In this document: one piece after another, positions 1 to 48,467 of the stretch
Layout: every line of letters begins with the position of its first letter
Numbering within the stretch: position 1 is the stretch's first letter
Assembly: GCA_030446555.1 (NCBI GenBank)
Contig: JAUJNA010000007.1
Location: 99,399-147,865 of the forward strand
Length of the DNA: 48,467 nt
Direction of reading: 5' to 3'
Origin: Chloroflexota bacterium
Lineage (GTDB): Bacteria; Chloroflexota; Limnocylindria; Limnocylindrales; CSP1-4
Program-made: the position numbers and the translations under genes
Notes under the pieces: generated by a model
What the model saw: the letters and a program-made list of their open reading frames with translations, nothing else
What the model was told of the DNA's origin: nothing
Databases searched by the model: none

Positions 1-67
1 AGTGCTCATCTGGCTGACCAGCGACCGGGGCCGCTCCCGGTATCCGGGCGACCGCGACCAGCGCTGA
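1..67 (+). CDS. C-terminal end of an upstream gene (partial)
   Basis: The frame starting at base 2 is open from the window edge to a TGA at 65-67 and reads as a hydrophobic stretch (VLIWLT) followed by an Arg/Asp-rich polar tail. That resembles the cytoplasmic C-terminus of a membrane protein. A hairpin lies directly on the stop codon. Only 21 residues are visible, so the family cannot be named and the call could be chance. Confidence 0.35.
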   Translation, partial: VLIWLTSDRGRSRYPGDRDQR

Positions 68-89
68 CCCCGCTGGGTCATCAGCGGTC
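66..89 (+). terminator. Hairpin right after the first stop codon
   Basis: CCGCTG (70-75) and CAGCGG (82-87) form a six-base-pair stem with a six-base loop, and the flanking GA/TC can extend it past a bulge. It sits immediately after the TGA at 65-67. There is no T-tract, so an intrinsic terminator is only a suggestion. Confidence 0.3.
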
Positions 90-392
90 AGCGGGTGTAC
101 CCATCGGCCGGGCCCTCGGTGCCCCTTCCCGGACCGGCCCTTGCCCGTGACCATCGCGCGGCGCGCGCCGTGGGCATCGCTCCGCGGCCCGCCCGCATGC
201 GCCTGTCACACTGGCGTGGCACCGACCGGGCATCATCGGCGTCAAGAGAGGAGCGACAGCACCAGAAGATCCACCGGGCATGGGAAGATCTCCGTCGGAA
301 GGGACCCGGGGGAGCTGCGCGGACGAGGAGCCGGGCAGCCGGGACCGCCGACGGGCCAAGGGGAGACGGTGGCCATGACGAACGGTCGAGGA

Positions 393-420
393 GAGACCGC
401 TCGAGGGGAGACCGCTCGAG
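393..420. promoter_or_regulatory. 13-bp direct repeat upstream of the MocR-like gene
   Basis: GAGACCGCTCGAG occurs at 393-405 and again at 408-420, a 15-bp period, ending 22 bases before the ATG at 443. GntR/MocR regulators such as GabR bind direct repeats near their own promoters, so an autoregulatory operator is plausible. The function is inference; the repeat itself is exact. Confidence 0.3.
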
Positions 421-442
421 ACGCTGGGCGTCCGGTCCGGTG

Positions 443-2128
443 ATGACGCCGATCGTGCTCGAGCGCGGAGTCGCCGTGCCGCTCTACAGGCAGATCGAGG
501 AGCAGCTGCGCTCCGCGATCACGAGCGGTCGGCTGCGCCCCGGGACGCAGTTGCCGGGGGTCCGCACGCTCGCCTCGGAGTTGGGTGTGGCCCGCATCAC
601 TGTCGTCCAGGCCTACGACCAGCTCGCCTCCGAGGGGTATCTCGTCGGTAAGATCGGTCTCGGCACGCTGGTGGCCCAGGAACTGCCCGACCGAGCCATC
701 CGGGTGGATGAGCGCCCGGCAGCCCTGCGACGGATCGCCTCGAGGTCCCCGGCGCGAGAAGCTGGCAGCGCCGCACGCCAAGGCGCGGGCCACGAGGGTC
801 GCCGGTCCGGCACCGCGACGCCTTCGCCGTCGTCGTCGGTGCGCCTGCCTGCTCCGAACCCGCCACTACCGGCGGCCGAATCACTGGTGGCCCTGCCGGG
901 CGAGGAGCTCGCCTTCGACTTCGGCCGATGGCGCGTCAACATGGACGACTTCCCCAGCGCAGTCTGGGAGCGCCTGTTGCTGGGGGCGTGGCGCGAGCTC
1001 TCGGGACAGACCCGACAGGCGGCTGCTGCGGCCTCGAGTCAGGGCGATCCGCGATTGCGAGAGAGCCTTGCCGGCTATCTCGGCGCGGCGCGGTCGGTGG
1101 CTGCCACGGCCGAACGCGTCGTCATCACGAGTGGCATCGAGACCGCCACCATCCTGGCGTCCAGGGTCTGGCTGGGTCCCGGCCGTGTGGCGGCCCTGGA
1201 GGAGCCCACCAACATCCTGGTACGGCGGGCCGTCATGGTCGCGGGGACCACGGTCGTGCCGGTCCCGGTCGACGCCGACGGTCTGCGCGTGGACCGGCTG
1301 CCCGCGGCTGCCGCGATGGCCGCCGTGGCGCCCTCCTGGCAGTTCCCATCGGGCGGCACCCTGCCCATGCAGCGCCGCCTCGCCCTCCTCGACTGGGCTG
1401 CCGGTGCGGGAGCCCTGGTGCTGGAGAACGACCACGGCGGAGAGTTCCGCTACAACGGGCCGCCCCTGCCCTCGCTCCAGGGCCTCGACCGCGAAGGCCG
1501 GGTCCTCTATATGAACAGCTTCAACCGGCTCATGCCGGTCGGGTTCCGCCTCGGATTCATCGTCGTGCCGGAAGCGCAGGCGGAGCGAGTCATGGCCATG
1601 GCGGAGGCCGTGGGCTACGCTCCTGGCGCGCTCGAGCAGCGCGCGATGGCGCGATTCGTGGCCGATGGCCACTACGATCGCTACCTCCGTCGCGCTCGGG
1701 GCGCCCTCGCCCAGCGCAAGGGGACCCTGGAGTCCTGCCTCCGGCGTCACTTCGGTGACGCGATCGCGATCGCTCCAGCGGATGCCGGCATGCATCTGGT
1801 GGTCACGCTGGATCCCGGGTCGGGCAGCGCCTCCGATCTGGCACAACGGGCGCGGGAGATGGGTGTGGGCGTCGCCACCGTGGACCGCTTCCGGATGACC
1901 CCCGGCACCGACCAGCAGCTCGTCCTCTTCTACTCCGCGCTCGACGAGGGTCGCATCCGCGAGGGGATACGCATCCTTGCCCGCGCCCTCAGGCGACCCG
2001 GGGCCGGGGCGGCGCGCGCCTCGGCTGGCGGTGGAGCGGCGCCTCCGCCGCTCATCGACCAGGTGCCGGCGCGGGGCCGCTTCGGGCTACTGGGTCACGG
2101 CGCACGCGCTCCATCGAGCCAGCGCTAG
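443..2128 (+). CDS. MocR/PdxR-type GntR regulator with degenerate aminotransferase domain
   Basis: The 561-residue protein has an N-terminal winged-helix GntR domain (about residues 1-75, with PLYRQIEEQLRSAI and the VVQAYDQLASEGY recognition region), a linker rich in Arg, Ser and Pro, and a class-I aminotransferase-like domain (about 150-520). MocR proteins normally bind PLP as a sensor. Here the usual E-D-D-Y is E-N-D-H (Asn329, His331), and the TFSK lysine position reads SFNR (Arg362). The residues that contact pyridine N, O3' and the Schiff base therefore all look replaced. ATG 443 (or GTG 440) was chosen because the conserved GntR start follows at once; the open frame extends upstream to 95 but reads as Arg-rich non-family sequence. 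It converges on the next gene. Target genes are unknown. Confidence 0.85.
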   Translation: MTPIVLERGVAVPLYRQIEEQLRSAITSGRLRPGTQLPGVRTLASELGVARITVVQAYDQLASEGYLVGKIGLGTLVAQELPDRAIRVDERPAALRRIASRSPAREAGSAARQGAGHEGRRSGTATPSPSSSVRLPAPNPPLPAAESLVALPGEELAFDFGRWRVNMDDFPSAVWERLLLGAWRELSGQTRQAAAAASSQGDPRLRESLAGYLGAARSVAATAERVVITSGIETATILASRVWLGPGRVAALEEPTNILVRRAVMVAGTTVVPVPVDADGLRVDRLPAAAAMAAVAPSWQFPSGGTLPMQRRLALLDWAAGAGALVLENDHGGEFRYNGPPLPSLQGLDREGRVLYMNSFNRLMPVGFRLGFIVVPEAQAERVMAMAEAVGYAPGALEQRAMARFVADGHYDRYLRRARGALAQRKGTLESCLRRHFGDAIAIAPADAGMHLVVTLDPGSGSASDLAQRAREMGVGVATVDRFRMTPGTDQQLVLFYSALDEGRIREGIRILARALRRPGAGAARASAGGGAAPPPLIDQVPARGRFGLLGHGARAPSSQR

Positions 2129-2165
2129 TCCGCTGGCCTCGATCGCGGGGCCCTGGAGCGAGCCG

Positions 2166-2990
2166 TCAGACGGCGTCGCGGCTCCAGCGGAAGACGACGG
2201 TCTCGCCGATCTGGCGTACGCGTGCCATGCCGCCGACCACGAGGGCGTCGCCGGCCTCGGGGTCAAGACTCACCACGTAGAAGCGCACCCGTCGTTCGCC
2301 CTCAAGCACGAGGTACACCTCGCTGAGTGGTCCCGCTCCCTGGGCGCCGGTGTCATCGACGCCGTACGCCCAGGCGGCCTCGATCACCTGGACCGGGTCG
2401 ATCCCCTCGGTCGCGAGCACGGCATCCAGCGCGGACGCGCACTCCTCGCGGAAGGCCTGGATGAGGGACGCGCGAGCCCGTGCGAACCCATCCACCGGGT
2501 CCTTGCAGACGATCTCGGCGAGCGGCGGCAGACCGATCGCTGGGGACCCGTCGCTCCCGGTCAGGGAGGCGTCTCCTTCCGCGGTACCCAGGGCACCCGT
2601 CGGCTGCCCGGGTGGCCCGGAGCCGGCGATGGGCGACCGGGCCGGGTCGCCACCAGCGGATAGCACCACGACGAGGAGCGCAAGCACGGCCACCACGGCC
2701 ACCGCGGCGGCGGCAGCCAGCAGAGGCGTGAAGCGTCGGGGCTCTTCCATGGATCCGGCGTCCGCGTCGTAGTCGGGGTCGGCCCACTCGCCGTAGCGGC
2801 GACCAGACGACCTGCCCCGGAGCGGCCCGGACGACACGCCGAGGGCCGAGCCGGACGGAGGGTCGAGCTCCTCGTCCGACGGTGATCCATACGGCGGCTC
2901 CGCAGGCACGTCAGGAACGGGACGTACCGGGAACCGCTCGGTGGGATGCTCGTCAGGCCGGGGGTCGTCAGGGTCGCCGGACCAGCTCAT
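2166..2990 (-). CDS. Membrane-anchored protein of unknown function, coupled to tryptophanase
   Basis: The 274-residue protein has a Pro/Asp-rich cytoplasmic N-terminus of about 85 residues, one transmembrane helix (about 90-115, Ala/Val/Leu-rich), a Gly/Pro/Ser linker, and a C-terminal extracytoplasmic domain (about 155-274) that I cannot assign. That domain ends with beta-rich segments such as SEVYLVLEGERRVRFYVVSL. The start ATG at 2990 overlaps the TGA of the upstream tryptophanase gene as ATGA, so the two are probably translated together. The open frame runs on to 3224, but that part lies inside the tryptophanase gene and is its shadow. Confidence 0.78.
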   Translation of the reverse strand: MSWSGDPDDPRPDEHPTERFPVRPVPDVPAEPPYGSPSDEELDPPSGSALGVSSGPLRGRSSGRRYGEWADPDYDADAGSMEEPRRFTPLLAAAAAVAVVAVLALLVVVLSAGGDPARSPIAGSGPPGQPTGALGTAEGDASLTGSDGSPAIGLPPLAEIVCKDPVDGFARARASLIQAFREECASALDAVLATEGIDPVQVIEAAWAYGVDDTGAQGAGPLSEVYLVLEGERRVRFYVVSLDPEAGDALVVGGMARVRQIGETVVFRWSRDAV

Positions 2991-4360
2991 GCGATCGGCG
3001 CGAACCGAGCGGTGAAGTGCCGGAGGCTCCGAGGCGCCTGCGTGATCCGCAACCCGCGCAGCTGGGAGGCGCGCTCGGCCACCCAGCGCACCACCTCGAT
3101 GACGTAGTCCACGTGCGACTGAGTGTAGGTCCTGCGGGGGACGGCGAGGCGCACCAGATCCATCGAGGCCGGTGACTCGGTGCCATCGGGCCGCAGCCCG
3201 AACATGACCGTCCCGATCTCGCACCCGCGGATGCCGCCCTCCACGTACAAGGCACAGGCCAGTGCCTGGCCGGGATACTGGAGCGGCGGGATGTGCGGCA
3301 GCAGGCTCCTCGCGTCGAGATAGACGGCATGACCGCCGATGGGCTGCACGACCGGTACACCGGCCTCTGCCAGGGCCTCCCCAAGGTACGCGGTGGAGCG
3401 GATGCGGTAGCGCAGGTAGTCCTCTTCCACCACCTCGTGGAGCCCCTCCGCGATGGCCTCGAGGTCGCGTCCGGCCAGCCCTCCGTAGGTCGGGAAGCCT
3501 TCGGTCAGGATGAGGACGTCCCGGCAGCGCTCCGCGATGTCGTCGTCATCGAGCGCCAGCCAGCCGCCGATGTTCGCCAGGCCGTCCTTCTTGGCCGACA
3601 TCGTCATCCCGTCCGCGAGCGAAGCCATCTCGCGGACGATATCGGGGATCGGCGTCGACTCGAAGCCAGCCTCGCGCTGGCGGATGAACCAGGCGTTCTC
3701 CGCGAAGCGGCACGCGTCGAGGAAGAGCGGCAGCCCGTGCGCGTCGCAGACCGCGCGCACGGCGCGCAGGTTGGCCATGCTCACCGGCTGGCCGCCATTC
3801 GAGTTATTGGTGATGGTCATGAACACGGCGGGGATCGACGCTGCCCCTCGTTCATCGATGAAGCGGTCGAGCGCCGCGACGTCGATGTCTCCCTTGAAGG
3901 GCAGGATCTCGGACGGGTCGTGACGTGGTGTCAGGTCGACCGCCTCGGCTCCGGTGGTCTCGATGTTGGCGCGGGTGGTGTCGAAGTGGGCGTTGCTGGG
4001 CACCGCCCTGCCGGGCCCGCAGATGACGGAGAAGAGGATCTTCTCGGCGGCCCTTCCCTGGTGGGTAGGGATGACGTGCTTGAACGGGAAGAGGGCCTGG
4101 ACGGCATCGCGGAAGCGGAACCAGGAGGGCGATCCGGCGTACGACTCGTCACCGCGCTGGATGCCCGCCCACTGGTCACGGCTCATCGCACCGGTGCCGG
4201 AATCGGTCAGCAGGTCGATCAGGACGTCGTTGGCATGGAGCCCGAAGAGGTTGTGACCGGCCTCCTCCAGGCGAGCGGCGCGCTCTTCGCGAGTCGTCAT
4301 CCGAATCGGCTCGATGGAGTGGATGCGGAACGGCTCGATGATCGTCTTCCAGCGGTCCAC
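2987..4360 (-). CDS. tnaA: Tryptophanase (beta-eliminating lyase)
   Basis: This is a PLP enzyme that cleaves L-tryptophan to indole, pyruvate and ammonia in the cytoplasm. Family landmarks are present in order: EPFRI-HSIEP near the N-terminus, VLIDLLTDSGTGAM, IPTHQGRAAE, the PLP-lysine motif MTMSAKKDGLANIGG (second Lys, about residue 258) and a C-terminal LRHFTARF. At the position where tyrosine phenol-lyase has its substrate Arg (MERG), this protein reads CEIG, as E. coli TnaA does (VEIG), so tryptophanase is favoured over phenol-lyase. GTG 4360 was chosen because it gives the short TnaA-like leader; GTG 4423 is an alternative, and ATG 4300 would cut off the conserved EPFRI. No tnaC-like leader peptide or tnaB permease is visible. 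It is coupled by ATGA to the following membrane protein. Confidence 0.88.
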   Translation of the reverse strand: MDRWKTIIEPFRIHSIEPIRMTTREERAARLEEAGHNLFGLHANDVLIDLLTDSGTGAMSRDQWAGIQRGDESYAGSPSWFRFRDAVQALFPFKHVIPTHQGRAAEKILFSVICGPGRAVPSNAHFDTTRANIETTGAEAVDLTPRHDPSEILPFKGDIDVAALDRFIDERGAASIPAVFMTITNNSNGGQPVSMANLRAVRAVCDAHGLPLFLDACRFAENAWFIRQREAGFESTPIPDIVREMASLADGMTMSAKKDGLANIGGWLALDDDDIAERCRDVLILTEGFPTYGGLAGRDLEAIAEGLHEVVEEDYLRYRIRSTAYLGEALAEAGVPVVQPIGGHAVYLDARSLLPHIPPLQYPGQALACALYVEGGIRGCEIGTVMFGLRPDGTESPASMDLVRLAVPRRTYTQSHVDYVIEVVRWVAERASQLRGLRITQAPRSLRHFTARFAPIA

Positions 4361-4495
4361 GGCCCGCAGGATACGCCCACCGATGCCGCGCGAGACGTGT
4401 GGCGGCCCCGGCCGTGTTCGCACTTCAAGGCGTGGATCCCGACCAGGCCATCTTCATGGGATCCACGAGTCCGCTGGTTCGCTTGGCAAGGGCGA

Positions 4496-4668
4496 TGCCG
4501 GTGTCAGCGGCATATCCGGGCTTAACGGCTCGATAAGGTTGGCCAGGAAGCGCGCGCCGGGGGCCGACCGAACTCGAGTCAGGCTGGCGGAGCAGCGGAG
4601 CGCCCTGGACGATCTTTCGCGATGTGGCTTAGGCCTCGGCAATGCCGGATATGCCGGTGTGAGCGGCA
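4496..4668. repeat. Two REP-like hairpins in the gap upstream of tnaA
   Basis: TGCCGGTGTCAGCGGCA (4496-4512) and TGCCGGTGTGAGCGGCA (4652-4668) are near-palindromes with a three-base loop. A third copy with a perfect 7-bp stem lies at 12250-12266. The pair is also linked by an inverted repeat, GGCATATCCGG at 4509-4519 and CCGGATATGCC at 4645-4655. Nothing else is recognised in the 4424-4741 gap. Confidence 0.5.
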
Positions 4669-4741
4669 GCGCGATCCCTTGGGCCGCTCCCTCATGCGGA
4701 ACCAGTGACTCGTCGGGCGGCGAGGACGACCGAAGGGGCGG

Positions 4742-5496
4742 CTACTCCCTGGGGGGCGGCTCCGCGAGCGCGTCGAGGGCAGCGGCGATGACGTGATCGG
4801 TGATGCCGTCGCCATCGATGGGCACCGCTCCCTCTCCCTCCGGGCACCGATGATCTGCAGGACGCTGGCTGCCGTGACCCGGCCGCGTCGCGGGGCGCCT
4901 TCGCGGCAGCGGCCGCAGCCGCGCGAGCGCACAGGTAGAACAGCGGCGCGCTGCCCATCTCGAGGGCGAGGATGCCGCGCGAGCGCCACCTGGCCATCGT
5001 CGTCTCGCCGGGCATCACATCCACGGTCGCCACGCTGCCATGTCGGACGCTGGAGCCGCCTGCCGCGAGGCCGATGCTCAGGGCATCCACCAGCGCCCAG
5101 TCCGCGGCCGGCACGATAAGCGCTCCATGCACGTAGGTCCGCGTCGTGCCATCGGCCGGGCCCGCCGCCAGCGGGACGACGATGTCGCCGGGACCGGTGT
5201 CAGCCGCCACGCCCACGGCACTGGCCACGCGTACCAGCCGCTGCGCCCCGGACATCAGCAGCTCCTCCACGACCATCGCGGTAGCCGGGGCGCCGACGCC
5301 CGTGGTCTGGATGGCCACGGGCCGTCCATGCCACCACCCGCGGAACGCCGAGGCCGCGGTGGGAGCCGATGCGCTCGGGCAGGGCGGGGTGGTCGTCCAG
5401 GAGGGAGGCGACCCGCTCAGCGAGTCCGGCGCTCTCGACCAGGAGCGCGTGGGGCGGCCGATCTCCGGGCTCTGCGCGGAGCAGGATCGTGGGCAT
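4742..5496 (-). pseudogene. Nucleoside phosphorylase (PNP/UDP family), frameshifted
   Basis: Three reading frames must be joined to give one phosphorylase of about 250 residues, the normal family length. From ATG 5496 the first frame gives PTILLRAEPGDRPPHALLV up to about 5360. A second gives FRGWWHGRPVAIQTTGVGAP and then EELLMSGAQRLVRVASAVGV, the family Gly-rich and RVGTAGG-like regions, and later LALEMGSAPLFYLCA, matching the conserved VEMEAAALF. A short stretch, VTAASVLQIIGA, is in another frame, and the C-terminus VPIDGDGITDHVIAAALDA in a third, ending at TAG 4742-4744. The gene lies 25 bp after the GT2-DUF2064 gene in the same direction, as the last member of that run. Because the motifs are otherwise well kept, recent decay or sequence error are both possible. 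The substrate (uridine, purine nucleoside or other) cannot be told. Confidence 0.7.
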
Positions 5497-5521
5497 CGTC
5501 CGGCGCTACGCGACCCCTGGA

Positions 5522-6961
5522 CTACGCGGCGCGCCCCACGGTCCAGCGCCGGACCGTGGCGTCGTTCTCCACCAGCCAGCGGTGGACGTTCGGGAACCGG
5601 TCAGGATGGCGGTTCACCGTGTCGGCGAAGTCGGGGAGGTCACGGCCCACGTCCAGGTCGACCCAGGCTCCCAGCGTGCGCGGATGCCAGCCGTGCCGGC
5701 GGAGCGCCTCGGTGGTCGAGGACAGCGCGTCGGCCCCGCCCATGGGCACCCGTTCGAAGGCGCGTTCCAGCCGCGCTGCCAGCCGTCGCCGCTGCCACCG
5801 TGCGACCACCGGCAGGCGCTGCCGCCAGCGAAGCCCCACCAGGTAGTAGCCACCGTCGGGACACGGCCCGATGACCGCGGAAGCGTCCGTCCGCAGGCTG
5901 CGCGGCATCGGCGAGGAGCGAGGCAGGAGGGTGGGGCTGTCGGCGGCGACCGCGATGGCCCAGCCCGCACCGCCGTCGAACGCCGCGAGGAACGTGTCCA
6001 CCAGCGCCCCCGAGAGACCAGCCCGCCGCTGGACCGCGATGGACCAGGCGGGACCCAGCAGGTCGCGGATGACCGTCGCGTCGTGCGCTGCCGGCACGAC
6101 GGCGAGCGCCCGCAGCCGTGCCTCGGCCGCCGACGCGGCGAGGGCAGCACCTCCATCGGCGAGGCAGGCGGCCCAGAGCGAGCGCGTCGCGTCCCCGCCG
6201 ATGTCGGCCGCCAGGCGCGTCTTGGCGTGACCGTCGATGGGCGCTTTGGCCATCAACGCCAGCACCGGTCGGGCCCGGGTCTCACGCCACGCGACCGCGA
6301 CCATCGCTCGACCCGCGGCGAGCGACGCGCGCCACGATCCGCTGACCTTGCTTCGGCCGCCCTGACGGCGACGAAAGGCGACGGGGCGCTGGACCACTCG
6401 CAGGCTGCGGTCCGACAGCGCACGGGCGACCGACTGCACGGTCCAACCGTAGCCGGCGTCGTCGAGGGCGAGGCGCTCGAGTGCCGCCGCCCGGAAGACC
6501 TTGAACGGCGGCAGGTCGGACACGCGGCGCCCGGCCCTGACGCTCACGATGGCAGCGACGAGCGCGTTGCCCATCCGGGCATGCCACGGCATGGCGCCCG
6601 GCTCGATGGCGCGGGCGAGACGCCGGCCAAGCACCACGTCAGCGCGATCGAGTCCGCCGGCCAGTGCACCCAGGTCGCCGGGGTCACAGGAGCCGTCACC
6701 ATCGAGGAAGGCCACTGCCGTGTGCCCGGTCTCGAGCGCGACGCTCGCGCCGGTGAGGCAGGCGCGACCGTATCCTCGCCGCGGCTCGTCCACGACGTCG
6801 GCACCCGCGGCCGTGGCGATCCGGGGTGTGCCATCGGTCGAACCCCCATCGATCACGAACGCGCAGCACGCACCGGCGCCCCGGAGACCGTGCACCAGCG
6901 GACCGATGGCCCGTGCCTCGTCGATGACGGGGATCACGGCGGCGAGCCGGTGGTCAGTCAC
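5522..6961 (-). CDS. Fused family-2 glycosyltransferase and DUF2064 (TIGR04282-like) transferase
   Basis: Residues 1 to about 235 form a GT2 domain: AAVIPVIDEARAIGPLVHGL, the nucleotide-binding GGSTDGT, GYGRACLTGA and the DxD-like FLDGDGSCDP. Residues about 238-440 match the DUF2064/TIGR04282 nucleotidyl/glycosyltransferase-like fold: LALMAKAPIDGHAKTRLA, AVAADSPTLLP and GPCPDGGYYLVGLR. These two families are usually separate neighbouring genes; here they are one 479-residue chain. The GT2 half resembles polyprenyl-phosphate sugar transferases. It overlaps the upstream DUF2079 gene by 8 bp and is followed by the broken nucleoside phosphorylase. The likely role is transfer of a sugar, or sugar-like group from a nucleotide donor, to a lipid or small acceptor. 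The acceptor is unknown. Confidence 0.85.
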   Translation of the reverse strand: MTDHRLAAVIPVIDEARAIGPLVHGLRGAGACCAFVIDGGSTDGTPRIATAAGADVVDEPRRGYGRACLTGASVALETGHTAVAFLDGDGSCDPGDLGALAGGLDRADVVLGRRLARAIEPGAMPWHARMGNALVAAIVSVRAGRRVSDLPPFKVFRAAALERLALDDAGYGWTVQSVARALSDRSLRVVQRPVAFRRRQGGRSKVSGSWRASLAAGRAMVAVAWRETRARPVLALMAKAPIDGHAKTRLAADIGGDATRSLWAACLADGGAALAASAAEARLRALAVVPAAHDATVIRDLLGPAWSIAVQRRAGLSGALVDTFLAAFDGGAGWAIAVAADSPTLLPRSSPMPRSLRTDASAVIGPCPDGGYYLVGLRWRQRLPVVARWQRRRLAARLERAFERVPMGGADALSSTTEALRRHGWHPRTLGAWVDLDVGRDLPDFADTVNRHPDRFPNVHRWLVENDATVRRWTVGRAA

Positions 6962-8588
6962 CGACCGGGCTCCAGACCTGGAATCGACCGTCGTCGACGA
7001 GGAGCCGGCGGCCGGACCGCTCCAGTGCCTCCAACCATGCGCGCCGGTCCCGCCAGCGCAGGAGCCCGGTGGTGTACGGCTCGCGGTCGACGATGACGAA
7101 GACGTCGGCGCTGGCGGTCGGGAACAGCTCGAGGCGCGGCCGGTTCGCGAACGCGGCAGCCGCCCCCCAGTCGACCGAGACGGGGGCGTCGGCCGGGACC
7201 TGCGCCGCCGCCGCGCGAAGTCGCTCGAGCGCTGCCGGCCGCGCGTAGGCGGCTTCCTCCCGCGACGAGAATGGCGGCACGGACCCCCGCGTGAGGCCGA
7301 TGGCGAAAGCCGGGACGGCGAGCACCAGCAATGGCGCCGCGGCGCGCCACGCCAGCCGGCCGACAGGTCGCCTCACCGCCGGCCGCGCCGTGCCGACCGA
7401 CTCGGTGGACCCGGCTCGCAGCCCTGCCGCGTGGCGCGCCGCCTCGCGCCGGCGCACACGCCTCCGCGCGAAGGCCACCAGTCGTCGGGCGCCCAGCCCG
7501 CCCGCGACGAGAGCGGGGACGACGAGGAGCATCCCGTACTGGAGCAGCTGTTGCGGCTGCGGCTCGTGCCGGCTGAGGAGGTTCGCGATGGTCGGCGGCA
7601 GCAGCAGGAATGCCCACCGAAGCCGCAGCAGGGGTAGCAGCGCGAGCGAGAGGACGAGGCCGCCGGTCACGAGCCATCCTTCCGGTCGTGTCAGGGCGGC
7701 GATGAAGGCGGGCGTCTGCTCGAACGGCGCTCGCAGCAGCCCCAGGCCCCCACCGAGCCAGGCGTAGTAGCGGTCGACGTCGTACGCGACGCCGCCGCGC
7801 AGCGCGGGCATCACCAGGCCGAAGACGACGGCTGCCCACGCGACGGCGAGCGTGACCACGCCCAAGCCATGCCGTCGCATCCCCGACCGCAGCCGGCCGC
7901 CCGCCCGCGCGGCGATGACCAGTCCGATCACAGCGACCGGGAAGACCTGGTCCTCCTTTGCCCCGAGCGCCAGCACGGCGGCCAGCCAGAGGATCGCCGT
8001 GCGACCGGTGAGCCCCGCCCACCCGGCCAGGAGGACCAGGGGCAGCGCCAGGACCTCGGTGTGGAAGCCGGCCCGAGTCTGCTGCTGGATGACGGCCCAG
8101 AAGGGGATGGGTGCCGCGAGGGCGGCAGCGAGCCAGGCACGTTCCGCGGCCGGCCGCAGGAGCGCCCGCAGGAAGAGGAAGGCGGTGATCGGTGCGAGGG
8201 TGATCGCCAGCGCCTGGAGCAGCATCAGCAGCCGCGCGTCGGGCCAGAGCGGGTGCAGGGCCGCCGGTACGAGCAGCAACGGCGAGAAGTGGAGGCCCAG
8301 GAACTCCCCGGGATTGAAGCTCGACCGGAAGCCGCCGCCGTGTGCCAGGTTCCACACCAGCTGCTGGAAATAGGCGTAGTCGAAGGCGCCGGAGGTCAGG
8401 CCTTCGGCGCGACGAAGGCTCATCACCAGGTGCCACGTCCCGCCGACCGCCGCGCCGAGCGCGGTCACGAGCCACGGCAGTGCGGTCGCGGAGAGGCGCG
8501 GCCTCGAGAGCGCGAGACCGCGCGCGCCGGCCCGCCCGCGCGCGCCGGCCGTCCCTTGTGAAGCGGCACGGGTCCGCACGATGCTCAC
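6954..8588 (-). CDS. DUF2079 polytopic membrane protein
   Basis: A 544-residue protein with roughly ten hydrophobic segments. It carries the DUF2079 signature early on, FDYAYFQQLVWNLAHGGGF, then FLGLHFSPLLLVPAALH and LLLQALAITLAPI. DUF2079 proteins are predicted to be GT-C-like membrane transferases, but their reaction is not established. A long Arg-rich cytoplasmic loop lies between the last helix pair, and a soluble C-terminal domain of about 120 residues follows. GTG 8588 overlaps the stop of the epimerase as GTGA, and the 3' end overlaps the GT2-DUF2064 gene by 8 bp, so it is in the middle of the coupled run. A GT-C role in lipid-linked sugar transfer would fit the neighbouring sugar genes. 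Confidence 0.83.
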   Translation of the reverse strand: MSIVRTRAASQGTAGARGRAGARGLALSRPRLSATALPWLVTALGAAVGGTWHLVMSLRRAEGLTSGAFDYAYFQQLVWNLAHGGGFRSSFNPGEFLGLHFSPLLLVPAALHPLWPDARLLMLLQALAITLAPITAFLFLRALLRPAAERAWLAAALAAPIPFWAVIQQQTRAGFHTEVLALPLVLLAGWAGLTGRTAILWLAAVLALGAKEDQVFPVAVIGLVIAARAGGRLRSGMRRHGLGVVTLAVAWAAVVFGLVMPALRGGVAYDVDRYYAWLGGGLGLLRAPFEQTPAFIAALTRPEGWLVTGGLVLSLALLPLLRLRWAFLLLPPTIANLLSRHEPQPQQLLQYGMLLVVPALVAGGLGARRLVAFARRRVRRREAARHAAGLRAGSTESVGTARPAVRRPVGRLAWRAAAPLLVLAVPAFAIGLTRGSVPPFSSREEAAYARPAALERLRAAAAQVPADAPVSVDWGAAAAFANRPRLELFPTASADVFVIVDREPYTTGLLRWRDRRAWLEALERSGRRLLVDDGRFQVWSPVGD

Positions 8589-9700
8589 TCGGCGTGGCCC
8601 GCCGGAACGGCCGCCCTCCGCGAGTCATCCGGGTTCCCAGCCGTGCTTCGTGCCGCGCCCGCGCGGCGCTCCGAGGCGGTGAGCAACGGGGTCCCGCGCG
8701 CCAGCAGCCGTTCGCGCGTACCGCGCGCGGCGCGACGGACAGCGTCCTCGGCCGACCAGCGCGGTTCCCAGCCCAGCGCTCGAAGGGCGCTCGTGTCGAA
8801 GTCCACGAGCGGCGTGTCGCCGGGCCAGCCACCCCCGCCCCCGGAAGACGCGGGCTGGAAGCGCTGCTCGACGGAACCTGCCTCCAGGCCGAGCGCCTCG
8901 ATCACGAGCTCCGCGACGCGAGCGACCGACAGCGTGCCCGCGGTGCCGATGTTGTAGATGGAGACGGGCCGTGCCGGTGCCTTCACGCCCGCGAGCAGCA
9001 TGCCCGTCACCACGTCCTCCACCGCCACGTACGGCTTCCGCTGCTGGCCGTCGCCCAACAGAGCCAGGCGGCTGGGGTCGCGAAGCAGCTTGACCACCAG
9101 GTCGTGCACCACTCCGTGATTCGAACGCGCGCCGATGGTGTTGCCGAAGCGGAAGATGACCGACCGCCAGCCGTTGAGCGCGGCGAAACCGCTGATCAGC
9201 GCCTCGCCGGCCAGCTTGGCGGCGGCGTAGTACGACTCGGGCAGCAGTGGCCCGTGGTCCTCGGGCGTCGGGACGCGCGATGGATAGCCGTAGACCGTGC
9301 CGCTGGACGCGTAGAACAGGCTGCGGACGCCGCGGCGCCGCATCGCTTCCAGCACGTTCCAGGTCCCGATGACGCCCCCATGGAGGTCACGGGATGGATC
9401 GGCGGCGCCTGTCGCGATGTCGGTGTGCGCCGCGAGGTGGATGACCAGGTCGTGTCCCGCCAGGGCCGACTCCACCGCGGGCAGGTCCCGCACGTCACCA
9501 CGGATGAACGAGAGCCGCGGCGCCGATCCGTCGGTCGGTCGCAGGAACGCCTCGGATGGGGTCCACCAGTCGTCGTCGGCGCCGGACAGGTCATCGAACA
9601 CGGTCACGCGGGAGCCCTGCGCCAGGAGCGCTGCGACGAGGCTCCCACCGATGAATCCTGCGCCGCCGGTGACGAACACGCGATCCGGCGGCCAGCTCAT
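8585..9700 (-). CDS. NAD-dependent epimerase/dehydratase (extended SDR)
   Basis: A 371-residue extended short-chain dehydrogenase, probably acting on a nucleotide sugar. It has the NAD-binding RVFVTGGAGFIGG at the N-terminus, acidic DDLSG after beta-2, HLAAHTDI, the catalytic Ser in SSGTVYG and the YxxxK motif in SYYAAAKLAGE, followed by FRFGNTIGARSNHG and PYVAVEDVVTGM. These place it near the UDP-glucose 4-epimerase group, though the substrate is not certain. ATG 9700 overlaps the TGA of the methyltransferase gene (ATGA) and is preferred over a start at 9715. The C-terminal 30 residues are Arg/Ala-rich and not part of the fold. Confidence 0.87.
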   Translation of the reverse strand: MSWPPDRVFVTGGAGFIGGSLVAALLAQGSRVTVFDDLSGADDDWWTPSEAFLRPTDGSAPRLSFIRGDVRDLPAVESALAGHDLVIHLAAHTDIATGAADPSRDLHGGVIGTWNVLEAMRRRGVRSLFYASSGTVYGYPSRVPTPEDHGPLLPESYYAAAKLAGEALISGFAALNGWRSVIFRFGNTIGARSNHGVVHDLVVKLLRDPSRLALLGDGQQRKPYVAVEDVVTGMLLAGVKAPARPVSIYNIGTAGTLSVARVAELVIEALGLEAGSVEQRFQPASSGGGGGWPGDTPLVDFDTSALRALGWEPRWSAEDAVRRAARGTRERLLARGTPLLTASERRAGAARSTAGNPDDSRRAAVPAGHAE

Positions 9701-10395
9701 CGGGCCCGCTCGCACACGGCGTACTGGTACCAGCGGTCCGCCGACCTGCGGACCCGCGCCCAGGGCAGCCGGTCGGTGAGCGCGCCGAACGTCTGAGGGT
9801 CCATGACACGCACGCGCTCGCCACAGCCATCGTGTGCGCCTGCCGCGCCCACCAGCCGTGCGACCCGGTCCGCCATGCGCATCGCGGCCAGGGGCAGTGC
9901 TGCGCGCAGTGGCGAGCGTGGCTCGGCCACGAAGAGGCGCCCTCCGGGGCGGAGGACGCGATGGATCTCACCCAGCGCCCTGCCTCGCTCGTGGAGGACC
10001 GTGAACAGCCGCGAGACGATCACGGCATCGACCGAGGCGTCGGGATGCGGCAGCGACCGAGCGTCGCCCCCCTCGAACCGGCATCGGCGCAGGCCCTGCG
10101 CGTCGGCCGCCCTCCGCGCCAGCCGCAGCTGCGCCTCCGAGTGATCGATGCCCACGACATCGATGCCCGGGAAGCGTTGCGCCAGCCGTCGCGCGTAGAG
10201 ACCGGGTCCGCAGCCCACCTCCAGGACCAGCGAGTCCGCCTGCGGTGGGCCATCGGGCCACAACCCTCGGCAGATGCGCTCGGTGTCGTCGCGGAACAGG
10301 TGCTCGCGGCAGAGGGCATAGATCCGGGGGTAGCGTTCGAAGAGGCAGGCGTGGCCGTCGAGAGCCGATGGGGTCGCGTCCGGCGCCACGCTCAC
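9697..10395 (-). CDS. Class I SAM-dependent methyltransferase
   Basis: A 232-residue Rossmann methyltransferase. Motif I is VLEVGCGPGLYARRL, followed by the acidic VVGIDHSEAQL, then GDARSLPHPDASVDAVIVSR and the post-motif HRVLRPGGRLFVAEPRS. These are typical of the UbiE/Methyltransf_11 group. The substrate is unknown. GTG 10395 overlaps the stop of the Mo-cofactor oxidoreductase (GTGA), and its own stop overlaps the epimerase start (ATGA), so expression is likely coupled on both sides. The C-terminus has a short variable region likely to hold the acceptor site. Confidence 0.86.
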   Translation of the reverse strand: MSVAPDATPSALDGHACLFERYPRIYALCREHLFRDDTERICRGLWPDGPPQADSLVLEVGCGPGLYARRLAQRFPGIDVVGIDHSEAQLRLARRAADAQGLRRCRFEGGDARSLPHPDASVDAVIVSRLFTVLHERGRALGEIHRVLRPGGRLFVAEPRSPLRAALPLAAMRMADRVARLVGAAGAHDGCGERVRVMDPQTFGALTDRLPWARVRRSADRWYQYAVCERAR

Positions 10396-12077
10396 GCTCG
10401 GACCATCGCCGTCACCACGTGATGACCGCGTGCCCCTTCCGGGACGACGGGTCGCCCCCGGGCATCCTGGACGTTGCCTTCCCCGTCCGTGGCCCGGACC
10501 GCGAGCCGGGCCTCACCGGCAGCGGCGGGACGCCAATCGAAGCTCCAGAGCGCCCACGAGAGCCTGCTGCCCGGGTAGTCGAGGCGTGCCGGCTGCCAGG
10601 TGGTCCCGCCATCCACGGTCACCTCCACCAGCTCCACGCCACGGTCGGCACCGAAGGCCGTCCCGTGGAGTCGAACGGGCTGGCCGACCTTGAACGGCTT
10701 GCGGAAGTCGGGCCCGTCGAAGCGTGACCTGGGCGGGATGACGAAGTCGGGACCCCAGCCCTGCTGCTCGTAGAAGCCCTTGACGTCCTCGCCCACGAGC
10801 TCGACCTCGGTGATCCACTTGACGCTCTTCTCGCCGTACAGTCCGGGGACCAGCAGTCGCACCGGGAAGCCGTGTCTGCGTGGCAGCGGCTCGCCGTTCA
10901 TGTGCGTGGCGAGGAGCGTCGTCGGCTCCAGGGCCTTGGCGATGGAGAAGCTGTCGCTGTACCCATCGACCGACTTGCACAGGACCTCCACAACGCCCCC
11001 GCGCGGGGCGGCCGAGTCGATGAGCGTCGAGAGCGGGACGCCGCGCCAGATGGCATTGCTCATGAGACCGGCGGAGATCGAGTTGCTGATGCACATCAGC
11101 GTCGTCTCCTGCTCGATGGCCTGCATCGTACCGAGCGTGGCGAGGTCCATGGTCAGGGGTCGGTCCACGAGACCGGTGACGCCCAGTCTCCAGACTCCTG
11201 GATCGACATCGGGATCGATGACGTTCTTGGTGACGACGTAGAAGCGGTCGTTGGGGGTGATCGGCTCGATGTCAGGCCCACGCACCTGGAGTCCGTCGTA
11301 GGCGAACGTCGCATCGTCCGACAGCCGCCTCAGCAGACCGCCGCTGACCGCCAGGAGACCCACGCCGGCGGCGCCCACCAAGACACCGCGACGAGGCAGG
11401 TAGCGGCTCCCATCCGTCGCCGCATCGGCCGCCGCATCGCTCGCCGTCGCCGTAGCCGTGGCCGTGGTGGCAGCCGACGCCTCGACCTGGGTCGGCCGGC
11501 TCCGTGGCGCAAGGAAGCGAGCCACGAACGCGAGGATCAGGCCGTACGCCATGAAGCTGACGAGCAGCCCGAGCGCGGTGACGATCCGCGCGGTCGACGG
11601 CGGCAGCCCGATGGCGCTCGTGGGCAGGACCGGCCAGAGCAGCACCATGGCTCCCAGCCAGAGGGCGCTCACGAAAGCGATGAGGAAGGCGGTCGAAGCG
11701 CTAGGTCGACGCCCGCGGATCGGCCCCTTGCGGGAACGCCCGTCGGCATCGCGCGCGCGCCCGGATGGGGCCTGCTCGAGCTGTCGCAGGAGGAAGTAGA
11801 TGGCTCCGCCGATCGCTCCGGTGAGCACCTGTCCGATGAGCACCGACAGGACGCCGAGCTGCTTCAGCTCGTTGTATCCGCCCGCCCAGGAGATCAGGCC
11901 GCCGAAGTCACGCGCTGGGATGAGCGGTGCGAACCGATCGCCCACGAGCTCCGACGCGGTGGGGATGCCCGCCACCGTTCGCAGGACGAGCATCACGGTC
12001 GTCATCCCGAGAGCGGCCACGACGCCCGCGAAGAGGCCGAAGACCAGGGCCGTGATGAGCGGCTTGCGTCCGCGCAT
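10392..12077 (-). CDS. Membrane-anchored sulfite oxidase-type molybdopterin oxidoreductase
   Basis: The 561-residue protein has four or five hydrophobic segments in the first 280 residues (including VFGLFAGVVAALGMTTVMLV and YGLILAFVARFL), followed by an RR-containing segment before another hydrophobic stretch (about 225-250). The sulfite-oxidase fold follows: the cofactor Cys in TLMCISN (Cys329), HMNGEPLPRRHGFPVRLLVPG, YGEKSVKWI, and a C-terminal Mo-co dimerisation domain with VEVTVDGGTTW. Such enzymes transfer oxygen atoms or reduce methionine sulfoxide outside the membrane; the substrate here is unknown. It is the first gene of the overlapping run, so the promoter should lie in 12078-12352. 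No heme partner is visible. Confidence 0.86.
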   Translation of the reverse strand: MRGRKPLITALVFGLFAGVVAALGMTTVMLVLRTVAGIPTASELVGDRFAPLIPARDFGGLISWAGGYNELKQLGVLSVLIGQVLTGAIGGAIYFLLRQLEQAPSGRARDADGRSRKGPIRGRRPSASTAFLIAFVSALWLGAMVLLWPVLPTSAIGLPPSTARIVTALGLLVSFMAYGLILAFVARFLAPRSRPTQVEASAATTATATATASDAAADAATDGSRYLPRRGVLVGAAGVGLLAVSGGLLRRLSDDATFAYDGLQVRGPDIEPITPNDRFYVVTKNVIDPDVDPGVWRLGVTGLVDRPLTMDLATLGTMQAIEQETTLMCISNSISAGLMSNAIWRGVPLSTLIDSAAPRGGVVEVLCKSVDGYSDSFSIAKALEPTTLLATHMNGEPLPRRHGFPVRLLVPGLYGEKSVKWITEVELVGEDVKGFYEQQGWGPDFVIPPRSRFDGPDFRKPFKVGQPVRLHGTAFGADRGVELVEVTVDGGTTWQPARLDYPGSRLSWALWSFDWRPAAAGEARLAVRATDGEGNVQDARGRPVVPEGARGHHVVTAMVRA

Positions 12078-12249
12078 CTACTCCTCCGCCGTGGAAAGCG
12101 ACGCTCCTGCCCTCATCGCCACATGCATCTTGGGCAGGCGCGCGGAGCCTACGGAGCTTGTGCGACATCCCGATGACCTCCACGCGGGGGCCGCGGCCGA
12201 GCCGGGCCGTGGCTGATCGCTCCTGCGGGTCAAGCCCAAGGACTCGGCG

Positions 12250-12266
12250 TGCCGCTGTGAGCGGCA
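12250..12266. repeat. REP-like hairpin, third copy
   Basis: TGCCGCTGTGAGCGGCA is a perfect 7-bp stem with a GTG loop. It is followed by TCGCGATCC, which also follows the copy at 4652-4668 with one change (GCGCGATCC). It sits in the gap upstream of the Mo-oxidoreductase gene, where no other structure is recognised. Confidence 0.5.
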
Positions 12267-12352
12267 TCGCGATCCGCAAGCGGAGCGGCCGGCGTTCGCG
12301 CGGCCCGGTGACGCTGGTGCGACGGCTGGTGTGCGGCCCGGGGGCGACGCGG

Positions 12353-14672
<2,320 letters not shown>

Positions 14673-14685
14673 GCCGCGTCCCAGC

Positions 14686-15354
14686 ATGCCCGTCATCACC
14701 ATCTCCCGCCAGTTCGGCACCGCCGGCGTGCCCATCGGCCGCGAGCTCGCGGCGCGCTTCGGTGCCGAGTTCCTGGACCGCGAGATCGTGGCGCAGGTGG
14801 CCGCACGCTCGGGCATCCCCGAAGCCGAGGCCGAGGGCTATGACGAGCGGCTGCCCAGCCTGTGGCAGCGGCTCGCGGCGGCACTCGCCACGAGCGCTCC
14901 CGAAGTCGCCATGCCGCCGCTGCCCTTGGAGGTCATGCCCGCGTCCGCGGTGCACGAGCGCCTCTCGGCCATCACCCGCGCCGTCATCGAGGAAGCGGCG
15001 GCGCGTGGCAACGCGGTCATCGTGGGCCGCGGCGGCGTCTTCATCCTGGGGCGCCGCCCCGACGCGCTCCACGTGCAGCTCCATGCCTCGCTCGAGGCGC
15101 GCGTGCGCTACCTGCTGATGCGCGTGGAGGAGGTGCCGCCGGACACGCGGCCCGACGAGGACTCGCTGCGCCACCTGTGCCGCTCCATCGACAACGCGCG
15201 CCAGGGATACATCCGCCGGCTCTTCGGGGCCGACTGGCTGCACGTGAGCCACTACGACCTATCGATCGACTCGGGGCGCCTGGGCGTGGAGCAGACGGTC
15301 GAGATCATCGAGAGCGCGGCACGCCACGGCCTGCGCCCGCTGGCCGCACCGTGA
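14686..15354 (+). CDS. Cytidylate kinase-like family protein
   Basis: A 222-residue P-loop kinase-like protein of the Cytidylate_kinase2 group. It opens with VITISRQFGTAGVPIGRELA, where the Walker A region is the variant G-T-A-G-V-P-I-G, followed by FGAEFLDREIVAQVA, then AVIVGRGGVFIL, LHASLEARVRYL and an ADWLHVSHYDLSIDSGRLG tail. It is probably a nucleoside-monophosphate kinase relative, but the substrate is not established for this group. It sits 13 bp after mdh, and its TGA overlaps the GTG of the MFS gene, so the three are likely one transcript. Confidence 0.8.
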   Translation: MPVITISRQFGTAGVPIGRELAARFGAEFLDREIVAQVAARSGIPEAEAEGYDERLPSLWQRLAAALATSAPEVAMPPLPLEVMPASAVHERLSAITRAVIEEAAARGNAVIVGRGGVFILGRRPDALHVQLHASLEARVRYLLMRVEEVPPDTRPDEDSLRHLCRSIDNARQGYIRRLFGADWLHVSHYDLSIDSGRLGVEQTVEIIESAARHGLRPLAAP

Positions 15355-16667
15355 TCGCCGCTCGACTGGCGGGAGGCAGGCGGTGGCCGGAGGGCGTGCG
15401 CGCCCTGCGCCATCGCAACTTCCGCGTCTTCTGGTGGGGGCAGCTGGTCTCGCTCATCGGGACCTGGATGCAGGGCGTGGCGCAGGGCTGGTTGGTGCTC
15501 CAGCTGACCAACGATCCGCTGGCGCTGGGATTGGTGGCAGCCGCCCAGTTCACGCCGGTCATCGTCTTCGGGCTGTTCGCGGGTGTGCTGGCGGACGCGG
15601 TGTCCAAGCGCGCGGCACTCATCGTCACGCAGATCGCCGCGATGGTCCTGGCCCTGGTGCTGGGCCTGCTGGTCCTCTTCGGCCTGGTCGAGGTGTGGCA
15701 CGTCTTCCTCCTGGCGATCCTGCTCGGCGTCGTCAACGCCGTCGACATGCCGGTGCGCCAGGCGTTCTCGGTCGAGATGGTCGGCCGCGAGGACCTCGCG
15801 AACGCGGTCGCGCTCAACAGCGCCGTCTTCAACGGGACCCGCATCATCGGCCCCGCCATCGCCGGCCTGCTCATCGCGACGGTCGGTCTCGCGGTCTGCT
15901 TCCTGCTCAATGCGGCGAGCTACGTCGCGGTCATCGCCGGCCTGCTGCTGATGCGCCGCTCCGAGCTCGCGCAGCCGCCCCCGTCGGCGCTGGAACGCAA
16001 CGTGCGCTCCGTCATCGACCAGCTCACCGAGGGCCTGCGGTACGTACGCGACGAGCCCACGATCCGTCTCTCGCTCCTGGTACTGGGCATCGTGGCCACG
16101 GTGGCCCTCAACTTCCAGGTCCTCCTGCCGCTGCTCGCGCGTGATGTCCTGGGTGGCGGCGCGGACACCTTCGGGTTCCTGATGGCGGCCAGCGGCATCG
16201 GGTCACTCACCAGCTCGCTCCAGATCGCCTTCGGCCTCCGGCCCACGCTGCGACTCCTGCTCGTCGGGGCTGCGGCGGTGGGCGTGGCGGTCATCGGGCT
16301 GGGCGTCTCGCGCTCGCTCGTCGTGAGCCTGGGACTGATGCTGCTCTCGGGCTGGGGGCTCATCGCCATGGCCGCCACCACGAACACGCTCATCCAGCTC
16401 CGGACACCCGACGCGCTGCGCGGTCGGGTCATGAGCGTCTACACCACGGCCTTTGCCGGATCCGTGCCGGTCGGCGGGCTCTTCGCGGGCTCGGTGGCGG
16501 CCGCCGCGGGCGCCCCGGCGGCCCTCGCCGTGGGCGGCGTGCTGACCCTGGTGACCGTCGCGGTCGCCGCGTCGCGCGTGCCGGGACGGCGCTCGCGGAC
16601 GAGGATTCCCCAGCGGCCGGCGGAGCTAGAGGCTTCCGCGACCCGACCGTCGGTCGACGCCCGATAG
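15351..16667 (+). CDS. MFS transporter (EntS-like, MFS_3 group)
   Basis: A 438-residue major facilitator with twelve predicted helices. It begins after a short leader with LRHRNFRVFWWGQLVSLIGTWM and a typical WLVLQLTNDPLALGLVAAAQ, then AGVLADAVSKRAALI (motif A), a central charged loop (ALERNVRSVIDQLTEGLRYV) and TPDALRGRVMSVYTTAF near helix 11. This pattern is that of enterobactin-exporter-like and macrolide-efflux-like carriers. The substrate is unknown. GTG 15351 overlaps the upstream TGA as GTGA; the open frame before it lies within the kinase-like gene. Confidence 0.87.
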   Translation: MIAARLAGGRRWPEGVRALRHRNFRVFWWGQLVSLIGTWMQGVAQGWLVLQLTNDPLALGLVAAAQFTPVIVFGLFAGVLADAVSKRAALIVTQIAAMVLALVLGLLVLFGLVEVWHVFLLAILLGVVNAVDMPVRQAFSVEMVGREDLANAVALNSAVFNGTRIIGPAIAGLLIATVGLAVCFLLNAASYVAVIAGLLLMRRSELAQPPPSALERNVRSVIDQLTEGLRYVRDEPTIRLSLLVLGIVATVALNFQVLLPLLARDVLGGGADTFGFLMAASGIGSLTSSLQIAFGLRPTLRLLLVGAAAVGVAVIGLGVSRSLVVSLGLMLLSGWGLIAMAATTNTLIQLRTPDALRGRVMSVYTTAFAGSVPVGGLFAGSVAAAAGAPAALAVGGVLTLVTVAVAASRVPGRRSRTRIPQRPAELEASATRPSVDAR

Positions 16668-16756
16668 ACCTCGTCCCCGCCACTCTCCGGCTCTCCTTCG
16701 ACCCGCAGGTCCGACTCGGGTCGCTGTCGCTGCGCTGGGAGGCGCTGGCGCTGGCG

Positions 16757-17488
16757 GTGGTCATCTTCGCGGCGGTCGTGCTGTGGGCGGTGCTCGTGCG
16801 CCGGGTGACGACCGCGGTGCGCGCCGACGACACGCTCTACGTTCTCCTGGGCATCGTGCCCGGGGCGGTGGTGGGCGGTCGCATGGTCCACGGCCTCGCG
16901 TTCTCGGACGCCTATCTCGCGGATCCCGCGAGCCTCCTGGACCTGGGGCGCGGGAGCCTTTCGCTGCTGGGTGCCGTGGTCGGCGGCGCTCTCTCGGGCG
17001 CCTACGTCTGTCGCCTGCTGGGCCACCCGGTGAGCGCATGGGTCGATGCAGCGGCGGTCCCGTTGCTGATGGCCATCGGGCTGGGGAAACTGGCGCTGGT
17101 CCTGGCCGGTGGCGGTCAGGGCGCGCCGCTCGAGGCACCATGGGCGCTCGCCTTCGAAGGGCCTGGCCCGTGGCTCTCTGTGGATCCTGGCACGCCGGCC
17201 CATCCCTCCCAGGCGTACGAAGGCCTCTTCGCGCTGGCGGGGATCGCGCTCTCCGCCTTCTACCTCCGTGGGCGATCCTGGGCGGGAAGCGGTGACGTCT
17301 TCCTGTTCGGTCTCGCTTGGTGGCTCGGCGGCCGCTTCCTGGCAGGGTTCACCTGGCGGGACGAGCCCATCGTGGCCGGCATCACGGGGGCGGAGCAGGC
17401 GGCGACCCTCCTGGCGTGGGCCGCAGTGAGCCTGATGATGAGCGCTCGGCGTGTGCGGTCGGGAGCTGTCCCTACGAGTACCCCCTGA
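16757..17488 (+). CDS. Lgt-like membrane protein lacking key catalytic residues
   Basis: The 243-residue polytopic protein has about seven hydrophobic segments and resembles prolipoprotein diacylglyceryl transferase. It keeps PAHPSQAYEGLFA (the HP[ST]QLYE motif) and a late GRFLAGFTWRDEP, where Lgt has its second essential Arg. The first essential His (SFHGG in Lgt) reads SLLGA here, and the GRxGNFxNG motif reads GLGKLALVLAGGG, so lipid transfer activity is doubtful. GTG 16757 is the first usual start; the open frame runs further upstream as FDPQVRLGSLSLRWEALALA, which looks like the Lgt N-terminus, so translation may start earlier from a rare codon. It follows the MFS gene in the same direction. 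Confidence 0.7.
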   Translation: MVIFAAVVLWAVLVRRVTTAVRADDTLYVLLGIVPGAVVGGRMVHGLAFSDAYLADPASLLDLGRGSLSLLGAVVGGALSGAYVCRLLGHPVSAWVDAAAVPLLMAIGLGKLALVLAGGGQGAPLEAPWALAFEGPGPWLSVDPGTPAHPSQAYEGLFALAGIALSAFYLRGRSWAGSGDVFLFGLAWWLGGRFLAGFTWRDEPIVAGITGAEQAATLLAWAAVSLMMSARRVRSGAVPTSTP

Positions 17489-17559
17489 ACAGGCCCGTAT
17501 GTGGCATGGCCAAGGCGATGGTGCTGCCCCATGCTTGTCACGATGTGGGAGGTTTGACG

Positions 17560-20500
17560 ATGCCCGTGCGATCCGTTCCCGGCCGCTTCCCGATGATGCG
17601 CGGGCGGGTGCTCGGTCCGGTGCTCGCCATGCTCCTGCTCTGCTGGCCGGTGGCGTCCGCCGCGGCCAGGGTCCCGTCCGACGCGTCCGAGCCGTACGTC
17701 GTGGTCACGACTGCCGGCCGATCCATCGATTCTCCGCTCGATGCGCTGGCGGAGGCACGCGACGCCGTGGCGGCGCAGGCCGCGGACCGCCTGGTCCAGA
17801 GCCTGGGCATCCGCCCCGCGCATCGCTACCGCTGGGCTGTCGAAGGGTTCGCGGCCCATCTGACCCCGGCACAGGTGTCGCTGCTGCGCGCGGATCCGCA
17901 GGTCCGGGCGGTGGTGCCCGACATGCCCATCTCGGGCGAAGACGGCCCTGGCCCGGGCAGCGAAGCGGGGGGCGTCAGGACGACGGTCCTCACGAGCCAG
18001 GTCGTGCCGTCCGGGATCCGCCGTGTCAACGCCGACGACTCGGCCATCGCCGATATCGACGGCCGCGATGAGCGGATCCACGTGGACGTGGCCATCCTCG
18101 ACTCGGGCATCGCCGATCATCCCGATCTCGCGATCGCGGGTGGTCACGACTGCACGAGTCCGTACCCCGACGCGTGGCGCGACCGCTACGGCCATGGCAC
18201 ACATGTGGCCGGCATCGTCGGTGCGATCGACGACGGCAAGGGCGTGGTGGGCATGGCGCCCGGCGCCCGCCTGTGGGCCATCAAGGTCCTCGGCGATAAC
18301 GACGAGGGGTCGCTCTCCACCTTCCTCTGCGGCCTGGACTGGGTGGTCGGGCAGCGCGATCCCGCCAGCCCATCGCGACCACTCATCGAGGTGGCCAACA
18401 TGAGCCTCTCCAGCCTCCTGGCGCGGCGAGACGATCGAGACTGCGGCGGGCCCGCGAACGATGTCATCCACCAGGCCATCTGCGCCTCGGTCGCCGATGG
18501 CACGGTCTACGCCGTGGCGGCCGGCAACCAGGGCTATGACGCGTCCTACCGCCTGCCGGGCGCCTACGACGAGGTCATCACGGTCTCAGCACTGGCCGAC
18601 TACGACGGGCGTCCGGGCGGACTGGCCGATCAGAGCGACTACTGCCCCTACTACAGCTACGACCGCGACGACACCTATGCCGACTTCAGCAACAGCGGCG
18701 TGGACGTGGACCTCATCGCGCCCGGCAAGTGCATCCTCTCCACCTACACCGGCAAGCGCTGGGCGCTGATGTCGGGCACATCGATGGCCACACCCACCGT
18801 CGCCGGTGCGGCCGCCCTCTACGTCTCGCAGCATCCCGGGATCCGACCCGGCCAGGTGCGCATGGCGCTGCGCCACGTCGCGAACCTCGGTTGGGCGACG
18901 AGCACCGATCCGGACGGCGCTCCCGATCGGCTACTCGATGTGCGGGCGTTCGATGACCCGCCGGGTTTCCGCGTCGTCGTGGATCCCGTCTCGGGCCGGC
19001 TGGCGCGTGGCGGGTTCATCGAGACACCGCTCCAGGTCCAGCGGTTCAACGGCCACGGCGCCCCGGTCAGCCTCTCGGTCCGGGACCTGCCCAGCGGGGT
19101 CACCGCGACGCTGCGTGAGGGCGCGGGTGGCGCGGGCGAGGTCGTCCTGCGCGCGGCGGGCGATGCGCCCACCGGCACGTTCCAGCTGACGGTCCAGGGC
19201 ACCGACGGAGAGCTCGTACGGACCGAGCCGCTGACGGTCACGGTGACGGGCGGCGCCACGACCGCGTTCAGCTCCCCGGATGGCCCGCCACCGGTCATCG
19301 GGCGCACCGCTGACGTCCTCGTGGCGTGGAGCGAATCGGGGTCGGGAACGGTCACCGCTCGCACCATCGCACGCCAGAGGGCGGTCCCGGTCGAGGCGGG
19401 CTCCTGTACGGCAGCTTCCTGGAGCGCCGATGGACAGGCGCGCCCGGTGTCCGAGGTGGACCCGGATGGATCGCCATCGGACGGGTGGAGCTTCACGGAC
19501 GGCGGCTTCGTGACGGACGGTTGCTACCGCTGGGTCGTGGCCCTGACCGACGGCGAGGGTCGGGTCGGTCGCTGGAGCTCCGGCGCGGTCATCGTGGACG
19601 CCACGGCGCCGCCCGCCCCGGACGTTGCGGCCACCGGTGAGCGAGTCTGGCAGCGCACGGCGAATGACATCGTCTGGGTGCGCGAGGGGAGTGGCACGCT
19701 TCGGCTCGAGGCGTTCGGTCGGGACGTCGCCGGAGGCACGGTCTCGACTCGCTTCGGGCCTCTCCAGGCCCCCGGCGGGTGGTCCTACTCCCCAGGGACG
19801 GTGGCCGGCGATCCGGCGGCCCGTTCCCTCTCCTGGGGAGTCGCGGCCACGGATACGAGCCTCGAGATCAGGAGCACCGACGCCATGGGCGCGGAAGGCT
19901 CCGCCCGTCGGGTGGAGCTGCGCATCGACGGCACCGCGCCCCCCAGCCCCAAGTGGACCATCCCAGCAGCAGCCACGCTGACCCGCGCCGGGGGCGACGT
20001 GGAGGTCTCCTGGGGAGGCGCCACCGACTCGGGCGCCGGCCTCTCATCCGAGCAGCTCGTCCAGCGCCAGCGCGGCCCCGTGGTCTCCACGGGAAGCTGC
20101 AGCGGGGTGGTCTTCCAGGACGACGGCCCCGCACGACTCCTGGCACGCCACGCCCGGGAGACCGGGCTGGCGTCCGGCCACTGCTTCCGCTGGCGGCTCA
20201 CGGCCCGCGATCGGGTGGGCAATCTGGGAGCGACCACCACATCAGGGACCGTGCTCATCGACCAGCGCGCCCCGGTCGGTGACTTCACCTTCCCCGAGGA
20301 GGGCTCCTTCGCCACGCGCACCAGGACGACGCTGTCGGTCCGCTGGACGCAGAGTGACGGCGGTGGCTCCGGGGCCCTGGAGCGCGCGGTGGAGCGGGAG
20401 CGGGCACGGGCCGTCGAGCCCGACCGGTGCACAGGCCTCCGCTGGCGCCTCGACGGCGGCACGTCGACCGCCGCCTCCCCGCTGAAGGCCACCGGGCTGC

Positions 20501-20625
20501 TAGAGGGCTATTGCTACCGCTGGCGGCTGGTGCTCATCGATGGTGCCGGCAACTTCACGACGGTCATCTCCGGCACCGTCCAGATCAGGGCGACCACCGG
20601 GCTCATGGCGCGCAGGATCCTCTGA
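17560..20625 (+). CDS. Secreted subtilisin-like protease (S8) with C-terminal repeat modules
   Basis: This is a 1021-residue exported protease. ATG 17560 has GGGAGG seven bases upstream and opens a signal peptide (MMRGRVLGPVLAMLLLCW, then a cleavage region near AAA). An inhibitor-I9-like propeptide spans about 45-130. The S8 domain has Asp181 in AILDSG, His212 in YGHGTHVAG, Asn323 in AAGNQGYD and Ser408 in SGTSMATP. Residues from about 465 to the end form several beta-sandwich modules, of which the last three or four share a C-Y/F-R-W core and a D-x-x-G-N/R-x-G turn (GCYRWVVALTDGEG, HCFRWRLTARDRVGN, YCYRWRLVLIDGAGN). These modules probably mediate binding. No sortase or membrane anchor is seen, so it is likely released outside the cell. 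Confidence 0.92.
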   Translation: MPVRSVPGRFPMMRGRVLGPVLAMLLLCWPVASAAARVPSDASEPYVVVTTAGRSIDSPLDALAEARDAVAAQAADRLVQSLGIRPAHRYRWAVEGFAAHLTPAQVSLLRADPQVRAVVPDMPISGEDGPGPGSEAGGVRTTVLTSQVVPSGIRRVNADDSAIADIDGRDERIHVDVAILDSGIADHPDLAIAGGHDCTSPYPDAWRDRYGHGTHVAGIVGAIDDGKGVVGMAPGARLWAIKVLGDNDEGSLSTFLCGLDWVVGQRDPASPSRPLIEVANMSLSSLLARRDDRDCGGPANDVIHQAICASVADGTVYAVAAGNQGYDASYRLPGAYDEVITVSALADYDGRPGGLADQSDYCPYYSYDRDDTYADFSNSGVDVDLIAPGKCILSTYTGKRWALMSGTSMATPTVAGAAALYVSQHPGIRPGQVRMALRHVANLGWATSTDPDGAPDRLLDVRAFDDPPGFRVVVDPVSGRLARGGFIETPLQVQRFNGHGAPVSLSVRDLPSGVTATLREGAGGAGEVVLRAAGDAPTGTFQLTVQGTDGELVRTEPLTVTVTGGATTAFSSPDGPPPVIGRTADVLVAWSESGSGTVTARTIARQRAVPVEAGSCTAASWSADGQARPVSEVDPDGSPSDGWSFTDGGFVTDGCYRWVVALTDGEGRVGRWSSGAVIVDATAPPAPDVAATGERVWQRTANDIVWVREGSGTLRLEAFGRDVAGGTVSTRFGPLQAPGGWSYSPGTVAGDPAARSLSWGVAATDTSLEIRSTDAMGAEGSARRVELRIDGTAPPSPKWTIPAAATLTRAGGDVEVSWGGATDSGAGLSSEQLVQRQRGPVVSTGSCSGVVFQDDGPARLLARHARETGLASGHCFRWRLTARDRVGNLGATTTSGTVLIDQRAPVGDFTFPEEGSFATRTRTTLSVRWTQSDGGGSGALERAVERERARAVEPDRCTGLRWRLDGGTSTAASPLKATGLLEGYCYRWRLVLIDGAGNFTTVISGTVQIRATTGLMARRIL

Positions 20626-20639
20626 GCGACGCCATCTGC

Positions 20640-20652
20640 GGGGCAAGGCCCC
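20640..20652 (+). terminator. Possible terminator hairpin after the protease gene
   Basis: GGGGC (20640-20644) and GCCCC (20648-20652) form a short GC stem 15 bp after the protease stop codon. No U-tract follows, so the call is weak. Confidence 0.25.
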
Positions 20653-20697
20653 GGTTCGCACCCCTACCGTCTGTGGCTCGCTGGCGAGGCGTCTGAC

Positions 20698-20727
20698 TTG
20701 ACACGTCGCCCGGGAGTGGGCAACGAT
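20698..20727 (+). promoter_or_regulatory. Sigma70-like promoter for the cupin gene
   Basis: A perfect TTGACA (20698-20703) is followed 18 bases later by AACGAT (20722-20727), which keeps three of six -10 bases. The cupin ATG is at 20768 with a strong ribosome site between. The -10 match is poor. Confidence 0.45.
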
Positions 20728-20767
20728 CACCGCGGCATCCACCTTCTGTCACAAGGAGGAGTCCGAG

Positions 20768-21127
20768 ATGAGGGAGACCGAGCACAAGAGTTTCGCCACG
20801 CCGGAGGAGACGCGGGACTTCCCCCACGGTCGCGCGGAGATCCTGAAGATGGGCGGAGGGCAGGTCGGCAGGTTGGTCCTCGAGCCCGGATGGCGCTGGT
20901 CGAACGACGTGAAGCCGATCGCAAAGACGGCAAGCTGTGAGGCGCCGCACTTCCAGTACCACGCCAGTGGACGCCTGGCGATCCGCATGGACGATGGCAC
21001 CGAGTTCATCGCTGGGCCGGGAGACGTGACATCGCTCCCCAAAGGCCACGACGCCTGGGTCATCGGCGACGAGCCCGTGGTGCTCGTCGACTGGTTCGGT
21101 GCCGGTAACTACGCCAAGAGCGACTGA
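20768..21127 (+). CDS. Small cupin-domain protein
   Basis: A 119-residue single-domain cupin. The first motif has HFQYHASGRLAIRMDDGTE and the second PGDVTSLPKGHDAWVIGDEP, giving a beta-barrel of family-typical length. The metal ligands are only partly those of classic cupins, so whether it is an enzyme or a binding protein is unclear. AAGGAGGAG just upstream of ATG 20768 is a very strong ribosome site, and a TTGACA promoter box lies at 20698, so it is probably its own transcription unit. Confidence 0.83.
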   Translation: MRETEHKSFATPEETRDFPHGRAEILKMGGGQVGRLVLEPGWRWSNDVKPIAKTASCEAPHFQYHASGRLAIRMDDGTEFIAGPGDVTSLPKGHDAWVIGDEPVVLVDWFGAGNYAKSD

Positions 21128-21175
21128 GACCATCGGGAGGCAGACGCCACACGCCCTCCACCCTGGTGGCTCGCC

Positions 21176-21352
21176 GATGGGGGTATCGCGGCGGCTTCGA
21201 TGACGCCACTCCACGGCGCCGGTGACACCTGCCGAGGACGACGATGACCCAGCTTGCCGACCGACCGACCACCGACCCAGGCACGAGCCCGCAGCTCGGT
21301 CGTGTGAGCCACTGGATCGGCGGGCGGGTCGTGGAGGGCACGTCCAGGCGCC
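21176..21352 (+). repeat. Duplicated mmsA leader, upstream copy
   Basis: This stretch matches 22341-22512. It starts with GATGGGGGTATCG, includes the GAGGACGAC ribosome-site region and the ATG, and continues through about 35 codons (LADRPTT ... PQLGRVSHWIGGRVVEGTS) before similarity stops abruptly. The spacing between copies is about 1.16 kb. Confidence 0.85.
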
Positions 21353-22173
21353 GTGAAGTGCTCCGTTCGTCCGCCAGCGCAATCAGGCCTATTGACCCGG
21401 CGTCCACGCGGGGGTGGCCCCTATGGACGGTACTCCTAGTCATCGCTGGGTGCTCGGTCGCCGGTGCACCGCGGACGACCGATGGTGGGCCTACGCTGGT
21501 CGCGCCGGGAACGGATCCCGCTGAGACGAGCGGGACCCTGACGTCTCCCCCGAGCCCCATCGCCACGGCCCCGGCATCGCCCAGCAGCACGCCGTCACGT
21601 ACCCGACCACCGGTGGGACTCGTCGCCTGCTATGAGCGGATGGGCGAGTTGATGCAGCGACCGCCCGAGACACCGCCCGCGGTCCGAGCGGAAGTGACAT
21701 GGGCGAGGGCGATCTCCTCGACCCCGGAGCTGGTCGAGGCGGCAGACATCATCGTCGTCGGCGTGCTCGGCCGCGGCATGCGGGAGTGGACTCCTCCGCC
21801 CGAGTCGGGGCCGACGGAGGAGCCCAGCGACTTCAAGGTCGTGGAGCGCGACTTCCTCACCGGGACCGTGCTGAAGGGCGACCTGGCCGTGGGCTCCACG
21901 ATCGAGGTCCTCGACCGGGTGCGGCGCTCAGACGGGGCGCGCTTCCTCGAGCGCGATGCGAGGCCTCTTGAGGTCGGTCGTCGATACCTGCTGTTCCTGC
22001 GCGAGGGCCCCGGCGGTGGTATCTGGAGCACGGTCAATGGACCACTGGGGCAGTTCGAGGTCGAGGACGACGGGACGGTCCGGATGATGACGACCTGCTA
22101 CGAGAGCGGCCTGGATCTCGACGGCGAGACGCTCTTGGAAGCCGTCGACCTCATCGAGTCGTACGTGCCCTGA
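21244..22173 (+). CDS. Lipoprotein ORF fused to a duplicated mmsA N-terminus
   Basis: The 309-codon frame starts with about 35 residues nearly identical to the N-terminus of the mmsA product, including QLGRVSHWIGGRVVEGTS. It then switches to a lipoprotein: WTVLLVIAGCSVAG carries a lipobox (IAGC), followed by a Pro/Ser/Thr linker and a beta-rich extracytoplasmic domain (about 125-305) with ADIIVVGVLGRG, GTVLKGDLAVGSTIEVL and RRYLLFLREG. If translated from ATG 21244 the signal sequence would be internal. GTG 21358 could serve as the native lipoprotein start but has no obvious ribosome site. The leader likely supplies promoter and translation signals copied from mmsA. The function of the extracytoplasmic domain is unknown. 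Confidence 0.65.
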   Translation: MTQLADRPTTDPGTSPQLGRVSHWIGGRVVEGTSRRREVLRSSASAIRPIDPASTRGWPLWTVLLVIAGCSVAGAPRTTDGGPTLVAPGTDPAETSGTLTSPPSPIATAPASPSSTPSRTRPPVGLVACYERMGELMQRPPETPPAVRAEVTWARAISSTPELVEAADIIVVGVLGRGMREWTPPPESGPTEEPSDFKVVERDFLTGTVLKGDLAVGSTIEVLDRVRRSDGARFLERDARPLEVGRRYLLFLREGPGGGIWSTVNGPLGQFEVEDDGTVRMMTTCYESGLDLDGETLLEAVDLIESYVP

Positions 22174-22406
22174 CGGCGATCGGGTGACGGGGCCGTTGAG
22201 CGTCATGCGTGCCATGGATCCCCGAGGTGGTGAGCGACGGAGAGGGGTGGTCCACGGTCCAGCCTGAGCGCGACGCGGGCCTGTGTCAATGCGGCCGGTG
22301 CAGCACCTTGGCCAGGCCGCCATAAGACCGATACGTCGCGGATGGGGGTATCGTGACGCCTTCGACCGCCACTCGACCGTGCCACCGACACTCGCGAGGA
22401 CGACCC

Positions 22407-23954
<1,548 letters not shown>

Positions 23955-24043
23955 CGCCCGAGCCGGGCGGCCAGCTCGGCGCTGAGCCGCCGGCTACTTC
24001 CCCGGTGATCCGGAGGTGAGTCGCAGCGGCCACGATCGACCGA

Positions 24044-24778
24044 ATGGACGACCGTCGGATCGGCACCGCGCTTCGCGCACTTCGGCGCCGACGCGGACTG
24101 CGTCAACGGGACGTGGCCGCGGCCGCAAGCGTGAGCCAGACCACCGTTTCGCGCGCCGAGCGTGGCCATATCGCCAGCCTGTCCACCGTGGTGCTCCGCC
24201 GCATGTGTGGGGCACTGGATGCCGAGCTAGCGCTCCACGTTCGGTGGCGAGGCGGCGCTCTGGACCGGCTCCTCGACGAGTGGCATGCGCTTCTCGGAGC
24301 GGCTGTCGCCGAGACGCTGGAGACCCATGGATGGCAGGTCGTCCCCGAGGCGACGTATTCCCGGTACGGCGAACGCGGGTCGACCGACCTACTGGCCGCC
24401 CACCACGCCACGCGCACCGTCGTGGTCTGCGAGCTCAAGACGGAGGTAGCTTCCTACGAAGAGGCGCAGCGTCGCTTCGACGCGAAGCGGCGCCTCGCGA
24501 GCGTGATCGCCATGGAGCGGTTCGGCTGGCGCCCGGTCGCAGTCGGCGCGCTGCTCGTGGTCGTCGACACCACGGCTAACCGTACGCGCCTCGAACGGAT
24601 CTCCAGCCTGGTCGCCGCATCCCACCCTGCCCGGAACGTGGAGATCCGCCGCTGGCTGCGCCGTCCGGCCGGACCACTGGCAGGCCTTTGGTTCGTACGT
24701 CTCAGTCACCCACCGACTGGTAAGTGCCGACGAAGGGGCCCGGAGCAGATCCGCCGGCCCAGGGCATCCACCGACTGA
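24044..24778 (+). CDS. XRE-type HTH protein with PD-(D/E)XK-like C-terminal domain
   Basis: In this 244-residue protein, residues 5-60 are a Cro/C1 helix-turn-helix (LRQRDVAAAASVSQTTVSRAERG). The rest contains a pattern resembling PD-(D/E)XK nucleases: Glu102, then YGERGSTDLL (Asp115), then a beta strand ending CELKT (Glu130-x-Lys132), then a helix and an ALLVVVDTT strand. A paralogue at 35948-36691 keeps all these residues at identical positions. It may be a DNA-binding protein with a nuclease-like or dead nuclease fold. No partner is adjacent: mmsA ends 90 bp upstream. The last 25 residues are Arg-rich and unlike the paralogue. The fold call is by eye. Confidence 0.75.
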   Translation: MDDRRIGTALRALRRRRGLRQRDVAAAASVSQTTVSRAERGHIASLSTVVLRRMCGALDAELALHVRWRGGALDRLLDEWHALLGAAVAETLETHGWQVVPEATYSRYGERGSTDLLAAHHATRTVVVCELKTEVASYEEAQRRFDAKRRLASVIAMERFGWRPVAVGALLVVVDTTANRTRLERISSLVAASHPARNVEIRRWLRRPAGPLAGLWFVRLSHPPTGKCRRRGPEQIRRPRASTD

Positions 24779-25031
24779 ACGTGGGAGCCGCCGATCAGAT
24801 GGGGTCGCGAGAGTCCTGGGACGCGATGGGAACGTGATTCGGCACGTACCAGCCCGCCCATGACTGGGCCGTGCAAACCGGGTCGACATTCGCCCGCATC
24901 AGTCAGGACGTGATGTTCGCGTGCGGGAGGTCGGTGGTCGCGCAGCGGAGGCCGCTTGCCGCACGGTTCGAGCCGCATCCTAGGACGCACGTCAGCCCAC
25001 TGGGGAAGAGACCCTGGACCGCATGTCGGTT

Positions 25032-26543
25032 TCAGACCGCTTCCTCTTCCCGGAAGACCACCTCGCGCTTGCGGCGGATCGAGGGCAGGACGGCGATGGC
25101 GATGGCGAGTGCCGCAGCGACGAGCAGCGCCAACGAGATGGGCCGCGTCAGGAAGACCATCGGATCACCGCGCGAGATGATCAGCGCTCGGCGAAGGTGC
25201 TGCTCGAGCAGCGGCCCCAGGACGAAGCCGAGCAGCAAGGGCGCCGGCTCGCAGCCCAGCTTGATGAGGGCGTACCCCAGGATCCCGAAGAAGGCGATGG
25301 CGAAGACATCGAACGCGTTGAGGTTGAGCGCATAGGTACCGATCGCGGCGAAGGCCACGATGGCCGGGAACAGCACGTTGTAGGGGACCGTCAGCAGCTT
25401 CACCCAGATGCCGATGAGCGGCAGGTTGAGAAGGACCAGCAGCAGGTTGCCGACCCACATCGACACGACGAGGCCCCAGAAGAGGGCCGGTTCGTCGACG
25501 ATGACATTCGGTCCCGGGGTGATGCCCTGGATGATGAAGGCGCCGAGCATGAGCGCCATGACCGGGTTCGCCGGCAAGCCAAGCGTGAGGAGCGGGATGA
25601 AGGAGGTCTGGGCGGCGGCATTGTTGGCCGATTCCGGGCCGGCCACCCCCTCGATGGCCCCGTGACCGAAGGTCTGGGGGCGCCTGGAGAGGCGCTTCTC
25701 GACGGAGTAGGACCCGAACGAGGCGAGGACATGGCCAGCGCCGGGGAGTACGCCCAGCGCCGACCCCAGCGCCGTGCCCCGCGCCACCGAAGGGATGATG
25801 GCGCGGATGTCCTTCCGGCTCAGCCACAGGCCCTTCACCGTTCGAGCCACGACCGTGCGCGTCTTCTCGTCTTCCAGATTGCGCAGGATCTCGGCGACGC
25901 CGAACATGCCCACCGCGACCGAGACGAAGTTGATCCCCGAGAACAGCTCACGGGCCCCGAAGGTGAAGCGCGGCGTGCCCGTATAGATGTCCTGCCCGAC
26001 CGTGCCCAGGAGGAGTCCCAGGACGATCATCGCGAGCGCCTTCAGCGTCGAGCCCCGAGCGAGCGCGACGGATGCGATCAGCCCCAGCACCACGAGGGAG
26101 AAGAACTCGGCCGATCCGAAGCTCAGCGCGATGCTTGCCAGCATGGGAGCGAACAGCACGATGACGAGGGTGGCCACGGTGCCGGCAATGAACGAGCCGA
26201 TGGCGGCCGTGGCGAGCGCTGGTCCGGCGCGCCCGTCCTTCGCCATCTCGTGGCCATCGATGGCGGTCACGGCTGACGAGGATTCGCCAGGCAGATTGAT
26301 GAGGATCGCGGTCGTCGAGCCGCCGTACTGAGCGCCGTAGTAGATGCCGGCCAGCATGATCAGCGCGGTCACGGGCTCGAACTTGAACGTGATGGGCAGG
26401 AGCATGGCGATCGTGGCCGTGGGGCCGATGCCGGGAAGGACGCCGACGAGCGTCCCCAGGAGCACTCCCACGAAGCACCACAGCAGGTTCTCCGGCGTGA
26501 GCGCGGTGGCCGCCCCGAGCGCGAGGTTGCTGAGTAGGTCCAC
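25032..26543 (-). CDS. tctA: Tripartite tricarboxylate transporter, large membrane subunit
   Basis: The 503-residue integral membrane protein has about twelve helices. It has the TctA hallmarks GVLPGIGPTATIAMLLPITF (first glycine-rich loop), YYGAQYGGSTTAILINLPGESSS, and the repeated ALGVLPGAGHVLASFGSY and AGPESANNAAAQTSFIPLLTLGLPAN. It forms the channel of an Na+- or H+-driven importer with TctB and the periplasmic TctC. The start is 9 bp after the tctB stop. With tctC and the hydantoinase gene upstream on the same strand, the transported substrate may be a carboxylated pyrimidine or hydantoin derivative, but Tct substrates are diverse. Confidence 0.93.
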   Translation of the reverse strand: MDLLSNLALGAATALTPENLLWCFVGVLLGTLVGVLPGIGPTATIAMLLPITFKFEPVTALIMLAGIYYGAQYGGSTTAILINLPGESSSAVTAIDGHEMAKDGRAGPALATAAIGSFIAGTVATLVIVLFAPMLASIALSFGSAEFFSLVVLGLIASVALARGSTLKALAMIVLGLLLGTVGQDIYTGTPRFTFGARELFSGINFVSVAVGMFGVAEILRNLEDEKTRTVVARTVKGLWLSRKDIRAIIPSVARGTALGSALGVLPGAGHVLASFGSYSVEKRLSRRPQTFGHGAIEGVAGPESANNAAAQTSFIPLLTLGLPANPVMALMLGAFIIQGITPGPNVIVDEPALFWGLVVSMWVGNLLLVLLNLPLIGIWVKLLTVPYNVLFPAIVAFAAIGTYALNLNAFDVFAIAFFGILGYALIKLGCEPAPLLLGFVLGPLLEQHLRRALIISRGDPMVFLTRPISLALLVAAALAIAIAVLPSIRRKREVVFREEEAV

Positions 26544-26552
26544 GCCCGCTGC

Positions 26553-27008
26553 CTAAGCGCCCAGCCAGGGACCGAGGAGCGCCAGGCGCAGGCTGAGCGC
26601 GACGACGAACACGAGGACGCACAGGACCGTCAGGCCGACCGAGATGAGCAACGCCGCGACCACACCGGTACGCCGACTCGCGAAGGCCGCCATGAGGGCC
26701 GTCACGAAGGTCGACGGTACGAGACCCAGCCCTCGGACGGTGAGGCCGAAGAAAAGCACCGCCGCCAGGATCAGCGCGAGGGCCCTCCAGGGGACCGCGC
26801 CGATCGGCCCGCCCTCGCCGGCCAGGAAACCCTTGGCGATGATGAGCACGCCAAGGAAAGCGAGCAGACCGCCCAGGACGAGCGGGAAGTAACCGGGCCC
26901 CATGCGCAGGGCCGACCCGACCTCGTACGAGGCCGCCACGACGGCGAACGCCAGCCCGAACCCGACGAACGTCAAGCCGGCAAGCACGTCGCGCATGGCT
27001 TGCCGCAT
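26553..27008 (-). CDS. tctB: Tripartite tricarboxylate transporter, small membrane subunit
   Basis: A 151-residue protein with four hydrophobic segments. The first is followed by the TctB-typical SALRMGPGYFPLVLGGLLAFLGV, and a conserved FFGLTVRGLGLVPSTFVTALMAAFASR lies in the middle. It is the small partner of TctA. ATG 27008 was taken as the start; GTG 27035 in the same frame would add nine polar residues, and neither has a clear ribosome site. Gene order on the minus strand is tctC, tctB, tctA. Confidence 0.87.
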   Translation of the reverse strand: MRQAMRDVLAGLTFVGFGLAFAVVAASYEVGSALRMGPGYFPLVLGGLLAFLGVLIIAKGFLAGEGGPIGAVPWRALALILAAVLFFGLTVRGLGLVPSTFVTALMAAFASRRTGVVAALLISVGLTVLCVLVFVVALSLRLALLGPWLGA

Positions 27009-27077
27009 CCGGGAGCCCCGTGACGTGGATGTCACGAGCGGGATCGCCAGAGCCGCCCCGCCCCCCGGGGTCGCTAC

Positions 27078-28166
27078 TCAGTCAGCGGAGACACCGGCTT
27101 CCTCGATGATCGGCTTCCAGCGCTCGGTCTCCGACTCCAGCTTCGAGCGGTGTGCTTCGGGCGTCGCCTGGTCCTCGGCGACCGGCGCCGTGCCCAGATC
27201 GGCGAACTGGTCGATGACGTTCTGGTCCTTGAGCGCCGCCTTGAGGGCGTCGGACAGCTCCTGGACGATCTCGTCGGGCGTGTCCTTCGGGACGTAGAGC
27301 CCGTGCCACACGCTGACCTCGACATCGGGCAGCCCGGCCTCGGCCGTCGTGGGCACATCCGGAAGCGCCTCATTGCGCTCGGGGCTGGTGATGGCGTATG
27401 CCTTGACGGCGCCACCCTGGATCTGTTCTGTCGTGTTGGTCGTCTGGTCGCACATGAAGTCGACTTGGCCGCCGACCAGGTCCTCCATGGCAGGGCCGGT
27501 CCCGTCATAGGGGACCTCGGTGAGCTCCGTGTCGATGGCGTTCATGAAGAGCAGGCCGCAGAGGTGCGACGCCGCGCCGATGCCGGCATTGGCGTACGTC
27601 ACGGTGTCCGTGTTCTCCTTCACGTAGTCGACGAGCTCCTCGAGCGTGGTCGGCTCCAAGTCGTCGCGCGCGATGATCGTCATCGGCACCTCGGTGACGA
27701 GGCCGATCGGCTTGAAGTCCACGAGCGGGTCGTAGGGCAGGTCAGCGTAGAGCGACGGCGCGGTCGACATCCCGATGTGGTGCATGAGCACGGTGTAGCC
27801 GTCCGGCGCCGCCGCGGCGACCTGACCTGCCGCCAGCGTGCCGCCGGCGCCCGCCACGTTCTGGACGACGATCTGCTGGCCCAGCGTCTGGCTCATCGGC
27901 TCAGCGACGAGGCGGGTCACCGTGTCCGTGGGTCCGCCGGCCGCGAATGGGACGATGACGTTGATGGCGCGGTCGGGGTATCCCCCGGCCGCCGCGCCCG
28001 ACCCGCCCGCCGAGGGAGCGCCGGAGCCGGTGCCGCCCCCCGGTGCCGTACACGCGGCGACGACGAGCGCTGCCGCGACCAACGCGGCGCCGAAACGTGG
28101 CCCCGGCACCCCTCGGTTCGCCGTTGTCCTTGTCGGCGTAGCGCCGAACGACTGGCTCCATCGCAT
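27078..28166 (-). CDS. tctC: Tripartite tricarboxylate transporter substrate-binding lipoprotein (Bug family)
   Basis: This 362-residue extracytoplasmic binding protein begins with a signal peptide whose lipobox is VVAAC, then a Gly/Ser-rich linker. The Bug-family core follows: YPDRAINVIVPFAAGGPTDT, VVQNVAGAGGTLAAGQVA, PDGYTVLMHH, VTYANAGIGAASHLCGLLF and DVPTTAEAGLPDVEVSVWHG. It captures a carboxylate ligand for TctAB. ATG 28166 has AGGAGGG eight bases upstream; the open frame to 28400 is not family-like. It lies 115 bp after the hydantoinase gene, so co-transcription is plausible. Confidence 0.92.
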   Translation of the reverse strand: MRWSQSFGATPTRTTANRGVPGPRFGAALVAAALVVAACTAPGGGTGSGAPSAGGSGAAAGGYPDRAINVIVPFAAGGPTDTVTRLVAEPMSQTLGQQIVVQNVAGAGGTLAAGQVAAAAPDGYTVLMHHIGMSTAPSLYADLPYDPLVDFKPIGLVTEVPMTIIARDDLEPTTLEELVDYVKENTDTVTYANAGIGAASHLCGLLFMNAIDTELTEVPYDGTGPAMEDLVGGQVDFMCDQTTNTTEQIQGGAVKAYAITSPERNEALPDVPTTAEAGLPDVEVSVWHGLYVPKDTPDEIVQELSDALKAALKDQNVIDQFADLGTAPVAEDQATPEAHRSKLESETERWKPIIEEAGVSAD

Positions 28167-28281
28167 TCGCGGACCCTCCTGCCGCTTCCCGAGACCGTAG
28201 GCGATGCGGGCCAGACTACCACCGCCCAGTGCGCGCTCATGGCCTCTTCCACCATCGACGCCCGGCGCTCGCTTCTCTCCG

Positions 28282-29682
28282 CTAGCGCAGGTGCTCGCGT
28301 GCCGTGCTGCGCTTGAGGAACCGGCCGTCGCCCTTGGCGCCCAGCCACGTCCCGTCCTCCACGACGACCTTGCCGCGCGACAGCACGAGGTCCGTACCAC
28401 CCTGGACCTGGCGGCCCTCGTAGCAGGAATAGTCCACGTCCATGTGATGCGTCGACGCCGAGATCGTGTGGCGCCGCTCCGGGTCGTAGATCACGAGGTC
28501 GGCATCAGCCCCGACGGCGACGACGCCCTTGCGACCGGCGAGCCCGAACATCCGTGCCGGCGCAGCGGAGATCAGCTCCACCCAGCGCTCCCGGGAGATC
28601 CGGCCGGGCACCACGCCGCCGTCGTGCAGCAGGTCTACGCGATCCTCGACCCCGGGAAGCCCGTTGGGCACCTTGCGGAAGTCACCCCTTCCCAGCTCCT
28701 TCTGGCCCTCGAAGTCGAAGGGGCAGTGGTCGGTGGAGACGACCTGGAGGTCGTCCTTCACCAGCCCGCGCCACAGCTCGTCCTGATGGTCGGCCGGCCG
28801 GAGCGGCGGCGAGCACACGAACTTGGCGCCCTCGAAGCCGTTACGCATGTCGTCCAGCGACAGGAAGAGGTACTGCGGGCACGTCTCGGCGAAGGCCATC
28901 GCTCCGCGATCTCGGGCGGCGCGCACCTCGTCCAGCGCATCACGCGCCGAGAGGTGGACGATGTACACCGGCACGCCCGCCGCCTCGGCCAGGCGGATCA
29001 CCCGGTTGGTCGCCTCACCCTCGAAGATGGGATAGCGCACCACGCCGTGGTAGTACGGATCGGTGTTGCCGGCATCCACCGCCTGGGCCGCCACGACATC
29101 GATGGCCGGGCCGTTCTCGGCATGCATCATGATCAGCGCGCCGTTGATGCCGCTCTGCTGCATGGCCCGGAAGACCTGTCCATCGTCGCTGTAGAAGACG
29201 CCGGGGTAGGCCGTGAAGAGCTTGAAGTCGGTGACGCCCTCATCGACCAGCTGATCCATCTCGGCCAGCGTCGAGTCGTTGACGTCGCTCATGATCATGT
29301 GGAAGCCGTAGTCGACGCAGGCGTTGCCCTCCGCCTTGGCATGCCACGCATCCAGACCCTCGCGCAGGCTCTTCCCCCGCGACTGGACCGCGAAGTCGAT
29401 GATCGAGGTGGTCCCCCCGAAGGCGGCCGCGCGGGTGCCGGTCTCGAACGTGTCCTTGGCGAACGTCCCGCCGAAGGGCAACTCCATGTGGGTATGCACG
29501 TCGATGGCACCCGGGATGACCAGCTTGCCCGCGGCGTCGATGGTCCGGTCGATGCCGTGGGCGATGGGCGAGCCCGCCAGGTCGCGCCCGATCGCAGCGA
29601 TCGTTTCGCCGTCGACGAGCACGTCGGCGAGGGTGGACCCCTCGGCGTTCACGACGGTCCCGCCGCCGATCAGGATGCGCAT
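28282..29682 (-). CDS. Dihydropyrimidinase/D-hydantoinase
   Basis: The 466-residue cyclic amidohydrolase opens the ring of dihydrouracil, dihydrothymine or 5-substituted hydantoins. The binuclear metal site is complete: His63 and His65 in DVHTHMELP, carboxylated Lys154 in DFKLFTAYPG, His187 in MMHAENG, His243 in YIVHLSA and Asp318 in STDHCPF. The product of a dihydropyrimidinase, N-carbamoyl-beta-alanine, would be the substrate of the amidohydrolase at 36902-37750. ATG 29682 has GGGAGGAAGGG upstream; the frame beyond it to 29826 is not family-like. It is divergent from the second subtilase, and a TTGAC palindrome lies about 85 bp upstream. Dihydropyrimidinase and hydantoinase cannot be separated by motif. 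Confidence 0.92.
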   Translation of the reverse strand: MRILIGGGTVVNAEGSTLADVLVDGETIAAIGRDLAGSPIAHGIDRTIDAAGKLVIPGAIDVHTHMELPFGGTFAKDTFETGTRAAAFGGTTSIIDFAVQSRGKSLREGLDAWHAKAEGNACVDYGFHMIMSDVNDSTLAEMDQLVDEGVTDFKLFTAYPGVFYSDDGQVFRAMQQSGINGALIMMHAENGPAIDVVAAQAVDAGNTDPYYHGVVRYPIFEGEATNRVIRLAEAAGVPVYIVHLSARDALDEVRAARDRGAMAFAETCPQYLFLSLDDMRNGFEGAKFVCSPPLRPADHQDELWRGLVKDDLQVVSTDHCPFDFEGQKELGRGDFRKVPNGLPGVEDRVDLLHDGGVVPGRISRERWVELISAAPARMFGLAGRKGVVAVGADADLVIYDPERRHTISASTHHMDVDYSCYEGRQVQGGTDLVLSRGKVVVEDGTWLGAKGDGRFLKRSTAREHLR

Positions 29683-29764
29683 CCCTTCCTCCCTCGTGCC
29701 CGGACCTGCAGGCGCCATCGTATCCACCTCGACACCCCTGCGCCGTGCGACACATCGGAGCGGT

Positions 29765-29778
29765 TTGACCTGTGTCAA
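29765..29778. promoter_or_regulatory. Palindromic operator-like site in a divergent gap
   Basis: TTGAC-CTGT-GTCAA is a perfect 5-bp inverted repeat with a 4-bp spacer. It lies between the hydantoinase start (29682, minus) and the subtilase start (29916, plus), a good place for a dimeric regulator. No known regulator is assigned. Confidence 0.35.
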
Positions 29779-29915
29779 CGCGATTCGCCGCACATGGTCG
29801 TTTCCGGTGATCGGAGCCGCTACCATCAGCCACGGGGATCACCTCGATCGCTCGCACCCAGACAGTCTCGGTGAGCCGGCCGATGGCCGAGCGACCAGAG
29901 GGGATCGGACCGACC

Positions 29916-32030
29916 ATGACACGTGACGCGCGGAGATCCGCAGCAAGAGCCGGCGCCAGGGCGCTCGCCGCACTGACCGTCGTCTCGGCGCTGATCGCAT
30001 CTTCCGGGAGCGTCGAGGGAGGGCGCCCGGGCACTGACGGCGCGTCATCCGGACCGGGCCGGATCGCCGGGACACAGAGCCTCATGTCGGCGGCCGCCAG
30101 ACCCGTGCCGCCTCGGGCTCCCTCAGCGCATCCCAAGCTCGATGCCGCGATGTCCGCGATCGCTGACTCGGCCGCGGCTGACGCGGACCTGGCGGGCGTC
30201 GCCCGCGAGCAAGGGCTCCGGATCGAACTCGGTCGCGTGCAGGTCGTGCTGGACATCGATCGACGGGGGCTGGACGGTGTCCTGTCCGCCATCCGGTCCG
30301 AGGGCGGATCCGTCACGAGTCGCGCGGACGGAGACGCGCTCCTCCAGGCGTGGCTTCGGCCGGACTCACTCGCTCGCCTGTCGCGCCTCCCGTCCGTGCG
30401 GGCGATCACCGCACCGCAAGCCCCCACGCTGCTCGAGGGCAGCTCGCTCACGGAGGGCCTCGCCGCCATGACGAACAGCGGCGACTGGCATGCCGCGGGG
30501 TACACGGGCGCCGGCGTCGAGATCGCCGTGGTCGACGCCGGGTTCACCGGCTACCCCGCTCGGCAGGGCAGCAGCGATCTTCCTGCGGCACTGACCGTCG
30601 AGAACTTCATCGACGGCCAAGGGGATCCGGAGGTCGACACAGGGACGCCCCACGGGACGGCCGTGGCGGAGATCGTCCATGACGTCGCACCCGATGCGAC
30701 CCTCCACCTGGTCAAGGTCGGCACGAACCTCGACCTCGCGCAGGCGGTCGACTACGCCATCGCGCAGGACGTCGACATCATCACGACCTCGCTGGGCTGG
30801 TTCAACCTCACGCCGGGCGACGGCACGGGCTTCTTCGACGCCCAGGTGGACGAGGCGCGTGCGGCCGGCATCCTCTGGACGACGGCCGCGGCCAACAGCC
30901 GCGGGAACTACTACGACGGCGCGTTCTCGGACGGGAACGGCGACGGCTTCCACCAGTTCTCCGGCGCCGACGACCTGAACGCCTTCGGGGCGACCCCGGG
31001 CGAGTGCTGGCGGTACGACGCCGGTTTCACGTTCAGGGTCTACCTCAGCTGGAACGATTGGACGAACGTCGACAAGGACTACGACCTCCACATCTACCGG
31101 TGGCCGGGGAGCGGAGGTTGGGTCTATGTCGACGGGAGCACCAATAACCAGGCGGGTGCGTTCCCCACCCCGACCGAGGCCGTCTCGGTCACCACGATGT
31201 CGGGTAACTGCTACGCCTTCGCCATCGAGAAGGTGAGCGGCGGCGCGGCCGACCTGCGGGTGCATATCCCGAATTGGGACCGCCCCGCCTACTTCGACAA
31301 CCAGCGCAGTCTGTCAGATCTCGCCGACGCTCCTGCAGCGGTGACGGTCGCTGCCCTTGACGCACAGAACGCAGCCTATCCGCAGGAGCCGTACTCATCG
31401 GAAGGTCCCGCCATGGGACCGGGCGGTTCGATCGGCGGTGGCGCCACCACGATGGACCTCTCCGCCTACGCGAGGGTGGACACGGAGGCATACGGACCGA
31501 ACGTCTTCAACGGCACCTCGGCCGCCACGCCCCACGTGGCCGGAGCCGCGGCGTTGGTGATGGAGGCGAACTCTTCCTTCACGCTGGCGCAAGTGGAAGC
31601 GTCCCTGGCGGGTCGGGCGCAGGACATGGGCGCGGCCGGGACCGATCGGTGTTCGGCGCTGGTCGACTCCGCCTGGGTGCGCCGCCGACAGCAGCGACCA
31701 CTTGCCCGAGGCTGGGGACCGGCTCGTTCGTCGGCGACGACGTCTACAACACGACCGGGCTCGACCAGAAGAAGAGTGGCTCGGCGCCGCGCGCAGCTCG
31801 ATGCATTCGGCATCTCCGTCCAGAACGACGGCACCGCGGCCGACAGTTTCAAGCTGCTCGGCGCCGGCTCCAGCACCCACTACAACGTCAAGTACCTCGA
31901 CGGCACCACGATCATCACCTCCCAGGTGGTCGCGGGCACGTATACGACGCCCTCCCTCCCGCCTGGCGGCAGCCATCTCATCACGGCCAAGGTCACGGTC
32001 AAGTCGACCGCCCCGGCCGGATCAAGGTGA
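29916..32030 (+). CDS. Secreted subtilisin-like protease (S8) with inserted beta domain; frameshifted C-terminus
   Basis: ATG 29916 opens a signal peptide (RSAARAGARALAALTVVSALIA). The catalytic residues are Asp207 in AVVDAGF, His246 in TPHGTAVAE, Asn327 in AAANSRGN and Ser535 in NGTSAATPHVAG. A jelly-roll-like insert of about 150 residues lies between Asn and Ser, with VYLSWNDWTNVDKDYDLHIY. The frame breaks near 31648: the expected VFGAGRLRLGAPP after AAGTDR is in the next frame. It returns near 31790, and breaks again at 32024, where KVSRLVTISSVADSTKKDAV continues to a stop at 32105-32107. The frame as read stops at 32028-32030. The catalytic domain is intact; the binding module after it may be lost or misread. 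Confidence 0.8.
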   Translation: MTRDARRSAARAGARALAALTVVSALIASSGSVEGGRPGTDGASSGPGRIAGTQSLMSAAARPVPPRAPSAHPKLDAAMSAIADSAAADADLAGVAREQGLRIELGRVQVVLDIDRRGLDGVLSAIRSEGGSVTSRADGDALLQAWLRPDSLARLSRLPSVRAITAPQAPTLLEGSSLTEGLAAMTNSGDWHAAGYTGAGVEIAVVDAGFTGYPARQGSSDLPAALTVENFIDGQGDPEVDTGTPHGTAVAEIVHDVAPDATLHLVKVGTNLDLAQAVDYAIAQDVDIITTSLGWFNLTPGDGTGFFDAQVDEARAAGILWTTAAANSRGNYYDGAFSDGNGDGFHQFSGADDLNAFGATPGECWRYDAGFTFRVYLSWNDWTNVDKDYDLHIYRWPGSGGWVYVDGSTNNQAGAFPTPTEAVSVTTMSGNCYAFAIEKVSGGAADLRVHIPNWDRPAYFDNQRSLSDLADAPAAVTVAALDAQNAAYPQEPYSSEGPAMGPGGSIGGGATTMDLSAYARVDTEAYGPNVFNGTSAATPHVAGAAALVMEANSSFTLAQVEASLAGRAQDMGAAGTDRCSALVDSAWVRRRQQRPLARGWGPARSSATTSTTRPGSTRRRVARRRAQLDAFGISVQNDGTAADSFKLLGAGSSTHYNVKYLDGTTIITSQVVAGTYTTPSLPPGGSHLITAKVTVKSTAPAGSR

Positions 32031-32300
32031 GTCGCCTGGTGACCATCTCATCGGTCGCCGACAGCACGAAGAAGGACGCCGTCAAGTTCGTCGGCAAACG
32101 CTCCTAGCGGACCGCCTGGTTTCCGAGCGGACGCAGGGGCGCGCGCAGCCGAACACGCCAAGGCGATGCCCTGGGCGGGACATCGTCGGCCCGCTGCAAC
32201 ACCGCTGTTAGCCCATCTCGGCCGCCGCCCGTGCCATCGGATGTGGCACCGTCGTACGGTGCCTCGTGGGCGGCCAGATGCCGCTCGAAGGAGGTCAGGG

Positions 32301-33042
32301 ATGCTCGAGATCGATCTGACGCCCGTCCGTCAAGGCTGGAGGTGCTCGGCTCCGACGGGAGAAGCTGGGCACGGTCAAGGACCCGACCGGTGTCGCCCTG
32401 GTGGTGGAGAAGGGTCTCATCTTCAAGCAGGACCTCTACGTGCCGCGCTCCTACATCGCGGGCGTCGGTGAGGAGGTGCGTCACCCTGACCGTGCCGAAG
32501 GGCGAGGTGGACTCGATGGGCTGGGACGAGCCGGGCGGCAGTACCGGCACAGCGGCACGTGGCGCCAGTACCGAAGGATCCGGCGGAACAGCGGCAGCCG
32601 GAGGACCGGGTGGCACGGCGGAGCCAGGTGGCAGCGGATCGTGGTCCGGTGGCGGGTCGAGCCCGATATGGAGGACGCGACGACCGAACGCCCCTCGGAC
32701 GCCGGATGGGACCGCACGATGTCCGAGTCGGCCGGTACCGGGGCGACCGCGGGAACACACCTCCGACGCCGCGCAGCGCACGGAGACCGACGACAACGAG
32801 CGGCTCTCGCGGCCGGCCGACCTGGGGCCCACGACCCCGGCGCCCCTCAGACCACGGGCGGCGACATCACCACCATGACCGGTGCCGGGTACGGTGCCGG
32901 CGCCGGGGCGAGTTCCGGCGGGTCCCTCGGAGCGGTCAGTGGACCGGACGCCCAGACCGATCGGGCGGGCGGCTCGGGACGGGCCGGTACGAGTGATGCG
33001 GCACCGCCCACCGAGGATCGGTCGCGAGAGGGCCGGCCCTAG
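32301..33042 (+). pseudogene. PRC-barrel/DUF2171-like protein with Gly-rich tail, frameshifted
   Basis: ATG 32301 has an excellent AAGGAGGT six bases upstream and starts MLEIDLTPVRQG. Four pieces in changing frames then give a PRC-barrel-like pattern: LEVLGSDG, EKLGTVKDPTGVALVVEKG, LIFKQDLYVPRSYIAGVGEE and VTLTVPKGEVDSMGWDEP. A long Gly/Ser/Thr-rich region follows and a TAG closes one frame at 33040-33042. At least three single-base shifts lie in the first 200 bp. Such proteins are usually stress-related or RNA-metabolism-associated and poorly known. Decay and sequence error cannot be separated here. Confidence 0.5.
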
Positions 33043-33083
33043 CCGGGACGCCCAGCGTTCCGCCTGAGTTCTGCGCCTGCGAC

Positions 33084-34037
33084 TCAGCGCTCCCGGACGT
33101 CCAGGATAATCACTTCCACCTCTTGTGGCGCGGCCCCGAAGGACCAGCCGGGCGCGCTGAGTCGATGACACCCGCTTCCCGTGACCCCGACGACCGCGTG
33201 GATCAAGCCATCGGACCCCTCGTCCACCAGGAGGTCCTCGATGACCTCCAGGGCCGGCTCCGATCCGATGGGACTCGGTAGGCCCACCGGTCCCTCGAAG
33301 GTGACCACGACGGCCCGCTCGCCCGCCGAGGGTGCCGGGAGGCCGAAGCGGTCGGTGACCTCGTCCGAGGCGACGCTTTCCACGCTCACCAGCGTGGAGT
33401 CGTCGGAGGTCGGTCGGCGCTGTTCCAGCACAGATCCCAGCTGGTCGAACGGACCCCGCGGGCCCCAGCGCACACGCGTCAGGCGCCAGGCAGCGGACGT
33501 GGCATCGGTGATGGAAGCCGGGTCGCAGGTGAAGCCGGTCACGGTGGCCGAGCTCGTCGATGCCGGGGATGGGCTGACGAGGACGAGGGACGGCAGAGGA
33601 GTCGGTGGGCTCGAGGGCAGGGGCTCCTGACTGGGTACCTCGGAGGGTGCCGCGCTGGGCGCCGGCGAGGAGGGGAGGGACGCGTCGGCGACCCGGCTCG
33701 CGGATGGCCGAGCGTCTCCGGTGGCGCTCGTCAGGCCACCGCCCAGGAACGCCCAGGTCGCCACGCCCACGAGTCCCACCGCCAGGAGCGCGCCGAGGAT
33801 GGTCCCGAGGGGGTTCCCCGAGCGGCCCTCCAGGGCGCGCCGAGTGGTCGTCCCCAGGATCGGGTCAGTGGCTCGTCCGAGGGGCGTGCCGCACCATCGG
33901 CAGAACGCGGCTGATGCGCTGTTGGCGGCTCCGCAGAGCGAGCAATGCACATCTATGGTCCGGTGCTCCGGTGCGACCCAGGATGCCCTGGGGCGCTTCT
34001 CACCGTGCTGGGGGGTCTGACCTCCGCTGTTCGTCAT
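33084..34037 (-). CDS. Zinc-ribbon, single-pass membrane protein of unknown function
   Basis: The 317-residue protein has an N-terminal zinc ribbon (CSLCG then CRWCG, about residues 31-50), a transmembrane helix (about 80-102, LGTILGALLAVGLVGVATWAF), a Ser/Pro-rich linker with many PSS and PSP steps, and an extracytoplasmic C-terminal domain (about 170-317) that I do not recognise. The plan (cytoplasmic head, helix, low-complexity stalk, external domain) is like that of the 2166-2990 product, though the sequences are not clearly related. ATG 34037 gives a protein starting just before the ribbon. It lies 28 bp from the LLM oxidoreductase gene, in the same direction. Confidence 0.75.
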   Translation of the reverse strand: MTNSGGQTPQHGEKRPRASWVAPEHRTIDVHCSLCGAANSASAAFCRWCGTPLGRATDPILGTTTRRALEGRSGNPLGTILGALLAVGLVGVATWAFLGGGLTSATGDARPSASRVADASLPSSPAPSAAPSEVPSQEPLPSSPPTPLPSLVLVSPSPASTSSATVTGFTCDPASITDATSAAWRLTRVRWGPRGPFDQLGSVLEQRRPTSDDSTLVSVESVASDEVTDRFGLPAPSAGERAVVVTFEGPVGLPSPIGSEPALEVIEDLLVDEGSDGLIHAVVGVTGSGCHRLSAPGWSFGAAPQEVEVIILDVRER

Positions 34038-34065
34038 GCGCGGGATGGTCGCACAGTGCGAGCGT

Positions 34066-35076
34066 TCAGCCTCGAACGCCCGCGAGATGGCCGACTCGCG
34101 GGATGATCTCGCGGCCGTAGATCTCCAGCGTCTGCTCCTCGTCACCGTTCATGAGATAGATGTTGAACTGCGTGACTCCCGCCTCTGCCAGCTCGTGCAG
34201 CTTGGCCACGTGTTCGTCGACCGATCCGATGACGCAGAAGCGGTCCACGACCTCATCCTCGACGAAGGCGGCGTTGGATGAGCCCACCTCCGCATGGTGG
34301 AGGTAGTCGTAGCCGTCACGCTCGCGCACGTAGCCGGTCAACGACTCGGGCAGCTCATCGCGTGGATACTTGCTGACCAGGTCGACCACATGGTTGCTGA
34401 CGAGCGCGGGGAACCAGCGGACACGCTCCCGAGCCGCTTCCCGCTCCCCGACGTGCGCCGGCGCGGCGGCCATGATCCCGATCTCGCGCGGCTCACGGCC
34501 GGCCGCTCGAGCCGCCCGGTCCATCTGACCGGCGAACCAGCGGATGAGATCCGGGTCCGCCAACTGGAGGATCACCCCGTCGGCGATGCGGCCGCACAGA
34601 TCGAGCGCCTTGGGGCCGTATCCTGCGATCCAGACAGGCAGCTTGCCCCCGGGGGCCCACTTGAGCTGGAGGTCCGTGCCGTCGGAGGTCGCCGACCGGC
34701 CTTCCACGAGGTCGCGGATGAGCAGCGTCGCCTCATCCAGGCGCGCCAGCGTGGTGGGTGGCTTGCCCTCCACGCGGCGAGCGCTGTCGCCACGCCCGAT
34801 GCCCAGATCCATGCGCCCACCGGAGATCTCGTTGAGCGTCGCGAGCATCGATGCGGTCACCGACGGCTCGCGGGTGGCGGGGTTCGTGACGCACGTGCCG
34901 AGGCGTAGCCGGGACGTCGCCTCCGCCATCAGCGTGAGGAGCGCATACGGCTCGCGCCAGAGGATGTGGCTGTCGAACAGCCAGCCGTGGCTGAAGCCGG
35001 CCGCCTCCGCCTGGCGGGTCAGCGCCAGGGTGCGCTCTATCGAGTGGTCGGGCTTGAGCGTGAAGCCGAACTGCAT
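34066..35076 (-). CDS. LLM-class flavin/F420-dependent oxidoreductase
   Basis: The 336-residue bacterial-luciferase-like TIM barrel starts MQFGFTLKPDHSIERTLALT. It has GFSHGWLFDSHILWREPY, LRLGTCVTNPATREPSVTAS, the ISGGRMDLGIGRGDSA motif and PVWIAGYGPKALDLCGRIAD, which are typical of F420-dependent members such as the mer/TIGR03842 group. It probably transfers hydride between F420 (or FMN) and an unknown substrate. It lies between the hydantoinase and beta-ureidopropionase genes, so a role in the same catabolism is possible. ATG 35076 was chosen; the frame upstream to 35229 overlaps the GrpB gene. Which cofactor it uses is not decided by sequence. Confidence 0.87.
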   Translation of the reverse strand: MQFGFTLKPDHSIERTLALTRQAEAAGFSHGWLFDSHILWREPYALLTLMAEATSRLRLGTCVTNPATREPSVTASMLATLNEISGGRMDLGIGRGDSARRVEGKPPTTLARLDEATLLIRDLVEGRSATSDGTDLQLKWAPGGKLPVWIAGYGPKALDLCGRIADGVILQLADPDLIRWFAGQMDRAARAAGREPREIGIMAAAPAHVGEREAARERVRWFPALVSNHVVDLVSKYPRDELPESLTGYVRERDGYDYLHHAEVGSSNAAFVEDEVVDRFCVIGSVDEHVAKLHELAEAGVTQFNIYLMNGDEEQTLEIYGREIIPRVGHLAGVRG

Positions 35077-35104
35077 CGCCGCAGCATACGTTGCGTCAGG
35101 CGCG

Positions 35105-35779
35105 TCAGGCCCTATCGAGCGACCAGCTGGTCTCTTTGGCCCATGCCTCGGCCAGTTTCGTCGTCTCCTCGATGAAGGGCGTCTTGCCTTCCGTATAGCC
35201 CCAGCGATCGTTCCGGTAGCGCTCGGCAAGCTCGCGCTTCAGCGCCGCGTATGCCTGAGCGGTCTTGGGGTGCGCCCTCAGGTAGTCGCGGAACAGTAGA
35301 TGGTGCCGCTCTCGTTCACTACCCACCGCGCAGACGTGGACGTGGACGTCGCGTGGCTCGCCGGCAGGACTGCGGAAGAAGCGGTGACCAGCTTCCCGGA
35401 CGCGGAGCCGCCAGCCGAGCGACTCGATGGTGGGCGCAAACGCGGGTTCGTCATCGATGTCCTGGACGCTGACCTGGACGTCGATGATGGGCTTGGCGGC
35501 CATGTCCGGGACAGCCGTCGAGCCGACGTGATCGACACGGAGAGCCACGTCCCCGAGTGCATCAATCAGCCTCGTTCGAACGTCTCGGAATCGCGCCGGC
35601 CATCCCGGATCCGGCTCCGCGAGGACGACGGGATCACTCCCGGACTCCCCGAGCAGCTCGATGGTCCCATCGGCGATCTGGGCACCCAGCCGCTCGACCG
35701 CCTCGCGAACGACGTCGTCGGGCGGGATGGCGGAGGGGGCCTTGCTTGGTCCCGTGGGGGCCGGCTTGTCGCATGCCAT
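35105..35779 (-). CDS. GrpB/UPF0157 family protein
   Basis: A 224-residue protein of the nucleotidyltransferase-fold GrpB family. It has VVLAEPDPGWPARFRDVRTRL, VDHVGSTAVPDMAAKPIIDV (the family signature), HRFFRSPAGEPRDVHVHVC and HLLFRDYLRAHPKTAQAYAALK. GrpB proteins are poorly characterised. An extra N-terminal part of about 65 residues (AIPPDDVVREAVERLGAQI) precedes the domain, longer than usual. ATG 35779 gives MACDKPAP; the frame beyond it is not supported. Confidence 0.83.
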   Translation of the reverse strand: MACDKPAPTGPSKAPSAIPPDDVVREAVERLGAQIADGTIELLGESGSDPVVLAEPDPGWPARFRDVRTRLIDALGDVALRVDHVGSTAVPDMAAKPIIDVQVSVQDIDDEPAFAPTIESLGWRLRVREAGHRFFRSPAGEPRDVHVHVCAVGSERERHHLLFRDYLRAHPKTAQAYAALKRELAERYRNDRWGYTEGKTPFIEETTKLAEAWAKETSWSLDRA

Positions 35780-35947
35780 ATCGATCAGCCTATCTGTGCG
35801 GGCCCAGCCGGTGGGGCGGGCGCCGCGTGGGCAGCGCCCGGCTCGATGCATCGACCTCGTCGATCTTCGCAGCCCATGCCTCAGCTCACTCAGCGGTAAG
35901 CGTGGAGGGATCGGTGGTGAAGCAGCCCGGCTCATCCTCCGTGAGGG

Positions 35948-36691
35948 ATGGACGATGAGCGCGTCGGCCGGGTCCTTCGCGCCTTGCGTCGTCGGCGACG
36001 TCTCCGGCAGTCGGACGTCGCGGCAGCGGCTGGTGTCTCGCAGGCCTCTGTCTCCCGCTTCGAGCGAGGCCACCTCGACACACTCTCGCTTCGGACCGTC
36101 CGCGCGATCCTCGCCGCCGTCGACGCTCGAGTGCTGCTCGAGCCTCGCTGGCGCGGCGGGGAGGTCGACCGCCTCTTGGATCAGCGCCATGCGGCCACCG
36201 TGGCACATGTCATGAGCCTCTTTCAGGCGTGGGGTTGGGACGTTGCCACCGAAGTCACGTTCGCGGTGTACGGCGAGCGCGGCTCCATCGATGTGCTCGG
36301 CTGGGAGCCCGCCACTGCATCCGCCGTGGTCGTCGAGGTCAAGACGAGCATCGTCAGCTTCGAACCTCTGCAGCGCACCATGGACGTGACCGCACGCCTG
36401 GCGGGCGACCTGGTCTTGGAACGGTTCGGGCGCCGGCCGGCGACGGTCGCGCGGATCCTCGTGATCGACGATACGGCGACGAGCCGTCGCCGGGTCGAGC
36501 GTCAGGCCGAACTCTTCGCGGTCGCGTTCCCAGCGCGGAGCGTGGAGGTCAAGCGATGGCTCCGGCAACCGTCCGGCCCGATGCGCGGGATGTGGTTCCT
36601 CTCATCGACTCCTGCCGGGGCTGGTATCCAGCATTCCGTCGGATCCCATCGGGTGCGGCGGTCGCGTGACGGTCGCAGCCGGCACGGATGA
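35948..36691 (+). CDS. XRE-type HTH protein with PD-(D/E)XK-like C-terminal domain, paralogue
   Basis: This 247-residue protein aligns along its length with the 24044-24778 product. It has HTH at 5-60 (LRQSDVAAAAGVSQASVSRFERG), then RWRGGEVDRLLDQRHAA, Glu102, YGERGSIDVL (Asp115), VVEVKT (Glu130, Lys132), ILVIDDTATSRRRVERQ, VKRWLRQPSGPMRGMWF. The shared acidic and Lys positions support a nuclease-like fold. It is divergent from the GrpB gene and has no evident partner. Its C-terminal 30 residues are Arg/Ser-rich and unlike the paralogue, so the functional domain probably ends near 215. Confidence 0.75.
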   Translation: MDDERVGRVLRALRRRRRLRQSDVAAAAGVSQASVSRFERGHLDTLSLRTVRAILAAVDARVLLEPRWRGGEVDRLLDQRHAATVAHVMSLFQAWGWDVATEVTFAVYGERGSIDVLGWEPATASAVVVEVKTSIVSFEPLQRTMDVTARLAGDLVLERFGRRPATVARILVIDDTATSRRRVERQAELFAVAFPARSVEVKRWLRQPSGPMRGMWFLSSTPAGAGIQHSVGSHRVRRSRDGRSRHG

Positions 36692-36901
36692 GCGTGCGGT
36701 CGGCGTTCGTTCGCTCGTCTACGCTCCGCGGGGCGCTTCCGGGAGCGTCGTTCCTGGATACGACTCCACGGGTGTATGACTGAAGGGAAAGCGGCGGGGA
36801 TTGCGCACGCGAGAGGCAATGGCAGCGCAGGCTGCCCGGTGGACCCGGGACTGCACTCACAGAGAGAGGGGTGCAGCGGCGCCAGGACGGGCAGGCTCGC
36901 G

Positions 36902-37750
36902 CTACGGTCGAACGAGATCCGCGTACGCGTCGGGCCGCCGGTCGCGGTAGAACTGCCAGGTCTGGCGCACCTCCTGCACCTTGTCGAGGTCCATCTCCCG
37001 GATGATGAGGTCCTCCTTGTAGGCGTCGCCGACGTCGCCGATGAACTGGCCTCGTGGGTCGCAGAAGTAGCTCTGCCCGTAGAAGTCGTCATCGCCCAGC
37101 GGCTCGATGCCGACCCGGTTGATGGTGCCCACGAAGTAGCCGTTCGCCACCGCATGGCTGACCTGCTCGATGCGCCACAGGTACTCGGACAGGCCACGCG
37201 ACGTGGCGCTGGGGATGAAGACCATCTCAGCGCCGTTCAGGCCCAGGGCGCGGGCACCCTCGGGGAAGTGTCGGTCGTAGCAGATGTAGACACCCACCTT
37301 GCCGACCGCCGTCTCGAAGACGGGATAGCCCATGTTGCCCGGCCGGAAATAGAACTTCTCCCAGAAACCCTTCACGTGCGGGATGTGCGTCTTGCGGTAC
37401 TTGCCCAGGTACGACCCGTCGGCATCGATGACGGCGGCGGTGTTGTAGTAGATGCCCGAGGCCTTCTCATCTTCCTCGTACATGGGCACCACCAGGACCA
37501 TGCCCGTCTCCCTGGCCAGGTCCCGCATCCGCTTGGTGGTCGGGCCATCGGGGATGAGCTCGGTGTAGCCGTAGTACTGGGGATCCTGGACCTGGCAGAA
37601 GTACGGCCCGTAGAACAGCTCCTGGAAGAGCATCACCTGCGCGCCCTGCTTCGCCGCTTCGTGAGCGTACTTCTCGTGCTTCTGGATCATCGATTCCTTG
37701 TCGCCGGTCCACTCCGCCTGGAGCAGCGCGCCACGGACGATACGGGGCAT
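36902..37750 (-). CDS. Beta-ureidopropionase-type nitrilase-superfamily amidohydrolase
   Basis: The 282-residue enzyme hydrolyses an N-carbamoyl-amino acid to amino acid, CO2 and ammonia. The catalytic triad is visible: Glu44 in LFQELFYG, Lys120 in GKYRKTHIP and Cys157 in VGVYICYDRHFPE. FCQVQDPQYY, KGFWEKFYFRPGN and SATSRGLSEYLW resemble N-carbamoyl-beta-alanine and N-carbamoylputrescine amidohydrolases. With the hydantoinase in this window, N-carbamoyl-beta-alanine (or an N-carbamoyl-D-amino acid) is the likely substrate. It stands alone, 140 bp from the sulfatase gene in the same direction. Confidence 0.9.
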   Translation of the reverse strand: MPRIVRGALLQAEWTGDKESMIQKHEKYAHEAAKQGAQVMLFQELFYGPYFCQVQDPQYYGYTELIPDGPTTKRMRDLARETGMVLVVPMYEEDEKASGIYYNTAAVIDADGSYLGKYRKTHIPHVKGFWEKFYFRPGNMGYPVFETAVGKVGVYICYDRHFPEGARALGLNGAEMVFIPSATSRGLSEYLWRIEQVSHAVANGYFVGTINRVGIEPLGDDDFYGQSYFCDPRGQFIGDVGDAYKEDLIIREMDLDKVQEVRQTWQFYRDRRPDAYADLVRP

Positions 37751-37821
37751 CGGTCAGGACCTCCCGGGATCATGCGGTCGATTCGGTTCTGTCTTCGCCG
37801 CGAGCGTACACCGTGGGGGCC

Positions 37822-37904
37822 GGGGGATCGGCCCGGGCGGCCGCTGGACCAGCCCGAGCGGCTACGGGATCAGCCCGAGGGGCCACGGGATCAGCCCGAT
37901 GGTC
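37822..37904. repeat. Tandem repeat, about 20-21 bp x4
   Basis: Four imperfect copies of a unit with core GGGATCAGCCCGA run from the intergenic gap into the last codons of the sulfatase gene. The last two copies are nearly identical. The repeat seems to have reached the sulfatase C-terminus. Confidence 0.7.
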
Positions 37905-39414
37905 CGCCCTCGCTCTTGAGCTCGGCCAGCCGTCTGCGCAGCGCTTCCTGGATCGCCGCGTAGGCTGGGTCATCGGCGCGGTTCTCCAACTCACAGGGAT
38001 CGCCCGGCTGACCCTCACTCCACTCCCAGCAGGGTCCGTTCGAGACGTCGTACAGCTCCCGCTCCCCGGTCCCGTACTCGACGTAGTGCCAGCGACACTT
38101 CCCGAACGCCGCTCCCTCACAACCGACCGAGGCGAGGGTCGAGGAGCGCGTGGTGGAGACGGCGTACCACTTCGGCATCTTGACCCTCGCCGGCAGGTCC
38201 GTGATGACCGCGTCACGATCACGCCACCGCCCCCTGCCCGTGAGCAGCGGAAGGAAGCTCGTGCCGTCGGGGTGTGGCTGGCCGTTCGGGTAGGGCCCCA
38301 GGTCGCACGAAGCGAGGTCGCACAGCGTCGGCGCCAGGTCGATGTTCATGATGCGCTCATCGATGCGGCGCGACTCGCGACCCAGGCCGTTCGGCCAGCT
38401 GACGAAGAAGGGTATCTGCGTCGCGTACGGCGCCAGCTTCCCACTCAATCGGTGCGCGCCGAAGTTCATGCCGTTGTCGCTGGTGAAGACGAAGAAGGTG
38501 TCGTCGAGGCGGCCCTGGAGCTCGAGCTCATCGCGAACCGACGCGACGAGGTCATCGACGGACTGCAGCGACTCGCAGACGCGCTGGAGGTCCCATCCCG
38601 CGTCCCCCAGCCGCGGTAGCTTCCGGACGTACGCCGGCTTGTCCGAGACGTCGGCTTCGTCGTAGTTGGGCGGTGCCCAGGCAGGCACGGTGGCGCACCC
38701 CCGATCGCCGACATGCCGCGGGGCCGGCGTCGTGGGAGTGTGCGGCGCGTAGACAGAGGCCACCCCGAAGAACGGCTGGGTCGCGGGCGCCTTGCGGAGA
38801 CTGCTCCGGACCTTGCGGGCGACGATGTCGGTGGAGTAGTCGGCCGGATCGCTGCCGTAGTAGACGGGTGGCTTGCCGTTGCTCCAGACGCGGTACTCGA
38901 AATACTCCGGTTCGAAGGCGTGGAAGCGATCCCACCCGGGCGGGACGTACGGCGCCAGGTCGGGGTAGCCGTTCATGTACTTGCCGGCCCAGAACGTGTG
39001 GTAGCCGACCCCGTCGAGCTGGGTGGCGATCGTCATGGAGTCGTCGAGGAGCGTCACGTCGTTCTCGACGACGCCGTGGTTGAACGTGTGGAGACCGGTC
39101 AGCAAGCCGGCCCTGCCAGGACAGCAGAGCGGCGTTTCCCCATGCGCGTCCGTGAACGTGACGCCGTCACGGACCAGGAGGGAGTCGATGGCCGGCAGCT
39201 GGCGGAGCAGCCGCTCATCCGTCGCGGCGAGGTCGTCGACCAGGATGACCACGATGTTGGGCCGGCTTGCTGCCGTGGGCTGTACCGAAGCGGTAGCGAG
39301 CGTCCCGGCGGCAGGGTCCGTGCCGAGCGCTGGGACCGGAGGGTCCGTGCCGAGCGCTGGGGCCGGCGATAGAAGCAGGGTGGACAGAGCCACGGCGGTG
39401 GCGGCACGGCGCAT
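37891..39414 (-). CDS. Secreted sulfatase (alkaline-phosphatase superfamily)
   Basis: The 507-residue protein has a signal peptide (RRAATAVALSTLLLSPAPALG), a short PALGTDP-like repeat, and then the sulfatase domain. Metal-binding Asp60-Asp61 are in VVILVDDLAATD, and the formylglycine motif C-x-P-x-R is C97-C-P-G-R in PLCCPGRAGLLTG. FWAGKYMNGYP, FVFTSDNGMNFGAH and IMNIDLAPTLCDLA complete the fold. It hydrolyses a sulfate ester outside the cell; the substrate is unknown. Oxidation of Cys97 would need a formylglycine-generating enzyme, which is not in the window. The C-terminus overlaps a tandem repeat. Confidence 0.9.
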   Translation of the reverse strand: MRRAATAVALSTLLLSPAPALGTDPPVPALGTDPAAGTLATASVQPTAASRPNIVVILVDDLAATDERLLRQLPAIDSLLVRDGVTFTDAHGETPLCCPGRAGLLTGLHTFNHGVVENDVTLLDDSMTIATQLDGVGYHTFWAGKYMNGYPDLAPYVPPGWDRFHAFEPEYFEYRVWSNGKPPVYYGSDPADYSTDIVARKVRSSLRKAPATQPFFGVASVYAPHTPTTPAPRHVGDRGCATVPAWAPPNYDEADVSDKPAYVRKLPRLGDAGWDLQRVCESLQSVDDLVASVRDELELQGRLDDTFFVFTSDNGMNFGAHRLSGKLAPYATQIPFFVSWPNGLGRESRRIDERIMNIDLAPTLCDLASCDLGPYPNGQPHPDGTSFLPLLTGRGRWRDRDAVITDLPARVKMPKWYAVSTTRSSTLASVGCEGAAFGKCRWHYVEYGTGERELYDVSNGPCWEWSEGQPGDPCELENRADDPAYAAIQEALRRRLAELKSEGGPSG

Positions 39415-39606
39415 GGACGAGGATCCCCCGATGGCAGACGATGACTGGGGTCGTTCTACCGAGCGCCGCGGCAGTCGCTCCGACCGCCACCTCGCGTCCG
39501 ACCGATCGTCCCATTGGCGTCAAGCGCGTCCATGCTCGGTGTCGCCGAGGGGGTGGGCATGCAGGGGTGGAGCGCCGGCTTCGCGACTCGCCCCGGCGAC
39601 CTCCGT

Positions 39607-39636
39607 TATGCCCCCCGTGCGTATGCCCCCCGTGCG
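39607..39636. repeat. 15-bp tandem repeat beside a REP-like element
   Basis: TATGCCCCCCGTGCG occurs twice in direct succession (39607-39621, 39622-39636) and runs straight into a REP-like copy. The rest of 39415-39861 shows no gene that I can support. Confidence 0.75.
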
Positions 39637-39667
39637 TATGCCCCGATCCCGCGTAGACCAGGGCGGG
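39637..39667 (+). repeat. REP-like element, copy 1 (divergent)
   Basis: TATGCCCCGATCCCGCG followed by TAGACCAGGGCGGG resembles copy 4 (TATGCCCCGATGCATAGACGAGGGCGGG) and the family core. Confidence 0.5.
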
Positions 39668-39861
39668 TGCCTCCCTGATCGCCCGTCAGCCGGGGGCCGG
39701 CAGCAGGCGCGCAACTGTAACGCCCGCTAGACGGGCAGCGCGCGCGTGGGAATCGCCCGCGGCGCTGCGGCGGAGAGGATGCTGGCGTCGGCGCAGTCCA
39801 CGCCGGTGGCCCAGGCGGGACCGCCCGCAGGGCCGGAACTTCACGCGCGAAGGAGCGTTCG

Positions 39862-40245
39862 ATGGATGAGCAGCGCGATCGGGGGGCCAGGCAGATACGT
39901 CCGGCGGCTCGCTAGGCGGTTCGGACGACTGGTCGGGAGGCGATCGAGGGGGCGGGTCGCCCGACGCGGGTGACGTGAGCCAGGGCTCCACCGGTGCCGG
40001 TGACGCGTCGGGAGGTGCCGACCTGGGCGGAGGCGGTGGGGACCTCGGCGGACAGTCCCAGGGCGGCGACTGGAGCTCAGGGGGAGCGCAGAGCGGCGAC
40101 GCCGGATCCGGTGGGACGATGGGCACGGACATGACAGGCTCGGACGTGGGCGGGTCCGACCTGGGCGGCGGGTCCGGCCTGGGCGGCGGGTCCGACCTGG
40201 GCGGCGGCTCGTCGTCGGAAGAGGGTGAGCCCGGGCGGCGGCTGA
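39862..40245 (+). pseudogene. Gly-rich low-complexity protein, frameshifted
   Basis: ATG 39862 has AAGGAG seven bases upstream and starts MDEQRDRG. One extra G in the six-G run at about 39881 would join this to a long open frame of Gly, Ser and Asp repeats (GGSLGGSDDWSGGD, DLGGGGGDLGG, GSDLGGGSGLGGGSDLGGG). No globular domain is seen. The tail frame continues beyond 40245 and overlaps the opposite-strand SpoIID-like gene, so the true end is uncertain; a TGA at 40243 in a neighbouring frame is the first plausible stop. It could be a disordered surface or intracellular protein. Confidence 0.4.
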
Positions 40246-40315
40246 ACCGCGCCCGACCACCCATCGGTAGAGCTGCGTCACCACGACGCAGCCTCTTCTT
40301 CGGCCGGAGCGTCGG

Positions 40316-41667
40316 TCAGCTGATGACGAGCACCGCGTCCAGGTCGACCCGCTCGTCGCCCACCAGGACGAGCTCGATGGTCCGGGTCGCGGCCGTCTCC
40401 CAGGTCCGTGAGAAGACGATGCGCTGGGCGCGCTTCTCCGGTGCGCTGAGGTCGATGACCCCTGCATCCTGGCCGTCGATGAGGATGCGCGCCGTGCCCT
40501 TGCGCGGCCCCTGCGGCGCGATGATGGCCACGCCGCGTCCGGTGAACGTCACGCTGGCCTTGGCGCCGGACGTCTTGGCGTACTGAGTCGCGCCGCCGGA
40601 AGCGGTCGGGTCCTGGGAGCTGTGCCACGTGCCGCCGCTCAGCGTGGTCCGTCGAGCCTGGAGGATCGCCGTCGTGAAGGCCGAGCCGGCGCTGTAGTCG
40701 CTCCAGTTCCCGGCACTGTCCTTGGCACGGACGCGGAACCGGTACGTCCTGTCGTTACGGACGCCGACCCCGGCTTGCGTGCTGTCGGCGCGAGCCAGCG
40801 CCACGTCGTCCCAGGCACCGCCGTCGATGCGCTGCTCCAGGTCGTAGCGCGCCACGCCGCTCTCGGTATCCGAGCCGCTCCAGCTGACGGTGACCGCTTT
40901 GCCTGACAGCGATCCCTTGTCGCGCAGAGCGCTCGCGGGCTCCTGGACCTCCGGGGCGACCGTGTCGCCGCTCCCCGCCGATCGTCTGTGCGCCAGATGA
41001 ACTCGATCCGGGGCTGCAGGTACGCCTCCTGGATGCTGGCGATCCCAGCCCTTCTCGGCGCAATCGACGACACTCCGCTCGAAGATCTTCCAGCCATTGG
41101 CGTCCTGGGCGCAGGGAACGTCGTCGCCGTAGAGGTAACCGGTCAGGAAGAATCGACCGTTCTTGCGGAGCGTGAGCCCCCAGGTCGCCTCGATGGCGTT
41201 CAACTGGCGGACCTTGACCTCGGCGCGCTCGGGCTTGTAGAGCTGGTCATTGGTGTCGTCGCGGACGTCGTCATAGCAGACGCCGTCGTCGGTGCGATAC
41301 CAGCTCCGATGGTGCCCTCCAGGGCGTAGTACCACGCGTACTGCTTGACCGCCGTGGCGCCGACCTCGAGCGCAGCGGGCGGCAGGTAGTACGGCCACTC
41401 ACCGGATGCCATGACGATGCCCACGTACTGGCGGAAGTCGACCGTCTCGACCTCGTCGGTCGCGGTGCGCAAGACCTTGATCGTCTCGGGCGGCCTGCTC
41501 TTGCTGTCCCAGTTCGTGCCGCACGCGGCATCGACGCTGGCCGGCTGGGATGCGAAGGGCATCGCGAAGGCGATGGCCGTTGCCGCCACGAGGCGGGGGA
41601 GGAGGCGCAGCGGCCCGCGCGCGGGGTGCGACTCAAGGACAAGATCTGCCTCCTCACTCCGGAACAC
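40316..41667 (-). pseudogene. SpoIID-like secreted protein with FN3 and C-terminal beta domain, frameshifted
   Basis: From about GTG 41667 there is a signal peptide (LLPRLVAATAIAFAMPFA) and a SpoIID/LytB-like domain: DFRQYVGIVMASGEWPYYLP and VGATAVKQYAWYYALEG. One missing base near 41325 moves the continuation HHRSWYRTDDGVCYDD into the next frame. A second, compensating pair near 41035 and 40980 brackets SIQEAYLQPRIEFIWRTDD. An FN3-like module follows (ARYDLEQRIDGGAWDDVAL, TYRFRVRAKDSAGNWS), then a beta-sandwich end (ASVTFTGRGVAIIAPQG). SpoIID-type proteins cleave denuded peptidoglycan, but the catalytic Glu cannot be judged here. Motifs are well kept despite three frame changes. Confidence 0.65.
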
Positions 41668-41970
41668 CGACTGGGGTTCGGTGACGGTGTGCAGACAGGG
41701 GGCCGCCCGTGGCACAGGGCTGCGTCCGACCTCGGCGCGATGGGTGCAGCGATGCGAGCCTGCCGCGGCACCGGGATGCGCCGACGGCGTTCGGCGATGC
41801 GGGGTGAGCCCTGCCGCTGGGGCGGCGTCTCTTCTGTTCAACCTCTTCTGGGCGGGTCTGTGCGAGGGTACCAGTCGAGTGCAAGAGCCCGCCCATCGCC
41901 TTGCCGCCCGTGCTCGCCGCGGTGGTTCCGCCGTGCGTCCGCCCGCCCGTCCAGCGGTGCTTCTTCCCCC

Positions 41971-42000
41971 TGCCCGAGTCGCATCAGGGCATAGTCAGCT
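41971..42000 (-). repeat. REP-like element, copy 2
   Basis: On the minus strand this reads CTGACTATGCCCTGATGCG followed by ACTCGGGCAG, one of the closer matches to the family core. The 41668-42606 interval has no supportable gene; it holds copies 2-4 and three tandem repeats. Confidence 0.7.
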
Positions 42001-42054
42001 CGCGCATACGCTCGGATGCGGCCTGTTGACGGCTGCGTGCTCGCGGGTCCGCCC

Positions 42055-42132
42055 CGGGCTGGCTTCCTTGGGTCGCCCGGGCTGGCTTCCTTGGGTCGCC
42101 CGCTGGCTTCCTTGGGTCGCCCGGGCTGGCTT
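42055..42132. repeat. 23-bp tandem repeat
   Basis: The unit CGGGCTGGCTTCCTTGGGTC plus GCC is repeated three times, one copy lacking two bases, with a fourth partial copy. Confidence 0.85.
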
Positions 42133-42405
42133 ACCCGGACGCCTGTTCGTCTGATGGCCCATTGGCGCGCAGCGCCTCGGATAAGACCTCAGCGGCCGGG
42201 GCGCAACGGTCGCTTATCGTCCTGCGCCCCCGACGATGCTCATCTGATGGGCCGAGCAGTCGATAAGCCGGGCGACTGCGCGCGCTGTCATGCCCCACAA
42301 CGCTGGACGGGGTTATCAGGTGAGCACGGGCACTGGCTAGGGGACGACCGGTCCGCCGAGCACGCCGCGCCCTCGCCATCCGTCGCCCACCGGCTCGGCC
42401 GCCGA

Positions 42406-42440
42406 CTGACTATGCCCCTCGTAGACGAGGGAGGGCGGCC
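42406..42440 (+). repeat. REP-like element, copy 3
   Basis: CTGACTATGCCCCTCG, then TAGACGAGGGAGGGCGG. CCCCTCG and CGAGGG form a short hairpin. It lies in a unit of about 70 bp (from ACCGGCTCGGCC) repeated directly with copy 4. Confidence 0.75.
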
Positions 42441-42477
42441 CACCAGAAGGGCCCCAACCGGCTCGGCCCACTACCGA

Positions 42478-42518
42478 CTGACTATGCCCCGATGCATAGA
42501 CGAGGGCGGGCGGCCCAC
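42478..42518 (+). repeat. REP-like element, copy 4
   Basis: CTGACTATGCCCCGATGCAT, then AGACGAGGGCGGGCGGCCCACC. It is the second half of a two-unit direct repeat with copy 3. Confidence 0.75.
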
Positions 42519-42527
42519 CGCACAACC

Positions 42528-42561
42528 CCACACCCGGCGAAGACCCACACCCGGCGAAGAC
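42528..42561. repeat. 17-bp tandem repeat
   Basis: CCCACACCCGGCGAAGA occurs twice in succession, about 10 bp after REP-like copy 4. Confidence 0.8.
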
Positions 42562-42606
42562 CCCCACCCGCAAGGCCCCGCACCTAGCCGTCGGTCAAGC
42601 GCGGCC

Positions 42607-43924
42607 TCACACGGATGATCCGGTCGTCGCCTCACCCCACGTGCTGTCGCTCGTGGTCAGGTAGAGCGCGCCACCCGGGCCGAGCGACACCGTGCGCAAC
42701 CGACCGAAGCGTCCGTCGAACAGCACATCCTTCTCGACAAGGCTCAGGCCGTCGCCCGATAGCCTGAACCGGCGTAGGTCGGCCTCCTGCAGGCTCGCGA
42801 CGAAGAGGTCACCCTCCCACGCGCCCCACTCGGCTCCGACCGCGAACATGCCGCCCGACGGCGCCAACGTCGAGGAACCTGACGCCCACGCGGGGTCGGC
42901 CGACCCGCCCGGTCCATCGGGTCCCGAGCGCTCGGGCCAGCCGTAGTCGGCGCCCGGTTCGATGCGGTTGATCTCGTCGCGGTGCTCGGGACCGTGCTCG
43001 ACGACGTACGGTTCGTCGCGACCCGGCGGGAAGTCGATGCCCTGGGGATTGCGGTGCCCCATCGAATAGGCCGCCGTCCGTTCGGTCGCCCCGGGCAACA
43101 GGGGGTTGTCGGGGGGGATCCGTGCCGTCGGCCTCGACCCGGAGGACCTTGCCCATGAGCGAGATCAGGATCCCCGACGTGTCCTCGTCCTGGCCGTGCC
43201 CCACGGTGATGCACAGGTGTTCCGTCGGGGCCGAAGCGCATCCGGCAGCCGCTGTTGACGATGCTGCCGACCGCGCCCTCCACGATGGTCGTCTCGGAGG
43301 TGAGCCGCGTGTCGGTGCCCTGAGCCCGTGACGCGGAAGCGGAGCACGCGCAGCCTGGGAGCGCCGGCGACGTTGCGCGTCACGCACACGTAGAGCGACG
43401 GCGTCTCCGCGAAGCGGGGATGGAGGGACGAGGCCCATCGGCCCAGCCTGGAAGCCCGACATGTCGGGGAGGGTCGTGGAGGCGAGCATGGGCGCCCAGG
43501 GTGCCCCCGATGCGTAGATCAGGATGCGGTCGGTGTCCCGCTCGGTGACGAACATCCGACCGTCCGGCGCGAACGCCACGTCCCAGGGGATGGCGAGGCC
43601 TTCCTGGACGACATCGACCCGGAGGGTGGGCTCCATGGAGGGCTGGGGGACTCGGACGGGCTGGGGGACTCGGGTGCGGGGTCCGTGGTTGGGCTGGGTG
43701 GCCGGGGATCGAGTGGGGTCGGTGGATGGGCGGTGGCCTCGTCGGGGTCTCCGCCGAAGCGGCGGGCTCGTCGGCGGGCTCGTCAGCGGGTCGGCGGACG
43801 GGCCCTCGGCGGCCGATCCGAGGGGAGTCGGTGAGGGAGCGCCGCTCAGCCCGACGCCCAGGACCAGCGCCGCCGCTGCCGCCCCGAGCAAGAGGAGGAT
43901 CGCTACGCCGCGCACGCCCGCCAC
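42607..43924 (-). pseudogene. PQQ-dependent sugar dehydrogenase (YliI-like), frameshifted
   Basis: ATG-like start 43924 gives a signal segment (VAILLLLGAAAAALVLGVGL) and a Pro/Ser-rich stalk with a repeated VPQP. The beta-propeller begins at EGLAIPWDVAFAPDGRMFVT and MSGFQAGPMGL. It then needs about four frame changes (near 43425, 43320, 43220 and 43120) to read through HPRFAETPSLYVCVTRNVAG, VGSIVNSGCRMRFGPDG, LCITVGHGQDEDTSG and finally MGHRNPQGIDFPPG, the PQQ-site region, down to a stop at 42607. The last break is at a run of seven C/G bases. In intact form it would oxidise sugars outside the cell with PQQ. Such dense shifts with conserved motifs suggest sequence error or very recent loss. 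Confidence 0.65.
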
Positions 43925-43960
43925 CGATGGAGTCTATCCAGCTGCCGGTGGTTGGGGCCG

Positions 43961-43997
43961 CCCCCGCCCTGGTCGAGTCGGATCAGGGCATAGTCAA
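43961..43997 (-). repeat. REP-like element, copy 5
   Basis: On the minus strand: TTGACTATGCCCTGATCCG, then ACTCGACCAGGGCGGGGG. It is inverted relative to copy 6, and the pair brackets the small XRE gene. Confidence 0.75.
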
Positions 43998-44113
43998 GCT
44001 GGGTGACTTGCGGGTCGTCAACGGCCCGTCTGGCGGCGCCGTCGGCTCGACCCGTAAGCCCCGATGCAGTCAGCGGTAAGCCCCGACTAAGCGCTCTCCG
44101 CTTCACTTGCGGG

Positions 44114-44449
44114 ATGCCATTCCTGCCCGCGCCCGACTCGGACCGCGATCTGGCGTTCGAGGCCTTCGGTCGCCATCTTCGGGCAGCACGGTCGCGCCTG
44201 GCGATGACGCAGATGCGGCTCGAGGAACTCTCCGGCGTGGACCAGACGATGATCTCGCGGCTCGAGCGAGGCCGTGCACCGGCCGCGTCCCTCTACAAGC
44301 TGCTGCGACTCCAGGCGATCTTGGGAGCCGAGCTGCCCCTGGGCTACTGTCCCCACGACCATGACTGTCCGTGGCGCTCGACCGCTGGCCCGCCGCCTCC
44401 CAGGATGACGGCGCTGCAGCGCTGGCGACAGATGGGCCTCGTCGTCTGA
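44114..44449 (+). CDS. Small XRE-family helix-turn-helix protein
   Basis: In this 111-residue protein a Cro/C1 HTH spans about 15-70: FGRHLRAARSRLAMTQMRL, LSGVDQTMISRLERGRAP and LYKLLRLQAILGAEL. A short Cys/His segment follows (GYCPHDHDCPW), then a Pro-rich end. The Cys-His cluster could bind metal, but this is speculative. ATG 44114 was chosen just before the domain; the frame further up to 44003 overlaps a repeat. Inverted REP-like copies lie about 120 bp upstream and 45 bp downstream. It is unrelated in length and C-terminus to the two larger HTH proteins. Confidence 0.75.
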   Translation: MPFLPAPDSDRDLAFEAFGRHLRAARSRLAMTQMRLEELSGVDQTMISRLERGRAPAASLYKLLRLQAILGAELPLGYCPHDHDCPWRSTAGPPPPRMTALQRWRQMGLVV

Positions 44450-44491
44450 GGCGCCCGGCGGCCGCTGCTCTGGAGAGCCTCCGCCTATTCC

Positions 44492-44532
44492 CCCTCGCTG
44501 ACTATGCCCTGATCCGACTCGACGAGGGCGGC
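44492..44532 (+). repeat. REP-like element, copy 6
   Basis: CCCTCGCTGACTATGCCC, then TGATCCGACTCGACGAGGGCGG. The terminal CCCTCG (44492-44497) and CGAGGG (44523-44528) are complementary. The copy is almost identical to copy 7. Confidence 0.8.
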
Positions 44533-44539
44533 AAGCCCC

Positions 44540-44620
44540 GCCCGGAAGCGCCCGGAAGCGCCCGGAAGCGCCCGGAAGCCCACCCCGGAAGCGCCCGGAA
44601 GCGCCCGGACCCGCCCGGAC
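44540..44620. repeat. 10-bp tandem repeat
   Basis: About seven copies of CGCCCGGAAG, with two variants at the end, start 8 bp after REP-like copy 6. Confidence 0.85.
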
Positions 44621-44626
44621 ATGGAA

Positions 44627-44652
44627 AGACCCCAGCGGCGAGGCCGGGGTCT
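44627..44652 (-). terminator. Intrinsic terminator of the cold-shock gene
   Basis: AGACCCC and GGGGTCT are a perfect 7-bp inverted repeat with a 12-base loop, 41 bp after the cold-shock stop. On the minus strand the stem is followed by TTTCC. Confidence 0.65.
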
Positions 44653-44693
44653 CTTCGGTCAGCCTGATCGGCTGGCCCTTCGGCTGGCCTCCC

Positions 44694-44897
44694 TCAGGCG
44701 GCGTGCACGCGTGCGGCGCGCGGGCCCTTGGGGCTGTCCTGGATCTCGAATGCGACGTGCTCCCCACCGCCAAGGCGGTCGAAGTCGAGCGTCGAGTCGA
44801 GCTCGTTGCGGTGGAAGAAGTATTCCTTGCCGTCGTCGGCGACGATGAAGCCGAATCCGCGGTCGGAAACGAGCTTCTTGATGGTTCCTGCGGTCAT
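44694..44897 (-). CDS. Cold-shock protein (CspA family)
   Basis: The 67-residue single OB-fold RNA chaperone has MTAGTIKKLVSDRGFGFI (RNP1 region) and KEYFFHRNEL (RNP2 region), then VAFEIQDSPKGPRAARVHAA. Length and motifs are standard for a cytoplasmic cold-shock protein that binds single-stranded RNA. ATG 44897 was chosen on domain length; the open frame further up to 45110 is the 5' region. That leader of up to 160 bases and a clean terminator downstream suggest a monocistronic gene. It is not possible to say whether expression is cold-induced. Confidence 0.92.
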   Translation of the reverse strand: MTAGTIKKLVSDRGFGFIVADDGKEYFFHRNELDSTLDFDRLGGGEHVAFEIQDSPKGPRAARVHAA

Positions 44898-45059
44898 GGT
44901 GACCCTTTCGACTTCCCGAACTCGATAGCAGAGCGCACGGCCCGTTCGAGAAGGAGGGTCGACCACGCGAGGCGCCGCTCGAACAAGAGCGACCCGCGCA
45001 GTGTAACAGGCGCCATCCTTCGCAGATAGGGGCTTCGGCAAGGCTCCTGCGATCATGCG

Positions 45060-45100
45060 CCCTCGCTGACTATGCCCTGATCCGACTCGACGAGGGCGGG
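45060..45100 (+). repeat. REP-like element, copy 7
   Basis: CCCTCGCTGACTATGCCC, then TGATCCGACTCGACGAGGGCGGG, nearly identical to copy 6 over about 40 bases. Confidence 0.8.
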
Positions 45101-45145
45101 ACGACCCCACAGCGGGACGACCCCACAGCGGGACGACCCCACGGC
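45098..45145. repeat. 16-bp tandem repeat x3
   Basis: GGGACGACCCCACAGC occurs at 45098, 45114 and 45130, the last with one change, immediately after REP-like copy 7 and just before the helicase gene. Confidence 0.85.
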
Positions 45146-45181
45146 GGCCGGCGCCCTCGAAGGCCGTAGGATGCGCGGCAG

Positions 45182-46906
45182 ATGGCTACGCCCCAGACGG
45201 CCGAGCAGCTCGTCATCAAGCGCGTCCGCGACGCGCTGCCGCCCGAGTACCACGTCTACCCCAACGTCCACTGGGTCAGCCGCTCGCGGGTCGGCGGACC
45301 GGCGCGGGACGGGGAGACGGACCTCGTCATCGCGCACCCGGAACGGGGCCTTCTGATCGTCGAGGTCAAGGGTGGCCAGATCCGCCGCGACAGCCTGGGA
45401 CGCTGGTACAGCGGCTCCTACCAGCTGGATCCGCCGCCGTTCCGCCAGGCGGAGAACAGCAAGTACGCCATCCTGGGCAAGCTTCGCGAGGTGCCCGAGT
45501 GGCGCGCCGGCGACCCGCCGGCCGGTCACGCGGTCGCCTTCCCCGATGTCGACCTGGGAAGCCTGCCACCCGGCGCACGCGTCCTGGGCCCCGACGCCCC
45601 GACCGACCTCGTCCTCGACGGCACGGCCCTGGAGACGCTCGCATCGGCCCGCGCGGGGGTCGAGCGCGCGTACGACCACTGGCTCGGCGACGGCACCGCT
45701 GGCACCGGCCGACGCTCGGCCGCCGCCCCGCTGGGTCCGGATGGCATCCGCCTCCTCGACCGACTGTTCGAGCCCCAGGTGGAGCTGCGCCCGCTGCTGC
45801 GCCGGCAGATCGCGCAGGAGACGCAGGAACTCGTGGCGCTGACCCGTGCGCAGTACGACGTGCTGGACCATCTGCGCGGCGTGCGTCGAGCCTCGATCGC
45901 CGGGCCGGCGGGGAGCGGCAAGACGATGCTCGCCGTGGAGAAGGCGCGCCGTCTCGTGGCGGAGGGCTTCGCCGTCCTGCTGCTCTGCTTCAACCAGCCA
46001 CTCGCGCGCTACCTCGCCGGGCAGCTCGGCCCTCAGCTTGCCAGCGGCCGGCTGGAGGTCTTCACGTTCCACGAGCTGTGCCTGCGGATGGGCCGCGAGG
46101 CGGGGGTGCTCGGCGAAGAGCCCGCGGTCAAGGACCAGTCGTGGTGGAGCGAGACACTCCCCGGCGCGCTCGACAAGGCGGCCCAGACCATCGGTGGCCG
46201 CTACCACGCGCTCATCGTGGACGAGGGGCAGGACTTCGAGCGGTCGTGGCTCGAGACGCTGCCGTTCCTCCTCGTGGAGCCATGGGAGGACGTTTTCTAC
46301 GTCTTCCACGACCCCAGCCAGGCGCTCTACCGGCCGGACGTGACCGAGACGCTCGCGCTCCAGTCATCCTTCATCCCCGACAACTGGCGCAACCCCGGAC
46401 CGGTGCACGAGCTGGCCACGCGCTTCTATTCGGGCACCGAGCGGATCGTCGCGCTGCGAGGATCCGGCCGCGCGCCGGATCTCATCACCGCCGACACCGA
46501 CCAGGAGACGCTCGAGGCCCTCCGTCGGACGCTCCACACCCTCGTCCATGACGAAGGGGTGCGCCCCGACCAGATCGCCGTCCTGACCGGCGTGTCCCTG
46601 AAGGTGAGCGCGGTCTGGAAGCGACGCGTCTACGGCAACGAGGTGCTCTGGAACGGCAGCTACGACGACGCGGGGCGCTCGCTCGGCCTGGCGCCGGAGC
46701 TCCAGCCCGAGCAGCCGCCCGACGTCGTGCTGTGCGACTCGATCCGCCGCTTCAAGGGCCTCGAGCGTGAGGTGGTCATCCTCGTCGAGCTGCGCGCCGA
46801 CGACCCGAACCTGGAGCGGTTCCTCTACGTGGGCATGACCCGTGCGCTGAACCACCTCGTGGTCATCGCTCCCACGGAGGTCATCGCCCGCATCCGCGGG
46901 GCCTGA
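45182..46906 (+). CDS. NERD-domain UvrD/REP-type helicase
   Basis: In the 574-residue protein, residues about 10-110 are a NERD nuclease-like domain: VGGPARDGETDLVIAHPERG and LLIVEVKGG (D, ExK). A superfamily-1 helicase follows from about 225: Walker A ASIAGPAGSGKTMLA, LLLCFNQPLARYLA, FTFHELCLRMG, motif II ALIVDEGQDF, SSFIPDNWRNPGPVHEL, SIRRFKGLEREVVILVEL and LYVGMTRALNHLVV near the end. It likely processes DNA in repair or defence. The next gene (RecB-like nuclease) starts 2 bp after its stop, so they are probably one unit. ATG 45182 lies just after a tandem repeat, with no clear ribosome site. Confidence 0.9.
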   Translation: MATPQTAEQLVIKRVRDALPPEYHVYPNVHWVSRSRVGGPARDGETDLVIAHPERGLLIVEVKGGQIRRDSLGRWYSGSYQLDPPPFRQAENSKYAILGKLREVPEWRAGDPPAGHAVAFPDVDLGSLPPGARVLGPDAPTDLVLDGTALETLASARAGVERAYDHWLGDGTAGTGRRSAAAPLGPDGIRLLDRLFEPQVELRPLLRRQIAQETQELVALTRAQYDVLDHLRGVRRASIAGPAGSGKTMLAVEKARRLVAEGFAVLLLCFNQPLARYLAGQLGPQLASGRLEVFTFHELCLRMGREAGVLGEEPAVKDQSWWSETLPGALDKAAQTIGGRYHALIVDEGQDFERSWLETLPFLLVEPWEDVFYVFHDPSQALYRPDVTETLALQSSFIPDNWRNPGPVHELATRFYSGTERIVALRGSGRAPDLITADTDQETLEALRRTLHTLVHDEGVRPDQIAVLTGVSLKVSAVWKRRVYGNEVLWNGSYDDAGRSLGLAPELQPEQPPDVVLCDSIRRFKGLEREVVILVELRADDPNLERFLYVGMTRALNHLVVIAPTEVIARIRGA

Positions 46907-46908
46907 GG

Positions 46909-48467
46909 GTGCACACCATCGACGGCGCCATCGTCGTCGCCGCGACCGACCTGGTCGGCTTCCTGGAATGCGAGCACCTGACGAACCTGGAGCGCGCCGC
47001 TCGCGCGGACCTCGTGAAGCGCCCCGAGCGTGAGGATCCCGAGCTGGACATGATCGCTCGCCGCGGACTCGAGCACGAGGCGCGGTACCTGAAGTCCCTC
47101 CGCGAGGCGCAGCAGCGGACGATCGCGGCGATCGCCACGAGGGCCGACCACGAGTCGCAGGGCGAGATGCTCCGGCGCGCAGCCGCCGAGACGCTCGAGG
47201 CGCTCCACCGTGGCGACGACGTCATCTACCAGGCCACGTTCTTCGACGGCCGGTGGCGCGGCCACGCCGACTTCCTGCTGCGCGTCGACACCCCGTCCGC
47301 ACTGGGCTCGTGGAGCTACGAGGTCGCCGACACCAAGCTGGCGCGAAAGGCAAAGGCGAGCGCCGTGCTCCAGCTCTGCTCGTACACGGAGCAGCTGCGC
47401 GAGGTCCAGGGGCTCGAACCGGCACGGATGCACATCGTCCTGGGCGGCAGCGCCATGCAGAGCGTCCCCTTCCGGGTCAAGGACCACATGGCCTACTACC
47501 GCGCCGTCCGGTCGCGGTTCGAGGACGTGGTCTTCGGCGGCGTCCCCGTCGCGTACCCACCGGCGACCACCTACCCCGACCCGGTCGAGCACTGCAGGGT
47601 GTGCCGTTGGAACGGGCCGTGTGTCCAGAAGCGGCGCCACGACGACCACCTCTCGCTGGTGGCGGGCATGGGCCGCAGCCAGACGCGCAAGTTCGTCAAG
47701 AGCGGGATCGACACGGTCGTCGAGCTGTCGCAGCTGCCCTCCGCGGCGCGGGTCCCGCGCATGGGCGGCACGACCCTGGAGCGGCTGCGCGAGCAGGCGC
47801 GCATGCAGGTGGAACAGCGGCGCACGGGAGTCGTCCACTACGAGCTGCTGCCAGTGGAGCCGGAGCGCGGCCTCGCGATGCTGCCACCGCCCTCACCGGG
47901 CGACCTCTTCCTCGACCTGGAGGGCGACCCGTTCGCGACCGACGACGGGCTCGAATACCTGTGGGGCGTGGTCGACCCGATGACCCCCGACGCGGACGGC
48001 CGGCCCGGCTTCCGAGCCTTCTGGGCGCACACCCCACCGGACGAGAAGCGAGCGTTCGAGGAGGTCATCGACCTGATCATGGACAGGCTGACGGTCGACC
48101 CGTCCATGCACGTCTACCACTACGCGGCGTACGAGCCGGCTGTCGTGAAGCGCCTGATGGGCCGCTACGCGACGCGGGAAGACGAGGTCGATCGACTGCT
48201 CCGCGGCGGCGTGTTCGTCGACCTCTACAGCGTCGTCCGCAACGGCGTCCGCGTCTCGCAGGAGTCGTACTCGATCAAGAAGCTGGAGCCGCTGTATCGG
48301 CTCGACCGGGCGGGCGACCTGGCCGACGGCGGCTCGAGCATCCTGGAGTACGAGCGCTGGCTGGAGTCGGGCCGCGAGCACCCGGAGGGCCACAGGGACG
48401 ACGCGATCCTGGAACGCATCCGCGTCTACAACGAGGACGACTGCCGCTCCAACCTGGGCCTGCGCGA
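46909..48467 (+). CDS. TM0106-family RecB-like nuclease (partial, runs off the end)
   Basis: The frame from GTG 46909 stays open to the window end, 519 codons with no stop. It begins with a possible first Fe-S Cys in GFLECEHLTN, then a RecB-type nuclease core: GRWRGHADFLLRVDTP and SYEVADTKLARKAKA (D, then D-x-K). EHCRVCRWNGPC supplies the further Cys ligands of an iron-sulfur staple. A helix-hairpin-helix-like stretch follows (FVKSGIDTVVELSQL), and from about residue 330 an RNase-H-like domain with DLFLDLEGDPF, VYHYAAYEPAVVKRLM and YNEDDCRSNLGLR. TM0106-family proteins usually continue into a helicase, which is beyond the edge. It is 2 bp after the NERD helicase gene. Confidence 0.87.
   Translation, partial: MHTIDGAIVVAATDLVGFLECEHLTNLERAARADLVKRPEREDPELDMIARRGLEHEARYLKSLREAQQRTIAAIATRADHESQGEMLRRAAAETLEALHRGDDVIYQATFFDGRWRGHADFLLRVDTPSALGSWSYEVADTKLARKAKASAVLQLCSYTEQLREVQGLEPARMHIVLGGSAMQSVPFRVKDHMAYYRAVRSRFEDVVFGGVPVAYPPATTYPDPVEHCRVCRWNGPCVQKRRHDDHLSLVAGMGRSQTRKFVKSGIDTVVELSQLPSAARVPRMGGTTLERLREQARMQVEQRRTGVVHYELLPVEPERGLAMLPPPSPGDLFLDLEGDPFATDDGLEYLWGVVDPMTPDADGRPGFRAFWAHTPPDEKRAFEEVIDLIMDRLTVDPSMHVYHYAAYEPAVVKRLMGRYATREDEVDRLLRGGVFVDLYSVVRNGVRVSQESYSIKKLEPLYRLDRAGDLADGGSSILEYERWLESGREHPEGHRDDAILERIRVYNEDDCRSNLGLR

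Follow-up and report, generated by a model that had tools for sequence, protein, structure and literature searches.

The question raised by this locus is what a molybdenum (Mo) enzyme and a methyltransferase are doing in one gene run with what appear to be glycosylation genes, and which product such a run could make. The window (the whole stretch analyzed, 48,467 nucleotides of a contig from a soil Chloroflexota bacterium) carries on its minus strand, from 12077 to 5522, five intact and tightly packed open reading frames of the families already named in a sequence-only reading of this DNA, with a broken gene behind them:

10392–12077, minus strand: Mo enzyme, 561 aa (Oxidored_molyb and Mo-co_dimer)
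9697–10395, minus strand: class I SAM-dependent methyltransferase, 232 aa (Methyltransf_25), not ArsM-like
8585–9700, minus strand: GalE-like extended SDR, 371 aa (Epimerase), start ATG at 9700
6954–8588, minus strand: DUF2079 membrane protein, 544 aa (DUF2079 domain), with a GT-C-like predicted fold
6287–6961, minus strand: GT2 domain of a fusion protein (Glycos_transf_2), no membrane segment
5522–6286, minus strand: DUF2064 domain of the same fusion (PF09837), with a CofC-like nucleotidyltransferase profile and 3CGX as a solved relative
4742–5496, minus strand: broken gene of the nucleoside phosphorylase family (PNP_UDP_1 core), spread over three frames

The sequence-only reading described a six-gene run in a single transcript. 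Its first five genes, their families, the four overlaps and the final gap all stand. The overlaps are exact, comprising four bases at 10392/10395 (GTGA, Mo enzyme/methyltransferase), 9697/9700 (ATGA, methyltransferase/SDR) and 8585/8588 (GTGA, SDR/DUF2079) and eight bases at 6954/6961 (DUF2079/fusion), while 25 bases separate the fusion from the phosphorylase (5522/5496). An alternative SDR start at 9715 is likewise open. The five overlapping genes are likely one transcription unit, as had been proposed; neither a sigma-70-like promoter nor an intrinsic terminator was found between 4300 and 12600, a result that is weakly informative at the local G+C content. No flippase gene, nor any other gene beyond those listed, was found in the run.

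The nucleoside phosphorylase, on the other hand, was not confirmed as a working sixth gene, having no single open frame. Its start (MPTILLRAEPGDRPP...), core (a 208-aa ORF matching PNP_UDP_1 with E 2e-14) and tail lie in three different frames, which points to a pseudogene or else to a fault in the assembly. In the sister genome G079 and in G166 the gene forms one unbroken ORF, but even the intact G079 copy has lost the usual phosphate and purine motifs. The remnant in the window is not of the MTA phosphorylase (MTAP) type, and G000 (78% complete), G079, G163 and G166 yielded no MTA phosphorylase match that passed the cut-off. That a phosphorylase drives the pathway of the window is made less likely by the broken gene and by the absence of motifs from the sister copy.

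The best matches of the GT2 domain are AglJ (the best NCBIfam model) and, at the level of fold, DPM synthase, ArnC and GPGS; folds and profiles together suggest an enzyme of the polyprenyl-phosphate-sugar-synthase type. The DUF2064 domain aligns over its full length with a CofC-type profile (hhalign 98.1%, E 1.3e-13, 176 columns, versus 0.2% for a control comparison) and contains the AKTRL, DxP and DxD motifs, suggesting from its sequence a CofC-like nucleotidyltransferase. Since the profile is of this kind, the name "arsenosugar glycosyltransferase" given to DUF2064 proteins may well be misleading. For the DUF2079 protein a sequence search against PDB gave no match, and fold comparison alone related it to the GT-C transferases ArnT, OST, ALG12, AftA and PMT, with modest TM-scores of at most 0.45. 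The predicted fold agrees with the earlier GT-C-like assignment and suggests a GT-C transferase. A GT2 enzyme loading polyprenyl phosphate together with a GT-C transferase is also the arrangement of the ArnC-ArnT and GtrB-Gtr(GT-C) systems (as judged by fold matches), although those systems do not include DUF2064, a Mo enzyme or a methyltransferase. Overall, lipid-linked surface glycosylation is a highly probable function of the run.

It could be glycosylation of an ordinary kind, in which a polyprenyl-phosphate-linked hexose, possibly O-methylated by the methyltransferase of the run, is delivered to the S-layer, a lipid or a protein, as with AglJ, ArnC-ArnT or GtrB, the Mo enzyme being a passenger or a component of unrelated, MsrP-like periplasmic repair. 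Consistent with it are the GT2 matches listed above, the GalE-like nature of the SDR (which keeps the YxxxK motif), a D-glucose O-methyltransferase as the closest solved relative of the methyltransferase, and two genomes (G058 and G027) where the SDR-DUF2079-fusion set occurs without the Mo and methyltransferase genes. We nevertheless regard a plain hexose as rather doubtful, given that DUF2064 and the Mo enzyme recur with GT2 in two phyla far above chance and that an MTA phosphorylase joins the set in several genomes.

This recurrence is best seen in the comparative analysis. The sequence-only reading had called for a check of gene order in relatives, and the order Mo-methyltransferase-SDR-DUF2079-fusion is indeed the same in four related genomes (G079, G085, G163 and G077, the last cut by a contig end), at protein identities of 42–70%. 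Among 20 Chloroflexota loci picked by GT2 score alone, a Mo gene lies near GT2 in 6 (0.31 expected), DUF2079 in 7 (0.14 expected) and both in 3 (0.0025 expected). Parts of the operon thus recur, reshuffled, within Chloroflexota far above chance, and they co-localize across two phyla. One more Chloroflexota genome (G243) has the set DUF2079-Mo-GT2-DUF2064-SDR-MTAP on one strand, its MTAP scoring above cut-off. In the contig scan an alignment query gave matches and a single-protein query none. The rarity of the fusion (8 of the 177 genomes of the class) might be taken to mean that these genes are neighbors by chance and share no function; the gene overlaps and the co-localization statistics speak against this, and the order conserved at such identities refutes it, leaving chance adjacency a negligible probability.

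The earlier idea of a surface glycolipid or a sulfur- or arsenic-containing sugar has to be divided. Synthesis of an arsenosugar or another organoarsenic compound would fit the NCBIfam naming of DUF2064 and GT2 relatives as "arsenosugar" transferases and the phosphorylase-family remnant downstream. The fusion, however, reaches neither the TIGR04282 cut-off (76.7 of 134 bits) nor that of TIGR04283 (31 of 182 bits). ArsS (TIGR04167) is over cut-off in 0 of 16 genomes or records, and the suggested search for its co-occurrence likewise returned none above cut-off in the 10 genomes of the class with the cluster or its sister form. The methyltransferase scores 36 bits against an AsSugarArsM cut-off of 400, and its cysteines are invariant only in GCGPG, with no conserved ArsM-like set. 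The arsenosugar reading is rejected on these grounds as mostly refuted and very improbable.

A surface glycan carrying a sulfur sugar, in contrast, is a sensible proposition, as the same gene classes are found at the mycobacterial methylthioxylose (MTX) locus and its counterparts in relatives. In 20 Actinomycetota loci, also picked by GT2 alone, we found an SDR in 19, a GT-C protein in 18, a methyltransferase in 17, a Mo enzyme in 16, DUF2064 in at least 14 and an MTA phosphorylase in 6 (versus 0.08 expected). In a Rhodococcus locus (L206) a single run holds the Mo enzyme, methyltransferase, membrane protein, MTA phosphorylase, SDR, GT2 and DUF2064 (PF09837); a GtrA gene adjoins this set. Another locus (L239) reads MTAP-SDR-x-x-GT2-DUF2064 with a convergent GT-C gene, next to menA-like and fabH-like genes, a layout that we take to be the Rv0533c–Rv0541c gene order of M. 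tuberculosis; the MTX locus also holds MTA phosphorylase, GalE3 and DUF2064. The same seven functional classes, MTA phosphorylase included, come together in Actinomycetota at a locus laid out like mycobacterial Rv0535–Rv0541c, which is responsible for capping lipoarabinomannan (LAM) with methylthioxylose. MtxS (Rv0539) is described as making MTX-P-C50 and MtxT (Rv0541c) as transferring MTX (PMC8780516). Its sulfoxide form, MSX, occurs on mycobacterial LAM as well (PMC8531672).

The window shares with this pathway the nucleoside phosphorylase family, the GalE-like SDR, the polyprenyl-phosphate GT2, DUF2064 and GT-C classes, and with many of the actinobacterial loci also the added Mo enzyme and methyltransferase. 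There are differences as well. GT2 and DUF2064 are fused in the window but separate in L206, and the GT2 domain, although homologous to those of L206, L237 and L239 (36–39% identity over the whole domain), falls in its own clade outside the actinobacterial clade with the MTX locus. The SDR groups apart, in a clade of 10 rows that lacks the cysteine-rich insert, and is of a subfamily other than that of the MTAP-linked SDRs. DUF2079 takes the place of the actinobacterial GT-C protein, having a GT-C-like fold but no homology that we could find (hhalign 0.2%). Finally, the phosphorylase is broken and not of the MTAP type, whereas in G243 an MTA phosphorylase is present at the locus. Taken together, we put at roughly 50% the probability that the run is an extracytoplasmic glycosylation operon that parallels the methylthioxylose pathway in function but has drawn a number of its parts from other families.

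The Mo enzyme has five hydrophobic segments in its N-terminal part, with a twin arginine (R229 R230) ahead of the fifth, followed by a sulfite-oxidase-fold Mo domain (289–436) and a dimer domain. The twin arginine and the Mo-ligand Cys329 are invariant in alignment A3, and the sequence is probably that of a Tat-exported, membrane-anchored protein. It resembles the SorA/SoxC/MsrP family in its Mo domain, dimer domain and Mo-ligand cysteine, but differs in the long N-terminal membrane part and scores below every SorA, SoxC, SorT and MsrP cut-off. Its sulfite pocket also appears changed: by pairwise alignment only, other residues occupy the positions of SorA R55 and Y236, which we take to be the sulfite-binding arginine and tyrosine. 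Homologs of ~40% identity elsewhere in the class stand alone without other cluster genes, so the cluster enzyme is to be seen as a separate subgroup and not as the general family, to which most matches of a plasmid search with the Mo enzyme query belong. We found no paper tying an exported Mo enzyme to the methylthioxylose pathway.

In a pathway of the methylthioxylose kind, the sugar would derive from a 5'-modified adenosine, the model route leading from methylthioadenosine through methylthioribose 1-phosphate to lipid-linked methylthioxylose. DUF2064 would couple the sugar 1-phosphate to a nucleotide, GT2 would transfer the sugar to polyprenyl phosphate, and the SDR would epimerize it at the nucleotide or the lipid stage. 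After the lipid-linked sugar is flipped across, DUF2079 would pass it to a surface acceptor, and the Mo enzyme would modify the completed sugar outside the cell, for instance by converting between its methylthio and methylsulfinyl states. By analogy, a 5-modified pentofuranose is the most likely sugar, if a tentative one, because the same seven gene classes make up the MTX locus of mycobacteria and the loci related to it; that the Mo enzyme acts on the sulfur of this sugar is a more speculative proposal. A lipid-linked pentose donor, an epimer-setting GalE-like SDR and GT-C transfer outside the membrane are likewise features of the three-component pentofuranose addition in Citrobacter O1/O2, where the SDR alone sets Ribf versus Xylf (PMC11127046); the Citrobacter pathway, however, sets out from PRPP by means of a UbiA-family synthase and includes a MATE flippase, none of which is in the window run.

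Alternatively, the sugar might be modified by radical SAM chemistry, the core module being used for more than one kind of unusual sugar and its tailoring genes being exchangeable. In genus g9 (L034 and L036) the place of the Mo and methyltransferase genes beside SDR-DUF2079-fusion is taken by a methyltransferase together with a radical SAM protein of the Rv1681 family, and in Miltoncostaea (L126) the same radical SAM family directly precedes a central GT2-DUF2064 pair, with radical SAM, acyl-CoA dehydrogenase and PhnD-like genes in place of Mo, SDR and GT-C. These matches reach 280 of the 380 bits that the family cut-off demands, and the blocks of the window, G077, G079, G085 and G163 have no such gene, making this scenario unlikely.

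A 2024 study of pentofuranose addition called it unclear whether the methylthioxylose reaction exists beyond lipoarabinomannan assembly (PMC11127046). The genomes listed here from two phyla are places where a methylthioxylose-like reaction outside lipoarabinomannan can be tested, and two candidate members are added to the pathway, the Mo enzyme (16/20 actinobacterial loci) and the methyltransferase (17/20). It is conceivable, if speculative, that sulfur sugars of the methylthioxylose type extend beyond mycobacterial lipoarabinomannan, and that an operon family of Chloroflexota and Actinomycetota makes 5-modified surface pentofuranoses whose thioether and sulfoxide forms are cycled outside the cell by an exported Mo enzyme of the sulfite-oxidase fold. 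Such an enzyme, if it acts so, would account for the occurrence of the sugar in both a methylthio and a methylsulfinyl form.

Five intact genes on the minus strand of the window (12077-5522), each overlapping the next by GTGA, ATGA, GTGA and finally 8 bases, are what stands of the six-gene overlapping run described in the sequence-only reading. The sequence at all four junctions confirms the overlaps claimed from the Mo oxidoreductase to the GT2-DUF2064 fusion gene, while the sixth, phosphorylase-like member is split over three frames.

Members of the run
within 12077-5522, minus, first gene: sulfite-oxidase-like Mo oxidoreductase (Mo), 561 aa
within 12077-5522, minus, second gene: methyltransferase (MT), 232 aa
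within 12077-5522, minus, third gene: GalE-like SDR, ATG at 9700
within 12077-5522, minus, fourth gene: DUF2079 protein, 544 aa
within 12077-5522, minus, fifth gene: GT2-DUF2064 fusion, 479 aa
5496-4742, minus: phosphorylase-like sixth element, broken across three frames

A tryptophanase/tyrosine phenol-lyase family gene (2987-4423, minus; above the PRK13238 cut-off) lies downstream of the run, and a cystathionine gamma-synthase family gene (12353-13900) lies ∼275 bases upstream on the same, minus strand. On the plus strand, the translation of 17317-20625 reads as a 1102-aa putative subtilisin-like protease with long repeated C-terminal domains.

The run is a real, conserved operon. Of the 177 genomes of the class, 8 encode the full fusion (50-60% identity), whose distribution is patchy even inside the genus; wherever the contig continues it is preceded by SDR and DUF2079 in constant order. 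The conservation in relatives proposed earlier as a check was indeed found: the whole block, Mo and MT included, is present in the window's own genome (G000), its sister G079, G085 and G163; G058 and G027 have SDR-DUF2079-fusion alone, without Mo and MT; G077 carries Mo-MT-SDR-DUF2079 as far as its contig end. Two genomes of another family of the class (f4) have a sister arrangement, response regulator-histidine kinase-SDR-DUF2064-GT2-GT-C-Mo, whole at locus L038 and partial at L039, where the contig ends; such a two-component pair also occurs in actinobacterial clusters and is absent from the window's. In genus g9 an MT and an Rv1681-family radical SAM protein (280 bits against NF049973, cut-off 380) replace Mo and MT beside SDR-DUF2079-fusion (L034 11183-13065 in G027; L036 1486-3400 in G026), and thus the core module may accept different tailoring genes.

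On a Miltoncostaea oceani plasmid (L126 5863-13963) GT2-DUF2064 has an Rv1681-family radical SAM gene on one side and genes encoding acyl-CoA dehydrogenase and PhnD-like proteins on the other. The stretch also includes a further radical SAM/SPASM gene and a two-component pair, and is another pathway built round the GT2-DUF2064 pair. In Acidobacteria (L055, L058, L097) another phosphorylase-family gene follows the pair 2-3 kb downstream, and upstream of the pair at L055 lie genes for a methyltransferase and a radical SAM protein. The suggestion of an arsenic-containing sugar found no support, as the arsenosugar protein ArsS did not appear above cut-off in any of the 16 genomes and records searched.

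Across Chloroflexota, we picked 20 loci on GT2 score alone and then recorded the neighbours. DUF2064 adjoins GT2 in 17 of them; a close Mo homologue is nearby in 6 (0.31 expected from the PF00174 gene count per genome), DUF2079 in 7 (0.14 expected) and both together in 3 (0.0025 expected), these expectations assuming, as a simplification, random gene placement and independent genomes. Since gene order varies among these loci, the association is functional rather than due to common descent of one stretch. In the Chloroflexota genome G243 a single strand carries DUF2079-Mo-GT2-DUF2064-SDR-MTAP (MTA phosphorylase, above cut-off), with the SDR frame abutting that of MTAP. The DUF2079 and Mo proteins of G243 are of the same kind as the window's, scoring 328 and 341 bits with profiles from the window's relatives.

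The AlphaFold2 model of the fusion (mean pLDDT 86.5) matches 3CGX over the DUF2064 part and GPGS, ArnC and DPM synthase over the GT2 part, which retains GGxSK, a motif characteristic of polyprenyl-phosphate sugar synthases (G201, G202, S204 and K205 are invariant in the alignment). DUF2064 is probably a nucleotidyltransferase rather than a glycosyltransferase, because it aligns over its full length with the CofC proteins found in the class (98.1% in hhalign, E 1.3e-13, against 0.2% for the control) and has the AKTRL, DxP and DxD motifs in common with them. CofC proper is encoded elsewhere in G000 (C7:122772-123416, above cut-off), and therefore this domain is not the F420 enzyme. The first 18 PDB matches of the DUF2079 model (pLDDT 72.6) are all GT-C enzymes or GT-C-like subunits, including ArnT, OST, ALG12, ALG9, AftA, PMT and PIG-U, with modest TM-scores. 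The closest structures to the SDR and the MT are GalE and D-glucose O-methyltransferase, respectively. The Mo protein has five hydrophobic segments, the fifth preceded by an invariant RR, and its Mo domain, of the sulfite-oxidase fold, contains the ligand cysteine; in profile comparison it falls far under the SorA, SoxC, SorT and MsrP cut-offs, and in pairwise alignment its residues appear to differ at the positions of the arginine and tyrosine that bind sulfite in SorA. Our literature search found no paper naming DUF2064 or DUF2079, or linking a Mo enzyme to this locus. Overall, anatomy and context make extracytoplasmic glycosylation from a lipid-linked sugar a well-supported reading of the operon.

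The phosphorylase-like gene is a whole ORF in G079 and G166. The motifs usual in this family are retained in G166 and altered in G079 (RVGTCGG to RVAPAMA, GDPxR to VEDPE, EMEAA to ADLGT). G000 (2.09 Mb, 78% complete) encodes three further PNP_UDP_1 proteins, none of its proteins reaching the MTAP cut-off.

A Rhodococcus plasmid carries in one run Mo, MT, a membrane protein, S-methyl-5'-thioadenosine phosphorylase (above cut-off), SDR, GT2 and DUF2064. Of 20 actinobacterial loci picked solely by the Rhodococcus-type GT2, 19 have SDR, 18 GT-C, 17 MT, 16 Mo, at least 14 DUF2064 and 6 MTAP (0.08 expected). Mo and MT accompany most of these loci (L237, L238, L242-L256), but the mycobacterium-like L239 and L240 lack them. 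Two of the 20, without Mo and MT, read MTAP-SDR-two genes-GT2-DUF2064 with a convergent GT-C; at L239 menA-like and fabH-like genes adjoin this layout, an arrangement that matches Rv0533c-Rv0541c of M. tuberculosis. There, Rv0539 (MtxS) yields decaprenyl-phosphate-linked methylthioxylose, which Rv0541c (MtxT) moves to lipoarabinomannan (PMC8780516), in a pathway starting from methylthioadenosine (PMC11127046).

The seven gene classes represented in the window's run (Mo, MT, SDR, GT-C, GT2, DUF2064, phosphorylase family) are those of this extended methylthioxylose set. On the other hand, the operon falls outside the methylthioxylose locus family: its SDR and GT2 form their own separate clades, its DUF2079 has no sequence homology to the actinobacterial GT-C, and its phosphorylase is broken, with no MTAP above cut-off in the incomplete G000. 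The best description is of an operon that works in the manner of the methylthioxylose locus, probably with a different sugar, or stereochemistry of it, and a different acceptor. We infer that the sugar would be methylthioxylose-like and that the Mo enzyme would act at its sulfur, two proposals open to testing.
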